From Candidatus Woesearchaeota archaeon (lineage in GTDB: Archaea; Nanobdellota; Nanobdellia; Woesearchaeales; B29-G15), in NCBI GenBank assembly GCA_017610005.1, contig JAFCCU010000004.1, positions 1 through 64,000 on the forward strand: a stretch of 64,000 nucleotides of DNA, given 5' to 3'. Every line of letters begins with the position of its first letter. Positions within the stretch are counted from its first letter, which is position 1. Shown piece by piece: positions 1-64,000 of the stretch. The translations under genes were made by a program, and so were the position numbers. The notes below the pieces were generated by a model. The model saw nothing but the letters and a program-made list of their open reading frames with translations. It was not told the DNA's origin and searched no databases.

Positions 1-190
1 CCAAAGCTCACTAGCGCTTTTGGTCAGCTTCAAAATTTAGTTAAGAATCAGTTATTGATAAAATGCACCCCTGGTCACCGCTTCGCTATAGACCAGGAGA
101 AAGCTCAGCTTCTATTAAAAATAGATGGCCCACACAAAATGTCTAGAATTTTGCCTGATTTATTCCATCGCCTTAGTAGAACATGATACT
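1..190. repeat. Cluster of short inverted repeats (hairpin-rich, non-coding)
   Basis: ctggtc..gaccag and tctatt-aaa-aataga, plus ccaaa..ttttgg and aagct-c-agctt; no convincing ORF. Confidence 0.4.
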
Positions 191-286
191 CCTTCTCCAA
201 ATAGCTTGAGTTCTCTTGTCTTCAGTTAGCCCACAATTCAGCCAATCTATTTGCGGTTTTAATAGTGTCCATTCTTTATGAAGATT

Positions 287-1684
287 TTAATAATCAAACA
301 ACCTGTCCAATGGGAATCTCCTTTGGAGCACAAACCAGGTATAAACAAGGTTTGATAAAGCCTTTACAGGGTGATTGATAAACCTCTTCAACTTAATTGT
401 TGTAGCAATTTGCACCTCTGCCTGGTAATGCCTCAAAACCCCTTGCAACTTCACACTCCTCCACCCTTGCTGGCCATGGCTATAGCGCTGGGAAAGCAAA
501 CCATTATTCCCATGTATTGAAATACCATACTTTCCAGGGGTTTTGCTCATATAACTTCCCACTCTCAAATCAAATATTTCGGTGAAAGCATCATCAATGT
601 GGTTCTTGTTCCTCATCAAAAATTTTAAGGTCTCTTTGAAATCCTCCCTTGTTTCTGTTGGGAAGTTCACAATAAAAAAGCAATGGTTGAAAATCCCTGC
701 CTTCTTTATATTTATTAGGGATTGTTCAGCATCCTCCACCAAATGGGGTTTGTTCATTGATTTTAACACCTTTTGGCTTCCGCTCTCACACCCAATTAAG
801 AGGTATTTGCATCCTGATTTTTTCATATTTTGGGTTGTAGCAGAATCCAAGCCACCCGCATTTGCAAAAGCCCCCCACTGGATTTTGGCTCTTTTCAATT
901 CCTCTATGAAAGACTTGAAAACAAGTATATTATTGTTGATAGCGCAGTCTGAGAGAAAAAACAGATCTGTTTTATGTTTTTTTTTAAGTTGAATAATTTG
1001 CTCCACCTTGAGCTTCACAAAATCTGCAATCATGAGTTTATTAATTTTAAGGAGGGGGGTGTGCTCAACGCAAAAAGCGCAATTCTTATTGCACCCTTCA
1101 AGCAATATAAATGGGAGCACCAGCTTTGGCGTTCCATTGATTTTTGTTTTATACAAATCAATTTGAAGCCCAGAGAAATCCGGAGAAGGGACCAAGCAAT
1201 CATATTCCAATCCAAGATATCTTAAAAAAGACTGTAAATCTGAAAAAACTGAATCAATAAAATCGAATTTCTTCGCAAGGAGATTTCCATCAATGATGGT
1301 GAATAATTTGCCTCCAAAGAAGATGGTTTTTCCTTTCCTTTTTAGGTACCATGCTAAGGCTAAAGAAGGATAGAGTTGAGATTCTGTCATCACAGAAAAA
1401 CCAATGGAATCTTGCGGAATGGGTGAAGGGCCAAGGATGGATAGAGCATATCTCTCAAGTTCAGGCCCATTTTGGTTTTCAATGCATCCCTTTATATACT
1501 TAGAACTCCATTTCCTATAAAGCCCCTTTGATAAATTCTTTGTCTTTATCCAAAGGTCATCCATTTCCGCTTCTTTAAGCTGGGACTTAATCAAAGCAAG
1601 CCCCAAAGGAGGTGTGGACATTGCATCATTTCCTGTACAAGGGGGGAATATCAATCTTATTGATACATCATTTTTTCTTTTCAA
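287..1684 (-). CDS. Radical SAM protein (possible B12-binding-type)
   Basis: 465 aa; CNKNCAFC motif (CxxxCxxC); N-terminal STPPLGLALIKSQL resembles B12-binding radical SAM proteins. Confidence 0.75.
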   Translation of the reverse strand: MKRKNDVSIRLIFPPCTGNDAMSTPPLGLALIKSQLKEAEMDDLWIKTKNLSKGLYRKWSSKYIKGCIENQNGPELERYALSILGPSPIPQDSIGFSVMTESQLYPSLALAWYLKRKGKTIFFGGKLFTIIDGNLLAKKFDFIDSVFSDLQSFLRYLGLEYDCLVPSPDFSGLQIDLYKTKINGTPKLVLPFILLEGCNKNCAFCVEHTPLLKINKLMIADFVKLKVEQIIQLKKKHKTDLFFLSDCAINNNILVFKSFIEELKRAKIQWGAFANAGGLDSATTQNMKKSGCKYLLIGCESGSQKVLKSMNKPHLVEDAEQSLINIKKAGIFNHCFFIVNFPTETREDFKETLKFLMRNKNHIDDAFTEIFDLRVGSYMSKTPGKYGISIHGNNGLLSQRYSHGQQGWRSVKLQGVLRHYQAEVQIATTIKLKRFINHPVKALSNLVYTWFVLQRRFPLDRLFDY

Positions 1685-2432
1685 TTTGAATCATCCACCC
1701 ATTTGCGAATTTTTTTAAGAAGATTGAATTAAACCACTTGAAGCATTTTTCAATTTGCAAGCAATAGTTAAAAGAAGAATAGAAAGGATGTAACCCAAAC
1801 CTAGGCAGTATTTCCATTTTAGCTACCAGAGGTAATACTCCAAATGATTTGATCTCTTTTTTTGAGTAAAACCTGTGGAAAATCATCTGATTATGAAACC
1901 TTAATTTGAATTTATTTATTATGTAATATAGAATATGCTCTGGGTGATACTTATTCTGGAAGCTTGAAATCTGAATTATCCCCCCTGGTTTTACCACGCG
2001 CAATAATTCGTTTAAACACTTTGAATTAAAGTTAATGTGAAGTATTACTCCGCTTGAGAAAACCCCATCAAAAGCGTCATTCACAAAAGGCAATGGTTTG
2101 GTCACATCTGCCAAACAAATATTAATATTGCATGCCCTTGCCTTGAGCTTCCTCAAAGCCACTTTTGAGATATCAATTCCTACAGTAAATACCCCTTTTT
2201 GAGAGAAGGGCACTGCATAGGCTCCGTTTGAACCGCACCCAAATTCCAGTATTCTTAAGGGAAGCTTTTGTCTTTTCAAATTAGTTAATCCAATTCGCGC
2301 TTCTCCTTGTTGCCAACTAGAATCCAGCCATTCTCTTTCAGACATTCGTAGCCCTTGCTTGCCAATTGTGGTATCCCTTTCATCCCTTAAATAGAAATCA
2401 TTCCATTTCTTTGTTTCTGGGAACCTTCTCAT
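1668..2432 (-). CDS. Class I SAM-dependent methyltransferase
   Basis: LRILEFGCGSNGAYAVPF motif I, FDGVFSSGVILHI, LLRVVKPGGIIQI. Confidence 0.8.
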   Translation of the reverse strand: MRRFPETKKWNDFYLRDERDTTIGKQGLRMSEREWLDSSWQQGEARIGLTNLKRQKLPLRILEFGCGSNGAYAVPFSQKGVFTVGIDISKVALRKLKARACNINICLADVTKPLPFVNDAFDGVFSSGVILHINFNSKCLNELLRVVKPGGIIQISSFQNKYHPEHILYYIINKFKLRFHNQMIFHRFYSKKEIKSFGVLPLVAKMEILPRFGLHPFYSSFNYCLQIEKCFKWFNSIFLKKFANGWMIQIEKKK

Positions 2433-2483
2433 GATTCACAATTTGATACAATTCTTTTTAAGTTTTTGCTTTCTCCCTTAGTG

Positions 2484-3000
2484 GTTAATCAACCCCTCCA
2501 ATGCAGGCGTTTATGTATTTGAATAAGCTCTCTTCACACCTGTTGGCATATCCAGGCCCTTAACCTATTCCCTCTGAACGCCAGATCTCTGCAAAGGAAT
2601 TAGAAAAGATTTTACCAACTGGCGTGTTGCCCCTATAGCAGAGCGTGACATCCCATTCATAATAGATGAATGCAAATAGGCCACATAACACCTTCTCAAT
2701 TGTGTGAGATATAGAATCTCTTTTAAATTGGTCCTTACCTTTTTTTAGCCAATCATATTGCTTCTTCTACATTTTTAAGACTCTTCTTTGACTTAATTTA
2801 AAGCGCAGAGTTATGAGTATGGATTGCGATATTGAAATCCCCTGGTTTTCCAAACATAGCCCCAAACTCAATAAATTTCTTCATTTCTCATAATTCTGTT
2901 CAAACAAAGTTACATTGAACTTGATTATTTTCACCTTTTTCATTACCTTCAATGACTCACGATACTTTGCAAACTCAACCCAAGATAAACAACTGGAAAA
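2484..3000 (-). pseudogene. Decayed radical SAM/SPASM-domain protein (C-terminal remnant)
   Basis: Manual minus-strand translation gives SWVEFAKYRESLKVMKKVKIIKFNVTLFEQNYE / MKKFIEFGAMFGKPGDFNIAIHTHNSAL* / QYDWLKKGKDQFKRDSISHTIEKVLCGLFAFIYYEWDVTLCYRGNTPVGKIFSNSFAEIWRSEGIG*GPGYANRCEESLFKYINACIGGVD*; SPASM-like Cys pattern with frameshifts and internal stops. Confidence 0.6.
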
Positions 3001-3041
3001 TTTGATTGCTTATTGGAGGGTTTAAATAACTTGTTTTCAGA

Positions 3042-4454
3042 TCATGAATCACGGATGCGCAATAGGGTACTGGAACTATCAATCTCCAATACATCCACTG
3101 ACTTCCCTTGTGTTTGGAATAGTTTAGAAAACTCTTTTTGCATATTGGGCTTAGAGGAAACCCTAAATATCAGCCAAACCTCTTCATTCATATCAATGAA
3201 CTCCCTGATTTGTGTTTGGTCCCAAAAATAGGAGTGGAGGGTCTGGGATTCATAAACCTCTTGATAATAGTGATATAAGTAAATATTATAGTACGAAGGA
3301 TAAAATAAGATTATGGCCCCTGGGTCCTGTGCAAGGATTCTTTCCACTGCACCAGTGTAGGGTTTGGATTCTTGGTAAATCCTTCCAACCCCTATCAGCC
3401 CCACTCCAACAAATATTATGAGCAAAAACCAGCCCACACGCTTTAACCTACACAATAAGTTTGACAATACTCCAAGCATAAAAGGGATAAGCACAATGAA
3501 ATAATCTTGATTGGCCAAGGAGAATCCAAAAGGGAGTTGCTGGAAAATGAAACACCCCAAAAAGAACATGGCCACAGGTATCACCAAAACAATCAAGGCA
3601 GTCCAATTCAACAATGCTACTCCAAGGGCAAACAAGATGGGGGCACCCATGCTGAAGGATTTAAAGGAGAAAAACCCCTCCCCTATACTGAGAAGATTCA
3701 CAAGGGTTAGCCTTGGGAGCCAGTTCAAGGCCAGTTTTACAATATAAAATCCCTTAAGTTTAGGGATTATCACCCCAATTATCCAAGGCACAAACCCCAC
3801 TCCAAGCCAAAACATGTGCTTCACAAATCTCCAAACCTGCCTCCAATTCAAGACAAGCAAGATCCCCCCCTGCGATAAAAGCAGTAGCACTCCAATATAA
3901 TGGGAGCTAACCATTGCAAAGGTTGCAACCAGATAGAGTATGCTTAATCCTTTGCGATTCTTCAAGAAAACATTCACAAAATATGTGAAAGAGAACAGTG
4001 CTGAAAAGATGAACAAGGAATACATGCGGGCACTACGTGATATCACAATCAATCCAGGATTAAAAGCAAAGAGAATTGCCCCTATGAAAACTGTCTTCTT
4101 GTTATTGAAAATTGTTTGCAAAAAAACTGAGAACATCAATATGCTTACCACTCCAATTATTGCTGACAATAGCCTTGCCCCCACTTCCCTTGAACCAAAA
4201 TACTGAATCCAAACGGAAGAAAGTATATATGAAAAAGGCAAGGCAGGCATATCCACATATGATACTCCAAAAGGGAGCTCAGCTTTAGACATTGCCAAGT
4301 GGGCAAAATCTTCAGGTGACGCGAGAGTGAGAAAGTTGATTTCATTTAGCTGTAATTCGCAGGCATCGAGATTGAAGACGCGCAGGAAAGTGGCTGTGGA
4401 TAAGAGGATTAAGATTGCCAAAAGGATCCCTATTCTTTTCTGTTTGCCCATCAT
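3042..4454 (-). CDS. PMT/ArnT-like membrane glycosyltransferase (GT-C fold)
   Basis: 470 aa, many TM segments, early acidic motif FNLDACELQLNEI and REVGARLLSAIIG. Confidence 0.65.
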   Translation of the reverse strand: MMGKQKRIGILLAILILLSTATFLRVFNLDACELQLNEINFLTLASPEDFAHLAMSKAELPFGVSYVDMPALPFSYILSSVWIQYFGSREVGARLLSAIIGVVSILMFSVFLQTIFNNKKTVFIGAILFAFNPGLIVISRSARMYSLFIFSALFSFTYFVNVFLKNRKGLSILYLVATFAMVSSHYIGVLLLLSQGGILLVLNWRQVWRFVKHMFWLGVGFVPWIIGVIIPKLKGFYIVKLALNWLPRLTLVNLLSIGEGFFSFKSFSMGAPILFALGVALLNWTALIVLVIPVAMFFLGCFIFQQLPFGFSLANQDYFIVLIPFMLGVLSNLLCRLKRVGWFLLIIFVGVGLIGVGRIYQESKPYTGAVERILAQDPGAIILFYPSYYNIYLYHYYQEVYESQTLHSYFWDQTQIREFIDMNEEVWLIFRVSSKPNMQKEFSKLFQTQGKSVDVLEIDSSSTLLRIRDS

Positions 4455-4632
4455 ATAACATCACAAACTTTTGGATTCCAATGAATCTTGCTAGTAAATA
4501 AATATTGTGATTCAAACTTTAAATAAATTTCTATCTGTGGGTAATTGATCCCCCCTAGGTTTCTGGACCAATTCCTAAATCAAATCCCGGCTGCCGTATA
4601 TTTTAAATAAAACTAAAAGTTTCTGTGTAAAG

Positions 4633-4746
4633 ATGAAAATAGCAATTGCTCAAATTACAACTAATCCTGGATGCATAAAAGAAGTTACTAAAAAATCATT
4701 TGGAACCTGTAGAAGGATTCCTATAAGTCATAAATTTGGAGGGTGA
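4633..4746 (+). pseudogene. Possible N-terminal remnant of a nitrilase/NAD synthetase-type amidase
   Basis: 37-aa ORF MKIAIAQITTNPGCIKEVTKKSFGTCRR...; the opening resembles nitrilase-family N-termini. Confidence 0.25.
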
Positions 4747-4749
4747 AAA

Positions 4750-5466
4750 ATGAAAATATTTACAATTCTTATCTTAATAACAGTACTACTAACAGCATGT
4801 AATCCCCAAACAATATTGCAAGAATGTGAACAGGACTCTGATTGTATCCCTCTGCCCACAGAATGCCATACATCAACTTGTATTAGTAAAGAAGGTGTAG
4901 TTGTAAAACCAATGGCATGTACGGAGATATACATGCTAGAGGCCGCATACTCTCCAGAGGATTGCATCTGTATAAAAAATGTTTGCACTAATAAAAATTT
5001 AGGTAGAACAACCTTAGAAAATCCCGTAGAGATAATTATAGAAAGTCCAGAAGAAAAAATAATAATCGGCGGAGATACTGACGACCATGGATGTTTAATT
5101 GGGGCGGGCTACTCTTGGTGCGAAACTAAAGAAAAATGCCTAAGGATATGGGAAGAAGAATGTCCGGGATTAACTCTTAATCCAAGCGAATGTGAAAATA
5201 GTGGAGGAAGGCCAGTTAATTCAATGGAGGGTTGTTTGGTTAATGAAAAAAGTATTGGAGATGTTGTTGGATTTATTTCCCCAAATATTTGTTGTGTAGA
5301 AAATGAATGTTTAGAAGGAGAGTGTGAAACTAAGGAGGATACAAGAGAAGAAGAATATGAAATTTGTAAAGATCAATGTGGAGATGGCAAATGTGATAGA
5401 TTTGTGTGTATGGGAGAAGGATGCCCTTGCAGAGAAGATCACGCAAGTTGCCCTATGGATTGCTAA
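4750..5466 (+). CDS. Cys-rich predicted lipoprotein
   Basis: N-terminal signal with lipobox-like LLTAC; many Cys. Confidence 0.6.
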   Translation: MKIFTILILITVLLTACNPQTILQECEQDSDCIPLPTECHTSTCISKEGVVVKPMACTEIYMLEAAYSPEDCICIKNVCTNKNLGRTTLENPVEIIIESPEEKIIIGGDTDDHGCLIGAGYSWCETKEKCLRIWEEECPGLTLNPSECENSGGRPVNSMEGCLVNEKSIGDVVGFISPNICCVENECLEGECETKEDTREEEYEICKDQCGDGKCDRFVCMGEGCPCREDHASCPMDC

Positions 5467-6122
5467 GAATTAAGTTGGCTCACAAGTCGGTTAAGCATTT
5501 GGTAATATCCAGTAAACTTTTCTGGTTTTATCCTAAAGTTTTGCCTGTAAATTAATATCTTTCCTTTCAAGATTTCAACCGAATATTTCTTTTCTTCGTT
5601 AGCCAATTGGTGTCTAAATTCAGTAGATACTGTTTTTTTAATTTTTTCCGGATTATCTCCATAGACTATATATATCTTTGAAAACAAACCTTCTTCAAAT
5701 TCAACTTCCTTGCCGCCAAAGAATTTAGCTGCTGCATGGAAAAACCACCTAGGTTGAATTGTAATTTTTGGAAGGTCCTTTTCAATTGTTGCAAGCGCCA
5801 TGGTTTGTCTATGTATGCTTGAATTTTTTCCTGAAGCGGTTTTATATCTAAATTCAAATATTTGCCATTTAATGCCCCTTTGCCTCCCTTCAATAACACT
5901 GTATAATTTACAAGAGATCCCTTTTCTAAAAAATTTAAAATCTATTTGAAGCTTTTTTAAAAATCCTTCAGGCCCCTCCTCTGAATACATGAGCCCCATG
6001 CTAGCTGCAACGCTTGCTAGCGCCTCTTTTCTCTTTTTATCAAGTATTTTTGTAACTATGAAAATTCCAAGGATAAAAATGATAATGGGGGCAATGATCA
6101 TTACATGATGAAGTTCTACCAT
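5463..6122 (-). CDS. Membrane-anchored hypothetical protein
   Basis: 219 aa, single N-terminal TM. Confidence 0.6.
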   Translation of the reverse strand: MVELHHVMIIAPIIIFILGIFIVTKILDKKRKEALASVAASMGLMYSEEGPEGFLKKLQIDFKFFRKGISCKLYSVIEGRQRGIKWQIFEFRYKTASGKNSSIHRQTMALATIEKDLPKITIQPRWFFHAAAKFFGGKEVEFEEGLFSKIYIVYGDNPEKIKKTVSTEFRHQLANEEKKYSVEILKGKILIYRQNFRIKPEKFTGYYQMLNRLVSQLNS

Positions 6123-6159
6123 AAAGTCTTAACAAAATTTAGAGAATAAATAATTTTCG

Positions 6160-7509
6160 TTAATTCTTGATTACTGCTTTTGCCCAATCTCCTTTTAAAA
6201 TTATGTACAAAATGTATAGGGGAGTTATTATACTTGCAATAATTATTAAAAAATAAAAATTTCTGACATCACTTAAAATTAATTTTGATAAACCATATCC
6301 AAATCCTAAAACAATTCCCCAACGCAATATCTCTGCTACAATAACTGGTTTTAAGTGGCCTGAACCTTGAAGAATTGCAACCCCTACAAAATAAATCCCC
6401 ATTAAAGGATAAGTAAATGCAATCATAGTAAAATACATCACTCCAAATTTAATTACAGCCAAATCAGGCACAAAAATTGTAATGAAAAATTTTGGGAAAA
6501 TAAAAAGTATTAATCCAATGAAAAAAACTGAAATAGTCCCGATAAGAATTGAAACTTTAGCAATTTTTTGGGCTCTTGCAATTTTGCCTGCTCCCAAATT
6601 TTGGCCGATCATTGTTATTGCTGCAGTCCCAATTGAAATCAAAGGTAAAAAGATGAATCCTTCGACTTTAAATATAATCCCCCATGCGGCCACAGCCATT
6701 GCCCCATAACCAGAAACAATACCCATAATAAAAGTCATACCTAATGACCTTATACCTGAGGCAATACTTGCAGGAAGTCCTACTGCTACAATTTTAGAAA
6801 ATATATGATAATCAAATTTAAAGAACCTCAAATTCAATCTCAATTTTGATTTCTTACTAAGTAAGAAATAACAAATATACACAACTTGAAACGTTCTTGC
6901 CAATACTGTTGCAATTGCCGCCCCAGTAATCCCCATTGCAGGAAATGGACCAATCCCAAAAATTAACAATGGGTCAAGAATAATATTAATTACTGCAGAA
7001 ATCCCCATTGAAATCATGGGAGTTTTCATGTCACCAGCGCCCCTCAAAATGGCTCCACTGATAAACCCAATAAACACAACACCAAAAGCACCAAAAACCC
7101 AAGAAGAATACTTTGAGGTTATTGCTAAAAGATTTGGGGTTGCACCCATCGCAATAAAAATTGATTTTTGAAAAATTAAAATTGGAACTGTAAAAACAAT
7201 TGATAAAATGATTGATAAAAGAAGTGAATGTTCAGCAATATTGGCTGCTTTTTTCTTATTTCTTGCCCCAACATGCTGAGCAACTAGTGCTGTTGCTCCG
7301 ATGCCAAGTCCTTGAGCAATTGCAAAAATAATAAACAAAATAGGGGTAACATAAGCTAACGCTGCAACATATTCTGCCCCTAACCTTGCAACAAAGATTG
7401 TGTCAACAAAATGATAAGACATATGAATTACAAATGCAATAAAAACAGGCAAACTTAATTTTATTAATGCCTTGTAGATATTTCCATCTACTATGTAATT
7501 ATTATCCAT
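6160..7509 (-). CDS. MATE family efflux transporter
   Basis: 449 aa polytopic; LSLPVFIAFVIHMSYHFVDTIFVARLGAEYVAALAY, GIGATALVAQHVGARN. Confidence 0.9.
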   Translation of the reverse strand: MDNNYIVDGNIYKALIKLSLPVFIAFVIHMSYHFVDTIFVARLGAEYVAALAYVTPILFIIFAIAQGLGIGATALVAQHVGARNKKKAANIAEHSLLLSIILSIVFTVPILIFQKSIFIAMGATPNLLAITSKYSSWVFGAFGVVFIGFISGAILRGAGDMKTPMISMGISAVINIILDPLLIFGIGPFPAMGITGAAIATVLARTFQVVYICYFLLSKKSKLRLNLRFFKFDYHIFSKIVAVGLPASIASGIRSLGMTFIMGIVSGYGAMAVAAWGIIFKVEGFIFLPLISIGTAAITMIGQNLGAGKIARAQKIAKVSILIGTISVFFIGLILFIFPKFFITIFVPDLAVIKFGVMYFTMIAFTYPLMGIYFVGVAILQGSGHLKPVIVAEILRWGIVLGFGYGLSKLILSDVRNFYFLIIIASIITPLYILYIILKGDWAKAVIKN

Positions 7510-7588
7510 TTATAAGTGGGACTTGGAACCCCTTTTAAAGCTTTCTCACCAAAAGCATTAAAAGGCATAAACTTATTGCAAACACGTA

Positions 7589-8692
7589 ATGGATGTTATT
7601 AAAAAAGCCACTGAGATTGCTAAAAAAGACCTAAGAAAAAACTATATTAAAGAGGGAATTTTAGCAAGTCAAGGCACATGGCAGCAAATATGGGCTAGAG
7701 ATTCCTGCTTTGCAAGCTTAGGTGCATTAAAACTTAAAGACACTCAAGTTGTTAGAAATAATTTAACAACTCTACTAAATCTACAAAAGAAAAATGGATT
7801 AATCCCGTTTAGAGTCGGAGCAGGCAACCCATTAAAGTTATTAATCAAGCAAGGGCTTTTTAAAAAACCAAAAAAAACATCAGTCTTTAAGGGAAAAGCC
7901 CAATACAGGTTTGAAAAACCTCCTTGGTTTCCAAACCCTATTGACAGTAATTCTCTTTTAATTATCTCAGCATATCACTACGCTAAAATCTCAAAAGATG
8001 AAGTATTTTTAAAAGAAAATTTTGAAAAATTAAAACTGGCCCTGAGCTGGTTAAATAAAAAAACAAAAGATGGAATGCTATGGCAAGGCCATGTAAGTGA
8101 CTGGGCAGATTGTATCATGCGCCGCGGTCATGTTCTTTACTCAAATGTACTTTATTATGCTGCCTTAATGGCAATGGATAATTACTCTCAAAAAGCACAA
8201 GCTCTAAAGAAAAAAATAAATCAAAACTTTTGGACTGGAGAGTTTTTTTATGATGCAATACCTAATAAAACCACAAAACGTTTTTCAACTGATGGAAACT
8301 TACTTGCAATAATATTTGGGTTAGCAACGCAGGCGCAAGGTGAAAAGATTATTGAGTATATTGAAAAAAACAATGTATGCAAGGTGCCATGTATATGCAA
8401 TTATCCCCCATACAAAAACTCATTTGCCGATTGGTCTGTTAATCTTTTTGGATTTGCCGATTACCAAACAAAAACTCCATGGTTGTGGCTAGGTTGCTTA
8501 TATGTTGCCGCAAAAAAAATACTTAAATTAAACTATGAAAAAGAGTTAATTACTCTCTCAGAACTAATTGTTAAAAATAAAACAGTACATGAAACATTAA
8601 ATGCAAAAGGTTCCCCTTATAAAAGTGGGGTCTACTCCTCAGAACCAAAATTTGCGTGGGCAGCAGGATTATATTTATTTGCAATCAAATGA
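7589..8692 (+). CDS. Glycoside hydrolase, (alpha/alpha)6-barrel (amylo-alpha-1,6-glucosidase/trehalase-like)
   Basis: WARDSCFASLGALKL, PIDSNSLLIISAYHYAKIS, STDGNLLAIIFGLA. Confidence 0.7.
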   Translation: MDVIKKATEIAKKDLRKNYIKEGILASQGTWQQIWARDSCFASLGALKLKDTQVVRNNLTTLLNLQKKNGLIPFRVGAGNPLKLLIKQGLFKKPKKTSVFKGKAQYRFEKPPWFPNPIDSNSLLIISAYHYAKISKDEVFLKENFEKLKLALSWLNKKTKDGMLWQGHVSDWADCIMRRGHVLYSNVLYYAALMAMDNYSQKAQALKKKINQNFWTGEFFYDAIPNKTTKRFSTDGNLLAIIFGLATQAQGEKIIEYIEKNNVCKVPCICNYPPYKNSFADWSVNLFGFADYQTKTPWLWLGCLYVAAKKILKLNYEKELITLSELIVKNKTVHETLNAKGSPYKSGVYSSEPKFAWAAGLYLFAIK

Positions 8693-9171
8693 AGTCGTTA
8701 ATTGTAATCGATGTACAAGGATATTTTGTTAATGAAAATACTAAATCCCTCCCCAAAAAAATAAAACAACACCTTGAAAATTCAAATTATGACTATATTA
8801 TTTTTACCAGATTTATTAATGATAAAAGCACAATTTTTTGGAAGAAACGAAATTGGAGAGGATGTTCTGATGGGAAAGATATAGAAATTGTTCCAGAGTT
8901 AACTCCATACGCTAAAAATCTTTTTACAAAACATACTTTTTCAATATTTACAAGTAAAAAATTAGTTGAATTTATTAAAAAGAATAAGATTAATTCATTT
9001 GATCTTTGTGGTATTGACCTTAACGCATGTGTACTTCTTGCTGCATTTGAATTGTTTGATAAAGGATATGATGTGAAGGTGCTAACAGAATTAACAGGGA
9101 GCCATAATGGTGAAGAGTTAGAACTAGCAGCAAAAAAAATAATTAAAAATAATTTTGAAAAATATTACTAA
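8689..9171 (+). CDS. Isochorismatase-like cysteine hydrolase
   Basis: LIVIDVQGYF, CGIDLNACVLLAAFELFDKGYDV; ATGA overlap with the upstream gene. Confidence 0.8.
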   Translation: MKSLIVIDVQGYFVNENTKSLPKKIKQHLENSNYDYIIFTRFINDKSTIFWKKRNWRGCSDGKDIEIVPELTPYAKNLFTKHTFSIFTSKKLVEFIKKNKINSFDLCGIDLNACVLLAAFELFDKGYDVKVLTELTGSHNGEELELAAKKIIKNNFEKYY

Positions 9172-9728
9172 TCAAAAGAGCAATCAAGCTCCATTCCTTC
9201 TTTTTCTGAACAGATAATCATATCACGATAGATTCTATAACCATCAATATTTGGATTATCAATCTTTTCCTTACAACAAACTGATTCTGCAACATTTTCA
9301 ACAAGATCCGAATAATCATCTTTTAACTTTTCAATATCCTTTTGAGCTTTTTCTAATTTGGAATTTAAAATTCCCAATTCTAAATCATAATCTTTGATTA
9401 ACTTATTTGTTTCAAGTTCTGTTAATTCTAGACTTTTATTAAGATTGGCAACATTCATATTAGATTTTTGCAGCTCACTTTGTTTGGATTCTAATTCCGT
9501 TGAGAGAGTATTAACCTCCTGATCTAAAATCTGGATTTCAGTACTAAGCCCAGACACTTCTTTGCCATACTCTTCAATAGAATACTCTCCTTCTGAAATT
9601 CTCTGATATGTTGAATAGCCGGTGATCATATTTTTACCATTTGCAACAATAAAAATAAAAAAGATAATAAATACTACCCAGGCACCAATGATAATGTTCT
9701 TTTTGTTAAGTTTAATTTTCCGAGCCAT
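9168..9728 (-). CDS. Membrane-anchored coiled-coil protein
   Basis: N-terminal TM followed by a heptad-rich region. Confidence 0.6.
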   Translation of the reverse strand: MARKIKLNKKNIIIGAWVVFIIFFIFIVANGKNMITGYSTYQRISEGEYSIEEYGKEVSGLSTEIQILDQEVNTLSTELESKQSELQKSNMNVANLNKSLELTELETNKLIKDYDLELGILNSKLEKAQKDIEKLKDDYSDLVENVAESVCCKEKIDNPNIDGYRIYRDMIICSEKEGMELDCSFD

Positions 9729-9859
9729 TGAACTGCTATGCTTTAAAAATATTTAAAAGTTTCTCTAATCTAGTGTAATAAATATAATGTGTTCTTCTTC
9801 AATCGAAACAAATATTTTACCCAAAATGTTTTAAAGTTCCAAATTAAACAAAAGATAGG

Positions 9860-11356
9860 ATGGGGGTCATTGGAAAAGTAATTTCTGGAGGGTTTGGAAA
9901 AGTCATTGTTAGACAAAAAGCTTCTGAGGTAATTGAACTCGGAGAGCTATTAGTTTCAGAAACCCCTTCTAAAAAATTAATCCTCCAAGTTTATGATTTA
10001 CTCTATGGATCTCAACTAAGCCAACAAAATTTAGAACTTGTATCGGGATTGAAATTAGAAGAAAATTCAGACTTAGAACTAATGGATTTTTCAATGCGAA
10101 ATTATCCACTAGCATTGCTAAAGGGAGTGCTTGAAATTCAAGTAATACCTAAAATGCCAAAAACTTTACCCATATTTTTTTCAGATGTTAGAAGGCTTGA
10201 AGAGAAAGATATTCCTTTTTTCTCATCACCAAAAAATCCTGTGTTCTTGGGAAACCTTCGTTCTGGAACAAAAACACTTAATATTGAAGTCTGCCTCCCG
10301 GGTGATAAGGCATTGACTCACCATATTCTAATCTCTGCACAAACTGGAAAAGGAAAATCAAATCTTGCAAAAGTATTACTTTACAAGGCAACAAAAGATG
10401 CTAATGCAGGTTTTTTAGTCCTTGACCCTCATGATGAATATTTTGGAAGGCACGAAGATGGATTAAAAAACTTAAAAAAAACAATGTATTTTTCCCCTAG
10501 CAATCCTCCTCCTGGATCTAGGCAGTTAATTTTATCTCTTAACACAATTAAGCCATCTCATCTTGAAGGGGCGATGTATTTATCTGATCCCCAATGGCAA
10601 GCAATTGCAGCTTATAGCAGAGCATACAAAGAAGACTGGGTGGAATCATTAATCCTAGAAAAAGAACTAAAAGTCTTATTTAATGAAGCAACAATAAATG
10701 TTGTAAAAAGAAAATTAATGCAACTTTTAGATATAAGGATTATAGAAGGTAAACTCGTTACAAAAGGGATATTTTCAACAAGTGGAGGGAATTCAACAGT
10801 AAGAGATATTGTAAATGAAATAGAAAACGCAAAAACAGTAATTATTGATACCTCTTCTTTTTCAAAAAATTTAGAAGTTCTAATTGGATCAATTATTAGC
10901 TCTGAAATTTTTAAGAAATATAAAAGGTACAAACAAAGCGGCCAACTAAAAGATAAACCGGCAATAAGTATTGTCATTGAAGAAGCTCCAAGGGTTTTAG
11001 GAAAAGATGTGCTTGAAAAAGGAAGCAACATTTTCTCAACAATTGCTCGGGAAGGTAGAAAGTTTAAAATTGGTCTCATTGCAATAACCCAACTTCCAAG
11101 TTTAATTCCAAGAGATATCTTAGCTAACATGAATACTAAAATAATCTTAGGAACTGAAATGGCAAATGAAAGGGCTGCATTAATTGCTTCAGCTGCACAA
11201 GATTTAACTAGCGATGATAGAACTATTGCCTCGCTTGACACTGGTGAGGCAATTGTAACTAGCTCATTTTTAAAAATGGCTGTTCCGATAAAAATCCCTC
11301 TTTTTAAACCAGTTGAAGAGTCAAACCAAAAAATTAATTATCCGGGGTTAAAATGA
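9860..11356 (+). CDS. herA: HerA-type DNA translocase/ATPase
   Basis: [17 protein letters not shown] Walker [21 protein letters not shown]-like [20 protein letters not shown]. Confidence 0.85.
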
Positions 11357-12543
11357 AATTTGCACATATTGCTGATTGTCACCTTGGGGGCTGGAGAGAA
11401 CCAAAATTACAACAATTAAATCTCTCTGCATTTATGGCTGCAATAAACAATTGTTTAACTGAAAAAGTTGAATTTTTATTAATCAGTGGAGACCTTTTTA
11501 ATACCTCTCTCCCCCCAATAGATATTCTAAAAGAGGTAGTTACTGGATTAAAAAAAATAAAAGACAATAAAATTAGAGTTTATGCAATCGCCGGATCTCA
11601 TGATTATTCTCCTTCTGGAAAAACTATGTTAGATGTATTAGAAAATGCAGGCTTACTTATAAATGTTGCAAAAGCAGTGCCAGTGGAAAATAAACTCCAA
11701 TTGGAATTTACAAAAGATGAAAAAACAGGGATTTTATTTGCAGGTCTCCCTGGAAGAAAAGGAATGCTTGATAAAAGTTATTATGCTGCATTAGACAGAG
11801 AATCCTTAAAAGTGAAGGGAACTAAAATTTTTTTATTCCACACAGCAATTTCTGAGTATAAACCAAAAGAATATGAAAATATGGAATCAATGGCCTCCTC
11901 ATTTTTGCCAGAGGGATTTGATTATTATGCAGGAGGACATGTTCATGAACCCTTGATTGTAAAACAATCAGGCTGGCTGGTTATGCCTGGCCCATTATTC
12001 CCCAATAACTTTGCTGAACTAGAAAAATTAGTTCATGGTTCAATGGTTATTTGCGAAATCTTAGAATCTAAATTCGTGCCTAAATTAATAAAAATCCCAT
12101 TAGTAGATATATATAAAATTAATATGGACTGTAATGAAAAATCAAGCGAACATGTAACAGGAGAATTATTGGCTGCATTAGACGAAACTGAAGGAAAAAT
12201 AGTGTTAATCAGATTGCATGGAACTCTCGCATCTGGAAAAGTAACAGATATTGATTTTCCAAGTATTTACAAAAAAGCACAAAACTCATTTTTTATTATG
12301 AGAAACACCTCAAAATTACATTCAAAAGATTTTGAAGAGATAAAAGTGAAAATAGGAAGTGTTGATGAAGTTGAAAAAAGAATCATTGAAGAACATGATT
12401 CAAAAACTCATCTTTTTGAAAATGAGAAAGATATTGTAAGAAAACTCCTTATGATATTATCAAAAGAAAAAGCAGAAGGAGAAACAAAAAGTGCGTATGA
12501 AGACAGAATTCTAGAAGAGTTTACTAATTCAATAACTTTTTAA
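11353..12543 (+). CDS. mre11: Mre11-like DNA repair exonuclease
   Basis: [40 protein letters not shown] phosphoesterase motifs; overlaps herA. Confidence 0.85.
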
Positions 12544-12568
12544 ATCAATTAAGGTTTAAAATGATTTA

Positions 12569-13459
12569 ATGAAATTAATTTTTTTGGGAACTAGTTCAAT
12601 GGTACCCACAAAAGAAAGAAACCACACTTCCCAAATCTTGCTTTATGATGACGAAGGAATACTAGTTGATTGTGGTGAAGGCACTCAGCGCCAGCTAAGG
12701 TTTGCACGGATTAAACCAAGCAAAATAACTAAAATATTAATTACCCACTGGCATGGAGACCATGTATTTGGACTCCCAGGATTAATGCAAACACTTGGTT
12801 CAGAAGAATATTCTGGAACCCTAAAAATCTACGGGCCAAAAGGTTCTAAGAAAAATTTTGAAAATATCATGAAGGCATTTTTAATTGAAACAAAAATCGA
12901 TTTTGAAGTCCATGAAGTTAATGAAGGAATATTTTTTGAATCTCCTGATTTTGCATTAAGTGCAATGCCTATGTATCATGGAGTTCCTTGCGTAGGATAT
13001 AGATTTCAAGAAAAAGACACAAGAAAAATTAATATGGCAAAAGCCAAAAAATTAGGAATCCCCGAAGGACCACTACTTGGGAAGATCCAAAAAGGAAAAG
13101 AAATTATTTTTGAGGGTAAAACAATTAATCCAGAGGAGATTAGTAAGATAAAGAAAGGAAAATCAGTATGTTTTATTTTTGACACAAAACTTACAAAAAA
13201 TTCAATTGCTCTTGCAGACAACTGCGATTTACTTGTTTGTGAATCGACTTTTGCAACCCAGCATGAAGAAAAAGCAGGCAAATATAAACACTTAACTGCA
13301 AAACAAGCTGCATTAATCGCAAACAATGCTAATGCTAAGAAATTGGTTTTAACTCACTTTTCTCAAAGGTATAAAAACACTCAAGAAATTGAGGAAGAAG
13401 CAAGTGAATTATTTGATAATGTTATAACTGCACAAGATTTGATGGTTCTAACTCTTTAA
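12569..13459 (+). CDS. rnz: Ribonuclease Z
   Basis: FLGTSSMVPTKERNHTS, THWHGDHVFGLPG, LTHFSQRY. Confidence 0.93.
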   Translation: MKLIFLGTSSMVPTKERNHTSQILLYDDEGILVDCGEGTQRQLRFARIKPSKITKILITHWHGDHVFGLPGLMQTLGSEEYSGTLKIYGPKGSKKNFENIMKAFLIETKIDFEVHEVNEGIFFESPDFALSAMPMYHGVPCVGYRFQEKDTRKINMAKAKKLGIPEGPLLGKIQKGKEIIFEGKTINPEEISKIKKGKSVCFIFDTKLTKNSIALADNCDLLVCESTFATQHEEKAGKYKHLTAKQAALIANNANAKKLVLTHFSQRYKNTQEIEEEASELFDNVITAQDLMVLTL

Positions 13460-13666
13460 ATCAAGAATTGCTAATTTTATATCTGAAGCCATCAATGTTT
13501 TTCTACCTGCATGGTTCATATAAATTACTGCCCTTTCCGCAATCTTCTCTGTATACTCTTCTAATTTATCCTTAAGAATCTTTTTAGCCCCAATCGAGGC
13601 CCTGATATTCTCCAGTTTATGGATTAAAATCCCCATAGAATGTTCAGGTATGCCCCTTTTAACCAT
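13448..13666 (-). CDS. Archaeal histone
   Basis: From internal start MVKRGIPEHSMG; LEEYTEKIAERAVIYMNHAGRKTLMASDIKLAILDL is a histone fold; the longer ORF start at 13756 is unlikely. Confidence 0.85.
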   Translation of the reverse strand: MVKRGIPEHSMGILIHKLENIRASIGAKKILKDKLEEYTEKIAERAVIYMNHAGRKTLMASDIKLAILDLKS

Positions 13667-13730
13667 TTGAATTATATACCCTACAAATATAAAAAGCTTT
13701 TTATTCTCTGAAAAGTTTTTATTAAATATA

Positions 13731-14135
13731 ATGAGTCTAAAATCCAAAGGAATCAATGCTGAACGTGAACTTGTTCATGCATTTTGGGCACTTGGTTGGC
13801 CTTGCATTAGGGTGGCAGGATCAGGAAGCTCAAGATACCCTTCTCCAGATGTCTTGGCAGGCAACTCTGACAGGATGGTTGCAATAGAATGCAAGGTAAC
13901 AAAAGAAAAGAAAAAATATTTTCCAAAAAAAGAAATCGAAGATTTGTTAAAATTTAGTGAGCTTTTTGGTGCAGAACCATGGGTTGCAATAAAATTCCAA
14001 GGAGTAGGTTGGTTTTTTTTAAGTCTTGATGATTTAGAAGTTACTCCAAGTTCATTTGTAGCATCTTTAGACCTTGCTAAAAGAAAGGGTCTCTTAACTG
14101 AGGAATTAGTTGGGATCTTCAAAGGCAATGTTTAA
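13731..14135 (+). CDS. hjc: Holliday junction resolvase Hjc
   Basis: KGINAERELVHAFWALGWPCIRVAGSGSSRYPSPDVLA, IECKVTKEKKKYF. Confidence 0.92.
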   Translation: MSLKSKGINAERELVHAFWALGWPCIRVAGSGSSRYPSPDVLAGNSDRMVAIECKVTKEKKKYFPKKEIEDLLKFSELFGAEPWVAIKFQGVGWFFLSLDDLEVTPSSFVASLDLAKRKGLLTEELVGIFKGNV

Positions 14136-14160
14136 ATTATAGCCCATATTCTTTATATAA

Positions 14161-14673
14161 ATGGTGAAAGTTAAAAAGAAGGTGCTTGAACGAGTTACTG
14201 TTTCAAAAATAGGGGCTGATGTTTTGGGGGTTGTAACATTATTAAAACAACAAGGAGAGCTTTCTGAATTTTTTTTAGCAAAAAAATTAAATGATGATAT
14301 TAACGCAATTCGAAATAAAATTTACAGATTACAACACCTAAGTTTAGTTTCTTACACAAAGAAAAAAGATGAAATAAAAGGATGGTATATTTACTATTGG
14401 AGTATAATCCCTGAGGCATTTAATCAGCTTTACAAAACAATGCTTAAAGAAGAAATGAGCAATATTAAAGAAGATATAAAATTCAAAGAAGAAAACAGTA
14501 GATATGGATGTATCCAAAAATGTAGAATAATTAGTATGGAAGACGCTTTACAAGCCCAGTTTGCTTGCCCCCATTGCGGGGAGCTCTTAAAATTAATAGA
14601 TTACACAAAAGATATTGAAAAACTAAAAAAGAAGATGAAACAAGTTAAAAAATCCATGGATTTGTGTCCTTAA
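14161..14673 (+). CDS. tfe: Transcription factor E alpha subunit
   Basis: N-terminal winged helix (ELSEFFLAKKLNDDINAIRNKIYRLQHLSLV) and a C-terminal zinc-ribbon half ACPHCGELL. Confidence 0.85.
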   Translation: MVKVKKKVLERVTVSKIGADVLGVVTLLKQQGELSEFFLAKKLNDDINAIRNKIYRLQHLSLVSYTKKKDEIKGWYIYYWSIIPEAFNQLYKTMLKEEMSNIKEDIKFKEENSRYGCIQKCRIISMEDALQAQFACPHCGELLKLIDYTKDIEKLKKKMKQVKKSMDLCP

Positions 14674-15472
14674 CTAAATCTAAAAATCCTTCAACAGTTG
14701 TTATCCCAAATTCGGAAATAATCCCAGTAATTAATTGTGGCCTTATTTTTTCAAATACTACATTGCTCACTTTAACATTTTTAGGGGGCCTTGCCCAAAC
14801 TTCCCTGGTAAATCTACTTTCTAAGGATTCATCAAATCCAAATCTTGTTCTTCCATCAAATTTCCAAGAAAGTGTACACACATAAACTGGAATTTCATAA
14901 CTATTTGCAATTTCTGCAAACATCTCAGATCCAATTTTATTTACAATAAATCCATCTGAGGTTATAGCATCACATCCAATAAGCATAATATCTGCACCTT
15001 TAATTGCAAGTCTTGCTGCTGAATCGACATAGTGAGTCACTTTAATCCCTGCTTTTGCTAATTCCTTAGCAGTTATTCTTCCTTGGAAAAATGGCCTCGT
15101 TTCAGTATTATGAACTTTAATTTTTTTATTTTTTGCAGTTTTTATTATATCCATCACAGTTGATGAATGGCAATGAGAGAAAATTGTGCTTCCAACATTA
15201 ATTCTTCTAGAACCATATTTAGCAATCTTCTGTTTACTATCCTTAAAATAATTTTGAATATCTTTTAAAGAAGAATCCTTTAATGAAAAAAATTTTAAAG
15301 AATTTCTAAGGCAAGGTTCAGTTGGCCTTGCCTCGCTTAATAATTTAATTGCTACCTTCCTTTCTTTATCAGTTTTACAATTATTAAGAGATGCTACAGC
15401 AGAAAGGGCAATTTTTGAGGCACCCTGAATCTTGAGTGCCTTAATTGCTTTTGCAGTGGATTTATAATCCAT
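14645..15472 (-). CDS. eIF2B-related ribose-1,5-bisphosphate isomerase-like protein
   Basis: SHCHSSTVMDII, NTETRPFFQGRITAKEL, GCDAITSDGFIVNKIGS. Confidence 0.8.
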   Translation of the reverse strand: MDYKSTAKAIKALKIQGASKIALSAVASLNNCKTDKERKVAIKLLSEARPTEPCLRNSLKFFSLKDSSLKDIQNYFKDSKQKIAKYGSRRINVGSTIFSHCHSSTVMDIIKTAKNKKIKVHNTETRPFFQGRITAKELAKAGIKVTHYVDSAARLAIKGADIMLIGCDAITSDGFIVNKIGSEMFAEIANSYEIPVYVCTLSWKFDGRTRFGFDESLESRFTREVWARPPKNVKVSNVVFEKIRPQLITGIISEFGITTVEGFLDLVKDTNPWIF

Positions 15473-15712
15473 TTACCTTCTTTTTTTTAATGCTGCTGTA
15501 ATTTTTTTCTCTTGTTCTTCGATCTTTTTCTCTTCTTTTTCGATTTTAAATTCTTCTTTTAATACAGATCGAGTAATTTTGAGTAAATTCTCATCCATTC
15601 TAGCAACACGAGATTCCATGATCACCAAAACTCTCAAGGAATAAACAATCGCCGCCAAGGTACCAATAATTATTGAAAGAATAACCACATCAAGATTTCC
15701 AGCATTTACCAT
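15473..15712 (-). CDS. Small TM plus coiled-coil protein
   Basis: 79 aa, N-terminal TM then charged coiled coil. Confidence 0.55.
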   Translation of the reverse strand: MVNAGNLDVVILSIIIGTLAAIVYSLRVLVIMESRVARMDENLLKITRSVLKEEFKIEKEEKKIEEQEKKITAALKKRR

Positions 15713-15718
15713 TTTTAC

Positions 15719-15747
15719 ACCTCTTTATAATTGACTACAAAAGAGGT
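15719..15747. promoter_or_regulatory. 8-bp inverted repeat ACCTCTTT..AAAGAGGT upstream of the 15712 minus-strand gene
   Basis: acctcttt at 15719 and aaagaggt at 15740. Confidence 0.35.
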
Positions 15748-15826
15748 TTCTGATATAAATAACTTTCCCTTTAAAGATCCGTTTAATCGATCTGTGTATA
15801 CTTGGAAAACAAGTTTTCCGGTACCA

Positions 15827-15952
15827 CATGGAGTGGTTTCGCTCCGCTCAAGCGCCTTAATTTGGTCCAATCCGAAGGATTGTGACCGCACGTTTGCCCC
15901 TCAGTTCTCAAAAATCAAAGATTTTTGGAACCCTAGAAATCCTAAGATTTCT
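15827..15952. repeat. Cluster of at least three consecutive perfect or near-perfect hairpins
   Basis: GGTC-CAATCC-gaa-GGATTG-t-GACC (15864-15887); GTTC-t-CAAAAATC-aaa-GATTTTTG-GAAC (15904-15931); AGAAATC-ctaa-GATTTCT (15935-15952); weaker GAGTGG..CCGCTC just upstream. Confidence 0.6.
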
Positions 15953-16014
15953 CATGGCTTTTCAAAGCTGAGGATGGAAAGTTTTAAATAGCAGTATACA
16001 AAAAGTTATACCAT

Positions 16015-16121
16015 TAGTACTAATTTAGACATTAATTATGGCTAGATTAGCGCTAATAAATGGATAAAATAGGCCTATAAAAGTCTTAATAAGGACTTAA
16101 ATAGTGATAAATTAGTACTAA
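16015..16121. promoter_or_regulatory. Array of palindromic operator-like sites upstream of the AbrB pair
   Basis: ATTAGTACTAAT (16015-16026), ATTAGCGCTAAT (16048-16059), ATAGGCCTAT (16071-16080), AAGTC..GACTT (16081-16098), TTAGTACTAA (16112-16121). Confidence 0.55.
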
Positions 16122-16122
16122 C

Positions 16123-16269
16123 ATGGTAAAGGTTGTCGTCAATAACGGTCAATATAAGATTACTATTCCTAAAGAGCTTGCTCTCGCAAAAGACTGGGGC
16201 CCAGGAACCATAATTCGATTTATTGAGGCACCTAATGGTGATATAATTCTAAGGGAGCTAAAGAAATGA
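16123..16269 (+). CDS. AbrB/SpoVT-like DNA-binding protein (copy 1), absent from ORF track
   Basis: 48 aa: MVKVVVNNGQYKITIPKELALAKDWGPGTIIRFIEAPNGDIILRELKK. Confidence 0.75.
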   Translation: MVKVVVNNGQYKITIPKELALAKDWGPGTIIRFIEAPNGDIILRELKK

Positions 16270-16288
16270 TAGTTAGAGGAGGGTTAGA

Positions 16289-16447
16289 ATGGTGAAAGTT
16301 GTTGTAAACAACGGCCAATATAAGCTAACCATTCCTAAAGAATTAGCAGAAGCTAAAGGTTGGACCTCTGGAACGGTTATTAGATTTGTTGAAACCTCTG
16401 ATGGAGACATCATCCTAAGAGAATTAAAAAAGGAGGTGGGCAAATGA
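16289..16447 (+). CDS. AbrB/SpoVT-like DNA-binding protein (copy 2), absent from ORF track
   Basis: 52 aa: MVKVVVNNGQYKLTIPKELAEAKGWTSGTVIRFVETSDGDIILRELKKEVGK; ATGA overlap with the next gene. Confidence 0.75.
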   Translation: MVKVVVNNGQYKLTIPKELAEAKGWTSGTVIRFVETSDGDIILRELKKEVGK

Positions 16448-18309
16448 AAGCTTCTAAGCTAACAATGCTCGCAATACTCCTATTCTTAACTATTGGATTT
16501 GCATCTGCCGCCACATTAAAACCTAGTACTAAGTATATTAACATCCAAACAGAATTTGAAGAACTATCAGTTACTCTTGAAAAAACTTCATATGTTGATC
16601 TTATTGCGCATTGTCCTGATTTTGCAAATAGTAGTTGTCCTGCCTGGGAGATTTATAACACAACAATAACTCAGAATAGCTCTCATGTAACTTTTAATGT
16701 ATGGGAAAGGGGGGCTTTTATTGGTATCTCATTACCAAGAATAAATGTAACAAGAAATTTAACTCAAATTAAAGCAATGCTTGAAAATTTAAGAAACATT
16801 ACAATCACTTCATTAGATGAAACGTCTCAAGGATTACTCTTAGAATTTACCCTTCCAATTACTGGAATGCAAAAAATTATGCAAGTAAGTGATGCAGTTA
16901 TCTTAATTGAAGGGTTAAAAAATGAGAGTAATCTAAAGAATGCTCAACGAGTACAGTTGCACAATATTACATATAATTCAGAAATCATTGAGATGAGAAC
17001 TGATGTTGTAGCATTAGAAGTTGAAAACTTTTCTAATGCACAGATAAAAGTTCCTAAGGAAGGGGTTGTAAACACAATAATGAAATGTTCTGACTGGGAC
17101 TTTAATTTGAGTAATTGCGTATCTTGGACTCCAACAACAATTTCATTTACTCAAGATGATGATTTTGTATATTTTAATGTAACAAGTTTTAGTGCCTACG
17201 GGGGAGTTGAACTAACTGTTTTAACAATACAAAGTTATCCTCAAGTAGGAGATATTTGGACTACAAAAGTTATAACAAAAGGAACTGCAAACCTATCAAT
17301 TGTTGGTGTAGAAGGAACAATCTTTGGTGAAGACTTAGTATTTGACAGTTTAAGATGCGAAGATACAACAATAGATGTTATAGAAATTGATAATGGAATC
17401 ATGGTTGAAAATTATACTTGTGATGGAACTACTTACCATAATGTTCAGGTTATTACAAGTGGAAAACACTCGCAACGGATTACCTTTGGAGATATCGTTG
17501 GTTTCTCAAGAAACCTTGCAAATGAAATGCCAGAAATTATTACTGTAGAAGGTAAGTTAACCAACAGCACTGATCAAAACCAAAATGGCACCTTTAACAT
17601 TACATTTAGATTGTATGATGTTGCGACAGACGGAATACCATTATGGATTGAAACTCACGAAGAAGTTCATGTTGAAGACGGAATCTTCTCTCAACGCCTT
17701 GGAAATGAAACTGCGTTAACACTGGATTGGAATACTCAATATTACTTAGAATTAATGATGGAAGGCGATCAAAATATGACTCCAAGGATAAATCTTTCAA
17801 GTACTCCTTATGCAAATTCAGCAGATAGAGCATTTAACTTAAGTTGTACTGATTGTATTGATGAAACTCAGATTGATACTGCAGATGAATTTGTAATTGA
17901 AGGTATCTTGAATATGACTAGTGCAGATATTAGTATGCACAGTAACAGAGTCATTAATTTATCAGATCCTGTCGCGCCACAGGATGCAGCAACAATGGCG
18001 TATGTTGACGCGCAATCAATGGGAGGGTCTGAAAGTGCTGGGTGGAGTAATTCATCTGGGTATGTTTATTTGACAACTTATACTGATGAGGTTAATTTGA
18101 CTTCGCTTTATGTAAACAATTCAAACTCAAGAGTAGGTATTGGCACATATAATCCACAAGCAGAACTTCATGTTGTGGGAAATTTAAATGTGACTAAAAA
18201 TATTACCAGTAGTAGTTATAGAATTGAAGACGCAACAGATTCAATTGTTATCAGTGCAACTGGAAGTAAACCAATTGTGTTAACAACAGATAGAGGTACT
18301 TGGACTTAG
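16444..18309 (+). CDS. Secreted protein with tail-fibre-like C-terminal region
   Basis: Signal peptide; EIITVEGKLTNSTDQNQNGTFNITFRLYD...TPRINLSSTPYANSADRA; APQDAATMAYVDAQ; VGIGTYNPQAELHVVG. Confidence 0.7.
   Translation: MKASKLTMLAILLFLTIGFASAATLKPSTKYINIQTEFEELSVTLEKTSYVDLIAHCPDFANSSCPAWEIYNTTITQNSSHVTFNVWERGAFIGISLPRINVTRNLTQIKAMLENLRNITITSLDETSQGLLLEFTLPITGMQKIMQVSDAVILIEGLKNESNLKNAQRVQLHNITYNSEIIEMRTDVVALEVENFSNAQIKVPKEGVVNTIMKCSDWDFNLSNCVSWTPTTISFTQDDDFVYFNVTSFSAYGGVELTVLTIQSYPQVGDIWTTKVITKGTANLSIVGVEGTIFGEDLVFDSLRCEDTTIDVIEIDNGIMVENYTCDGTTYHNVQVITSGKHSQRITFGDIVGFSRNLANEMPEIITVEGKLTNSTDQNQNGTFNITFRLYDVATDGIPLWIETHEEVHVEDGIFSQRLGNETALTLDWNTQYYLELMMEGDQNMTPRINLSSTPYANSADRAFNLSCTDCIDETQIDTADEFVIEGILNMTSADISMHSNRVINLSDPVAPQDAATMAYVDAQSMGGSESAGWSNSSGYVYLTTYTDEVNLTSLYVNNSNSRVGIGTYNPQAELHVVGNLNVTKNITSSSYRIEDATDSIVISATGSKPIVLTTDRGTWT
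18038..18120 (+). repeat. Shared module copy 1
   Basis: gctgggtggagtaattcatctgggtatgtttatttgacaacttatactgatgaggttaatttgacttcgctttatgtaaacaa. Confidence 0.8.
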
Positions 18310-18312
18310 GAG

Positions 18313-19218
18313 GTGAAAGAGATGATATGCAATAAAAAATTTACAGTGGTTTTATTTATCCTATTATCTCTCCTAGCGATAGCCCCATTTGCTTATTCTG
18401 CAACAAGTATACGCCTAAATCCTAGTACGGAATACATCGATATCTTTGGCTACTTGAATATGACAAGTTTTCGGGTTGTTAACATGTCTGATCCAATTGA
18501 TGACCAAGATGCTGCAACAAAAGCTTATGTTGATGCAACATCTGGAGGATCAGAAGGCGCTGGGTGGAGTAATTCATCTGGGTATGTTTATTTGACAACT
18601 TATACAGATGAGGTTAATTTGACTTCGCTTTATGTGAATAACACAAATAATAGAGTGGGGATTATGACAAAAAATCCAACCCAAGCACTCCATGTAGTGG
18701 GGAGTGCCAACTTCACTGGCTCGCTTGAATTATCAACTGGGGCAAATGTTAACGAGTTTTCAGTGGATGACACTCTTGGAGGGGATAGTGATATTGCTGT
18801 GCCAACAGAACAAGCTGTTAAAGCTTATGTTGACGGGAAAATAGCAGGAGGATCAGAAGGCGCTGGGTGGAGTAATTCATCTGGGTATGTTTATTTGACA
18901 ACTTATACAGATGAGGTTAATTTGACTTCGTTGTATGTAAATAATACAAACGGGAACGTAGGGATCGGGACCAAAAATCCCTTATCAAAATTACAGGTTA
19001 TTGGAGATACTAACCTAAATAACACCCTCTACATAGATGCTGTTAATGACCGGGTGAGTATTGGTTTATCCACAGTCGCCTACACATTTGCAATAAGTAA
19101 CGGCACATCAAACATAACCTTTGACCTTGATGCTGCAACACCAACAATTAACACTAGTTCAACAGAAGATTTAATCATCACTGCAGGTACTGGAAACGTG
19201 ATAATTCAGATAGGGTGA
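18313..19218 (+). CDS. Secreted tail-fibre-like protein, related to the upstream gene
   Basis: Signal peptide; DDQDAATKAYVDA; two copies of GSEGAGWSNSSGYVYLTTYTDEVNLTSLYVNNTN; VGIGTKNPLSKLQV. Confidence 0.7.
   Translation: MKEMICNKKFTVVLFILLSLLAIAPFAYSATSIRLNPSTEYIDIFGYLNMTSFRVVNMSDPIDDQDAATKAYVDATSGGSEGAGWSNSSGYVYLTTYTDEVNLTSLYVNNTNNRVGIMTKNPTQALHVVGSANFTGSLELSTGANVNEFSVDDTLGGDSDIAVPTEQAVKAYVDGKIAGGSEGAGWSNSSGYVYLTTYTDEVNLTSLYVNNTNGNVGIGTKNPLSKLQVIGDTNLNNTLYIDAVNDRVSIGLSTVAYTFAISNGTSNITFDLDAATPTINTSSTEDLIITAGTGNVIIQIG
18559..18642 (+). repeat. Shared module copy 2
   Basis: Near-identical DNA to copy 1. Confidence 0.8.
18861..18945 (+). repeat. Shared module copy 3
   Basis: Near-identical DNA to copies 1 and 2. 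Confidence 0.8.
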
Positions 19219-19287
19219 CTCAAACAAAGTTTGAGGAATTGAAAATGCCCTAATACTCTCTTAAGGCATTTTAAATAAGTATTTTTT

Positions 19288-19467
19288 CTTATTTTATAAG
19301 TTTTTTTTTGATTAATATTCTCATTTTATAAGAAGAATTAAGTGTTCCATAGGAAATGGGGGGGTGTTTTCTTACAATATACTCAAAAGTTCCCATTTTA
19401 TGAGAAAATTTATATACTAGTTTTTTGAATATTCATAATAAGAAAAAATAAAATCTTAATTTATAAG
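19288..19467. promoter_or_regulatory. Four 13-bp palindromic sites, consensus CYYAWTTTATRAG
   Basis: CTTATTTTATAAG 19288-19300; CTCATTTTATAAG 19320-19332; CCCATTTTATGAG 19392-19404; CTTAATTTATAAG 19455-19467; TATA-like tttatatac lies between sites 3 and 4. Confidence 0.6.
19344..19366 (+). promoter_or_regulatory. ORB-like sequence
   Basis: gttccataggaaatgggggggtg, similar to the ORB-like sites near cdc6. Confidence 0.4.
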
Positions 19468-19486
19468 AAAAAGTCTTACATAGACA

Positions 19487-19942
19487 GTGAATAACCCAAA
19501 TCTAAAAGAGGATGTTGAAACAATTAAACTCCTCTTAGAAAAGCATAATTTAACTGTTGGGGCACTAGATCTAATATTAAATGAAACCTCAATTAACATC
19601 CCCTTATCAATTTTCAAAAAAAAAGCTGGTCCTTTAAGTGTGATTTGCCATTATCTAAAAGACTATAAAAATTTAAAATTAGTAGACATTGCCAAACTTC
19701 TAAACCGAGATCAAAGAACAATTTGGGCGTCTTATAACAAAAGTAGCATAATTAAGTTAAATATTAATTCAAAAATATTTGTTGATGTAAAAATATTTTC
19801 TAATCGCAATAACAGCATAATGGAAAATTTAACATTTTATTTAGTAAATGTTCACAAATTAAGATTAATTGAAATTTCCAAATTAATTAACAGAAGCAAT
19901 AAAACCATTTGGTGTTTTTATAATAGGGCAAAATATGTTTAA
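19487..19942 (+). CDS. Tandem helix-turn-helix DNA-binding protein
   Basis: GTG start; two related HTH units: LKDYKNLKLVDIAKLLNRDQRTIWASYNKS and LVNVHKLRLIEISKLINRSNKTIWCFYNRA. Confidence 0.65.
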   Translation: MNNPNLKEDVETIKLLLEKHNLTVGALDLILNETSINIPLSIFKKKAGPLSVICHYLKDYKNLKLVDIAKLLNRDQRTIWASYNKSSIIKLNINSKIFVDVKIFSNRNNSIMENLTFYLVNVHKLRLIEISKLINRSNKTIWCFYNRAKYV

Positions 19943-22900
19943 AAAGATATTTGTTTGGATAATTGCAGCTTTAATAATTTTACAAATATCAGTATATGCA
20001 ATTGAATGTGAAATCATTTTGACACTATATGATCCAGAAGATACCCCTGTGGATACTATTTCTTGTTTTTATGAAAGCACAGATGAAGACAAAGAAATAT
20101 CGTGTTCAATGCCTTTTGATAAATGTTTTATGACTGGGCTTTATACCCTTAACACAGATGACACCAGTGACCCGCTATGTACTGGAATTGACGAAACAGA
20201 TGATTTTGCAATATGTGATGTAACCCCCCCCAATATGGTTGGAACTTCACCTGCGCAATTTTCTGTTGCAGTTGAAACAGATGGAGATGGTTCTGTTAAT
20301 GCCTCTTGGAATGTGTATGAAGATGACATGCTCCTGTATTATGCATTTGAAGATAACGATGCAACAGATTGGACTAATGAGTCAAGAGATGGGATTATCA
20401 CTGGAATTGATGAATATTTTGATGGGTATAGGGCTACAGGGCAAGCAGCTTACTTTGATGGAACTGATGATTATATCAATATATCTGATGACCTTGGAGA
20501 TCCAAGCGGAGCAACAATTTCCCTTTGGTTAAATGCTACAAATTGGAATTCTAGAGCATATATTCTAGATGCAAGAAAAGGTGGGAATTGGAATTTTACA
20601 CTAGATGATAACTCCGGTTCTTGCGCAGGTACTGATGGAAATCTATGTTTTGACGGACGGGCGGAAATTGTAAAAACACAATTGAACTGGACCAATAGCA
20701 CATGGATTCATGTAGTTGTAACCTGGGACTCCACCTCAACGATTATGTATGTAGATGGAATAAATCTTACAACAGGCACAGGAGAAGACCCAGATTTCGG
20801 ACCTAGCATAATAATTGGTACAAAATATGACTTAATATCATCAATTGATTGGACTGGATCAATGGATGAAATAATGATTTTTAATAAAACATTAACTAAG
20901 TCTGAGGTAATCAATCTATATCTCTCGGGATTAGTTACCCATAGCCTTCATGTGGCCCCAGATGCTATTGGAAGTGAAGGACCTTACGCCTCGGCGATTG
21001 GTTATATTGAAAAATTTAAAACTAATAATACTTGGGCAGATAATTTTACTGCGACTGGAGAAACAGCAGATGTGTTGTGGAGTGTTTCAGGTGAAGCTGG
21101 TGTTGCAACCGTTTCAACACCAACAGACTACTCTTGCAAACAGCAAAAATATCTTAATATGGAAGGCCATGATGTTTTAATTAAGTATGATGTCAAATTT
21201 GCAGGGGATGCTAAAACTGGAGGAATAAACTACTCTGGAGTTTTTGTAGCTATTAATCCAAATTCTTCTGGGTGGCATGATGATGACTCTGATGTAAACT
21301 TCTCAGGCATTAATAATTCAGGGGAATGGTTTACTGTAAAATTATATATTTTTGGTAATAGATCTGGAAAAGTGACTAGTGCGTTAGATGTAGATCGTAA
21401 AAGTATATTCTTTGAAGAATTGATTAATGTAAGCAGTTTTGCAAATTCCAAAATAGGAATTGTCAGCCCAAAAGATGCTGGAACAATGACCATTGATAAT
21501 TTTGAAGTAATATACCTTGAAGATGGAATATCTTCAATAGATACAAATTCAACTGATATTGATGGCCCCGTTTCACCTACCCTCAAGCCAGTTGGCGCAA
21601 TTGATTTTGGATCAATAGGAATGAGCTGGGATCCTGCAACTGATTCTGGAACTTCATACTATTATTATCTTGTAGGCATTGATAGTTCTGGTAATCCCTC
21701 TAATCTCCTCCAAAATGTGGATTTTGAATCTGCGCTTTTCTCCCCTTGGGAAGGAGATGGTTTAACTCCTGCAGCTACATCTACAGACAACCATTATGGC
21801 AATTATTCTTTAAGTGTCACTACCTCTGGAGTAGGAGAAGGAGTGTATCAATCTGTAGAAGAATTTACATATTACAAGGGAAATAATCTCTACTTTGAAT
21901 GTTTTGTTAGAACTGTATCTGGAACTGGAGACATTCAAATTGGGGCAGATACATTTACTAACCATAATTCTAGTATTGAAGTATCAACTACTTGGCAAAA
22001 AATATCTCATGCAGGAACTGTTGATTCAGGCGCAGGATCACTTAATGCGTATATAAAATCAAATGAAAGTGCAGGAATTTCTTTTTACATTGACAGTTGC
22101 AGTCTCCAGTTTTATGATGTAGCAGATGTTGCCGTAGGCATTAAAGACTATAGATTAAATAGAACTTCAGGAGGTACTCCTGGTACAGTTTATGGGTGGG
22201 GGACAAGCACTAATACTCAAGATACAGGTCTTAATTGTTTTACTCAATATGGGTACACGCTTGAAACTAGAGATGATAAAGGAACGCCAGATGAATCAGG
22301 TTCATCTAACGAAGAATTGGATTATGCGATTACCACAGACGAATGTGAATATTTCAATATAGGGGAGGGATATTGTTTAGATCATAAAACAGAAGATGAC
22401 GATGACGGAGAAGATGATGTTTGTTACACTCGATTAAATGAACCTTGTGTTGAAAAAATCTGCGAAATGCCTGGAAATTCTTCAGGAAATTACTGTTGGT
22501 TTGATGATAATTTAAATGGGCTTGTGGATAGAAGTGATGATTGTCAAAATGTAGCATATAATGATGGATGCAATGTAACATCTTTTAATCATCCCTCTTG
22601 TGATGTAGGAGACTTTGATGATATGACTATTGGAAGCCCGAATGCAGATTGTTGGGCAGGAACCAACTGTTACTACAATGATTCTTATTCTTGCTCAAAT
22701 AATACTGGCTGGTCTTATCAAACAGATTCCACTGATTGCACTGCACCAGATACCACCTGCTGTGTAACTGAAGCAACCAGAACAGAAGGAGATGGTTGCT
22801 CTGACACAGGAGAAACAGGAACAGCTTATGACAGAGACACAACTGAAACAAGATGCGAAGCAACCGATACTGGTTGTACTGAATGGACTTGGACCAATGT

Positions 22901-25900
22901 TTCAGATGCATGCTGTGGGGATGATGAAGGAAGTGATACTTTCTTTGATGTGGGTTATGAAGCAGGCTCATGCGAAGGAGGAGCATGGTCGGATAATCAC
23001 TGCACAGATAGCGCAACAAGTGCAGGTGAAACAAGTGAGGATTATGGTGGGCCTTGGTGTAATGACCGACCTGAATTGAACACTCTTCTTCTAAATGCTA
23101 GTAGTGAGAATAATTACACTGTAGATAACATAACAGTTTATTATACGGTCCGAGAAAATGACACTGATACTTTTTTTCCTATTGTTGATTGGAGAATAGA
23201 TGGAAAAAGCATAGCTGTTTTAAACATGCCATTTGAACGAGACAATCAAAGTGATGGAACAATAAAAGACTTTTCCTCATTTGAAAATAATGGGACTGGA
23301 GTAAATGGGGTTGGTTGGACCCAGTATGGATTTATTGGGGGGGCTATGAATTTTGATGGAATTAATGATTATATCAATGCCACAAACCACAGCTCGTTTA
23401 ATAATACTGATAGTTTAGGGATTATACTTTGGGCAAAACCCACAACTCTCCAATCTTGTGTACTTGTTGCAAAAGAAGGCGCCTACATGTTAAACATAAG
23501 TGCATCAGCACTTAGGGGAGTGATTCATGATGGATCAAAATATCAAAACCTTTCTTATGCAATCTCTTCAAATGAGTGGTATCTTATTGGCCTGTCTTAT
23601 AATCAAAATCAATTAAAACTATATATTAATGGAAGTGAAGCAGCGTCAAAAGCAGTGACTGGCACAATAACTGCTAATCCAAACGAAGTAATCTTAGGCT
23701 CATTAGGGGGTTCCACTCTATTTTTCCCAGGACTTCTTGATGAGGTGCGAATATTCAATAGAAGTCTTACGCCAGAACAAATAACTGCAATCTACAATCA
23801 AGAAAAAAACAGCTATTCAAAGCTTGTATTGGACATGCACTTTGGACAGAATGCCAGCTTTGATTCAGACTTAGATGTAAGAGACTATTCTCAGTATGGC
23901 AACAATGGAACTCTTGGCAGCGGTACCCAAGCGTGGGCACCAATATGGAATGATACAGGCCAGATTGGCGGGAGTTATTATTTTGATGGACTTGTTCATT
24001 ATATTAATATAAGCGACTCTCATAGTTTAGATCCTTCAGCAGTAGTTTCAATCGCAACATGGGTAAAAGATCCTCCTGTAGGTTATGTTGAACCAAAATC
24101 AGGACCCGAGATTATTTCTGCAAGTGTGAACCCTACAAAAGTAAGACCAGGAGATCAAATGGAGATTAAGGCTGAGATTACAGATAAACATGGAATTGAA
24201 AATGTGACTGCTGCCATGGAACATGATAAGGGGAATGATGAACTTCTGCTCACACTAGTAGAAGGCACCCAATTTGATGGCTCCTGGCAAGCCACATGGA
24301 TTGTGCATGATACAGTTGAAAAGGCATACACCACTAAACTCACTGGAGTTAATGTGCTCGGTGAGACTTCATCTGAGAACATCAAATGGTATGATCCCAT
24401 TGGATACGTAAACACGTATGAATTCTCAGATACAACAAACAACAAGGCCTATTACAAAAATGGAACTGCTACAACTCCTTTTGATTATGATGCTGAAGTA
24501 AATGCAGGAAATTACACTGCAATGGAAACAAGTGATAATTCAAGAAGTATTGTGGCTAAGGCTACCCAGGATGGGGGGTATGATACCCAAGTTTACACCT
24601 TCACAATCACTGAGACAATTGCAGATATTTCCAATTTGACCGTGGAATGGGAGGGGTATGGTGAAGACACTGCTTCGTATTATACCAACATTAGCTTCTG
24701 GAACTGGTCAGGAAGTAGTTGGAAAGAAGTGGATAACAATGATTTCACAGCAAGCACAGATGCAATTCTAACTGGGGCCATTACCTCTAGCGTGAGTGAT
24801 TTCATCAACTCAAGTAACAAGATGGTGGCTGTGAGGGTTACTTCAAAAAACGCTCTAGAATCAAGCTCATGCGAGGATGTCTGTCAGGCTGTTTGTTCTT
24901 GTGATTGGACTCCCACTAATTGTTGGACTGGCGGGCCAGCACCAATGTCATGTATGGCCGATGGAGGATCTGAATGTGCTCCAAATTTATGTATTTGCAA
25001 TTGCGCAATGTTTTGTCCCTTCATCTACTCCTGGAACGGCACAGAGTATGAGTATGACACCCAGATAATCTACAATATTAGCTCTAAAAGTCAAGAGACC
25101 CTTCAATACCGCAATCTCACAAAGGCTAGTGCTAACGGGGACGAACTCTGGTTCCAAGTAAGGGAGGAGGAACCTGAAACCTCATACATTGATGAGCTTT
25201 TCATTGAAGTAGAGGATTCAAACGGAGAGGAGGTGGTTGTTACGAAACTCTATCCCTCATTTGCTTCACGAGACCTTTATGAACTCCTAGTGGAGGATGA
25301 GAATTACTTGGTAACTAATTTTGGGGATGTGGTTGATTTACGATTTAGTGGTGTACCTCAACTTCCCCAAGGCTGGGACAGGAAGATAAGAGTAGGGGCA
25401 AGGGGGTACTATGAATTCTACGGAGAGCAAGAAAAACCGTCAATACATGACACAGGCACTCACAACTCACTCAACACAGATTACGTTGAATTGCGAGTTA
25501 ACGCTGACAGATACATTATCACCAACCTTCCGGCTGGTTTGGATCTCCAGATTATAGGAAACTCTACATATAATCTTTCAAGTATTCCAGCAAGCGGAAC
25601 AGCTAATGTGCTTATTAACAAAAGTGGTATTGCCATTGCTAACTTCTCAATGGATTTTACACAAGATATGGACTTTTCAGGAATCACTGCTGACGCCAAT
25701 TCAACCCATTCAGTGATTCACATTGATACTAGCACTCACACATACGTCAATCCCAGCTTCACCCTAAGAATTCCAGTTGTAGATGGCTCCAACATAACCT
25801 ATATCTGTCCGAATGCTCAAACGATTACTGATGTGAATAAGATATGTTCAGGGAAATATTGGGTGACTGGCTTAACTAATATTAGTGGGTATTATCACGT

Positions 25901-27713
25901 GAAGGTCACTGGCTCAGGCGGAGCAGAAGGGGATGGTTCACAAAATAAAACCATTGTAGACAAAGGGGGTGCTTATGGGCTTATGTTAAATGGTACAGGA
26001 GATGTGCTTATAGGTAGAATCAACGACAAAACTGTTTCCTATGCTGTTGCAAACCCTCTAGCCTGGCATTACCATGTGATGACTTATGATGGTGCAAACA
26101 TTAAACTTTATATTGATGGAACACTTGTTAACACTACAGCTTACTCTTCGGCAATCACTGTTAACACAAATGAAACATTAATAGGAGATTATTTCTCTGG
26201 ATTAATAGATGAAGTGAAAATTTTCAACGCCACCCTTTCGCAACAGGAGATAACTAATATGTACAATGAAGGACTTGATTTAAGAAGCTCGGTTCTTGTT
26301 GCCAATGAAACAGTAGAAGGAGATAATTTCACAGCAATGATTTGGGGGAGTGATAACATTCTCCTATCAGCTAATTACACATCAAATTGGATTGAAATAC
26401 AAAATTCACCACCAACACTAATAGGAATTTCAGTTGGAACTGATCCTATTGCAGGGGGGCAAACTCAAACAGTTACTGCAACAACCCCAAGAGATAATGA
26501 CCAAGAGAACCTGTATATGTATTGTTGTAATGATACTGATGATTCCTGCACCCCAAGTTCATCAGTAAATGTATGTGTGGAAAGTGATTATGCTTATCCT
26601 TATTCGGGAATGGAGTGTACATGGGCAACCCCTTATGTTGATGAAAATCCATTTTATGTCAGATGTGTAACAAATGATGGGACTACTTCTTCGGCAATTA
26701 TCAGTGATTCTTTTGTGGTTGATTCAACAGCTCCAACTGTTGACGTTTTAGACCCCCCAAATAATTATGTAAGGGGTACGCAAGAGATTAATGCAAGTGT
26801 ATCTGATGCAGGAGTTGGTTTAAAAGATAACTCCTGTAAATGGTCGTTTGAAGAATCAGGAGTTTCTTGGACTGCTGGAAGTGATGATTTTGCACAAGAA
26901 GATGCTAGCGGAAAGTGCTATTATGACCTCGACACATCAGGATATGATGACGGGACGCTCTACATAATCAATTGGACAGTTAACGACACTATAAACAATA
27001 AAGGAAATGATTCTGATGCAGAATCTGCTTATGTTTGCAATGAACTTGATGTAGCTAACTGTGGTCAAGCCTGCGAAGATCAAACAAGCCCTGATCATTT
27101 TTATAATGGGGGAGGATTCCACACTTTTGATTTTGAAGCAGGAACAACTGCAAATTGTTGCGAAGATGATGTTGCAGAAACTTTTGTGAATTATACAATT
27201 GGTGCAAGTTGGTATATTTCATGTTGTGATAATGCAGGGGACTGTGTTGACGAAACAAGTACTTGTAGGGATGGCATCGAAGGGACTGGAAGCGGAAACT
27301 GTAATGATGGATTTGACAATGACTGTGATTCTTTAATAGATTTTTTAGATGATGAATGTTGTCCAACTGTTTCAGGATCACTCTTTGTTGTGCAAAATGC
27401 AACTAGAAAAAATTGCACCATGGTTGATGAAGACGGAGACATGTCAATTTTAGGAGATCTAACAACAAGTTGTGGAGATTCTCCGGGTGCAAATGATTTT
27501 ATTGTGAGGACAAATGCAGGTTCAGTTGTCTTTTTTGTAGATAGCGATAATTGCAATGCCTGTCTTGCAGGCACAGTTAATCAGGATGAAGCAAGCATCT
27601 CTGCAGGTACAAATGAATTTTTAGTAATGAACAGCGCAGGAGATTATGTAATGAAAATTGATAATTCTGGAGATTTATACTTAACAGGATTCTTGGGGGC
27701 TACTTGTGATTAA
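19935..27713 (+). CDS. Giant (2592 aa) secreted protein with LamG-like domains and Cys-rich segments
   Basis: Signal peptide; LamG-like units ending SMDEIMIFNKTLTKSEVINLY, LLDEVRIFNRSLTPEQITAIYN, LIDEVKIFNATLSQQEITNMYN; C-terminal NCNDGFDNDCDSLIDFLDDEC. Confidence 0.85.
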   Translation: MFKKIFVWIIAALIILQISVYAIECEIILTLYDPEDTPVDTISCFYESTDEDKEISCSMPFDKCFMTGLYTLNTDDTSDPLCTGIDETDDFAICDVTPPNMVGTSPAQFSVAVETDGDGSVNASWNVYEDDMLLYYAFEDNDATDWTNESRDGIITGIDEYFDGYRATGQAAYFDGTDDYINISDDLGDPSGATISLWLNATNWNSRAYILDARKGGNWNFTLDDNSGSCAGTDGNLCFDGRAEIVKTQLNWTNSTWIHVVVTWDSTSTIMYVDGINLTTGTGEDPDFGPSIIIGTKYDLISSIDWTGSMDEIMIFNKTLTKSEVINLYLSGLVTHSLHVAPDAIGSEGPYASAIGYIEKFKTNNTWADNFTATGETADVLWSVSGEAGVATVSTPTDYSCKQQKYLNMEGHDVLIKYDVKFAGDAKTGGINYSGVFVAINPNSSGWHDDDSDVNFSGINNSGEWFTVKLYIFGNRSGKVTSALDVDRKSIFFEELINVSSFANSKIGIVSPKDAGTMTIDNFEVIYLEDGISSIDTNSTDIDGPVSPTLKPVGAIDFGSIGMSWDPATDSGTSYYYYLVGIDSSGNPSNLLQNVDFESALFSPWEGDGLTPAATSTDNHYGNYSLSVTTSGVGEGVYQSVEEFTYYKGNNLYFECFVRTVSGTGDIQIGADTFTNHNSSIEVSTTWQKISHAGTVDSGAGSLNAYIKSNESAGISFYIDSCSLQFYDVADVAVGIKDYRLNRTSGGTPGTVYGWGTSTNTQDTGLNCFTQYGYTLETRDDKGTPDESGSSNEELDYAITTDECEYFNIGEGYCLDHKTEDDDDGEDDVCYTRLNEPCVEKICEMPGNSSGNYCWFDDNLNGLVDRSDDCQNVAYNDGCNVTSFNHPSCDVGDFDDMTIGSPNADCWAGTNCYYNDSYSCSNNTGWSYQTDSTDCTAPDTTCCVTEATRTEGDGCSDTGETGTAYDRDTTETRCEATDTGCTEWTWTNVSDACCGDDEGSDTFFDVGYEAGSCEGGAWSDNHCTDSATSAGETSEDYGGPWCNDRPELNTLLLNASSENNYTVDNITVYYTVRENDTDTFFPIVDWRIDGKSIAVLNMPFERDNQSDGTIKDFSSFENNGTGVNGVGWTQYGFIGGAMNFDGINDYINATNHSSFNNTDSLGIILWAKPTTLQSCVLVAKEGAYMLNISASALRGVIHDGSKYQNLSYAISSNEWYLIGLSYNQNQLKLYINGSEAASKAVTGTITANPNEVILGSLGGSTLFFPGLLDEVRIFNRSLTPEQITAIYNQEKNSYSKLVLDMHFGQNASFDSDLDVRDYSQYGNNGTLGSGTQAWAPIWNDTGQIGGSYYFDGLVHYINISDSHSLDPSAVVSIATWVKDPPVGYVEPKSGPEIISASVNPTKVRPGDQMEIKAEITDKHGIENVTAAMEHDKGNDELLLTLVEGTQFDGSWQATWIVHDTVEKAYTTKLTGVNVLGETSSENIKWYDPIGYVNTYEFSDTTNNKAYYKNGTATTPFDYDAEVNAGNYTAMETSDNSRSIVAKATQDGGYDTQVYTFTITETIADISNLTVEWEGYGEDTASYYTNISFWNWSGSSWKEVDNNDFTASTDAILTGAITSSVSDFINSSNKMVAVRVTSKNALESSSCEDVCQAVCSCDWTPTNCWTGGPAPMSCMADGGSECAPNLCICNCAMFCPFIYSWNGTEYEYDTQIIYNISSKSQETLQYRNLTKASANGDELWFQVREEEPETSYIDELFIEVEDSNGEEVVVTKLYPSFASRDLYELLVEDENYLVTNFGDVVDLRFSGVPQLPQGWDRKIRVGARGYYEFYGEQEKPSIHDTGTHNSLNTDYVELRVNADRYIITNLPAGLDLQIIGNSTYNLSSIPASGTANVLINKSGIAIANFSMDFTQDMDFSGITADANSTHSVIHIDTSTHTYVNPSFTLRIPVVDGSNITYICPNAQTITDVNKICSGKYWVTGLTNISGYYHVKVTGSGGAEGDGSQNKTIVDKGGAYGLMLNGTGDVLIGRINDKTVSYAVANPLAWHYHVMTYDGANIKLYIDGTLVNTTAYSSAITVNTNETLIGDYFSGLIDEVKIFNATLSQQEITNMYNEGLDLRSSVLVANETVEGDNFTAMIWGSDNILLSANYTSNWIEIQNSPPTLIGISVGTDPIAGGQTQTVTATTPRDNDQENLYMYCCNDTDDSCTPSSSVNVCVESDYAYPYSGMECTWATPYVDENPFYVRCVTNDGTTSSAIISDSFVVDSTAPTVDVLDPPNNYVRGTQEINASVSDAGVGLKDNSCKWSFEESGVSWTAGSDDFAQEDASGKCYYDLDTSGYDDGTLYIINWTVNDTINNKGNDSDAESAYVCNELDVANCGQACEDQTSPDHFYNGGGFHTFDFEAGTTANCCEDDVAETFVNYTIGASWYISCCDNAGDCVDETSTCRDGIEGTGSGNCNDGFDNDCDSLIDFLDDECCPTVSGSLFVVQNATRKNCTMVDEDGDMSILGDLTTSCGDSPGANDFIVRTNAGSVVFFVDSDNCNACLAGTVNQDEASISAGTNEFLVMNSAGDYVMKIDNSGDLYLTGFLGATCD
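24070..25935 (+). other. ~620-aa domain block inserted in the third LamG domain of the giant protein
   Basis: LamG 3 N-part ...AVVSIATWVKDP is separated from its C-part SQNKTIVDKGGAYGLMLNGTGDVLIG... by unrelated sequence. Confidence 0.6.
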
Positions 27714-27734
27714 TAGCCTAAAAAGAAAGTAAAT

Positions 27735-28889
27735 CTAACGGACCTCTATTACATCTCCAATTCTTGTAACTGCCCTAATCTCCGGCCCTGCAAGAACATT
27801 TACTCTTGCTTCTATTTTATCTAAAATTCCAGAATAATCACCTGTGCTTCCACCATTCATTTGAGAAACAAGAGTTGGAAGATAAAATTCATTAAAATAA
27901 TGGGAAGCAGAGATTGCTTCTTCTGCTAGCAACCACAACCTTTGTGTCTCATTATAATCTGGATGGTCTTCTCCTTGAGACTCTAACTGAAATTTAAATC
28001 CTGCAGATTTATCTGTAAAACCCTTTGCTAACGAAGAATAAGTTGACTCGTTAAATTCCAAAATTGAACCGAGATCTATGTGCCTCTCTAATCCATTAAG
28101 CTGTTGATCTAGGCTAATGAGTCTCATCGCCCTCCATGTAGTAAAATGATCCAATTGACCGGGTATTGACCAAAGATTACATTCAAGGCATCTGGGAGCA
28201 TATGCATTTAAATCGCCTACTTCTAACACGTCTCCTTCATAGTTCTCAATTGTTTGAGTAGTTTTATCAAATAATTTTGCAGTTCTGACCGCCTCTCTGC
28301 CACACAAGGTATCCTCTGGGAATTGTGCAACACATTGAGAACCATTATTAACGATACTTGTAGAAAGTTTAGAAATCAACAAAGTATCATAAAAACCATC
28401 CCTTAAAACAAAAGGGGCCTCTTTACCATTAAAGTCAAGACCAGTAACTAATGTCTTCCAACCTTGAAGATAAGCAATTATTAAAAATTCGTAAACAGAT
28501 GATCCAAAGAAATGAAGTTCATCAAACCCCAAGAATTTTTCAACTTGGTCATTTGGTTTCCCATATTTATCAAAATGAGAAGTTAATTGCTTTTTCATTA
28601 AAAGTTCAGCATTATAAGCACTGGTAACAGAATGAGTTATTGCTGCTACTGCTGGCGAGGAAATTCTCCTATTCTCTCCATCCGAATTTGCCTGGTGAAA
28701 ACTAAGTTCTCTTCCAGAATCATACCTTCCCACATCTAAAGAATGATTAATAATTAGATATAAGTATTGAGAGGGTGCTTGCTCAATCAAAGGGAGTTTA
28801 GTATTGGCCCTTGCTTCCTGACGAGAGGTTTTTCCCCCTGCCATAGGCGTTAATTCAACAGAAATACTGCCTACATTGCTCTTATTCAT
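27735..28889 (-). CDS. Divergent type II thymidine kinase-like protein with C-terminal extension
   Basis: PMAGGKTSRQ P-loop, KFLGFDELHFFGSS, TGLDFNGKEAPF, CGREAVRTAKLFDK, YAPRCLEC; extra ~135 aa at the C-terminus. Confidence 0.6.
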   Translation of the reverse strand: MNKSNVGSISVELTPMAGGKTSRQEARANTKLPLIEQAPSQYLYLIINHSLDVGRYDSGRELSFHQANSDGENRRISSPAVAAITHSVTSAYNAELLMKKQLTSHFDKYGKPNDQVEKFLGFDELHFFGSSVYEFLIIAYLQGWKTLVTGLDFNGKEAPFVLRDGFYDTLLISKLSTSIVNNGSQCVAQFPEDTLCGREAVRTAKLFDKTTQTIENYEGDVLEVGDLNAYAPRCLECNLWSIPGQLDHFTTWRAMRLISLDQQLNGLERHIDLGSILEFNESTYSSLAKGFTDKSAGFKFQLESQGEDHPDYNETQRLWLLAEEAISASHYFNEFYLPTLVSQMNGGSTGDYSGILDKIEARVNVLAGPEIRAVTRIGDVIEVR

Positions 28890-28971
28890 CTCAGGTATTA
28901 AAGAATCAAAGAACCATTAATAAAGACTTATATAATAGAAAATAGTTAAAAGAAAATAAGGTTTAAAAAGT

Positions 28972-29781
28972 TTATTTGATCTGATCAGGAGTCTTTAATT
29001 TATCCCAAGTTGCATCAAACATGATAGACATACTAGATGCAAAGAAAGGGGAATTAACCCATATTCCAAGATCATAACTAGGATTAACTTCGCGATCATG
29101 AGTAACCATAAACACTAATTGTTTTCCATCTACAACTAAAAATCTTGATTGTGCATCTGTGTGCCTCACTCTTGCATATTTTTGAATCTCAGATATTGAC
29201 TTTTTCATCTTAGAATCAAGAGGTGCTGCAATTCTAATATCCACATTACGGTCATTTGCTGATTTAAATTCCTTAAACAATTTTTCAAACTTTCTAACAA
29301 TACCTGTTGATGTTGTCATAACATAAATAGATTTTTCAGCACTTTTCATGATTGTAGACAGTTGACTATAAATGTTTTTTCTTCCCCTCAGGAGTCCGGA
29401 AAGATCTTCTGGATCTACTTTATCGATTCCATGCTTATGTAAAAGATTAAGTTCTTCCATTAATTCAGTTTTTCTAATAGATTCAAGTTTTTCTGCAGCA
29501 GTTTCTGCTTTATTAATCATTCCCTTCTTAACTCTTTCAACAACTTCTTCAGGAGGTACAGCAATATATCTTAAGGGTTTACCAATCTTAGAAATAATAA
29601 ATCCTTTTTTCTCAAGGCTTTCAAGCACATCATAACACCGAGATCTTGGAACTGAAGCAATTTCAGAAAGTTCTCCTGCGGTTGCAACCCCTCGAGAAAG
29701 TAATGCAGCCCAAAGTTTAGATTCGTAGCTGTTTAATCCGAATAGTGATAGTTTGTCTATGAAAAACTTATTGACGATCAT
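28972..29781 (-). CDS. TrmB-family transcriptional regulator
   Basis: LSLFGLNSYESKLWAALLSRGVATAGELSEIASVPRSRCYDVLESLEKKGFI. Confidence 0.85.
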   Translation of the reverse strand: MIVNKFFIDKLSLFGLNSYESKLWAALLSRGVATAGELSEIASVPRSRCYDVLESLEKKGFIISKIGKPLRYIAVPPEEVVERVKKGMINKAETAAEKLESIRKTELMEELNLLHKHGIDKVDPEDLSGLLRGRKNIYSQLSTIMKSAEKSIYVMTTSTGIVRKFEKLFKEFKSANDRNVDIRIAAPLDSKMKKSISEIQKYARVRHTDAQSRFLVVDGKQLVFMVTHDREVNPSYDLGIWVNSPFFASSMSIMFDATWDKLKTPDQIK

Positions 29782-29875
29782 ATTGTGGCCCTCCTTGATG
29801 ATTAGCTATCTTTGAGTAGTAATTATCTATCCTTTTTAAAGGTATCGTTTTTTGTCATCAATAGGTAGTCCATAA

Positions 29876-29902
29876 ACTCCCTACCCATTATTTCCATTAG
29901 AA
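29876..29902 (-). promoter_or_regulatory. Weak ORB-like site
   Basis: Reverse complement ttctaatggaaataatgggtagggagt. Confidence 0.35.
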
Positions 29903-30059
29903 CCAGTGATTCCGCGTATAAATTATGTATAAATATAGTCAGAAGATTGAAGTTGGAAGTGAGGCGTATTGAGCATTTGTCAATCTGCAATATTTTACAT
30001 TCTAAATTTGAATGATTTTATCCAAAAAACATATTTTAAATTTATACTGTAAACTTTTT

Positions 30060-30157
30060 ACTTCTGACTTTAGACTTCTGACTTCTGACTTTAGACTTTA
30101 GACTTTAGACTTCTGACTTCAAACTTCTGACTTCAAACTTCTGACTTCAAACTTCAT
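30060..30157. repeat. Tandem heptamer array (14 units, ACTTNNN on + strand)
   Basis: ACTTCTG/ACTTTAG/ACTTCAA units in strict 7-bp register. Confidence 0.9.
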
Positions 30158-30161
30158 TTCT

Positions 30162-30276
30162 CTCTTACTCCTTCATTTCCTATGGAGATACTCTTTATCT
30201 TTCTTTATTATTATTTACTATATTGAAAATAATTATTATTATATATTACTTTCCACAGGAAATCGAGGGGTAGGTG
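30162..30276. other. Candidate replication origin: inverted ORB-like sites flanking an A+T tract
   Basis: Left site (minus) tctccataggaaatgaaggagtaagag; right site (+) tttccacaggaaatcgaggggtaggtg; 30191-30249 almost all A/T; directly upstream of cdc6. Confidence 0.7.
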
Positions 30277-30347
30277 TTTAGCAGAATTTTATATATATTT
30301 ACTATGCTATAAATCTTTAAATACCCTTACTTCCTTTGGAACTTTTT

Positions 30348-31559
30348 ATGGTCAAAGATCAATTAGGCGAATTTTTTGAAGATTTTCTAAAAAAAGAGTC
30401 AATTTTTACAAATAAGAATTTTTTAGGTACTTCTTATACTCCAGATACCATTCTTCATAGGGAAGATCAAATCAAGTTAATTGCAGATATTCTTGCACCT
30501 CTATTAAAAATGGAGAAGCCTTCAAATCTATTTGTGTATGGAAAGACTGGGACTGGTAAAACTGTTTCTGTGAAATACACTACTGACCAAATTGAGAAAG
30601 TTGCAGCAAAACATAACAAACCAATCAAGGTATGTTATCTAAATTGCAAATTAAAGAAGATCGCAGATACTGAATATAGGTTGATTGCCCATATTGCTAG
30701 GATGTTTGGAAAAGCAATCCCCCCTACTGGCCTCCCTACTGATGAGGTGTATAATATATTTTACAAAGCAGTTGATTCAGAAAAACAATTAGTTGTTTTG
30801 GTATTAGATGAGATTGATCAGTTAATTAAAAAAGCAGGAGATGAGATATTATATAATCTTACAAGAATTAATGAACAACTATCTCTCTCACAAGTTTGTG
30901 TCATTGGCATTTCAAATGATCTGATGTTTATTGATAACATTGATCCAAGAGTCAAATCTAGTTTATCTGAAGAAGATTTAGTATTTCCTCCTTACAATGC
31001 AATTCAAATACAGGAGATTTTACATGAACGTGCTAAACTTTCATTTCGGCCTGGTTCCATTGGTGCAGGCGTAATTGAAAAGACAGCAGCATTTGCAGCA
31101 AGGGAACATGGAGACGCAAGAAGGGCATTAGACTTATTAAGGGTCGCAGGAGAACTAGCAGATCGGGAAGATTCTTCTAAGGTGGAGATTAAGCATTTGG
31201 ATGATGCAGAAGGAAAAATTGAGAGAGATCGGGTAATTGATATTGTATCTACCTATCCTAAACAATTTCAAGTAGTATTATATGCAATAATGGTTTTACG
31301 TAAGACTCAAAAAGGGGCGTTATTTACTGGAGAGATTTATGAAATTTACAAGGACTTTTGTAAAAATGTAGGGGTCTCTCCATTGACTCAAAGAAGAGTA
31401 TCAGATATTTTGGGGGAGCTTGATATGCTGGGGTTAATTAACGCCAAAGTAATTTCCAAGGGGAGGTATGGTAGGACAAGGGAGATTTCGCTTGCCATAC
31501 CACAAAATACAATTCCCAAGGTTGAGGAAATTCTGGTTACAACCCTCCATATCCGCTAA
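30348..31559 (+). CDS. cdc6: Orc1/Cdc6 replication initiator
   Basis: NLFVYGKTGTGKTVSVKYT, LVVLVLDEIDQLIKKAGDEILYNLTRINE, DARRALDLLRVAGELA; probable ATG at MVKDQLG. Confidence 0.95.
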   Translation: MVKDQLGEFFEDFLKKESIFTNKNFLGTSYTPDTILHREDQIKLIADILAPLLKMEKPSNLFVYGKTGTGKTVSVKYTTDQIEKVAAKHNKPIKVCYLNCKLKKIADTEYRLIAHIARMFGKAIPPTGLPTDEVYNIFYKAVDSEKQLVVLVLDEIDQLIKKAGDEILYNLTRINEQLSLSQVCVIGISNDLMFIDNIDPRVKSSLSEEDLVFPPYNAIQIQEILHERAKLSFRPGSIGAGVIEKTAAFAAREHGDARRALDLLRVAGELADREDSSKVEIKHLDDAEGKIERDRVIDIVSTYPKQFQVVLYAIMVLRKTQKGALFTGEIYEIYKDFCKNVGVSPLTQRRVSDILGELDMLGLINAKVISKGRYGRTREISLAIPQNTIPKVEEILVTTLHIR

Positions 31560-31568
31560 TTTTGCAGA

Positions 31569-33008
31569 ATGGACTCGGGTGTTCTTAATTGGTTTATGGA
31601 TAAAGGGCTTTTAATTAGTCCTGAAACTGCTGATTTATTAGATGATTCTATTATTTCTCAATTAAGAGAACAAGTGTTAAATTCTCCAGAGACAATTCCA
31701 CTTGTTATTGATGAAAATTTTATTAATTCATTAAAACCAAGAGCTGCCGGGTTTAATGTTGAAATTGTAAAGTCTTTCCAAGAACCATCTGAAAAAAGGG
31801 ATATGAGGGATTTTGTAGGCCATTATAATGCAAGGTACAATACATTGAGGCAAATGCTTTCAGATAGGCCAGGACTTCAAAATATAGTTTCAATTGGTCG
31901 TTTGAAGAATAAAACAGATAGGGAAAACATTTCAGTTATTGGAATGATAAGAGATATTGGATATACAAAGAATAATAATATCATAATCCAATTAGAGGAT
32001 CCTACTGGCACAGTTCCTTTGATTATCACTAAAAATAACAAAGAAGTTTTTGATCTTGCAACAACTCTTACTTTAGATGAAGTAATAGGAGTTAGTGGGA
32101 TGTCTGGAAAAAATGTATTATTCTGTTCTGATATAATTTGGCCAGATATTCCTATGTTTGAATTAAGAAAATCTCCATTAGATGAATCTGCAATAGTCCT
32201 TTCAGACCTTCATGTTGGTTCAAATATGTATCTTGGAAAAGAATTTGATAGATTTCTATCTTGGATTAGGGGAGATGTGGGGAGCGATAAACAAAAAGAA
32301 ACAGCAAAAAAAGTAAAGTATATATTTATTATAGGGGATTTAGTAGATGGCGTGGGGATTTATCCTGGGCAATATGAAGAATTAACAATTAAAGATATTT
32401 ATAAGCAATACGAAGAGTGTGCAAGATTGATTTCAAAAATTCCGAAGGATAAAGTGATAATAATCTGTCCAGGGAATCACGACGCATTAAGGCTTGCAGA
32501 GCCTCAACCCCCCTTAAGTAAGAAATTGGCAAAACCCCTTTATGAAATCCCTAATGTGATAATGGTTAGCAATCCTGCGATTGTAAATATTGGTAAGACA
32601 AAAGAATTTTCAGGGTTTAATGTGCTAATGTATCATGGGTATAGTTTTGATTATTACGTTGCAAATATTGAGTCAATTAGAAATGCAGGAGGATATAACC
32701 GGCCAGACTTAATCATGAAATACCTTCTCAAAAGAAGACACTTGGCACCTACAAATGGTTCAACACTATATGTCCCTCAAAAGGGTTCAGATCCATTAGT
32801 AATTAATACAATCCCTGATTTTTTTTTTACTGGCCATATCCACAAATCCGTAATTACCAATTTTAAAAATATAACACTTGTTTGCGGATCTTGTTGGCAA
32901 GGAAAAACTTCATTTCAAGAAAAAGTAGGCCATGAACCAGAGCCGTGTAGGGTGCCATTAATTAATTTACGAACAAGGAAAATGAGGGTTTTGAAATTTG
33001 GTGGTTAG
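31569..33008 (+). CDS. polB: DNA polymerase D small subunit DP1
   Basis: OB-fold plus phosphoesterase: ALSDLHVGS-like VLSDLHVGSNMYLG, IIGDLVDGVGIYPGQ, PGNHDALR, TGHIHK. Confidence 0.92.
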   Translation: MDSGVLNWFMDKGLLISPETADLLDDSIISQLREQVLNSPETIPLVIDENFINSLKPRAAGFNVEIVKSFQEPSEKRDMRDFVGHYNARYNTLRQMLSDRPGLQNIVSIGRLKNKTDRENISVIGMIRDIGYTKNNNIIIQLEDPTGTVPLIITKNNKEVFDLATTLTLDEVIGVSGMSGKNVLFCSDIIWPDIPMFELRKSPLDESAIVLSDLHVGSNMYLGKEFDRFLSWIRGDVGSDKQKETAKKVKYIFIIGDLVDGVGIYPGQYEELTIKDIYKQYEECARLISKIPKDKVIIICPGNHDALRLAEPQPPLSKKLAKPLYEIPNVIMVSNPAIVNIGKTKEFSGFNVLMYHGYSFDYYVANIESIRNAGGYNRPDLIMKYLLKRRHLAPTNGSTLYVPQKGSDPLVINTIPDFFFTGHIHKSVITNFKNITLVCGSCWQGKTSFQEKVGHEPEPCRVPLINLRTRKMRVLKFGG

Positions 33009-36000
33009 ATGAAAGGAGTAATACTTGATAGTTATTTTGCGGATATTGAAAAGAAACTTAAAGAAGTTTATGAAGTTGCAAATGCTGCTCGGGCAAAAGG
33101 TCTTGATCCTAAACCTAAGGTTGAAATCCCTGCCGCAAGATCCATGGCAGAACGTGTAGAGGGTTTAATATCTGCCATTGCCCCTCAAATTGTTGGCCAG
33201 GGTATGCCTCAAAGAATTGAAGAACTTGAAAAAAAGTATGGTTCGCTTGATTGGAGAATCTCCTTAATTATTGCAGAGGAAATTGCAAAAGAAAAATTTT
33301 GTAAATTTGAGAGTAAAAAAGAAGCAATGGAGATTGGGATTAGGGTAGGATTTGCTTATCATACTCTTGGAACTGTTGCAAGCCCTCTTGAAGGATTTAT
33401 TGGTCTGGATATAAGAAAAAGAAAAGATGGAAAAGAGTATTTTGCACTTCTTTATGCTGGGCCAATTAGATCTGCAGGAGGAACTGGCGCGTCTGTTTCA
33501 GTGCTAATCTCTGATTATATCAGAAGGGTTTTTGGTTATGATGTTTATGACCCTCAACCTGTTGAAATCAAACGAGCAGTAACAGAAGTTGTAGATTACC
33601 ATGAGCGTGTTACAAATTTGCAGTATTACCCAAGTAAACAAGAAATTGCATTCATGGCTGAAAAATTACCAGTTCAAATTGATGGTCCTGAAACTTCAAA
33701 AGTTCAAGTGTCCAATCATCGAGATGTGGAGCGAATTGAGAGTAATTTTATTAGGGGAGGATTCTGCCTTGTTATGGCAGAATGTTTGTGCCAAAAGGCT
33801 CCAAAGGTATTTAAAAATATTAGTAAATGGGGTAAAGAGTTTTCTTTAGATCAATGGAACTTTCTTGAGCAATTTATCAAAATCCAAAAAAAAGCCAAGG
33901 CAGCATCTAAAGGAGAATCAACAAAAGAACAAAGAATCACTCCAGACTTTACATATATTAAAGATATAGTTGCAGGCCGTCCTGTTTTAAGTCACCCTAT
34001 GGAAAATGGGGGGTTTAGATTAAGATATGGGAGGGGGAGATTATCTGGCTATTCTTGTGTTTCAATTAATCCATCTATGATGGTTACATTAAATGGGATG
34101 CTTGGCATTGGAACTCAACTTAAAATGGAGAGACCAGGAAAAGGCGCAACTGTTACTCCTTGCAGTGTTATTGATGGGCCAATTGTAAGGCTTAAAGATG
34201 GCACAGTTGTTAAAGTAAATACTGTTGAATATGCAAAAACTATAAGAAGTAAAATTGAAGAAATTTTATATTTGGGAGATATACTTATTTCTTATGGGGA
34301 TTTTTTTAATAGGGCCCACCCCTTGGTTCCAGCAGGATATTGTGAAGAATGGTGGGTGCTTGAATTTGAAAAATCAATTGTGGATATGTTTGGAGCCCTT
34401 GATTTAGAGAAGGTTGCAGAATACACAGGAATTGATGTTGAAATAATAAAAGACATCTTAAAAAATCCGTTTGAAGAAATATCTTCTCCTTTAGCATTTT
34501 CTTTAAGTTCAAGTTTTGGAATTCCTCTTCACCCCCTTTATACTTATTTTTGGGAAACATTGTCTCTTGATGAATTTAAACAATTAATAAACTGGTTGAA
34601 AGGGGCGAGGGTTATTGCTGAGCAAGGCAATCCTAAAAAACTAATATTGAATAATGTAGAAAAGGAAAAAAGATTCTTAGAATTAATTGGTCTTCCTCAT
34701 CAAGTTGTCAATAAAGAATTTGTGGTGATTGGTTCTCAAGATTCTCAAACGCTTGCTAAATTAGGGATTAAAAATGAAGTACCTCCCGATGCAAAAGATC
34801 CCTTAGATGCTCTTTTTAAAATGTCTGGAATTAAATTAAGACCCAAAGGGGGTATGTTTATTGGTGCGAGAATGGGGCGACCAGAAAAAGGAAAAATCAG
34901 AAAAATGAAAGGCTCTCCACATGGATTGTTTCCTGTAGGTGAAGAGGGTGGCAGAATGAGGTCCCTTCAAGGAGCACTTCAAATGCAAAAAGTCACTAGC
35001 GACTTTCCAATTTATCATTGCAATAAGTGTAAAAAAGAAACAATATATCCTAAATGCGAAGTTTGTGGAAGTAAAACTGAGAAGTGGGTTTATTGTAGAA
35101 AATGTGCAAAAGCATTACCTAAATGTGATCTTCATAAAGACTTTTGCAGTTCTTATAAAGAAATTGAATTGGATATTAGGGCCCATCTCTCTTCGGTTTT
35201 AAAATCATTAAAGATGAGAACTTTTCCTGATTTGATTAAGGGTGTTCGAGGAACTTCAAATCGTGGCCATGTCCCAGAACATTTGGCAAAGGGTGTGTTA
35301 AGGGCTAAAAATAACATCCAAGTAAATAAAGATGGTACAGTCAGATTTGACATGACGCAATTACCAATAACTCACTTTAAGCCTAAAGAAATAGGGACCC
35401 CTATTGATGTACTTATTAAATTAGGATATGAAACCGATATGGGTGGAAATAAATTAACAAATGAAAACCAAATTTTAGAATTAAAACCCCAGGATATTAT
35501 ATTGCCTAATTGTGTGGGGGCACCTGAAGAGGGGGCCAATAAAATCTTTGTTAGAGTTGCCCAATTTATTGATGAGCTTTTAGTTAAACACTATCATCTT
35601 AAACCATATTACAATGTTAAAACTAGTTCAGATTTAATCGGTGTATTAACTGTTGTTTTAGCGCCTCATACTTCTGCAGGGATAGTATCTCGGATAATTG
35701 GGTTTTCAGATACCCAATGCTTATTTGCTCATCCAATGCTTCATGCAGCAACTAGGAGAGATTGTGATGGTGATGAGGCATGCGCAATGCTTCTCTTAGA
35801 TACTCTAATTAACTTTTCAAGAGACTATCTGCCAGCCCATAGGGGGGCCACGCAAGATGCACCATTAGTAATTACCTCTATGATTAAACCCTCTGAAATT
35901 GATGATATGGTCCTTGATATGGATATTGCCCCAAGATATACCTTAGAATTTTATGAAGCAGCTCTTGAATACAAGACACCTTATGAAATCAAAGTTGATC

Positions 36001-36509
36001 AGGTTGTTAATTATATTAAAACAGATACACCTTGTTCGGGCTTTTCATTCACTCACGATACAGAAAATATGAATGCAGGCGTACTAGTTTCAACATATAA
36101 AACTCTACCTACGATGGCTGAAAAGTTACTAAATCAAATGCAACTAGCAAAATCAATTAGGGCGGTTGATACAACTGATGTTGCAAGACTAGTTATTGAG
36201 AAGCATTTTATTAGGGATATTAAGGGGAACCTAAGAAAATTCTCAATGCAACAATTTAGATGTGTAGATTGCAATAAAAAATTTAGGCGTCCCCCCTTGG
36301 TTGGTAATTGTGATGATTGCGGTGGAACTTTAATTTTTACAATTTCAAAAGGTAGCATAGTTAAATACCTTGAACCAGCATTAGAACTTGCAAGGAAGTT
36401 TGAAGTAGCGCCTTATCTGATGCAATCTCTTGAATTAACAAAAGCTAGAATTGAAGAGTATTTTGGAAAAGAAAAAGAAAAACAATCAGGATTGGCAGAG
36501 TTTGTTTAG
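33009..36509 (+). CDS. polC: DNA polymerase D large subunit DP2
   Basis: GPIRSAGGTGASVSVLISDYIRR, HAATRRDCDGDEACAMLLLD, zinc-binding Cys clusters. Confidence 0.95.
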   Translation: MKGVILDSYFADIEKKLKEVYEVANAARAKGLDPKPKVEIPAARSMAERVEGLISAIAPQIVGQGMPQRIEELEKKYGSLDWRISLIIAEEIAKEKFCKFESKKEAMEIGIRVGFAYHTLGTVASPLEGFIGLDIRKRKDGKEYFALLYAGPIRSAGGTGASVSVLISDYIRRVFGYDVYDPQPVEIKRAVTEVVDYHERVTNLQYYPSKQEIAFMAEKLPVQIDGPETSKVQVSNHRDVERIESNFIRGGFCLVMAECLCQKAPKVFKNISKWGKEFSLDQWNFLEQFIKIQKKAKAASKGESTKEQRITPDFTYIKDIVAGRPVLSHPMENGGFRLRYGRGRLSGYSCVSINPSMMVTLNGMLGIGTQLKMERPGKGATVTPCSVIDGPIVRLKDGTVVKVNTVEYAKTIRSKIEEILYLGDILISYGDFFNRAHPLVPAGYCEEWWVLEFEKSIVDMFGALDLEKVAEYTGIDVEIIKDILKNPFEEISSPLAFSLSSSFGIPLHPLYTYFWETLSLDEFKQLINWLKGARVIAEQGNPKKLILNNVEKEKRFLELIGLPHQVVNKEFVVIGSQDSQTLAKLGIKNEVPPDAKDPLDALFKMSGIKLRPKGGMFIGARMGRPEKGKIRKMKGSPHGLFPVGEEGGRMRSLQGALQMQKVTSDFPIYHCNKCKKETIYPKCEVCGSKTEKWVYCRKCAKALPKCDLHKDFCSSYKEIELDIRAHLSSVLKSLKMRTFPDLIKGVRGTSNRGHVPEHLAKGVLRAKNNIQVNKDGTVRFDMTQLPITHFKPKEIGTPIDVLIKLGYETDMGGNKLTNENQILELKPQDIILPNCVGAPEEGANKIFVRVAQFIDELLVKHYHLKPYYNVKTSSDLIGVLTVVLAPHTSAGIVSRIIGFSDTQCLFAHPMLHAATRRDCDGDEACAMLLLDTLINFSRDYLPAHRGATQDAPLVITSMIKPSEIDDMVLDMDIAPRYTLEFYEAALEYKTPYEIKVDQVVNYIKTDTPCSGFSFTHDTENMNAGVLVSTYKTLPTMAEKLLNQMQLAKSIRAVDTTDVARLVIEKHFIRDIKGNLRKFSMQQFRCVDCNKKFRRPPLVGNCDDCGGTLIFTISKGSIVKYLEPALELARKFEVAPYLMQSLELTKARIEEYFGKEKEKQSGLAEFV

Positions 36510-36518
36510 GACCTAAAT

Positions 36519-36574
36519 AGTCTGAAGTCTGAAGTCTGAAGTCTGAAGTCTAAAGTCTAAAGTCAGAAGTCAAA
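36519..36574. repeat. Tandem heptamer array (8 units, AGTCNNA)
   Basis: AGTCTGA x4, AGTCTAA x2, AGTCAGA, AGTCAAA. Confidence 0.9.
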
Positions 36575-36666
36575 AATTATATACCTTATAACTGTTTAAA
36601 GTATGAAACCTAAGGGCTAAAAAACACAGCTAAAACCCCTTATGGAGTAATTAATTTTAATAACTC

Positions 36667-36963
36667 TTATCTTAGAACCACACATTGGGTGTGAGAGATA
36701 TTATCTATTGTGATAATGTCTTCATCTTCAACCAAACCTAATTCCTTAGCAAGGGAGATTATTTCTTTTCCTGCTAAATTTAACATATCACACGCTGGAA
36801 GAAGGTCATTAAATTCTTCTTTAGACATCTCTTTGCCGTTATAGAATTCGCTGTTTAAATCAAGTTGTTTTCTGCCTTCTGTAAAACATTTGCCTAATAA
36901 ATCTGAATCAATAACTGCCAGAACTTTTCTATCTTGCTTTTCGTGAAGTTTTGCAATAAACAT
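36667..36963 (-). CDS. DUF424-family protein
   Basis: MFIAKLHEKQDRKVLAVIDSDLLGKCFTEGRKQLDL. Confidence 0.75.
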   Translation of the reverse strand: MFIAKLHEKQDRKVLAVIDSDLLGKCFTEGRKQLDLNSEFYNGKEMSKEEFNDLLPACDMLNLAGKEIISLAKELGLVEDEDIITIDNISHTQCVVLR

Positions 36964-36964
36964 T

Positions 36965-37363
36965 TTATTTGAGTCTTGTTTCAGCACCACAAGCCGCGCA
37001 TTTTAATTTTACAATGTTGCCTTTTTCTATCAATTTTGTATCTGGCTTGCCACATTCGGGGCACAATACATATAAGTTGGCGTAGTCACGGATTTTTTCA
37101 TTAACAATTGAAGCTGCAACTTTTCTACCCAAGATTAATCCTTTTGGTTTAATCTCTCCAGGTGTTGCCAATTCTTTTTGAATAAATTTTAGTAAATGAG
37201 TTGGTCTTCTCCCAAGTGTATCTGCAATTTGCCTGAAATTTGCAATAATTGTTCTGTTACCTTGAACATGCCCTATCACTTTAGGGATTTCAAATCTGCT
37301 CCGTTTAACAACTGATTCTGGCATATTTTTCATGCCTACTTTAAGCATCTTTTCATAATCCAT
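36965..37363 (-). CDS. Translation initiation factor aIF-2 beta subunit
   Basis: FIQKELATPGEIKPKGLILGRKVAASIVNEKIRDYANLYVLCPECGKPDTKL. Confidence 0.93.
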   Translation of the reverse strand: MDYEKMLKVGMKNMPESVVKRSRFEIPKVIGHVQGNRTIIANFRQIADTLGRRPTHLLKFIQKELATPGEIKPKGLILGRKVAASIVNEKIRDYANLYVLCPECGKPDTKLIEKGNIVKLKCAACGAETRLK

Positions 37364-37401
37364 TCAAGAAAGAAATAACCGGGGGTTTAAAAAGCCTGCG
37401 C

Positions 37402-38307
37402 TTACATCCTCTTTAATCGTGCAATCCTTTCTTCAATTGGAGGATGCGTAGAAAACATTCCAGTTAAAAATCCTTTTTTCTTTCTAAATGGGGTACTGAT
37501 AAATAGGTGGGCTGTTGCCCGGTTAGCATGATCCACAAGGGGATCTGGATCGCTTCTAATCTTAGCTAAGGCACTTGCTAGGCCAGGAGGATAACGAGTT
37601 ATCATCGCGGCGCTCGCGTCAGCTAAGTATTCCCTTTTTCTTGATACAGCTAATTTGATTAATTGAGCAAATATTGGAGCTAGAATTGCAACAACTAAAG
37701 CAATCACCATCATGATTGCACCCGATCCACCATCATTTCTACTTCTTCGCCTTCCTCCACCCCATAAAAAAGAATGGAGCATAAAGTCAGATAGAAGAAC
37801 AATAATTCCCACCATCACAGCTGCAAGCATCATCATTCTGATATCATAGTTTTTGATGTGACTCATTTCATGAGCAATTACTCCTTCAAGTTCTTCCCGA
37901 CTCAACTTATCAAGAAGCCCAGTTGTCACCGTAATTGAAGCATGCTCTGGATCACGACCAGTTGCAAAAGCGTTTAATGCAGTATCCTTAATAACATAGC
38001 ATTTAGGTGGTTTTTTTAACCCTGCTGCCACAGTTAGCCCCTCAACTGCATGAAATAAGTGAGGAAACTCTTTTTTTGTTACCTCTTTTGCGCCAGTCAT
38101 CGACAGAATCATTTTATCTCCCCGGTTCCAGACAACAAGGGTGTAAACTATCCCTATTATAACTGCTATAGCTGTTCCAATGTATATGTCTCCGATATAT
38201 AATCCAAATGCCACACCAACTATTGCAATTAAGATAAAAAACATGAACATAATAAGCCACGAACGTAGCTTATTTGCCCTAATCTCCTCAAACATGGATC
38301 TTGCCAT
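37402..38307 (-). CDS. htpX: HtpX-like M48 zinc metalloprotease
   Basis: LEGVIAHEMSHIKNYDIRMM, REYLADASAAMITRYPPGLASALAKI. Confidence 0.93.
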   Translation of the reverse strand: MARSMFEEIRANKLRSWLIMFMFFILIAIVGVAFGLYIGDIYIGTAIAVIIGIVYTLVVWNRGDKMILSMTGAKEVTKKEFPHLFHAVEGLTVAAGLKKPPKCYVIKDTALNAFATGRDPEHASITVTTGLLDKLSREELEGVIAHEMSHIKNYDIRMMMLAAVMVGIIVLLSDFMLHSFLWGGGRRRSRNDGGSGAIMMVIALVVAILAPIFAQLIKLAVSRKREYLADASAAMITRYPPGLASALAKIRSDPDPLVDHANRATAHLFISTPFRKKKGFLTGMFSTHPPIEERIARLKRM

Positions 38308-38865
38308 TTAAAATTTGACCTGAACAGGTTCTCTTTGAGCTTTTGGAGTTTCAAACATCTCTGTTTCCTTAAACCCTAAGATTCCGGCAAAAACATTATT
38401 TGGAAAAATCATTATTCTGTTATTAAAAGTCATCACCATATCATTGTAATGCTGTCTTGAATAACTAATTTTATTCTCAGTTCCAGTTAATTCCTCTTGA
38501 AGCTGCATAAAATTTTCATTAGCTTTTAATTGTGGGTAATTCTCAGCAACAGCAAATAATGATTTTAATGTTTGAGTTAATTGATTACTAGCTTGCGCTT
38601 TATCTGGGATACTTTTAGCGTCCATCACAGCACTTCTTGCTTTTGTAACATTCTCAAATAACTCTTTTTCATGCTTGGCATATCCTTTAACTGTTTCAAT
38701 TAAATTTGGTATTAAGTCAAATCTTCTTTTAAGTTGCACATCAATTTGTGCCCAAGAATTTTTCACTTCATTTTTTAATCGTATTAATCCATTAAATAAT
38801 CCAGCGAGCCATAAAAGACCAATCACAACAACTGCCAATAATATCCAAAGCCACATGTTTACCAC
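38308..38865 (-). CDS. LemA family protein
   Basis: [42 protein letters not shown]. Confidence 0.93.
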
Positions 38866-38920
38866 CCTATTATTTTTATAATTTTAAAATTCTTCAAGTT
38901 TAAAAAAGTTGGGGTCAAAA

Positions 38921-38963
38921 CAGTCTGGAGTCCGCAGTCTGCAGAGATATATGGCTCCAGACT
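38921..38963. terminator. Heptamer-derived inverted repeat downstream of the RPA-like gene
   Basis: AGTCTGGAG (38922-38930) pairs with CTCCAGACT (38955-38963). Confidence 0.45.
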
Positions 38964-38979
38964 CCTAACTCTAGACTAC

Positions 38980-39633
38980 TTAGAGTACCTTAACCCTACT
39001 TGGTGCCACTTTAAAAATCTCCCCATCTTTAATTAAACTATCAATAACACCATCAATATCTTCAATATCTGCCTTTTTTGCAACTGCAATAATATCGGCC
39101 CCCTCTCCCAAGTCAAGTTCTTTAATTAATTCAAAAACCAATTGCTTAGGGCTCACTTCTTCTTCAGATTTCTTACTTCCAACTTCCAACTTCTCTGGGT
39201 TTTGAGGTCTGAGGTCTGAGGTCTGAGATTTTTTTGTTTTATTACCTTTAGAACCAATTTCTAGATTATGAAGCTCTAAGAAGTTTTTATCAGGCAGTAC
39301 CTTAACAATTTCTGGAATAACATATCTTGCAGTATTATACTCTCTTACTCTCCCAATAATTCTTACCATTGAGCCAATTTCTGGATCAAATATCTGGGCA
39401 TCAAACGCCCTGATAGGGATTGCACCAGATCCATCATCCAGTAAGAATTCATTATAGCCCTGTCCTGGATTTTTAGAAACAACAATTCCTGTGAGATTCA
39501 CACGAGCAACATTTATTTCTCTTCCATGGATATAAAATGTAGCTGCTTGATCTGGCACTTCAGTTATTGCTGCATCTAGTAACTCTTTAATCTTTACAAG
39601 ATATGCAGTAAGCCTTGGTTTAAACTCAGTCAT
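38980..39633 (-). CDS. RPA-like OB-fold single-strand DNA-binding protein
   Basis: REINVARVNLTGIVVSKNPGQGYNEFLLDDGSGAIPIRAFD; C-terminal winged-helix-like region. Confidence 0.75.
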   Translation of the reverse strand: MTEFKPRLTAYLVKIKELLDAAITEVPDQAATFYIHGREINVARVNLTGIVVSKNPGQGYNEFLLDDGSGAIPIRAFDAQIFDPEIGSMVRIIGRVREYNTARYVIPEIVKVLPDKNFLELHNLEIGSKGNKTKKSQTSDLRPQNPEKLEVGSKKSEEEVSPKQLVFELIKELDLGEGADIIAVAKKADIEDIDGVIDSLIKDGEIFKVAPSRVKVL

Positions 39634-41651
39634 AGTCTGGAAATAAAGCCTGATTTTGGCTCAAAAATGTCTCCAGACCGCCTTAATTGCTCTAGTATTT
39701 CTTCTACTTCATCACCCTTTACCCCTTTTTCTTTGCAGGCGGCAACGACATCTTCAATTGGTATTGTTTTACCTAGTTTGTCTTCAAGTTCAATAATAAT
39801 ATCTTTGACATTATGAATTCTTCCCCTATGTGACGCGCTCACTCCAGTTGTTATCCTATCAATATCAATTTCTCCTGTTTCTGGATCCATCCCTACCTTC
39901 ACAAGGCAGTATTGAAGTAATTGAATTGCTTGCAAGGCATCTTGCTTTTCAACGGTTTTACTTAACCGTAGTTTAGCAGAAGCTTCACTCATCCTTACTA
40001 ATGCCTCGAGCTGTCTGGGGGATATAGGGATACTTCGCGCCACGCTTCCTTCTGTAATCCCTTTTTTCCTCATTTTCACATAAAAACTCTTAATTGAATT
40101 TATTGCATCGTCAGTTAATTGAGGGTTCACCTTCTGTTTTGCGTATGCAATATATTTTCTAAAAAATTTGTCATCAATTTCAGGAGTTGTTATTATTGGA
40201 TCTTTGTGTAATGATAAAATATGGGTAGCTAATTTTTCATCTCTTACTTCATCAGGAATATCTTTTATGGGAAATATTAAATCAAAACGATTGATTAATG
40301 CAGGAGGCAGATCAATTTGTTTACCTATCATTTCATAAGGATCAAATCTTCCAAATTTAGGGTTTGCTGCAGCAAGCACAGTTGTTCGTGAAAGAAGAGT
40401 TGCCTGAACATTTGCTTTAGAAATACTAATTGTTTGCTGTTCTAGTGCTTCATGCATTGCACTTCTGTCATCGTGACTCATCTTATCAAGCTCATCAATA
40501 CAGCATATGCCATCATTTGCTAGCACTAATGCTCCCGCTTCAAGAGACCAGCCCCCTAAAAATTCATCTTTAACAACTGATGCTGTTAGTCCAGCACCAC
40601 TAACTCCCTTTCCAGACACATACCGCCCTTTTGGGGCAATTACTCCTACTCGTTTTAAAAGTTGAGATTTACCTGCACCAGGATCTCCTACAAGCAGTAC
40701 ATGGATATCTCCCCTAGTTACAACTCCATCGCTCCTCTCTTTTCTCATTCCTCCTACAAGTTGGAGTAATAATGCATGTTTCACAGTATCATGCCCGTAG
40801 ATAGATGGAGCCATGGCACCTAAAAAAACATTTAAAAGGTCTGGTCTTTTGGATAATTCTAAAATTTCTGTTTCTTCCCCCTCTGTTATTTCAAGTTGGA
40901 GAAATGATTCTTCAAAAGATTCAATTGAGTTGCCTTCCAACACTAAATCAAATTTAGTTGATTTAGCCCCTGTTCGCAATACCTTCTGGATTTCTTTGAC
41001 CCATCCCACAATCCTTACTTTTGCTCCAGGATTAGTCTGCCTCTCTGAAGTAGGACTTACAAGATCTTCTTTTAAAAAAACATTTAATCGTTTTGGCTGT
41101 TCTCCTCCTTCAAGACTTTCCGGCACTTCTTCAATTACAAGCCCTTGTGCATCAACAAGTTCACGGTCAAGTTCCCTGAATTTCCCACGTCTTCCACAAG
41201 AACAACTTGTTGGTTCTTTAAATTGAGATGTGGGCTGCAAAACAGTAATCACAGTGTTACATGCAGGGCATTCAAATCTTGCGCTTGTAACTCTTGGCCT
41301 TACATCGGATTTTTGCCTTACAAGTCCATCAATAACAAGCATCTTGTTTAATTCAGTACTTCTAATATCTCTAATGAGCACATTTTGAGAATCAGGCAAG
41401 TCATAAAATCGTAAATAGAATTTTGTGATATCCTCTGGTAAATTAAATTTAGCAACTGCCATCTCGCCTGCTTTTAATACATCTTCTGGATTTTCTAAAA
41501 GCTCTTCTGCAAGCTCTGAATCAAAAGTTAAAAGAAGAGAGAAACTAAGGGAGAAATGACTCTCCCCCTTTCTAATTGCATCCATTAAATCCTCATAGAG
41601 GTTTGTCTGCAAAAACTCAAAAAAATGATTTATCTGATCTTCAGGTTCCAT
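39630..41651 (-). CDS. mcm: MCM replicative helicase
   Basis: HVLLVGDPGAGKSQLLKRVGVIAPKGRYVSGKGVSGAGLTA, GICCIDELDKMSHDDRSAMHEALEQQTISISKA. Confidence 0.96.
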   Translation of the reverse strand: MEPEDQINHFFEFLQTNLYEDLMDAIRKGESHFSLSFSLLLTFDSELAEELLENPEDVLKAGEMAVAKFNLPEDITKFYLRFYDLPDSQNVLIRDIRSTELNKMLVIDGLVRQKSDVRPRVTSARFECPACNTVITVLQPTSQFKEPTSCSCGRRGKFRELDRELVDAQGLVIEEVPESLEGGEQPKRLNVFLKEDLVSPTSERQTNPGAKVRIVGWVKEIQKVLRTGAKSTKFDLVLEGNSIESFEESFLQLEITEGEETEILELSKRPDLLNVFLGAMAPSIYGHDTVKHALLLQLVGGMRKERSDGVVTRGDIHVLLVGDPGAGKSQLLKRVGVIAPKGRYVSGKGVSGAGLTASVVKDEFLGGWSLEAGALVLANDGICCIDELDKMSHDDRSAMHEALEQQTISISKANVQATLLSRTTVLAAANPKFGRFDPYEMIGKQIDLPPALINRFDLIFPIKDIPDEVRDEKLATHILSLHKDPIITTPEIDDKFFRKYIAYAKQKVNPQLTDDAINSIKSFYVKMRKKGITEGSVARSIPISPRQLEALVRMSEASAKLRLSKTVEKQDALQAIQLLQYCLVKVGMDPETGEIDIDRITTGVSASHRGRIHNVKDIIIELEDKLGKTIPIEDVVAACKEKGVKGDEVEEILEQLRRSGDIFEPKSGFISRL

Positions 41652-41656
41652 CCCCT

Positions 41657-42250
41657 TTAGGACACATTCTTTAGATTTTCAATAAGCATGTCAACTGCTT
41701 TGTCAACTGCTTCTCTTGTTTTGGTTCCAGTGCATACAATCTTACCATTAGTGAATAATAGAAAGGTTGCATTGGTTCCTTTTAATTTGTATACAAGCCC
41801 AGGAAACTGCTCTGGTTCATACTCTGTGTTTCTTAATTTTATTGCCAAAGTATTTAGATTTAGATGCATTCCAATGCTTCCGCTTGCAACAATATTTTGA
41901 ACAGTAATCACTGGTTTAATCTCGATTATAATATTGATTTTCTTTAGATTTTCAATAATTTGCTGGATTGATGCTTCGACCATCTCAATAGATCTGGCAC
42001 CAGTACACACAATCTTTCCAGAATTAAAAATTAAAGCAGAGGTTTTTGGCTCTCTAATTCTTAATACAAGCCCAGGAAACTGCTCTGGATTATATTCAGT
42101 ATTGGGCAGACTAGCAGCCATTTTTTCAAGTGGAATTTTTTTTTCAAGTGAAGAACTTACCACAATATTTACTATCTCTATCTCCTTTTTAGTTGATGCT
42201 TTTTTCTCTATATCCTTCTTAGCTGATGCTTTTTTCTCTTCCTTTGCCAT
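41657..42250 (-). CDS. tbp: TATA-box binding protein
   Basis: Two repeats, EYNPEQFPGLVLRIREPKTSALIFNSGKIVCTGARS and EYEPEQFPGLVYKLKGTNATFLLFTNGKIVCTGTKT. Confidence 0.95.
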   Translation of the reverse strand: MAKEEKKASAKKDIEKKASTKKEIEIVNIVVSSSLEKKIPLEKMAASLPNTEYNPEQFPGLVLRIREPKTSALIFNSGKIVCTGARSIEMVEASIQQIIENLKKINIIIEIKPVITVQNIVASGSIGMHLNLNTLAIKLRNTEYEPEQFPGLVYKLKGTNATFLLFTNGKIVCTGTKTREAVDKAVDMLIENLKNVS

Positions 42251-42340
42251 AGTGTTTCCCCCTTAAATAGTTTATAAAGGGGAATAGGTGGGCCTTTATA
42301 AATGATTTGGTAAGGAAAAATAGAGTTTATGGAGGGTATG

Positions 42341-42365
42341 CCTCCTTGATTTCCTGTGGAACTTA
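42341..42365 (-). promoter_or_regulatory. ORB-like sequence upstream of tbp
   Basis: Reverse complement aagttccacaggaaatcaaggagg. Confidence 0.4.
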
Positions 42366-43322
42366 AGACGAGGAAGTGGCCTTAAGAAGTTCTTCTTCTA
42401 AAAGTTTTTTTACCTTTCTGATCTCTTCTCCAAGTTCTAATGCACGTACAAGCTCTTTGTAGCGATTTCTAATAGTCACTTCAGTAACACCTGAAATCTC
42501 TGAAATCTTACTTTGAGTCTTTCTTTCTGCATTAAGTAATGAGGAAACATAAATTGATGCTGCAGCAACTCCTTTTGGAGATTTTCCACTTGTAAGACCC
42601 ACTTTTTGGGCTCTTTCAATCAATTTTACTGCTTTAGTTTGGGTTGCAGGAGAAATTTTTAGCTCAGATGAAAATCTTGCAATGTAAGTTATTGGGCTAA
42701 CTGGTAAAACTTTAATGTTAAGCTGTCTTGCAACAAATCTTGAGTTTTTTGCAACCTCTTTTTTCTCAAGGCCAGTAACCTCTGAGATCTCTTCAAGTGT
42801 TCTTGGAGAATCATTTCTTTTACATGTAATATACATGGTTCCCGCAACAACTTGTTCCATACTTCTTCCACGAACTAGGCCTTTTTGAACTGCCATTGTA
42901 TAAATCCTTGAGGCTTCTTCTTCTACACTGTCTGGTAAGTTTAAGTTAGAACTAATCCTTTTAATTTCAGTTAAGGCCATTCTTAGGTTTCTTTCAATTG
43001 CTGTTGAAACCCTTCTTTGCCATTGCTGAAGTCTGTAAAACTTTTGTCTTTCTTTTCCTTTTAAGGCAGAGATATCTGCGTTACTTCCAACTTGTGTACC
43101 TAGACCTTTATCTGCCTGTGTATAGGTCATTGGAGCTCCGCCTCTCCTGCCACTTTGTCCGTTAGAGTCAAAATCACGCCATTCTTGACCAAAATCAATC
43201 ATCTTGTCTTCTAGAACAAGTCCACATTCTTTACAAATTACTTCTCCTTTCTCTTGATTAACATAAAGATTAGTATTTCCACACTCTGGACATTTTTTCA
43301 TGTGAGTCTTCATGATATCCAC
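42363..43322 (-). CDS. tfb: Transcription initiation factor IIB
   Basis: CPECGNTNLYVNQEKGEVICKECGLVLEDKMIDFGQEWRDFD plus two cyclin-like repeats. Confidence 0.95.
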   Translation of the reverse strand: MDIMKTHMKKCPECGNTNLYVNQEKGEVICKECGLVLEDKMIDFGQEWRDFDSNGQSGRRGGAPMTYTQADKGLGTQVGSNADISALKGKERQKFYRLQQWQRRVSTAIERNLRMALTEIKRISSNLNLPDSVEEEASRIYTMAVQKGLVRGRSMEQVVAGTMYITCKRNDSPRTLEEISEVTGLEKKEVAKNSRFVARQLNIKVLPVSPITYIARFSSELKISPATQTKAVKLIERAQKVGLTSGKSPKGVAAASIYVSSLLNAERKTQSKISEISGVTEVTIRNRYKELVRALELGEEIRKVKKLLEEELLKATSSS

Positions 43323-43424
43323 CTCCTAGGGGATTTTTTCAGCATAATTTTACTTAAATTTTCACTACATCAACCGATATCTTTATAAATGTAGATTTCT
43401 TATCATTTATAAGCCTTTTGGTGC

Positions 43425-43440
43425 CCTCTCCTCGGAGAGG
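43425..43440. other. Perfect 6-bp-stem hairpin
   Basis: CCTCTC-CTCG-GAGAGG. Confidence 0.4.
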
Positions 43441-43580
43441 AAAATATTGATATTAAAACGGATTTATTTGATCTTTAGTAATATAATAACGAAATGAGGG
43501 GCTTACAACCGGTAATTCTACTGGGAGAATCTTTTGTTAGTCAAAATATTTAAATAGCTTTTAATGTTGTAACAAAATAG

Positions 43581-44921
43581 ATGAAAAAGTGGGTGCTTTA
43601 TGGGGGAATAGTTTTAGTTGTAATAATCTTATTTTTTATCTTTAAAGGCCCTGCAGTGCCTGATGTTTCTTCAAAAATTTCTGATGTTAATAAATTCTGC
43701 AAGTTTAATTCAACTGAGATGCCAATTGTTATGTTTTTACCAAGAGATCAAAGATATAGGGTTGTAGGAGATAATTTTTGTTTTTATACTTTAACTTATA
43801 AGGGCACAAAACAACAAAAAGCTTTAATCTCAATTGAGAAAGGGTTAATTTTTTCAAATGAATTAGAAATCAGAGAGCAAGGAGCAATTTACCTTCAAGA
43901 GGGTTTTTACATTCATTTGATTTCAACATTGCCTAGTGGCATACGTATTGCAATCACTCGCGATGGAAAGTATAATGTCTCTGATTATTATGATTACTTG
44001 CAAAAATGTTTTCAAAATCCTGAATGTAAACTCTTATGTGAAGATTTAAACGGAGTGTATATCGGTGAAGGGGCAACATGCCCCAGAGCAAGTTTCCCTC
44101 TTTCAGATACTGATTTAGTTAACTTTTTTGTTGAAGATAAAAAAGAATGTTGTTTAAATTATATGGAAAAACCCATTTTATTTCTTTCAAAATCTAGTTA
44201 TTATAGACCAGAATATCTTAAGGCGTATTATTTTGGTACTAGTTATAAAGAATCTTGCACTTTTTCTTTGGAAACCCCTTCTGGGAGATTTAAGGGAGTA
44301 AGAGATAAATCTTGTTATTCTTTTCGTAGAGTCTCATCTTTTAAATTATTAGAAAATATCGGGGAGGAGTATGGTTCATGGAATGCCCAGTTAGAAGTGG
44401 AAGGTGAAGTGCTTAAAACACCCTTTATTTATGAAAAGGTGCCTCTTCAAACAGTGAGGTTTAACATTGACCGAAATGGCACGATAAATGTTGATTTTAA
44501 TGGTTTAAATTATGAAATTGGGCATGAATCCGGATGTGGAGAGGAAGTTAACTTACAAATAAAAGTTAATGGTTTTGTTAGCAACCTTCATGCATTTCAA
44601 GGAGGCAGTTATCCTATAGGCGATGGGGTCAATTTGATTGTTTATTCTGCAGATTGTAAACAAAGTAAGTTAATTATCATGATGATGAAAGATGCTAGTC
44701 CGGTTTGTCCAAATAACTATTGTGAATTAGAAGAAACTCCTTACTCTTGCCCTTGGGATTGCAAAAATGCTACTTATCATGATAATGAAATAAAATCATC
44801 AGATACTGTTTGTTCAAGTGGTTGTTACTATAATTCTCATTGTTTGGCTCAAGAAAGCGTAATAAATATCTTAGGAGTTACTTATGAGTGCTTAAATAAA
44901 GAACTAAGGATGGTGGAATAA
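43581..44921 (+). CDS. Membrane-anchored extracellular hypothetical protein
   Basis: N-terminal TM; C-terminal Cys-rich CPNNYCELEETPYSCPWDC. Confidence 0.6.
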   Translation: MKKWVLYGGIVLVVIILFFIFKGPAVPDVSSKISDVNKFCKFNSTEMPIVMFLPRDQRYRVVGDNFCFYTLTYKGTKQQKALISIEKGLIFSNELEIREQGAIYLQEGFYIHLISTLPSGIRIAITRDGKYNVSDYYDYLQKCFQNPECKLLCEDLNGVYIGEGATCPRASFPLSDTDLVNFFVEDKKECCLNYMEKPILFLSKSSYYRPEYLKAYYFGTSYKESCTFSLETPSGRFKGVRDKSCYSFRRVSSFKLLENIGEEYGSWNAQLEVEGEVLKTPFIYEKVPLQTVRFNIDRNGTINVDFNGLNYEIGHESGCGEEVNLQIKVNGFVSNLHAFQGGSYPIGDGVNLIVYSADCKQSKLIIMMMKDASPVCPNNYCELEETPYSCPWDCKNATYHDNEIKSSDTVCSSGCYYNSHCLAQESVINILGVTYECLNKELRMVE

Positions 44922-45370
44922 TGCAATGTGATATGTGTGGGATTGAGGCGCCTCTTGTGAGGGCAAAAATTGAAGGCACGATGTTAAATGTTTGTAAGAG
45001 ATGTGGCTCTTTTGGCGAGATTATTAAAACACAAGGGGTTACTAAAAAAGGATTTTTTAGAAGAGAAAAGGCTTCAGCGCCAATTGAGTCTATTGTTGAA
45101 AATTATTCAACAATTATTAAAAACAAAAGAGAATCAAAAAAATTAAAACAAGAAGATTTTGCAAGTCAGATTAATGAAAAAGAATCAATAATCCACAAAA
45201 TAGAAACAGGCCATTTTACTCCCTCTATTGATCTTGCACGAAAAATTGAGAGATTTTTAGGTATTACTTTAATTGAGGAATTACGCGAGGAAGAAGCGAG
45301 GGTGGTTGTTGCAAAGGAGACTAAAAGTAAGGGATTTACCTTAGGGGATATGATTAAATTTAAAAAATGA
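44921..45370 (+). CDS. MBF1-like zinc ribbon plus HTH transcription factor
   Basis: MQCDMCGIEAPLVRAKIEGTMLNVCKRCGSFGE; KLKQEDFASQINEKESIIHKIETGHFTPSIDLARKIERFLGI. Confidence 0.88.
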   Translation: MQCDMCGIEAPLVRAKIEGTMLNVCKRCGSFGEIIKTQGVTKKGFFRREKASAPIESIVENYSTIIKNKRESKKLKQEDFASQINEKESIIHKIETGHFTPSIDLARKIERFLGITLIEELREEEARVVVAKETKSKGFTLGDMIKFKK

Positions 45371-46035
45371 GTTTAACAATTATTATTCCCACATTTAACG
45401 AAGGTGAAAATCTTTTAAAATTAATCCCTGCCTTACTAAATTTATATCCTCTTGCTAAGATTATTATTGCTGATGATGGTAGCACTGATGACACTAAAAA
45501 TGTTTCTCTTTCATTTAAAGGAGTCACTTTTCTTGATAGGTCTTCTCGGAAAATAAAGGGGCTAACTGCCTCTGTAATTGAAGCAGCAAGTATAACTAAA
45601 ACAGAAAATTTTGTTGTAATTGATGCTGATTTTCAACACCCTCCAGAAAAAATTAAAGAGGTAGAACAAAAATTATCTACTTTTCAGATAGTTGCGTGCA
45701 GGAGGAAAAGCACAAAGGGATGGCCTTTATCTAGAAAGTTAATCTCTCTTGGAGGAGAACTTTTTGCAAAAAGTAGATTATTTATTAGTCGAGCACCTAT
45801 TTTAAAAGACCCAATGTCTGGTTTTTTCGGAGTTAAAACTCGCTTTTTTAATGATATTGTAAAAGAGAATTATTTTGTGGGAGAAGGCTTTAAGGTTTTA
45901 TTCGATTTTGTAAAAAGACTTCCAAAAAACACAGAGATAGGTGAGGTTTTATTCGATTTTGGCCTCAGAGAAAAAGGTGAAAGTAAAATTTCAAAAAAAC
46001 ATTTTTATTTACTCATCAAATCTGTTTTTTCTTAA
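45367..46035 (+). CDS. Family 2 glycosyltransferase (dolichol-phosphate mannosyltransferase-like)
   Basis: LTIIIPTFNEGENLLKLIPALL, IIIADDGSTDDT, VIDADFQHPPEKI. Confidence 0.85.
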   Translation: MSLTIIIPTFNEGENLLKLIPALLNLYPLAKIIIADDGSTDDTKNVSLSFKGVTFLDRSSRKIKGLTASVIEAASITKTENFVVIDADFQHPPEKIKEVEQKLSTFQIVACRRKSTKGWPLSRKLISLGGELFAKSRLFISRAPILKDPMSGFFGVKTRFFNDIVKENYFVGEGFKVLFDFVKRLPKNTEIGEVLFDFGLREKGESKISKKHFYLLIKSVFS

Positions 46036-46107
46036 TTCATAGGAATAATCTCTTCCTTCGATTAAGAATAAAATTTATAAACGAGGTAAAAACCAAAGAG
46101 TTTTATA

Positions 46108-47343
46108 ATGAATATTAGTTATAACATTTTAGTTTACAGTGTATGGTTTATGTCCACCTACTTTTTAGTTTTCTTATTGCTAATTTTATTTCTCAAGAGA
46201 AAGGAATTATTTAAAGAAAAAGCAATGCCAAAAGTAATTCCTCTTGTTTCAATAATTGTTCCAGCATATAATGAAGAAGAGTCAATTGCAGAGACCATTG
46301 ATTCACTCAAAAAAGTGAATTATGAAAAATTAGAAATTGTTGTTGTTAATGATGGATCTAAGGATAATACTTCTAGTATTGTAAAAAAAGCAATAGCTAA
46401 AGACCCAAGATTTACTTTTTTGGATAATAAGAATAACAAAGGGAAGGCTGCGTGTTTAAATCAAGGGATAAAGGTAGCAAAGGGAGAATTTATTGGGTGT
46501 ATGGATGCGGATTCTGTTATTGAAAAAGATATTTTGATTAAAACAGTTCCTTATTTTCAAGATAAAAAAATGGGGGCTGTAACAGTTTCAGTTGAAGCTT
46601 ATAAACCCAAGAGATTTTTGGATAAGATTATTGATCTTGAGTTTACATTAGGATTATCCTTATTTTTGAAAGCATTTTCTTTCTTAAATAGTGTATTTGT
46701 AACTCCTGGCCCATTTTCAATTTATAGAAAAAAAGTATTACTTGAAATAAAAGGGTTTGATAAGGATAATATCACTGAAGATTTTGAAATTGCATTTAAG
46801 ATCCATAGGGCGGGCCACAAAATTGGAAATTGTATGGCAGCAAAGGTTTTTACTTTGGTGCCCCCTTCTTTTAAACAGCTATATGTGCAAAGAAGACGCT
46901 GGTATACGGGTTCTGTTCAAACTATCATTAAACATAGGGATATGATGTTAAAACCAAAATATGGGGCTTTTGGGTTCTGGATTCCATTTAATTATTCCTT
47001 AATCTTTACAGGTCTTGGATTATTTGTGTACGCATTTTATTTAGGATTTTCAAAATTACTTGAGAATATTAATAGTTTAAGATATACTAATTTTAATATT
47101 TGGGAGAGACTAATGCAATGGTCACCAGACATCTTAACATTTGCAAGGGTTAATATGATGGCAACAACAATCTTTGTAGCATCCATAATCTTGATGTTTG
47201 CTGGGCTTAAATTTGCAAGGAAAAAATATTCAGAAAAGAAATTAGGAATGTTAGGTTATCCTTTTATTTTTATACTTTACCAAATCTTTTGGATAGGCTC
47301 AATTTTCGCGCTTTTGAAGGGAGGGAAAGTCAAATGGAGATGA
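46108..47343 (+). CDS. Processive family 2 glycosyltransferase, membrane-embedded
   Basis: VSIIVPAYNEEESIAETIDSLKK, MDADSV, GFDKDNITEDFEIAFKIHRAGHKIG, QRRRWYTGSVQT. Confidence 0.88.
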   Translation: MNISYNILVYSVWFMSTYFLVFLLLILFLKRKELFKEKAMPKVIPLVSIIVPAYNEEESIAETIDSLKKVNYEKLEIVVVNDGSKDNTSSIVKKAIAKDPRFTFLDNKNNKGKAACLNQGIKVAKGEFIGCMDADSVIEKDILIKTVPYFQDKKMGAVTVSVEAYKPKRFLDKIIDLEFTLGLSLFLKAFSFLNSVFVTPGPFSIYRKKVLLEIKGFDKDNITEDFEIAFKIHRAGHKIGNCMAAKVFTLVPPSFKQLYVQRRRWYTGSVQTIIKHRDMMLKPKYGAFGFWIPFNYSLIFTGLGLFVYAFYLGFSKLLENINSLRYTNFNIWERLMQWSPDILTFARVNMMATTIFVASIILMFAGLKFARKKYSEKKLGMLGYPFIFILYQIFWIGSIFALLKGGKVKWR

Positions 47344-48017
47344 ATAAAGGAGTTTTTGTGCTTGCTTTTTTTATTACATTATTCTTACTAATATTAATGC
47401 TTCTTATCGGATCTGTAATGAATAATAAACGGTATACTTATATTAACACTCAATTTGAAGAAATTTATAATAATTTTAATGAAATGCAAACTTTCTTTTT
47501 GATGGCGGAAACCTTTGGAGATGAGATGGCGTGCATTGCTTTTGAAAAAAGATTATCAGATATGGATAAATCTATTTGGACACTTGGTTTAAAGATTGAT
47601 CAATATAGAATTGCAACTGAAGAGTTTTTGAAAGATGAATATTACTTAAAGCAAAAAACAATCTTTAATGAGAATCAACTCTTTTATTTAACGTTGCTAA
47701 AAAGATTAAATGAAAGGTGCGAATACGAGCAAGGAGAAATTTTGTTTTTTTATAAGAACTCAGCGGATTGTAAGAGATGTGATGATCAATCTTATGTGTT
47801 AACAAGTATTAATAATAAGTATGACGAACAGCTTGCAATATTCTCTTTTGATATGGACTTGAATATATCCACCGTAAGTTTACTCGCTGAATACTACAAT
47901 GTTACTGAATTTCCTTGTTTGGTAATTCAGGATAAGAAATTTTGTGGCATGAAGTCTGAGGAACATATTTTGGCCCAGGTTTGTGATTTAAATAAAAGAA
48001 TATCATTTTGTAGTTGA
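47334..48017 (+). CDS. Membrane-anchored hypothetical protein with CxxC motif
   Basis: N-terminal TM; FYKNSADCKRCDDQSYVL, possible thioredoxin-like. Confidence 0.55.
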   Translation: MEMNKGVFVLAFFITLFLLILMLLIGSVMNNKRYTYINTQFEEIYNNFNEMQTFFLMAETFGDEMACIAFEKRLSDMDKSIWTLGLKIDQYRIATEEFLKDEYYLKQKTIFNENQLFYLTLLKRLNERCEYEQGEILFFYKNSADCKRCDDQSYVLTSINNKYDEQLAIFSFDMDLNISTVSLLAEYYNVTEFPCLVIQDKKFCGMKSEEHILAQVCDLNKRISFCS

Positions 48018-49385
48018 GTAGATCTCAACAGGACCATCATAAAATGTTTTGTTAAATATTAACTTATTTTCTTTAATTAATCTAAATAATTCTATTCTAT
48101 CCTGCTCACATTTTAGATTATCACAGGGGTAAGAAGTTTGTCTAAATACAATGAATTCTACATTTGGTAGTAAGTTATGCATAGTATTCAACCCTTGCTC
48201 AACTGTATCATAAAAATATTCAAATTTTTTATCAGCATAAGCAACTGGTACTGGATCAGAAGTTAATATCACCCCATTTACTTCTTTGTCTGTGAAGTAT
48301 TTATGGTATTCTTCAACAATTGGCATTTTAGGGGCGGTTCTCCATTCTACATATTTTAGATCTAATTGCAACGAAGGAATTAAGAGAAAAATAATCAACA
48401 GAATAAATATTCCTTTTGTTAATTTACTTTTCATAATTTTATAGGTTTTAACAATCCCATAAGCAATTAATATACAGATTATTGGAAGAAATGAAATTGC
48501 AAATCTAAGTTGTTTATTAATAATAATTGAAAAATATAATAGATAAATCCCAAGAGTTAACAAAAGCAAACGATTCTTTTTCTTAAATGCAAAGTATAAC
48601 CCAATTATAAAAAAAGGTACTAACCAGTTTTGTTTAAAAAGCTCAATAATGTAAAATCCATGTTGATAAATTATTGATCCCTGGGCTGCTTCAAATGGAT
48701 TGTTTGCGTGTCTTGAAGCCATTTTAAGTGGGAAGAATATTGCGCCGTAAGTAAACCAATTAAAAATAAAGTAAGGAATGGATGCAATTAGGAATCCTAG
48801 TAAAATTTTCAAACCGTTGTAAATTTGGATTAATCTTTTTTTTATTAAAAAATCAATCCATTTATCAATCCCTAAGACTACAAGGAACAATCCTTGGGGA
48901 AATCTTGTTAAGAATGAAAAACCTGAAAAAAAACCAGCAAAGGTGTGTTTTTTAAAAGTGTATAAGTAAAATGAAAGCATAACAAACATTGTTGAAATTG
49001 TTCCAACAAAAAGCTTGCTGGAGTATTCAAAAAATATAGGAAATGAGCCAAGAAGAAGTGAAGAAATAATTCCAACATTTCTTGAAAAAAGTTTTTCCCC
49101 AATTAAGTATGTTAAAAAGATCAAAATTGTACAAACTACAATCTGGAATAGTTCTCCAAAAAAAATAATTGGTAGTTTTAATAACCAAAATGTGCCTAGG
49201 ATGGCTGGAAAAACAATTGGGCGAAAAGGCTCCCAGATTCCGACGGCTCCTCCGCTTGCAAGATACTTCCCCATGCCAATATAAACTGCTTCATCCCATA
49301 ACACTTGGTGAAAAAACATTAGTTGGGATAGTTTTACAACTAAAAAGGCAAGTATTATTATCCAGATTAACTTTTTATTTCCCAT
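48003..49385 (-). CDS. PMT-like GT-C glycosyltransferase
   Basis: FFHQVLWDEAVYIGMGKYLASGG then many TM segments. Confidence 0.7.
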   Translation of the reverse strand: MGNKKLIWIIILAFLVVKLSQLMFFHQVLWDEAVYIGMGKYLASGGAVGIWEPFRPIVFPAILGTFWLLKLPIIFFGELFQIVVCTILIFLTYLIGEKLFSRNVGIISSLLLGSFPIFFEYSSKLFVGTISTMFVMLSFYLYTFKKHTFAGFFSGFSFLTRFPQGLFLVVLGIDKWIDFLIKKRLIQIYNGLKILLGFLIASIPYFIFNWFTYGAIFFPLKMASRHANNPFEAAQGSIIYQHGFYIIELFKQNWLVPFFIIGLYFAFKKKNRLLLLTLGIYLLYFSIIINKQLRFAISFLPIICILIAYGIVKTYKIMKSKLTKGIFILLIIFLLIPSLQLDLKYVEWRTAPKMPIVEEYHKYFTDKEVNGVILTSDPVPVAYADKKFEYFYDTVEQGLNTMHNLLPNVEFIVFRQTSYPCDNLKCEQDRIELFRLIKENKLIFNKTFYDGPVEIYSTTK

Positions 49386-50722
49386 ATCTGCGTGCCCTCA
49401 AAATCAGACAGTAAATTAAAGCTTTCATTATTTCTTAATAGGAATAATAATCCCTTTCCTTCTTCAAAATATTCTTCTTTTAGTTTTTTTGGAAGAAATA
49501 AATGTGTTACATTTAAATTATTTAATTGAGGAATTGTCCTTTTAAGGTTTTGAGAGGTATAAATAATTTGGCTGGCATTTGAAAATTTTTCATAATCCAC
49601 TGTGTTTTTGCCTGCGATTGTATGAACATATTGATCATACTCTTTGCCTGAAAATATTACATTTGCGTCAATCGATTTTAAGGCGGTTAATGAATTAAAT
49701 TCAGAAGCATCTGGGGCCATAGAGGCTGCATTGGAAACTGCAACAAGAGTAGACAGTATAATTGTAAAAAAAGCAAAAGTGTAGGTAGTATATTTTAACG
49801 GAGGCATACTCCATTTTATTTTAAACAACCTATAAAGCATGTTACCTGAAAATCCACAAAAGAGTATTAATATTGGTCCAGGAGAATCAAAAATTGCAAT
49901 TTGCAGGCAGCTTAAGATGATTAAGAGGTATATAGTCATTATGCCTTTCCTCTTAGCCCAAGAAGTTAGTAATCCGATTAATCCAAGAATTGCAGCTGCA
50001 ATACTCAAATAACCTCCCCCTAGTTCAAAAATTACTTGTTTGATAAATTCCACAAATGGAATTGGTGAAAAGATAATGGAGTATTTAAAAAAGTAAAAGG
50101 AGATTGCACTAGTAATTAACACCAAGATCACAGAAATCGCCCTGATCCTTACTGCTATTGAATATCCAACTACAACTAAAATAATTGATATTGCCCACCA
50201 AATCCCCATTGAAGCCACCCCCATGAGCAATAATAAACCAAGAACGTTTTCAAAGAGATTTCCTTGTGCAACCCAGAAAAATAAACCCCAAACAAATATA
50301 ACCAAGGGGATTGTTGATAGCGTAGGTGTTGCAAAATTAAATATAAACCCTGGGGATAAGGCAAGAATCGCAGCGGAAATAAAGGCCATTTTATCTGGTG
50401 TGCCAAGCCTTATTAAAAACCCCCAAAATCCAGTTAAAAGTAAAAGCCCCAATGTAATTTGGATTATTTCAATAAACCCACTTTGTTTCATTAATCTAAA
50501 TAAAAATAGGGAGGAATCGGCATTTATAACTTGATTTGTTATGGGGTCAGTAAAAGTGACTTTTGTGCTTAATTCTGCTAACCTTATCCCTTTGTAACTT
50601 TCTGGTCCAAAAATCATTGGCGCATTATTTGAAAGCCTTATCATTGTAACTGTTCCAAGAATTAATATCCCTAATAAAACAATAAATGCAAGATTCCTAG
50701 CTAGATGCTTATTAAATTGCAT
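49367..50722 (-). CDS. Polytopic membrane protein, GT-C/oligosaccharyltransferase-like
   Basis: Many TM segments, located between two GT-C genes; GPESYKGIRLAELSTKVTFTDPI. Confidence 0.5.
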   Translation of the reverse strand: MQFNKHLARNLAFIVLLGILILGTVTMIRLSNNAPMIFGPESYKGIRLAELSTKVTFTDPITNQVINADSSLFLFRLMKQSGFIEIIQITLGLLLLTGFWGFLIRLGTPDKMAFISAAILALSPGFIFNFATPTLSTIPLVIFVWGLFFWVAQGNLFENVLGLLLLMGVASMGIWWAISIILVVVGYSIAVRIRAISVILVLITSAISFYFFKYSIIFSPIPFVEFIKQVIFELGGGYLSIAAAILGLIGLLTSWAKRKGIMTIYLLIILSCLQIAIFDSPGPILILFCGFSGNMLYRLFKIKWSMPPLKYTTYTFAFFTIILSTLVAVSNAASMAPDASEFNSLTALKSIDANVIFSGKEYDQYVHTIAGKNTVDYEKFSNASQIIYTSQNLKRTIPQLNNLNVTHLFLPKKLKEEYFEEGKGLLFLLRNNESFNLLSDFEGTQIWEIKS

Positions 50723-52167
50723 TTTACCTCATAGATTTTTGTTCCATTATTATATATCTCTTCAAAACAACTTCCGTCTGATAAATAGTTAATCTTTGTG
50801 ATATTGTAGTCTTTTAATATGTGATCATTGATAAAAATGTATAAGACTCCATATTCATCAAAAATATTAATTGCCGAAGTTTCGTAAGAAGTAGTGTACG
50901 CACTTTTTATGTCTTTGATTATTTTTTCATGACTTGGTGAGTTAAGTAAATTGGTATCAGCTACATTTTTAGTTTTAGCAAAATAGGTTATCATGTGCCC
51001 GTATTCAATTGGCGCGATAGTTGCCCCATAAGAATTGTTAAGAGTTCCTAAAAATTCAAGAGCCATAATATCTTGATTTTCAATTTCAAGTTTTGTTAAA
51101 CTGCTATATAAACCAAAAAGAAATACTGGGATCATTATAATTATTATAAAACTTAATACAAATGGGACTTTTGCAAATTTAAGCTTTTTAAGATAATCAA
51201 AGATCACAACAAGCGAATTAACCGAGGTAATTGAAAGTACAATTCCTAAGTAACTTAACATTTCAGTAGTTTTTATTGCTCCAAAAAGCCCCATTAAAAT
51301 GACTCCAATTCCTAAAGAGATCATTAAACTAATGCCCTCTCTTCCTTTCTCCTTTTTAACAGAGAAATACATCCCCATTACACCAAGTAATAATATTATT
51401 ATATTTACTCCCCCCATCACAGGAATCCAAGCAAGACTTGTTGTATGGACCGCCGATCCAAAAATTATCCCAGAAATTCCACTTTCTAATCCCAATTTTA
51501 TAAATGCTAAGTGATTGATGAAGAGGATTAGAAATGTTGCAAACAATAAATACTCAAAACTTCTTTGTTTTATCTTTTGCCCTTGAAGCTTTAAAAAACC
51601 AGCATAAACCCAGAAAATCCCTAGCAAAATTAAGGAAAATGGAGAAACTAAGGTGAGTAATATTGTGCAAACAATAAGACCAGTAAATGCTTTTTTAGTT
51701 TTCTCTAATCTCATTAAATATAGAACAGTAAGAAATGTTAATGCGATAACAACCGAATTGTTATTAATTGAGTTTATTGTCAACTTAAAAAACGCAGGGG
51801 CAAATCCTGCAAAATATCCAGAAATAACAGCTAGTTTCCATTGCTTAGTAAACTCCATTGCAATAAAAAACCCAATAATAGAGATTATTGCTCCGGCAAT
51901 TGCAGGAAATACCTTAAATGCAAAAAAACTTCCAAACATTCTAACTGCGCCCATTAGATAATAATGGCCTGGCAAAACAGGAGCATATTTCCCCCCGTAA
52001 GATAAGGGATCCATAGTAATTGGCGTCCCCCTTCCCCTAATACTCTCAACTTGTCTTAAAACATAGTAACTTTCATCATCTGTGAAATTCTCTGTTAATA
52101 AAAATAAACGTGTGCTAAAAACTAATAAAAAGAGTGTTACAAGGGTAAAAACTTTAATTGCCCTCAT
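50701..52167 (-). CDS. PMT-like GT-C glycosyltransferase
   Basis: TENFTDDESYYVLRQVESIRGRGTP and many TM segments. Confidence 0.65.
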   Translation of the reverse strand: MRAIKVFTLVTLFLLVFSTRLFLLTENFTDDESYYVLRQVESIRGRGTPITMDPLSYGGKYAPVLPGHYYLMGAVRMFGSFFAFKVFPAIAGAIISIIGFFIAMEFTKQWKLAVISGYFAGFAPAFFKLTINSINNNSVVIALTFLTVLYLMRLEKTKKAFTGLIVCTILLTLVSPFSLILLGIFWVYAGFLKLQGQKIKQRSFEYLLFATFLILFINHLAFIKLGLESGISGIIFGSAVHTTSLAWIPVMGGVNIIILLLGVMGMYFSVKKEKGREGISLMISLGIGVILMGLFGAIKTTEMLSYLGIVLSITSVNSLVVIFDYLKKLKFAKVPFVLSFIIIIMIPVFLFGLYSSLTKLEIENQDIMALEFLGTLNNSYGATIAPIEYGHMITYFAKTKNVADTNLLNSPSHEKIIKDIKSAYTTSYETSAINIFDEYGVLYIFINDHILKDYNITKINYLSDGSCFEEIYNNGTKIYEVKCNLISI

Positions 52168-52239
52168 AAATTAGCAACATTCTCCTTGATTTATAAAATG
52201 TATGGAAATATTTTTAAAGGAATAGATGAGTAAGTAAGT

Positions 52240-52824
52240 ATGAAAAGTACTTTAATTTTTATTATTTGTTTTATTTTATTAGCAAGTCCAGCATTTGCAG
52301 TAAAATCTTGGTCATTTATATTGGTCCCAGATTGCGATTTGTGTGTTGAAGGGATGGGAGTTAATACTTCTTTGATTGTTGATAATAAAGGAGATGAACC
52401 CTTAATTATATCAAGGTTAAGTTTAGTTGATTCAACAGGAATTAAGTTCTTTACAAGTCCAATGCAAGAGGAAATAGTGGCCGGAGATTCCCTTACAATT
52501 AACTTTATTTTAGGGCTACCTCCAGCAACCCGAGGATCAACATTATTTTATAAGCCCTGTTTAGAACTTCTTGATTCTGAAATGTGTGCAGATGATTATA
52601 CCACCATGTTTATTGAACCAATTAGTAGACTTGATTGTGTTTTAGATGAACATTGTGAGTTTGATTCTAGGTGCGAAAATTATAAGTGTGTGAAGTTTAG
52701 TTGTGATGGGATTGCAAAAAACCATGGGTGTCAAACATTCACTTTTGAAAGAATAATTCAATTATTAATATTGGTTTTACTTGGGATTTTATTTTTTATT
52801 ACTCTTAAAAGAAGTTATTTGTAG
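52240..52824 (+). CDS. Secreted, C-terminally membrane-anchored hypothetical protein
   Basis: Signal peptide, Cys-rich region, C-terminal [17 protein letters not shown]. Confidence 0.6.
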   Translation: MKSTLIFIICFILLASPAFAVKSWSFILVPDCDLCVEGMGVNTSLIVDNKGDEPLIISRLSLVDSTGIKFFTSPMQEEIVAGDSLTINFILGLPPATRGSTLFYKPCLELLDSEMCADDYTTMFIEPISRLDCVLDEHCEFDSRCENYKCVKFSCDGIAKNHGCQTFTFERIIQLLILVLLGILFFITLKRSYL

Positions 52825-53889
52825 GGCTAGTTTTCCTTGCATAAATTCTAATGTGCTTATTTTTTCTAATAAATCAGATTCAAATCCATTCTTCGATAAA
52901 ACAATAAGTTCAGTTTTTTCAGGAAGTTTTTTCGCAATTTCTAAAAATAACGTTTTTGAGCTTAGCCCATCAGTATTAACTTTAAAATTTAATGCAACAA
53001 TCACCCTATTAAAAGATTTGTCTATAGTTTCTTCCCATGAAGTATCAAGAATTGTTACAGGTGCGCAAGCCAAAAGTGCATTTTGTCTGGCCCCCTTTAC
53101 AATCACTCGATTAAGTCCCACACCAATCTTACTTTTGTCCTCTAAACTATCCGGTTTAAGGGAATTTGGATCTCTGATAATATCAACATTGCCTTTTGCC
53201 ATTGCTGCTTCAATTAAAGGCAACCCATCTGAAGTTAGAATAAATAGATCCTTAGTTTCTTTAAAAGAGCAACCTAAAGCAAATGAGGTTACGGGACTTA
53301 ATGAGTTTCTGGTTGCAAAAACTTTGTATGCTCGATGATTAAGTTTAATTTGAGCATGATCGATTCCAATTAGGTATTGATCCTTTTTTAACACTCTGAT
53401 CAATAGGTCTGGTGAATCAAACTTTACCTTAAGGGGGTAATTCTCTAAAATTGCCGCTCCAATGTCTTTTTCTAAATCACTGTTGCTGGGAGTACATCTT
53501 ACAACAAAGCTTTTTACTTTTGGAAGAGAAATTATTTTCGCTAATTTAATTACATCTTCCCCCTCATTTAGTACTTCAAGAATAAATAAAGCAGAATGAA
53601 CTGATTTTATCAAATCTTTATTTGTTAGGAATACCTCCCTGCTTGCAGTGGATGGGTGAACATGAGCTACATAAAAATGGGGATTACTAACATTAAAAAT
53701 ACCCCGCAGCTTGTTGCGGTTGGGATTTTTATTTCCTTCTACAAAAAATCCAAACTCATTTTCTATGGGATTTAAACCAAGAGATATTAGTTCAAGTTTG
53801 CAGACTTCTTCAAGTCCCTTACTTGTTACTATTAGAAATTTATTCAAGCTCTTCAATCCGGCAGGCTGCAGCAACACTCCCTCCAGCAT
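52789..53889 (-). CDS. THUMP-domain protein with degenerate methyltransferase-like C-terminus
   Basis: [90 protein letters not shown] where DPFCGSGT would be expected. Confidence 0.65.
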
Positions 53890-56800
53890 TTAGTCTCATT
53901 AAAGTCACTCCTTGGGTATTTCTCCCAATTGAAGAGATATTGCCAGCCTCCATTCTGATCATAATACCATCAGTTGAAACAAGTACAATTTCATCGTTGC
54001 CACTCACACTCTTTATAGTTACAACTTTACCATTTCTTTCAGTAGTTTTTATGTTAATAACTCCTTGGCCCCCTCTGTGAATGGTTGAATATTCTGAAAA
54101 AGGTGTTCTTTTTCCAAATCCATGTTCAGTTACAGTTAGCAGAGTTCTTGAGTCATCGGCAATAACCGCGCCCATTACATAATCATCTTTTTTTAGTTTA
54201 ATTGCTCTAACTCCTGCAGCGCCTCTTCCCATTGGCCTTGCTTCTGATTCTTTAAAGCGTACAGCTTTTCCTTGGGCTGTTGCTGCAATAAGCTCTTGTT
54301 TACCATCAGTTAGAATAACGGCCACAACTTCGTCATCATCAACCAAGTTAATTGCAATAATCCCCCCTTTTCGTGGCCTGGAGTATGCATTTAATGGGGT
54401 CTTTTTTACCTTGCCATTTCTCATAAAGAAATTCAAGAAAAGTCCATCTTCAAAGTCTCTAATTGGGATGACTGTATTTATTTTTTCTTTATCATCAATT
54501 TGAAGTAAGTTTTGAATATATGTTCCCTTTGCAATTCTTGAGCCTTCTGGTATTTTCCAAACCTTTTTCCAATAAACCTGGCCGCAATTTGAAAAACAAA
54601 GAAGATACGAATGGGTTGATGCCACAAATACATTTTCCATAAAATCATCATCATGGAGTTTTCCTGCAGTAATACCCTTGCCTCCCCTTCCTTGGCTCTT
54701 GTACTCTTCTAATGAAACTCTTTTAATGTAACCCTTGTGACTCATTGTAACAACTACATTTCTCTCTTCAATTAAATCTTCAATATCAATCTCACTGCTT
54801 CCAAAGTCTCCTTCAATAATCTTAGTTCTTCTGTTGTCTCCATACTTGTCCATAATAAGTTCAAGTTCCTCTGTAATCACTTCTAGTTGTTTTTCTCGTG
54901 AAGCAAGAAGCATTTCTAATTCACCAATTCTTTTACTTAATTCTTCAAATTCTTTTGCTAGTGCATTTCTTTCTAAGGCAGTTAGTTTTGATAACTTCAT
55001 GTCCAGAATTGCTTTAGTTTGTAATGTTGAAAGAGAATAAACTTTTTGTAACTCTTCTGCGGCATGGGCAGGAGAATCAGAGCCTTTAATCAGTTTAATA
55101 ACTGCATCAATATCTTTAGTTGCAATAATCAACCCTTCTAAGATATGCTGTCTTGCTTTTGATTTTTTTAATTCAAATTCACTTCTTCTTCTAATAATTT
55201 CAAGCCGATGTTTAACGTAAATTTCAAACATTTCACTAAGATTTACAATTTTTGGTTTATTCTCTTCAATTCCAAGCAGGATCATTCCAAAGGTATTTTG
55301 CAAGCGAGTATGTTTAAAAAGTTGATTTAATACAACATTTGGATCAGAGCCTCGTTTAAGCATTACAACAATTCTCATACCCTCCCTATCTGATTCGTCA
55401 TTGAGTCCAGATATCTGCTTAATCCTTCCGACTTTAACACATTTAGAAATATCCTCAATTAAAAGAGTTTTATTAACCATGTAGGGAATTTCATTAATTA
55501 TTATTGCCTTAGGATTGTTATGTTTGTCAACTTCAACTTCAGTAACGCCCCTCACAATCATCTTTCCTCTTCCAGAATGGTAAGCAAGTTTAATTCCAGC
55601 GTCTCCAAAAATCTCTCCACCTGTGGGTAGATCTGGCCCAGGAAGAGTTTGCATCATTTCTTCTACAGTTAATTCAGGATTTTCAATATACCTAATAATA
55701 GTTTTACAAACTTCAGTTAGATTATGAGGTGGAAGATTAGTTGCCATTCCAACCGCAATCCCTGAACTGCCATTAATCAACAAATTTGGAATTTTACTTG
55801 GAAGCACAAGTGGTTCTTCTAAAGATTCATCGAAATTAGGAGAAAAGTCAACTGTATCTTCTTTAATATCTTGGAGCATCTCCTGCGCGATTTTTGTTAA
55901 TTTTACTTCTGTATTATGGTTGACAAAACCGTTTGCAATAAAAGAGTGGCATTTGCTTTGCACTTTTATTGAAAAAACATCTTCTTTTGTTAGGGTCTTA
56001 ACTTCATTAATTTGATCAAAAAAGAAATTGTTATTCAGGAGTGATTCAATTAGATTTTTATCATGTTTATCCAATTGGCTTTTGAATTTGGAGAAATTGT
56101 TGGCTAGCGAATTGTACCTATCAATATTAATTCTCTTTGAAACGCTATATTTCGATCTTATGTAGTCGCTTAAAAATGGGATAAAGTCAGTTTTGCTTAA
56201 CCTCGTGGAGTTAAGTGATTTTATTTTCCCCAAAATTTTATTTTTTCGATCTGAAAAAAATCCAATCTCTTTTGAAAATTTCAAAATGTTTTGATGTGCA
56301 GACAAGTAAAGCCGTTGGCAAAGACTTCTTTTATCAGTATATGGGTTGCGGGAAATAACCCCAAAATTTAGTAGCACTATTTTCAATTGTTGGATTAATT
56401 TATCGCTCTTTGAATCGTATGTTAATTGTATGCTTTTTCCACCATGGCGTTTGTCAACAATTAATTGAACACTTCCATCTCCCTCGAAAAGGCTTACCAA
56501 AAAAGATTTTATGTGGCCTTTTTTAGAGCGTAAGACAGAGAAAGGAATCTCTTTTTTATCAGATTTTTTTAAGGTGAGTCCGATATTTCCCAGGAACATA
56601 ACTACTTTTTGTTCGTAAATACTTAACTCCTTACAGTTTCCTTTAATATCTCTTTCATAAATTTGGATCCCTGGGAAAAGCCGTTCTATTATATTTTTAA
56701 CCTCTCCATAGAATTGCATGTCTTTATTATTGAAAAGAATTTGTTTATTGTGATAACTCCCTTCACTTGTTAGGGCACCTAAAAGAAAAGCTAAGTCTTT

Positions 56801-57559
56801 GTCCATAACATCTGGAAGTTTTATATCATTTTTGAAACCAGTGGAGGGATAAAATTCTTTTAATTTAATAGCTTTTGTTGAGAATAAATTGTACTGCCTA
56901 TTTAATATAACTACATCATTCTCCTGAACTTCTTCTAGGGTTCTCCATTTTAATTTAGGCTGGAAGTTTTCTCCAATAACCCAAGTTAGAATTGGATGGT
57001 TTAAAGAACCAGCAATAGAATACCCAGTAGAAGTTACAATTTTCTTAATTTTATGTTTTCCTGAATTAAAAAATTTTGATGCATTATTTATTTTTCCATC
57101 AAAAGATTTGATTTTAAGATTAATCTTTTCTTCTTTTCCCTTGGAGATTGTTGATATTGGGACAATCCCTTTGTTTGTTAAAATTAAAGTGTCTCCCGTA
57201 ACACAATACCTCATTGCCGCTGCGCGGTCTCCATCAATACTTCCAAAGTTTCCTTGCCCTTTAATCAGTGGGTATCTTAAAGAAAAATTCTGAGCCATTC
57301 TAACAAGGGCATCATAAACTGATTGATCTCCGTGGGGGTGATACTTACCTAGAACCTCTCCCACAATTCTTGCAGATTTTTTAAATGATTTATCAGCAGT
57401 AAGTCCCATATCTGCCATTGCAAATAGTATTCTTCGATGAACTGGTTTAAGCCCATCTCTAATTGCAGGTAATGCCCTTCCAACAATAACTGACATTGAA
57501 TAGTCCAAGTAGGACTCTTTCATTTCATCTTCGATCAGGCGTACTTTTTCATCAGTCAT
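53840..57559 (-). CDS. gyrA: DNA gyrase subunit A (intein-containing precursor)
   Basis: [69 protein letters not shown]; GyrA C-terminal repeats. Confidence 0.95.
55913..57205 (-). mobile_element. GyrA intein (431 aa) with LAGLIDADG-type homing endonuclease motifs
   Basis: Starts [13 protein letters not shown], ends [10 protein letters not shown] before T; DOD-like LLGALTSEG and LVSLFEGDG; host sequence reads [14 protein letters not shown]. Confidence 0.95.
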
Positions 57560-57603
57560 TTTTTAGAATTTTCCTCTTAAAATAAATAAAAATTCTCCCT
57601 TTA

Positions 57604-58317
57604 TTAATCTTTTGGCAAGTCCCCTTCGCCGTCGGAAATCTCCGGCGAGTCTGGAGTCTGCAGTTCGGAGTCTGCAGTAACTTGTTTAGACTCCTCTGGG
57701 TTTTGAGCTATGGGCCCTGAGCTTTGATCGCTAGAACCTTCCTCTTCAGACTTTAGACTTTGAACTTCAGACTGTTCAACATGTTCTGTTAGTTTAGAAT
57801 CTTCTTCATTAACATCAACAAGCTCTGGAAGTTCACTTTCTAATTTTTTTCTAAGTCTTTTGATATCATCTACATCAAAGTATTCTCCAAATTTTTGAGT
57901 TAATCTTATCTTATAAGATCTACCATACCTCTCACGTGAAATAAATTCAGAGTCAACAAGTTCACTAATATGATCATATGCTTTATTATTTCTAATTTTG
58001 ATTATGTCAGACTGTAAAATTGGGGCTTTCCATGCAATTACTGCAAGAGTTTCTAGCACAGCTTTGGCAAGCTCAGTTTCAGCAACAATTGATCTTACAA
58101 GGGGCATATGCTCTTCTCTAACAGTGAGTTTCCATAAATCTCCCTCATTAAATAAAATTAAAGAAGACTCTTTTTGTTTAATCTCTTCACGTAATTCTTC
58201 TAAGGCGCGTTTCACCTTACCTTTTGTGGAGTTTATTTTTTCTGCAAGTTCAACTATCTCCATCTTTCTTCCTGAAGAAAAAAGCATTGCTTCTAGTTGC
58301 CTTGTTAATTGACTCAT
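57604..58317 (-). CDS. scpB: Segregation and condensation protein ScpB
   Basis: LEAMLFSSGRKMEIVELAEKINSTKGKVKRALEELREE, ETLAVIAWKAPILQSDIIKIRNNKAYDHISELVDSEFI. Confidence 0.85.
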   Translation of the reverse strand: MSQLTRQLEAMLFSSGRKMEIVELAEKINSTKGKVKRALEELREEIKQKESSLILFNEGDLWKLTVREEHMPLVRSIVAETELAKAVLETLAVIAWKAPILQSDIIKIRNNKAYDHISELVDSEFISRERYGRSYKIRLTQKFGEYFDVDDIKRLRKKLESELPELVDVNEEDSKLTEHVEQSEVQSLKSEEEGSSDQSSGPIAQNPEESKQVTADSELQTPDSPEISDGEGDLPKD

Positions 58318-58871
58318 TTTAATTCGTATTTGTTTTTCTTTTTAATAAGTAAACCCTTGTCTTCATAAAATACTAAGATGCTATCAAGATTTGGTTGATG
58401 AATTCCAGTTAATTTTGTTATTTCTTCTGAAGTTTTAGGCCCATCAGATAATGCCATTGCCAAAGAATTTTTCAAAAGCATCTTATTTGCGTCTTCAACT
58501 AGTTTATGTCTCATTCTCACATCTTTTACTACTTGATCCATTTTATGTAAATTCATCAATAGATCATTTATTGTATCGACAAGCTCTTCTCTTCTAAGCT
58601 CAATCCTAGCTGGTTTTTCAATTTCGAAATTAGATGGTAGATACTTAAAACAGAAATGAATTAAACTTGTATAATCTTTAAACTCACAAATAACTTCAGA
58701 GAATGTTGAAAAGATCTTATCACTTTTAACCGCTTCTTCTGTTTCTTTTGAAACAAGTTTAAACTCTTCATCTTTCTCCATTTCTTCAAGTAACAAGCCC
58801 ATTGTTTTTTCAATAAATTCCTTAGGAGATCCTGCGATTTCAACAATTGCCTTTGCTGTAAATTCTACCAT
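58314..58871 (-). CDS. Hypothetical protein with C-terminal winged-helix-like region
   Basis: LSDGPKTSEEITKLTGIHQPNLDSILVFYEDKGLLIKK; overlaps scpB start. Confidence 0.55.
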   Translation of the reverse strand: MVEFTAKAIVEIAGSPKEFIEKTMGLLLEEMEKDEEFKLVSKETEEAVKSDKIFSTFSEVICEFKDYTSLIHFCFKYLPSNFEIEKPARIELRREELVDTINDLLMNLHKMDQVVKDVRMRHKLVEDANKMLLKNSLAMALSDGPKTSEEITKLTGIHQPNLDSILVFYEDKGLLIKKKNKYELK

Positions 58872-59017
58872 TGAATTAGCCAGTAGTGGAGGATTTAAAT
58901 AACTTTCGAGTTTGGATTATGTTGCGCTAATGGGACTTTTAGCACAAAATCGGTATCTTGGTGCGTTGCGGGGCATAAATGTAAATGTTTTTATATTTAA
59001 CAGATATAGTAAGGGAT

Positions 59018-59203
59018 ATGGCAAAATCAAAAAAACCCTTAATCCCTAAAAACATTAAGATAGTAATAGGGGTGATCTGTACAATTTTAGGATTGGCAGG
59101 AGCAGTTCCCTCTTTTCTTACTTCACAATATGGAGTAGCAACAGGCGGGTCAATCCTCGTTGTAATTGGAGTTATCTTTTTTGCATTAGGTTTTGAGGAC
59201 TAA
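59018..59203 (+). CDS. Small two-TM membrane protein
   Basis: MAKSKKPLIPKNIKIVIGVICTILGLAG... Confidence 0.5.
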   Translation: MAKSKKPLIPKNIKIVIGVICTILGLAGAVPSFLTSQYGVATGGSILVVIGVIFFALGFED

Positions 59204-59206
59204 GAA

Positions 59207-59491
59207 ATGCCTAAAAAAGTTTTGTCAGAGCAAATTAAAAAGAGCTTATTAGATATTTAGTACACCAAATATTTACAATATTTTAACACTTGTATCATTT
59301 TATTTTTTACTTATTTTATAGCCCTTATTCTTGGCTTTATGACTAAACAAATTAGTTTTAATTCTCAAAATGAAAAAATGATTGTCATTGTAGTCTCATT
59401 TGCCATTTTAAGCATTTTACTTGTGCTTATGAAGCACTTCTTAATGAATATGAAAGCGGTATTTAATGAAATTAAAAAAATAAATATTTAG
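59207..59491 (+). pseudogene. Small membrane protein ORF interrupted by one in-frame TAG
   Basis: MPKKVLSEQIKKSLLDI*YTKYLQYFNTCIILFFTYFIALILGFMTKQISFNSQNEKMIVIVVSFAILSILLVLMKHFLMNMKAVFNEIKKINI; TAG at 59258-59260. Confidence 0.45.
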
Positions 59492-59635
59492 AAAGACTCA
59501 TTTTATTCAAGTTTCCAATAATAACATTTAAGTCCATCATTTATACCACCAATAAGGACAAAGCATCTTCCAGTATTTAAAGCGAATTGTAATAAACAGG
59601 GGAAGAATCACCCTCAACTCACCACAACCCGAGTT

Positions 59636-60019
59636 TTATCTTTTAATTAACATTCCAACCAAGATGAAAAGGTATACAAAAGGGATTAAGTTTCTCCCTA
59701 AGTTTCTCCCTTTAATTGTTGTAGATACATAGTTTATTGGAGTTCTTTTTCTTGGTGCAATTACGACAACCTCTTTTTCATAACTGTCTGTTTTAATTAA
59801 AAATTTTCCAAGGAAATTTGGTTTAAAGTACCGTTTAGTTGATTTTTCTATATTTGTTTTAGGTTTAATCATCTCACTTCCTCTTTCAATCCAAAACGTT
59901 ACATTACTAGGTTTAAACCAGTATTCTGTACCCTCCCCTAATTCTAATATTTGATTATCTACAAAAATCTGCCCATTAACCATCGGGGTTATAATTAAAA
60001 ATAGGATGAACCACTTCAT
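59636..60019 (-). CDS. Secreted/membrane hypothetical protein
   Basis: Signal peptide and C-terminal TM. Confidence 0.5.
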   Translation of the reverse strand: MKWFILFLIITPMVNGQIFVDNQILELGEGTEYWFKPSNVTFWIERGSEMIKPKTNIEKSTKRYFKPNFLGKFLIKTDSYEKEVVVIAPRKRTPINYVSTTIKGRNLGRNLIPFVYLFILVGMLIKR

Positions 60020-60080
60020 CTTATATTGCAGATAAGACTGTATTATATAGTTTCAGAAGAAATTTTCGGAAATTTTACAA

Positions 60081-60159
60081 AGGGCTAAAGGAAGCCTGCT
60101 CACTAAGAATTAAATCTTAGATGCCCAGGAGCAACGACAGAACTTGTAAAGACTGCCCT
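60081..60159. ncRNA. Candidate structured RNA with nested stems
   Basis: AGGGC(60081-60085)/GCCCT(60155-60159); TGCTC(60097-60101)/GAGCA(60129-60133); CTAAGA(60103-60108)/TCTTAG(60115-60120). Confidence 0.35.
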
Positions 60160-60268
60160 TAGCACCCCTGCAAAATAAACTCACCCTTTTTAGAATAAAT
60201 CAATAATATCTGTTTCTTATATAAAACATTTTATCATTGAAAATATAATTAGGAACATGTATATTCTA

Positions 60269-60748
60269 TTACATGTCCTCATATTCAGTCATTTTCTCAG
60301 AGAGAATTTCTAATTTGATTCCAGCCTCATTGAAGATTTTTTCTGAATCCTTATCTGCATGATACCTTTTTTTGGCAACAACTCGTTTAATACCGCAATT
60401 AATTATCATTTTAGCACAAGAAAAACAAGGCATCATTAAAGTATAAATTGTACCCCCATCTAAACTTATTCCTAATTTAGCAGCCTGGCAAATTGCCGAT
60501 TGTTCAGAATGAATAGTTCTAACACAATGAGTTGTTATTTCTCCATTTTCATGAACTGTTTTTTTTAAAAGGTGGCCTACTTCATCGCAATGGGGCAATC
60601 CCACTGGGGATCCGACATATCCTGTAGTTAGGATTTGCTTATTCTTAACAATAATTGACGCGGTTTTTCCTCTATCACATGTTGCTCTTTTTGCTACAAT
60701 CTCACAAAGCTCTAAAAAATACTCATCCCATGTTGGTCTATTAGTCAT
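60269..60748 (-). CDS. Deoxycytidylate deaminase
   Basis: CVRTIHSEQSAICQAA and MPCFSCAKMIINCGIKRVV. Confidence 0.92.
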   Translation of the reverse strand: MTNRPTWDEYFLELCEIVAKRATCDRGKTASIIVKNKQILTTGYVGSPVGLPHCDEVGHLLKKTVHENGEITTHCVRTIHSEQSAICQAAKLGISLDGGTIYTLMMPCFSCAKMIINCGIKRVVAKKRYHADKDSEKIFNEAGIKLEILSEKMTEYEDM

Positions 60749-60749
60749 T

Positions 60750-61334
60750 CTAATCCTCGCGTTTTTTTATCCAATTTAATAATTCTTCAGTTTGAGCAAT
60801 AACATTTTCTTTGTTCCCTTGATTAATTATGAAATATTCGGCTAGTGCAATACTTGGCCCCTGATTAACATTTGTTAATTGTGTTAAATCTCTGTTTTTT
60901 GCTTCTTCTAATGTATGATTTCTAAATCTCATTTTTGGATCAACAGCTACAGCTCTACTATTTAATCTGTTGTATCTAAAATCTTGACCAGATACAACCG
61001 CTATTAAAACTAACTGTTTCCCAAATTTTTCTTTTAAGTAGAGGTATTCTTCAAAACTCATTAAATCATCCCCCACTAAATTGCCATTTTCAAGAGCAGC
61101 ATTAAACTTTGGCATGTTTAAAATTGCATAGGCTGCCATCCCCTGTTTTTCTCTTATTTCTTCTCTTATTATTCTCTCTTTTTCTTGGTTAACACTTCCA
61201 AATCGTTCTTTGGCAAGATCCAATGTGATTTGGCCGAATCTTACAAATCCAAATCCTTTTTCTTCTTTTAGATAATCACATACTGTACTTTTGCCTGCTC
61301 CAGTTAATCCGGCTACTGCAATAAATAGATTCAT
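60750..61334 (-). CDS. P-loop kinase, dephospho-CoA kinase/nucleotide kinase-like
   Basis: VAGLTGAGKSTVCDYLKEEKGFGFVRFG. Confidence 0.75.
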   Translation of the reverse strand: MNLFIAVAGLTGAGKSTVCDYLKEEKGFGFVRFGQITLDLAKERFGSVNQEKERIIREEIREKQGMAAYAILNMPKFNAALENGNLVGDDLMSFEEYLYLKEKFGKQLVLIAVVSGQDFRYNRLNSRAVAVDPKMRFRNHTLEEAKNRDLTQLTNVNQGPSIALAEYFIINQGNKENVIAQTEELLNWIKKRED

Positions 61335-61514
61335 AATAGTATAGTTTTTATAGGGGGCTTTTTAATTATTATTAAACACAAATCTATATTTTAATAAACA
61401 CTATTCTTTGTTTACTCAAAAATGATTAAATTAATTAACAACTTTCAAGTGCTACAAAAGCTTTTAATAAGAACTTATGTATTCTGACTCGGTAGGGAAA
61501 AAAGAGGTGTCTCG

Positions 61515-62194
<680 letters not shown>

Positions 62195-62198
<4 letters not shown>

Positions 62199-62425
62199 AT
62201 ATTATGACAGATGATACTGTATTTGTCAAGATAGATGAATACGAAAAAATACTCGCTAAGATATCAACATTGAATGACCATATTAAAAAGGCCAAAGGCC
62301 AACTTAAGCTGATTCAAGAATTAAAAGTTGAAGAGGATAAAAACCTTGTAGAATGGGAAGGAGAGCTTGCAAATATGGAAGAGAAAATTGGATTTGTAAC
62401 AAATACAATGTCTCAGAGAGAATAA
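62195..62425 (+). CDS. Small coiled-coil protein
   Basis: 76 aa, heptad-like; overlaps upstream gene. Confidence 0.55.
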
Positions 62426-62426
62426 A

Positions 62427-62765
62427 ATGAGCAGATACATAAAAATCATTGATCCAAATGAAACAAGAAAAGCATTGTTAATTGGAAAGATTAATTCTTT
62501 AAAGGCATTAAAAAGATGCCAGATGAGTATTGCTGACCTTGAGAAAGTAAAGGCAGATCTTGGTGCATTAAATGAGCAATTGAGCGTTATTCCCTCAAGC
62601 GCAAGAAGCATCAAAAGCAAATTGCCTAAAATTGAGATTACTAAAGCTGATAAGGCAAGAATTTCTCAACTAAAAACTCCAGTGAATGTACCTGTTAGAA
62701 AAACTAATTTAGCTGCAGTAGAAGACCAAATTGCAGCTTTAGAAGCTGAGATTGGAGAGTTGTAA
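62427..62765 (+). CDS. Small coiled-coil hypothetical protein
   Basis: 112 aa, closely packed with upstream genes. Confidence 0.5.
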   Translation: MSRYIKIIDPNETRKALLIGKINSLKALKRCQMSIADLEKVKADLGALNEQLSVIPSSARSIKSKLPKIEITKADKARISQLKTPVNVPVRKTNLAAVEDQIAALEAEIGEL

Positions 62766-62916
62766 ACTTCTTTTTAACATATATTTTCTTTTAATTTATT
62801 AGCTAAAGTGGCGAATTTTCATAACACATTCTTTAAGTACAAACAGTATAGAAAGATCCATGATTTAGTTTAGAAATGGCTGGGACTATGCACCAATTAT
62901 TGGGCCTGTTAGAAGG

Positions 62917-63561
62917 GTGGGGCAATCAGTCCAGTTGTACAGAAAGAAACAAAATCTCCACAATGCTAGATTAACAAAAGCTTTTATTAATTATGAAATA
63001 TTTCAAAAAGCTATGGATGAAATAGGATTTTTAGGAGTCAAAGAAGAAAGAGAAGTAGAAAACACCGAAGGTTTCATAAAAATTGAACAGCTTAAAATAA
63101 GAGATCTACGTGCCATGATGAGTAAAGAAATAAAAGAATTGGCCCATTTAGAATTTGACCTTCTTCAGATTAATAAACAGCTTAGGCATGTACATGAATT
63201 AATGGAGTATCGGAGGCGACTTTTGGAAAAATTAAAGTTGAATCATAAGATTTATTTGCCCAGTGGTGCACTAAATGCAAATAATGAGTTTTTACATGCA
63301 ATTAAGGATGTGGACCACAACATCAGAATTATTATAAGCCATATTTCAATTGAAACTGATAAATGGCTTATAACTAGGGTCCATAAATTATATGCAAAAG
63401 AGGAAGAAGATAGAGGGAGAATTGAAGAAATTAGTAAAGAAGCCGAAATAATCAAGGGAGATATAATGAAGATCAACCGCGAATTGTATGATAGCCAGGC
63501 CCTTCTTTCTGAAGTTGAATCAGGGGTAAAGAAGCCAGAACGACGAAGGATGGGTTTTTAA
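62917..63561 (+). CDS. Coiled-coil hypothetical protein (start uncertain)
   Basis: 214 aa; in-frame coding-like sequence NGWDYAPIIGPVRRV lies upstream of the GTG. Confidence 0.5.
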   Translation: MGQSVQLYRKKQNLHNARLTKAFINYEIFQKAMDEIGFLGVKEEREVENTEGFIKIEQLKIRDLRAMMSKEIKELAHLEFDLLQINKQLRHVHELMEYRRRLLEKLKLNHKIYLPSGALNANNEFLHAIKDVDHNIRIIISHISIETDKWLITRVHKLYAKEEEDRGRIEEISKEAEIIKGDIMKINRELYDSQALLSEVESGVKKPERRRMGF

Positions 63562-63564
63562 CAA

Positions 63565-64000
63565 TTAAGGAATGAGTGTTACTCCCCCGAAAAAGTTGAG
63601 CACAACATAAAGCACAAAGATTCCGATAAGTATAATTGCTTCTTTTCTTGATATTGTCCCTTTGATTAAAAATGGGATTAGCATTATATGCAAAAGTACC
63701 ATGAATGGGATGTTGAAAGCTAGTAATTGTTTAGAGATAATAATCGGAGTGAACAATGCAATAATCCCTAATGCTACAAAGAAGTTAATTACATTTGAGG
63801 TGATGAGATTTGAGAAAATTACTTCATCTTTATTTTGGAAAAGTAAGGATAGGGCCACTGCGAATTCGGGAAAAGAGGTCCCCACTACAACTATTGTTGA
63901 GCCAATAATCACCGGGGAAATCCCATAAAGATTAGAGATGTAAATGAGAGAGGAGATGCAGGTGCTTGCACAATAACACACAACAATCCCTGCTAATAAA
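63565..64000 (-). CDS. Sodium/calcium exchanger family protein (runs off the window)
   Basis: IGSTIVVVGTSFPEFAVALSLL, LITSNVINFFVALGI; reading frame stays open to the edge. Confidence 0.8.
   Translation of the reverse strand, partial: LLAGIVVCYCASTCISSLIYISNLYGISPVIIGSTIVVVGTSFPEFAVALSLLFQNKDEVIFSNLITSNVINFFVALGIIALFTPIIISKQLLAFNIPFMVLLHIMLIPFLIKGTISRKEAIILIGIFVLYVVLNFFGGVTLIP

Follow-up and report, generated by a model that had tools for sequence, protein, structure and literature searches.

The third LamG domain of a giant, predicted secreted protein of a Candidatus Woesearchaeota archaeon is, with a probability of about 0.7, a jelly-roll scaffold in which recombination exchanges whole nested modules that serve for binding or display. 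The gene lies in a stretch of 64,000 nucleotides, the window. Different cargo is found in this LamG in 3/3 orthologs, across two loops, the join of two contigs being assumed for one of them (G001).

Domain organization of the giant protein

The ORF of 2592 aa spans exactly 19935..27713 on the + strand, where all features described below for this gene and its upstream neighbours also lie, and contains every motif on which the original prediction was built. Its N-terminus is signal-peptide-like and it has orthologs in two further genomes, G001 and G002. The Pfam model Laminin_G_3 (PF13385) matches three stretches of the protein. The first two are complete, uninterrupted domains as had been proposed, LamG1 (20457..20909, profile positions 1-150, E 1.7e-22) and LamG2 (23355..23783, positions 1-150, E 4.2e-24). 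The third stretch covers profile positions 32-150 only (25938-26252, E 8e-17) and corresponds to the carboxyl half of LamG3 (25938..26294; positions 34-157 of our own LamG profile), which alone scores 61.9 bits against a curated cut-off of 27.6. The amino half, including the first strands (23820..24074), matches the LamG profile from position 1 to 28 or up to 42, and the G002 ortholog aligns with it up to the split. It ends with ...VVSIATWVKDP (...FDGLVHYINISDSHSLDPSAVVSIATWVKDP) at aa 1380 (nt 24074), while the carboxyl half opens with SQNKTIVDKG (SQNKTIVDKGGAYGLML...) at aa 2002 (nt 25938).

When the LamG3 halves are joined in silico they form one domain that covers positions 1-157 of our own profile with 106.6 bits, more than the sum of the halves scored singly (12.9 bits for the amino and 87.0 bits for the carboxyl half). 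Note that intact domains, largely from the same order, went into this profile, and that the joined score derives from it and not from Pfam. A joined score above the sum of the parts was also obtained with the LamG profile for G002, for the paralogous locus C20 and for G167 and G054 cases (see below). At the level of sequence, these comparisons establish the window LamG3 halves as complementary parts of a single LamG, broken by 621 aa where a block of ~620 aa had been predicted. AlphaFold2 models of the window and G002 proteins, computed with LamG alignments in which one strand was misaligned in the input, have pLDDT values mostly of 60-96 in both halves of LamG, and most of the cargo stays below 50. 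As far as pLDDT values go, this pattern is compatible with a single jelly roll that surrounds a loop insert, without proving it. The earlier description of the insertion site as a surface-exposed loop holds as far as the fold family and the AlphaFold confidence in the halves carry it, and not as a solved structure. A Foldseek search with the model returned only a generic ConA-like fold, over one half, with clostridial neurotoxin binding domains as the best PDB representatives; no functional meaning is drawn from this match.

The inserted cargo block (aa 1381-2001, 24075..25937) has no counterpart in the orthologs. It begins with a weakly assigned Ig-like domain (24075..24392; Big_7, E 0.013, below the cut-off, with homologs in other proteins), followed by a GH114_assoc domain (24525..24866; PF14741, 29.5 bits against a curated cut-off of 22), by the Cys-rich cluster anticipated in the original prediction (aa 1646-1694, 24870..25016) and by a C-terminal domain (25512..25928) present in two copies in the paralogous C20 ORF B (BLASTP E 7e-22 and 1e-12). 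GH114_assoc is a cargo domain above its Pfam cut-off, yet no GH114 catalytic domain was found by Pfam anywhere in the giant protein. The protein terminates with a conserved module common to the three orthologs (27360..27710; 48% identity to G001:C18, present in G002). Two tail-fibre-like genes (16444-18309 and 18313-19218) are found upstream of the giant gene.

Unrelated cargo in orthologous proteins

The orthologs compared belong to Ca. Woesearchaeota genomes of the same genus, G001 (Guaymas) and G002 (Alinen lake sediment). The expectation that homologs would lack the block was borne out in both. The G002 ortholog (2703 aa) is 39% identical to the window protein over window aa 20-1377 (1358 aa), where the alignment halts at the split. 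Its LamG3 is interrupted in the same loop by a cargo of 473 aa and then resumes. This cargo is not similar to the window block (best E 0.22), matches Golvesin_C weakly and has no relatives in 144 other genomes. The G002 ortholog, as read from its alignment, holds unrelated cargo in the loop that is occupied in the window protein. The two genes also share neighbours: each is preceded by a tail-fibre-like gene and followed by a thymidine-kinase-like one, identities that were read from sequence.

The G001 ortholog is distributed over two contigs. Contig C78 stops in LamG3 at 'YYFDGSNDY', and contig C18 opens within another unrelated cargo, the third, at least some 190 aa long, after which LamG3 resumes from profile position 11-13 and is followed by the conserved C-terminus. 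Joined, C78 and C18 give a complete LamG3 (121.6 bits, nearly all from C18). This strongly suggests that G001 carries a third cargo in an adjacent loop of LamG3, provided that the two contigs are indeed contiguous.

Composition and origin of the inserted block

The block differs from its flanks in codon usage, as the original prediction had noticed. GC3 is 0.238 before the block, 0.385 within it and 0.240 after it, while the mean of the other window genes (n=31) is 0.26. The value expected for the block from flank codon usage, amino-acid-matched, is 0.233 (z about 9.7). GAG (32 vs 5.6 per 1000) and AAG (16 vs 3.6) are both enriched about fivefold, and CTC is also raised (14.5 vs 6.1). The predicted richness in G/C and in GGG held to a lesser degree, total GC being mildly up (0.425 vs 0.38) and GGG hardly so (21 vs 17 per 1000). 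A change-point search blind to domains placed the best GC3 segment at aa 1425-1996 (24207..25922) with a log-likelihood gain of 28.2, compared with at most 9.5 in 10 shuffles. Horizontal transfer out of a genome with a higher GC3 is strongly suggested as the source of the block. The boundaries of exchange and of domain do not coincide exactly: GC3 is native (0.205) in the initial 44 codons of the block, and the exchange boundary may therefore fall within the first Ig-like domain. Neither a strong composition shift in the G002 cargo nor a GC3 shift like that of the window block in the C20 paralog genes was found.

In-frame acquisition of a foreign block had been proposed. The present cargo does appear foreign, but the interruption itself is probably older than the block that now fills it, because the three orthologs and the paralog are all interrupted in this LamG. 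A homolog of most of the block (36% identical) occurs in a 3796-aa protein of G065 outside any LamG; the block thus occurs as a module in its own right. Five other genomes, and other parts of the window genome, contain shorter relatives. Viral contigs yielded none, nor did a peptide-pattern search of genome_contigs, and no sequence match of the block to solved structures was convincing. The block junctions have no target-site duplications and no direct or inverted repeats, and Pfam detects no recombinase in the block; none of the marks of a transposon (terminal repeats, target duplication, own recombinase) is seen at the junctions or within the block.

An intein or Hint-type insert was considered and rejected for the window block, in which Pfam finds no Hint domain. 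The G065 protein (locus L032) has a Hint-like domain at aa about 755-860, in the Cys cluster that follows a second GH114_assoc-like module copy, and the cargo is therefore itself a nesting site. Two small ORFs resembling a VapBC-type toxin-antitoxin pair lie antisense within the same 3796-aa surface ORF (L032:8389-9279); only the second of them has a Pfam match, PIN_2 (E 5.5e-17), and the sense frame is open throughout.

A paralogous LamG divided between two genes

A paralogous locus of the same genome, on contig C20, has the LamG divided at the window's loop between two overlapping genes, as indicated by the profile scores. ORF A, a frame of 1930 codons, ends in a LamG N-half at the split place of the window protein, with FTLVIWAKGDSS directly before its stop. 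ORF B, which starts with TTG and has a ribosome site of the GGTGA type, overlaps this stop (GGGTGATTCAAGTTGAATAA). It opens with a signal-peptide-like stretch followed by a Kelch propeller and carries near its end the two copies of the block's C-terminal domain, the second of which directly precedes the LamG C-half and a tail similar to that of the window protein. The ends of A and B joined score 83.3 bits as one LamG, compared with 11.1 and 65.4 singly. We infer that the secreted A and B proteins may re-form one LamG by association. A search for ORF B as a standalone gene elsewhere gave partial relatives only. Upstream of the pair are two genes with pilin-like N-termini (L113 12166-14579), and the NCBIfam TafC fimbrial model matches the LamG parts weakly, below its cut-off.

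Nested LamG domains across the order

Laminin_G_3 is present in 267/353 genomes of the order. The order-wide listing gives only the best, intact matches, and nesting was therefore surveyed in 60 fetched regions. Strong LamG matches guided the choice of these regions, and the sample is not random. They contain 208 intact LamGs, although other families of the order do have nested ones. Nesting within this sample was found in G054:C5, where an insert of 366 aa with a LamG and another domain lies inside a LamG, and twice in G292:C6, as a LamG in a LamG, for which joining adds little score, and as a 175-aa insert. Further cases come from outside the sample. Propeller-like repeats occupy the window's loop in G167:C16/C238 (the contig join being presumed) and the next loop, over 196 aa, in G167:C150; in G054:C60 the window's loop is interrupted, and a Gly-rich stretch and another domain precede the C-half, which begins at Pfam position 33. 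None of the viral LamGs (67 loci) is nested, a few being merely cut by locus ends. The G009 and G023 contigs that end inside a LamG run past the loop and were not counted as cases. In G076, contig C15 (end of L106) stops and contig C9 (start of L244) begins in the loop at which the window LamG is split; these ends could reflect strain-variable cargo, or chance.

Proposed mechanism and alternative explanations

In the favoured explanation, LamG3 would be a single ConA-like jelly roll that acts as a two-point scaffold. The loop between its early beta strands would bear the cargo, that is the Ig-like domain, GH114_assoc, the Cys cluster, an unnamed domain and the C-terminal domain, which would fold independently and project from the surface protein on its two connections. 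From lineage to lineage the whole cargo would be swapped, with the LamG halves and the remaining protein retained. LamG would most likely tolerate insertion in the loops between strands, where modules could be exchanged by ordinary recombination because an insertion there leaves the remaining protein intact. By analogy with the host-recognition role proposed for DPANN LamG proteins, contact with a partner cell or glycan may be made by the cargo, which would set what is bound.

Replacement could also be the work of a dedicated mobile or programmed cassette system that swaps cargo at the loop, by site-specific recombination or by gene conversion between LamG copies, and that is possibly strain-variable. 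The different cargo in all orthologs would fit such a system, as would the contigs that end at or near the loop in G001 (C78) and G076 (C15/C9), a pattern that strain differences predict. However, contig breaks have other causes, the junctions lack direct or inverted repeats, the block has no Pfam recombinase, and the orthologs are only about 40% identical; a cassette system appears improbable. Hardly better placed is slow, ancient domain shuffling devoid of special function, with insertions gathered neutrally in tolerant LamG loops. Nested inserts at several loops and in several families, with miscellaneous cargo types, are what it would produce, but it leaves aside that insertion recurs in one domain of one gene and that a large in-frame block with a recent foreign composition points to a current replacement that has been kept, and not to drift.

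A chimera of two genes fused during assembly could be suspected in a draft of 62 contigs with a GC3 change at the block. It is very improbable: both junctions are in frame and within a LamG loop, an independent genome has an equal architecture with other cargo, and the last domain of the block adjoins the LamG C-half in the same-genome paralog too. A bolder form of scaffold-based replacement is that woesearchaeal LamG loops are true cargo slots whose binding modules are exchanged at a high rate even between strains, the slot of one locus having become two genes, the secreted products of which would together make up one LamG in trans as a naturally split pair. Taken as a whole it is unlikely.

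Relation to known systems

Nested domain insertion and DPANN LamG surface proteins are already known. Calnexin and calreticulin have a ConA-like lectin fold whose sequence is interrupted by an inserted P-domain arm and which is still one domain (PMC7687155). The window protein resembles them in that an insert is nested in a ConA-like lectin fold. The architecture is analogous only and no family membership is claimed; a calreticulin-family model had no match in the giant protein at E up to 1. The calnexin/calreticulin insert is one homologous domain in all members, whereas that of the window protein is larger, multi-domain and unrelated between orthologs. Distinctive in the present case are that cargo was replaced from one ortholog to another, that insertion recurs in one domain, and that a version in two genes exists. 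In sialidases that have lectin domains and propellers, ConA-like and propeller folds are combined with one inserted in the other, the lectin domain lying within the catalytic propeller chain; in G167, on the contrary, LamG contains the propeller-like repeats. DPANN LamG surface proteins (ARMAN, nanohaloarchaea) are secreted, multi-LamG and abundant in small-genome archaea, and a role in host recognition was proposed for them (PMC5498576, PMC10266531). The window protein is likewise multi-LamG, with secretion predicted from its N-terminus. No description of nested LamG in archaea or of cargo replacement inside a LamG was found in the open-licence literature.

A conserved scaffold with a swapped module gives a direct handle on how partner specificity changes in ultra-small archaea. 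The orthologs differ mainly in the module, and the cargo lends itself to ligand assays and to comparison with the range of partners. The nested LamGs also form a series from nature in which domains are inserted into domains of one and the same fold, together with a candidate naturally split LamG.

Other features of the window

The region 5' of the giant gene (19219-19942) contains an AT-rich stretch with repeated TTTTATAAG-like motifs, as well as a G7 run. An ORF of 151 aa in this region, whose two halves are similar, has no Pfam match and overlaps the start of the giant gene. Three genes at 287-4454, for a radical SAM protein, a methyltransferase and a PMT-type glycosyltransferase-like protein, have GC3 values of 0.37-0.47, compared with the window mean of 0.26, and are possibly a second acquired region.
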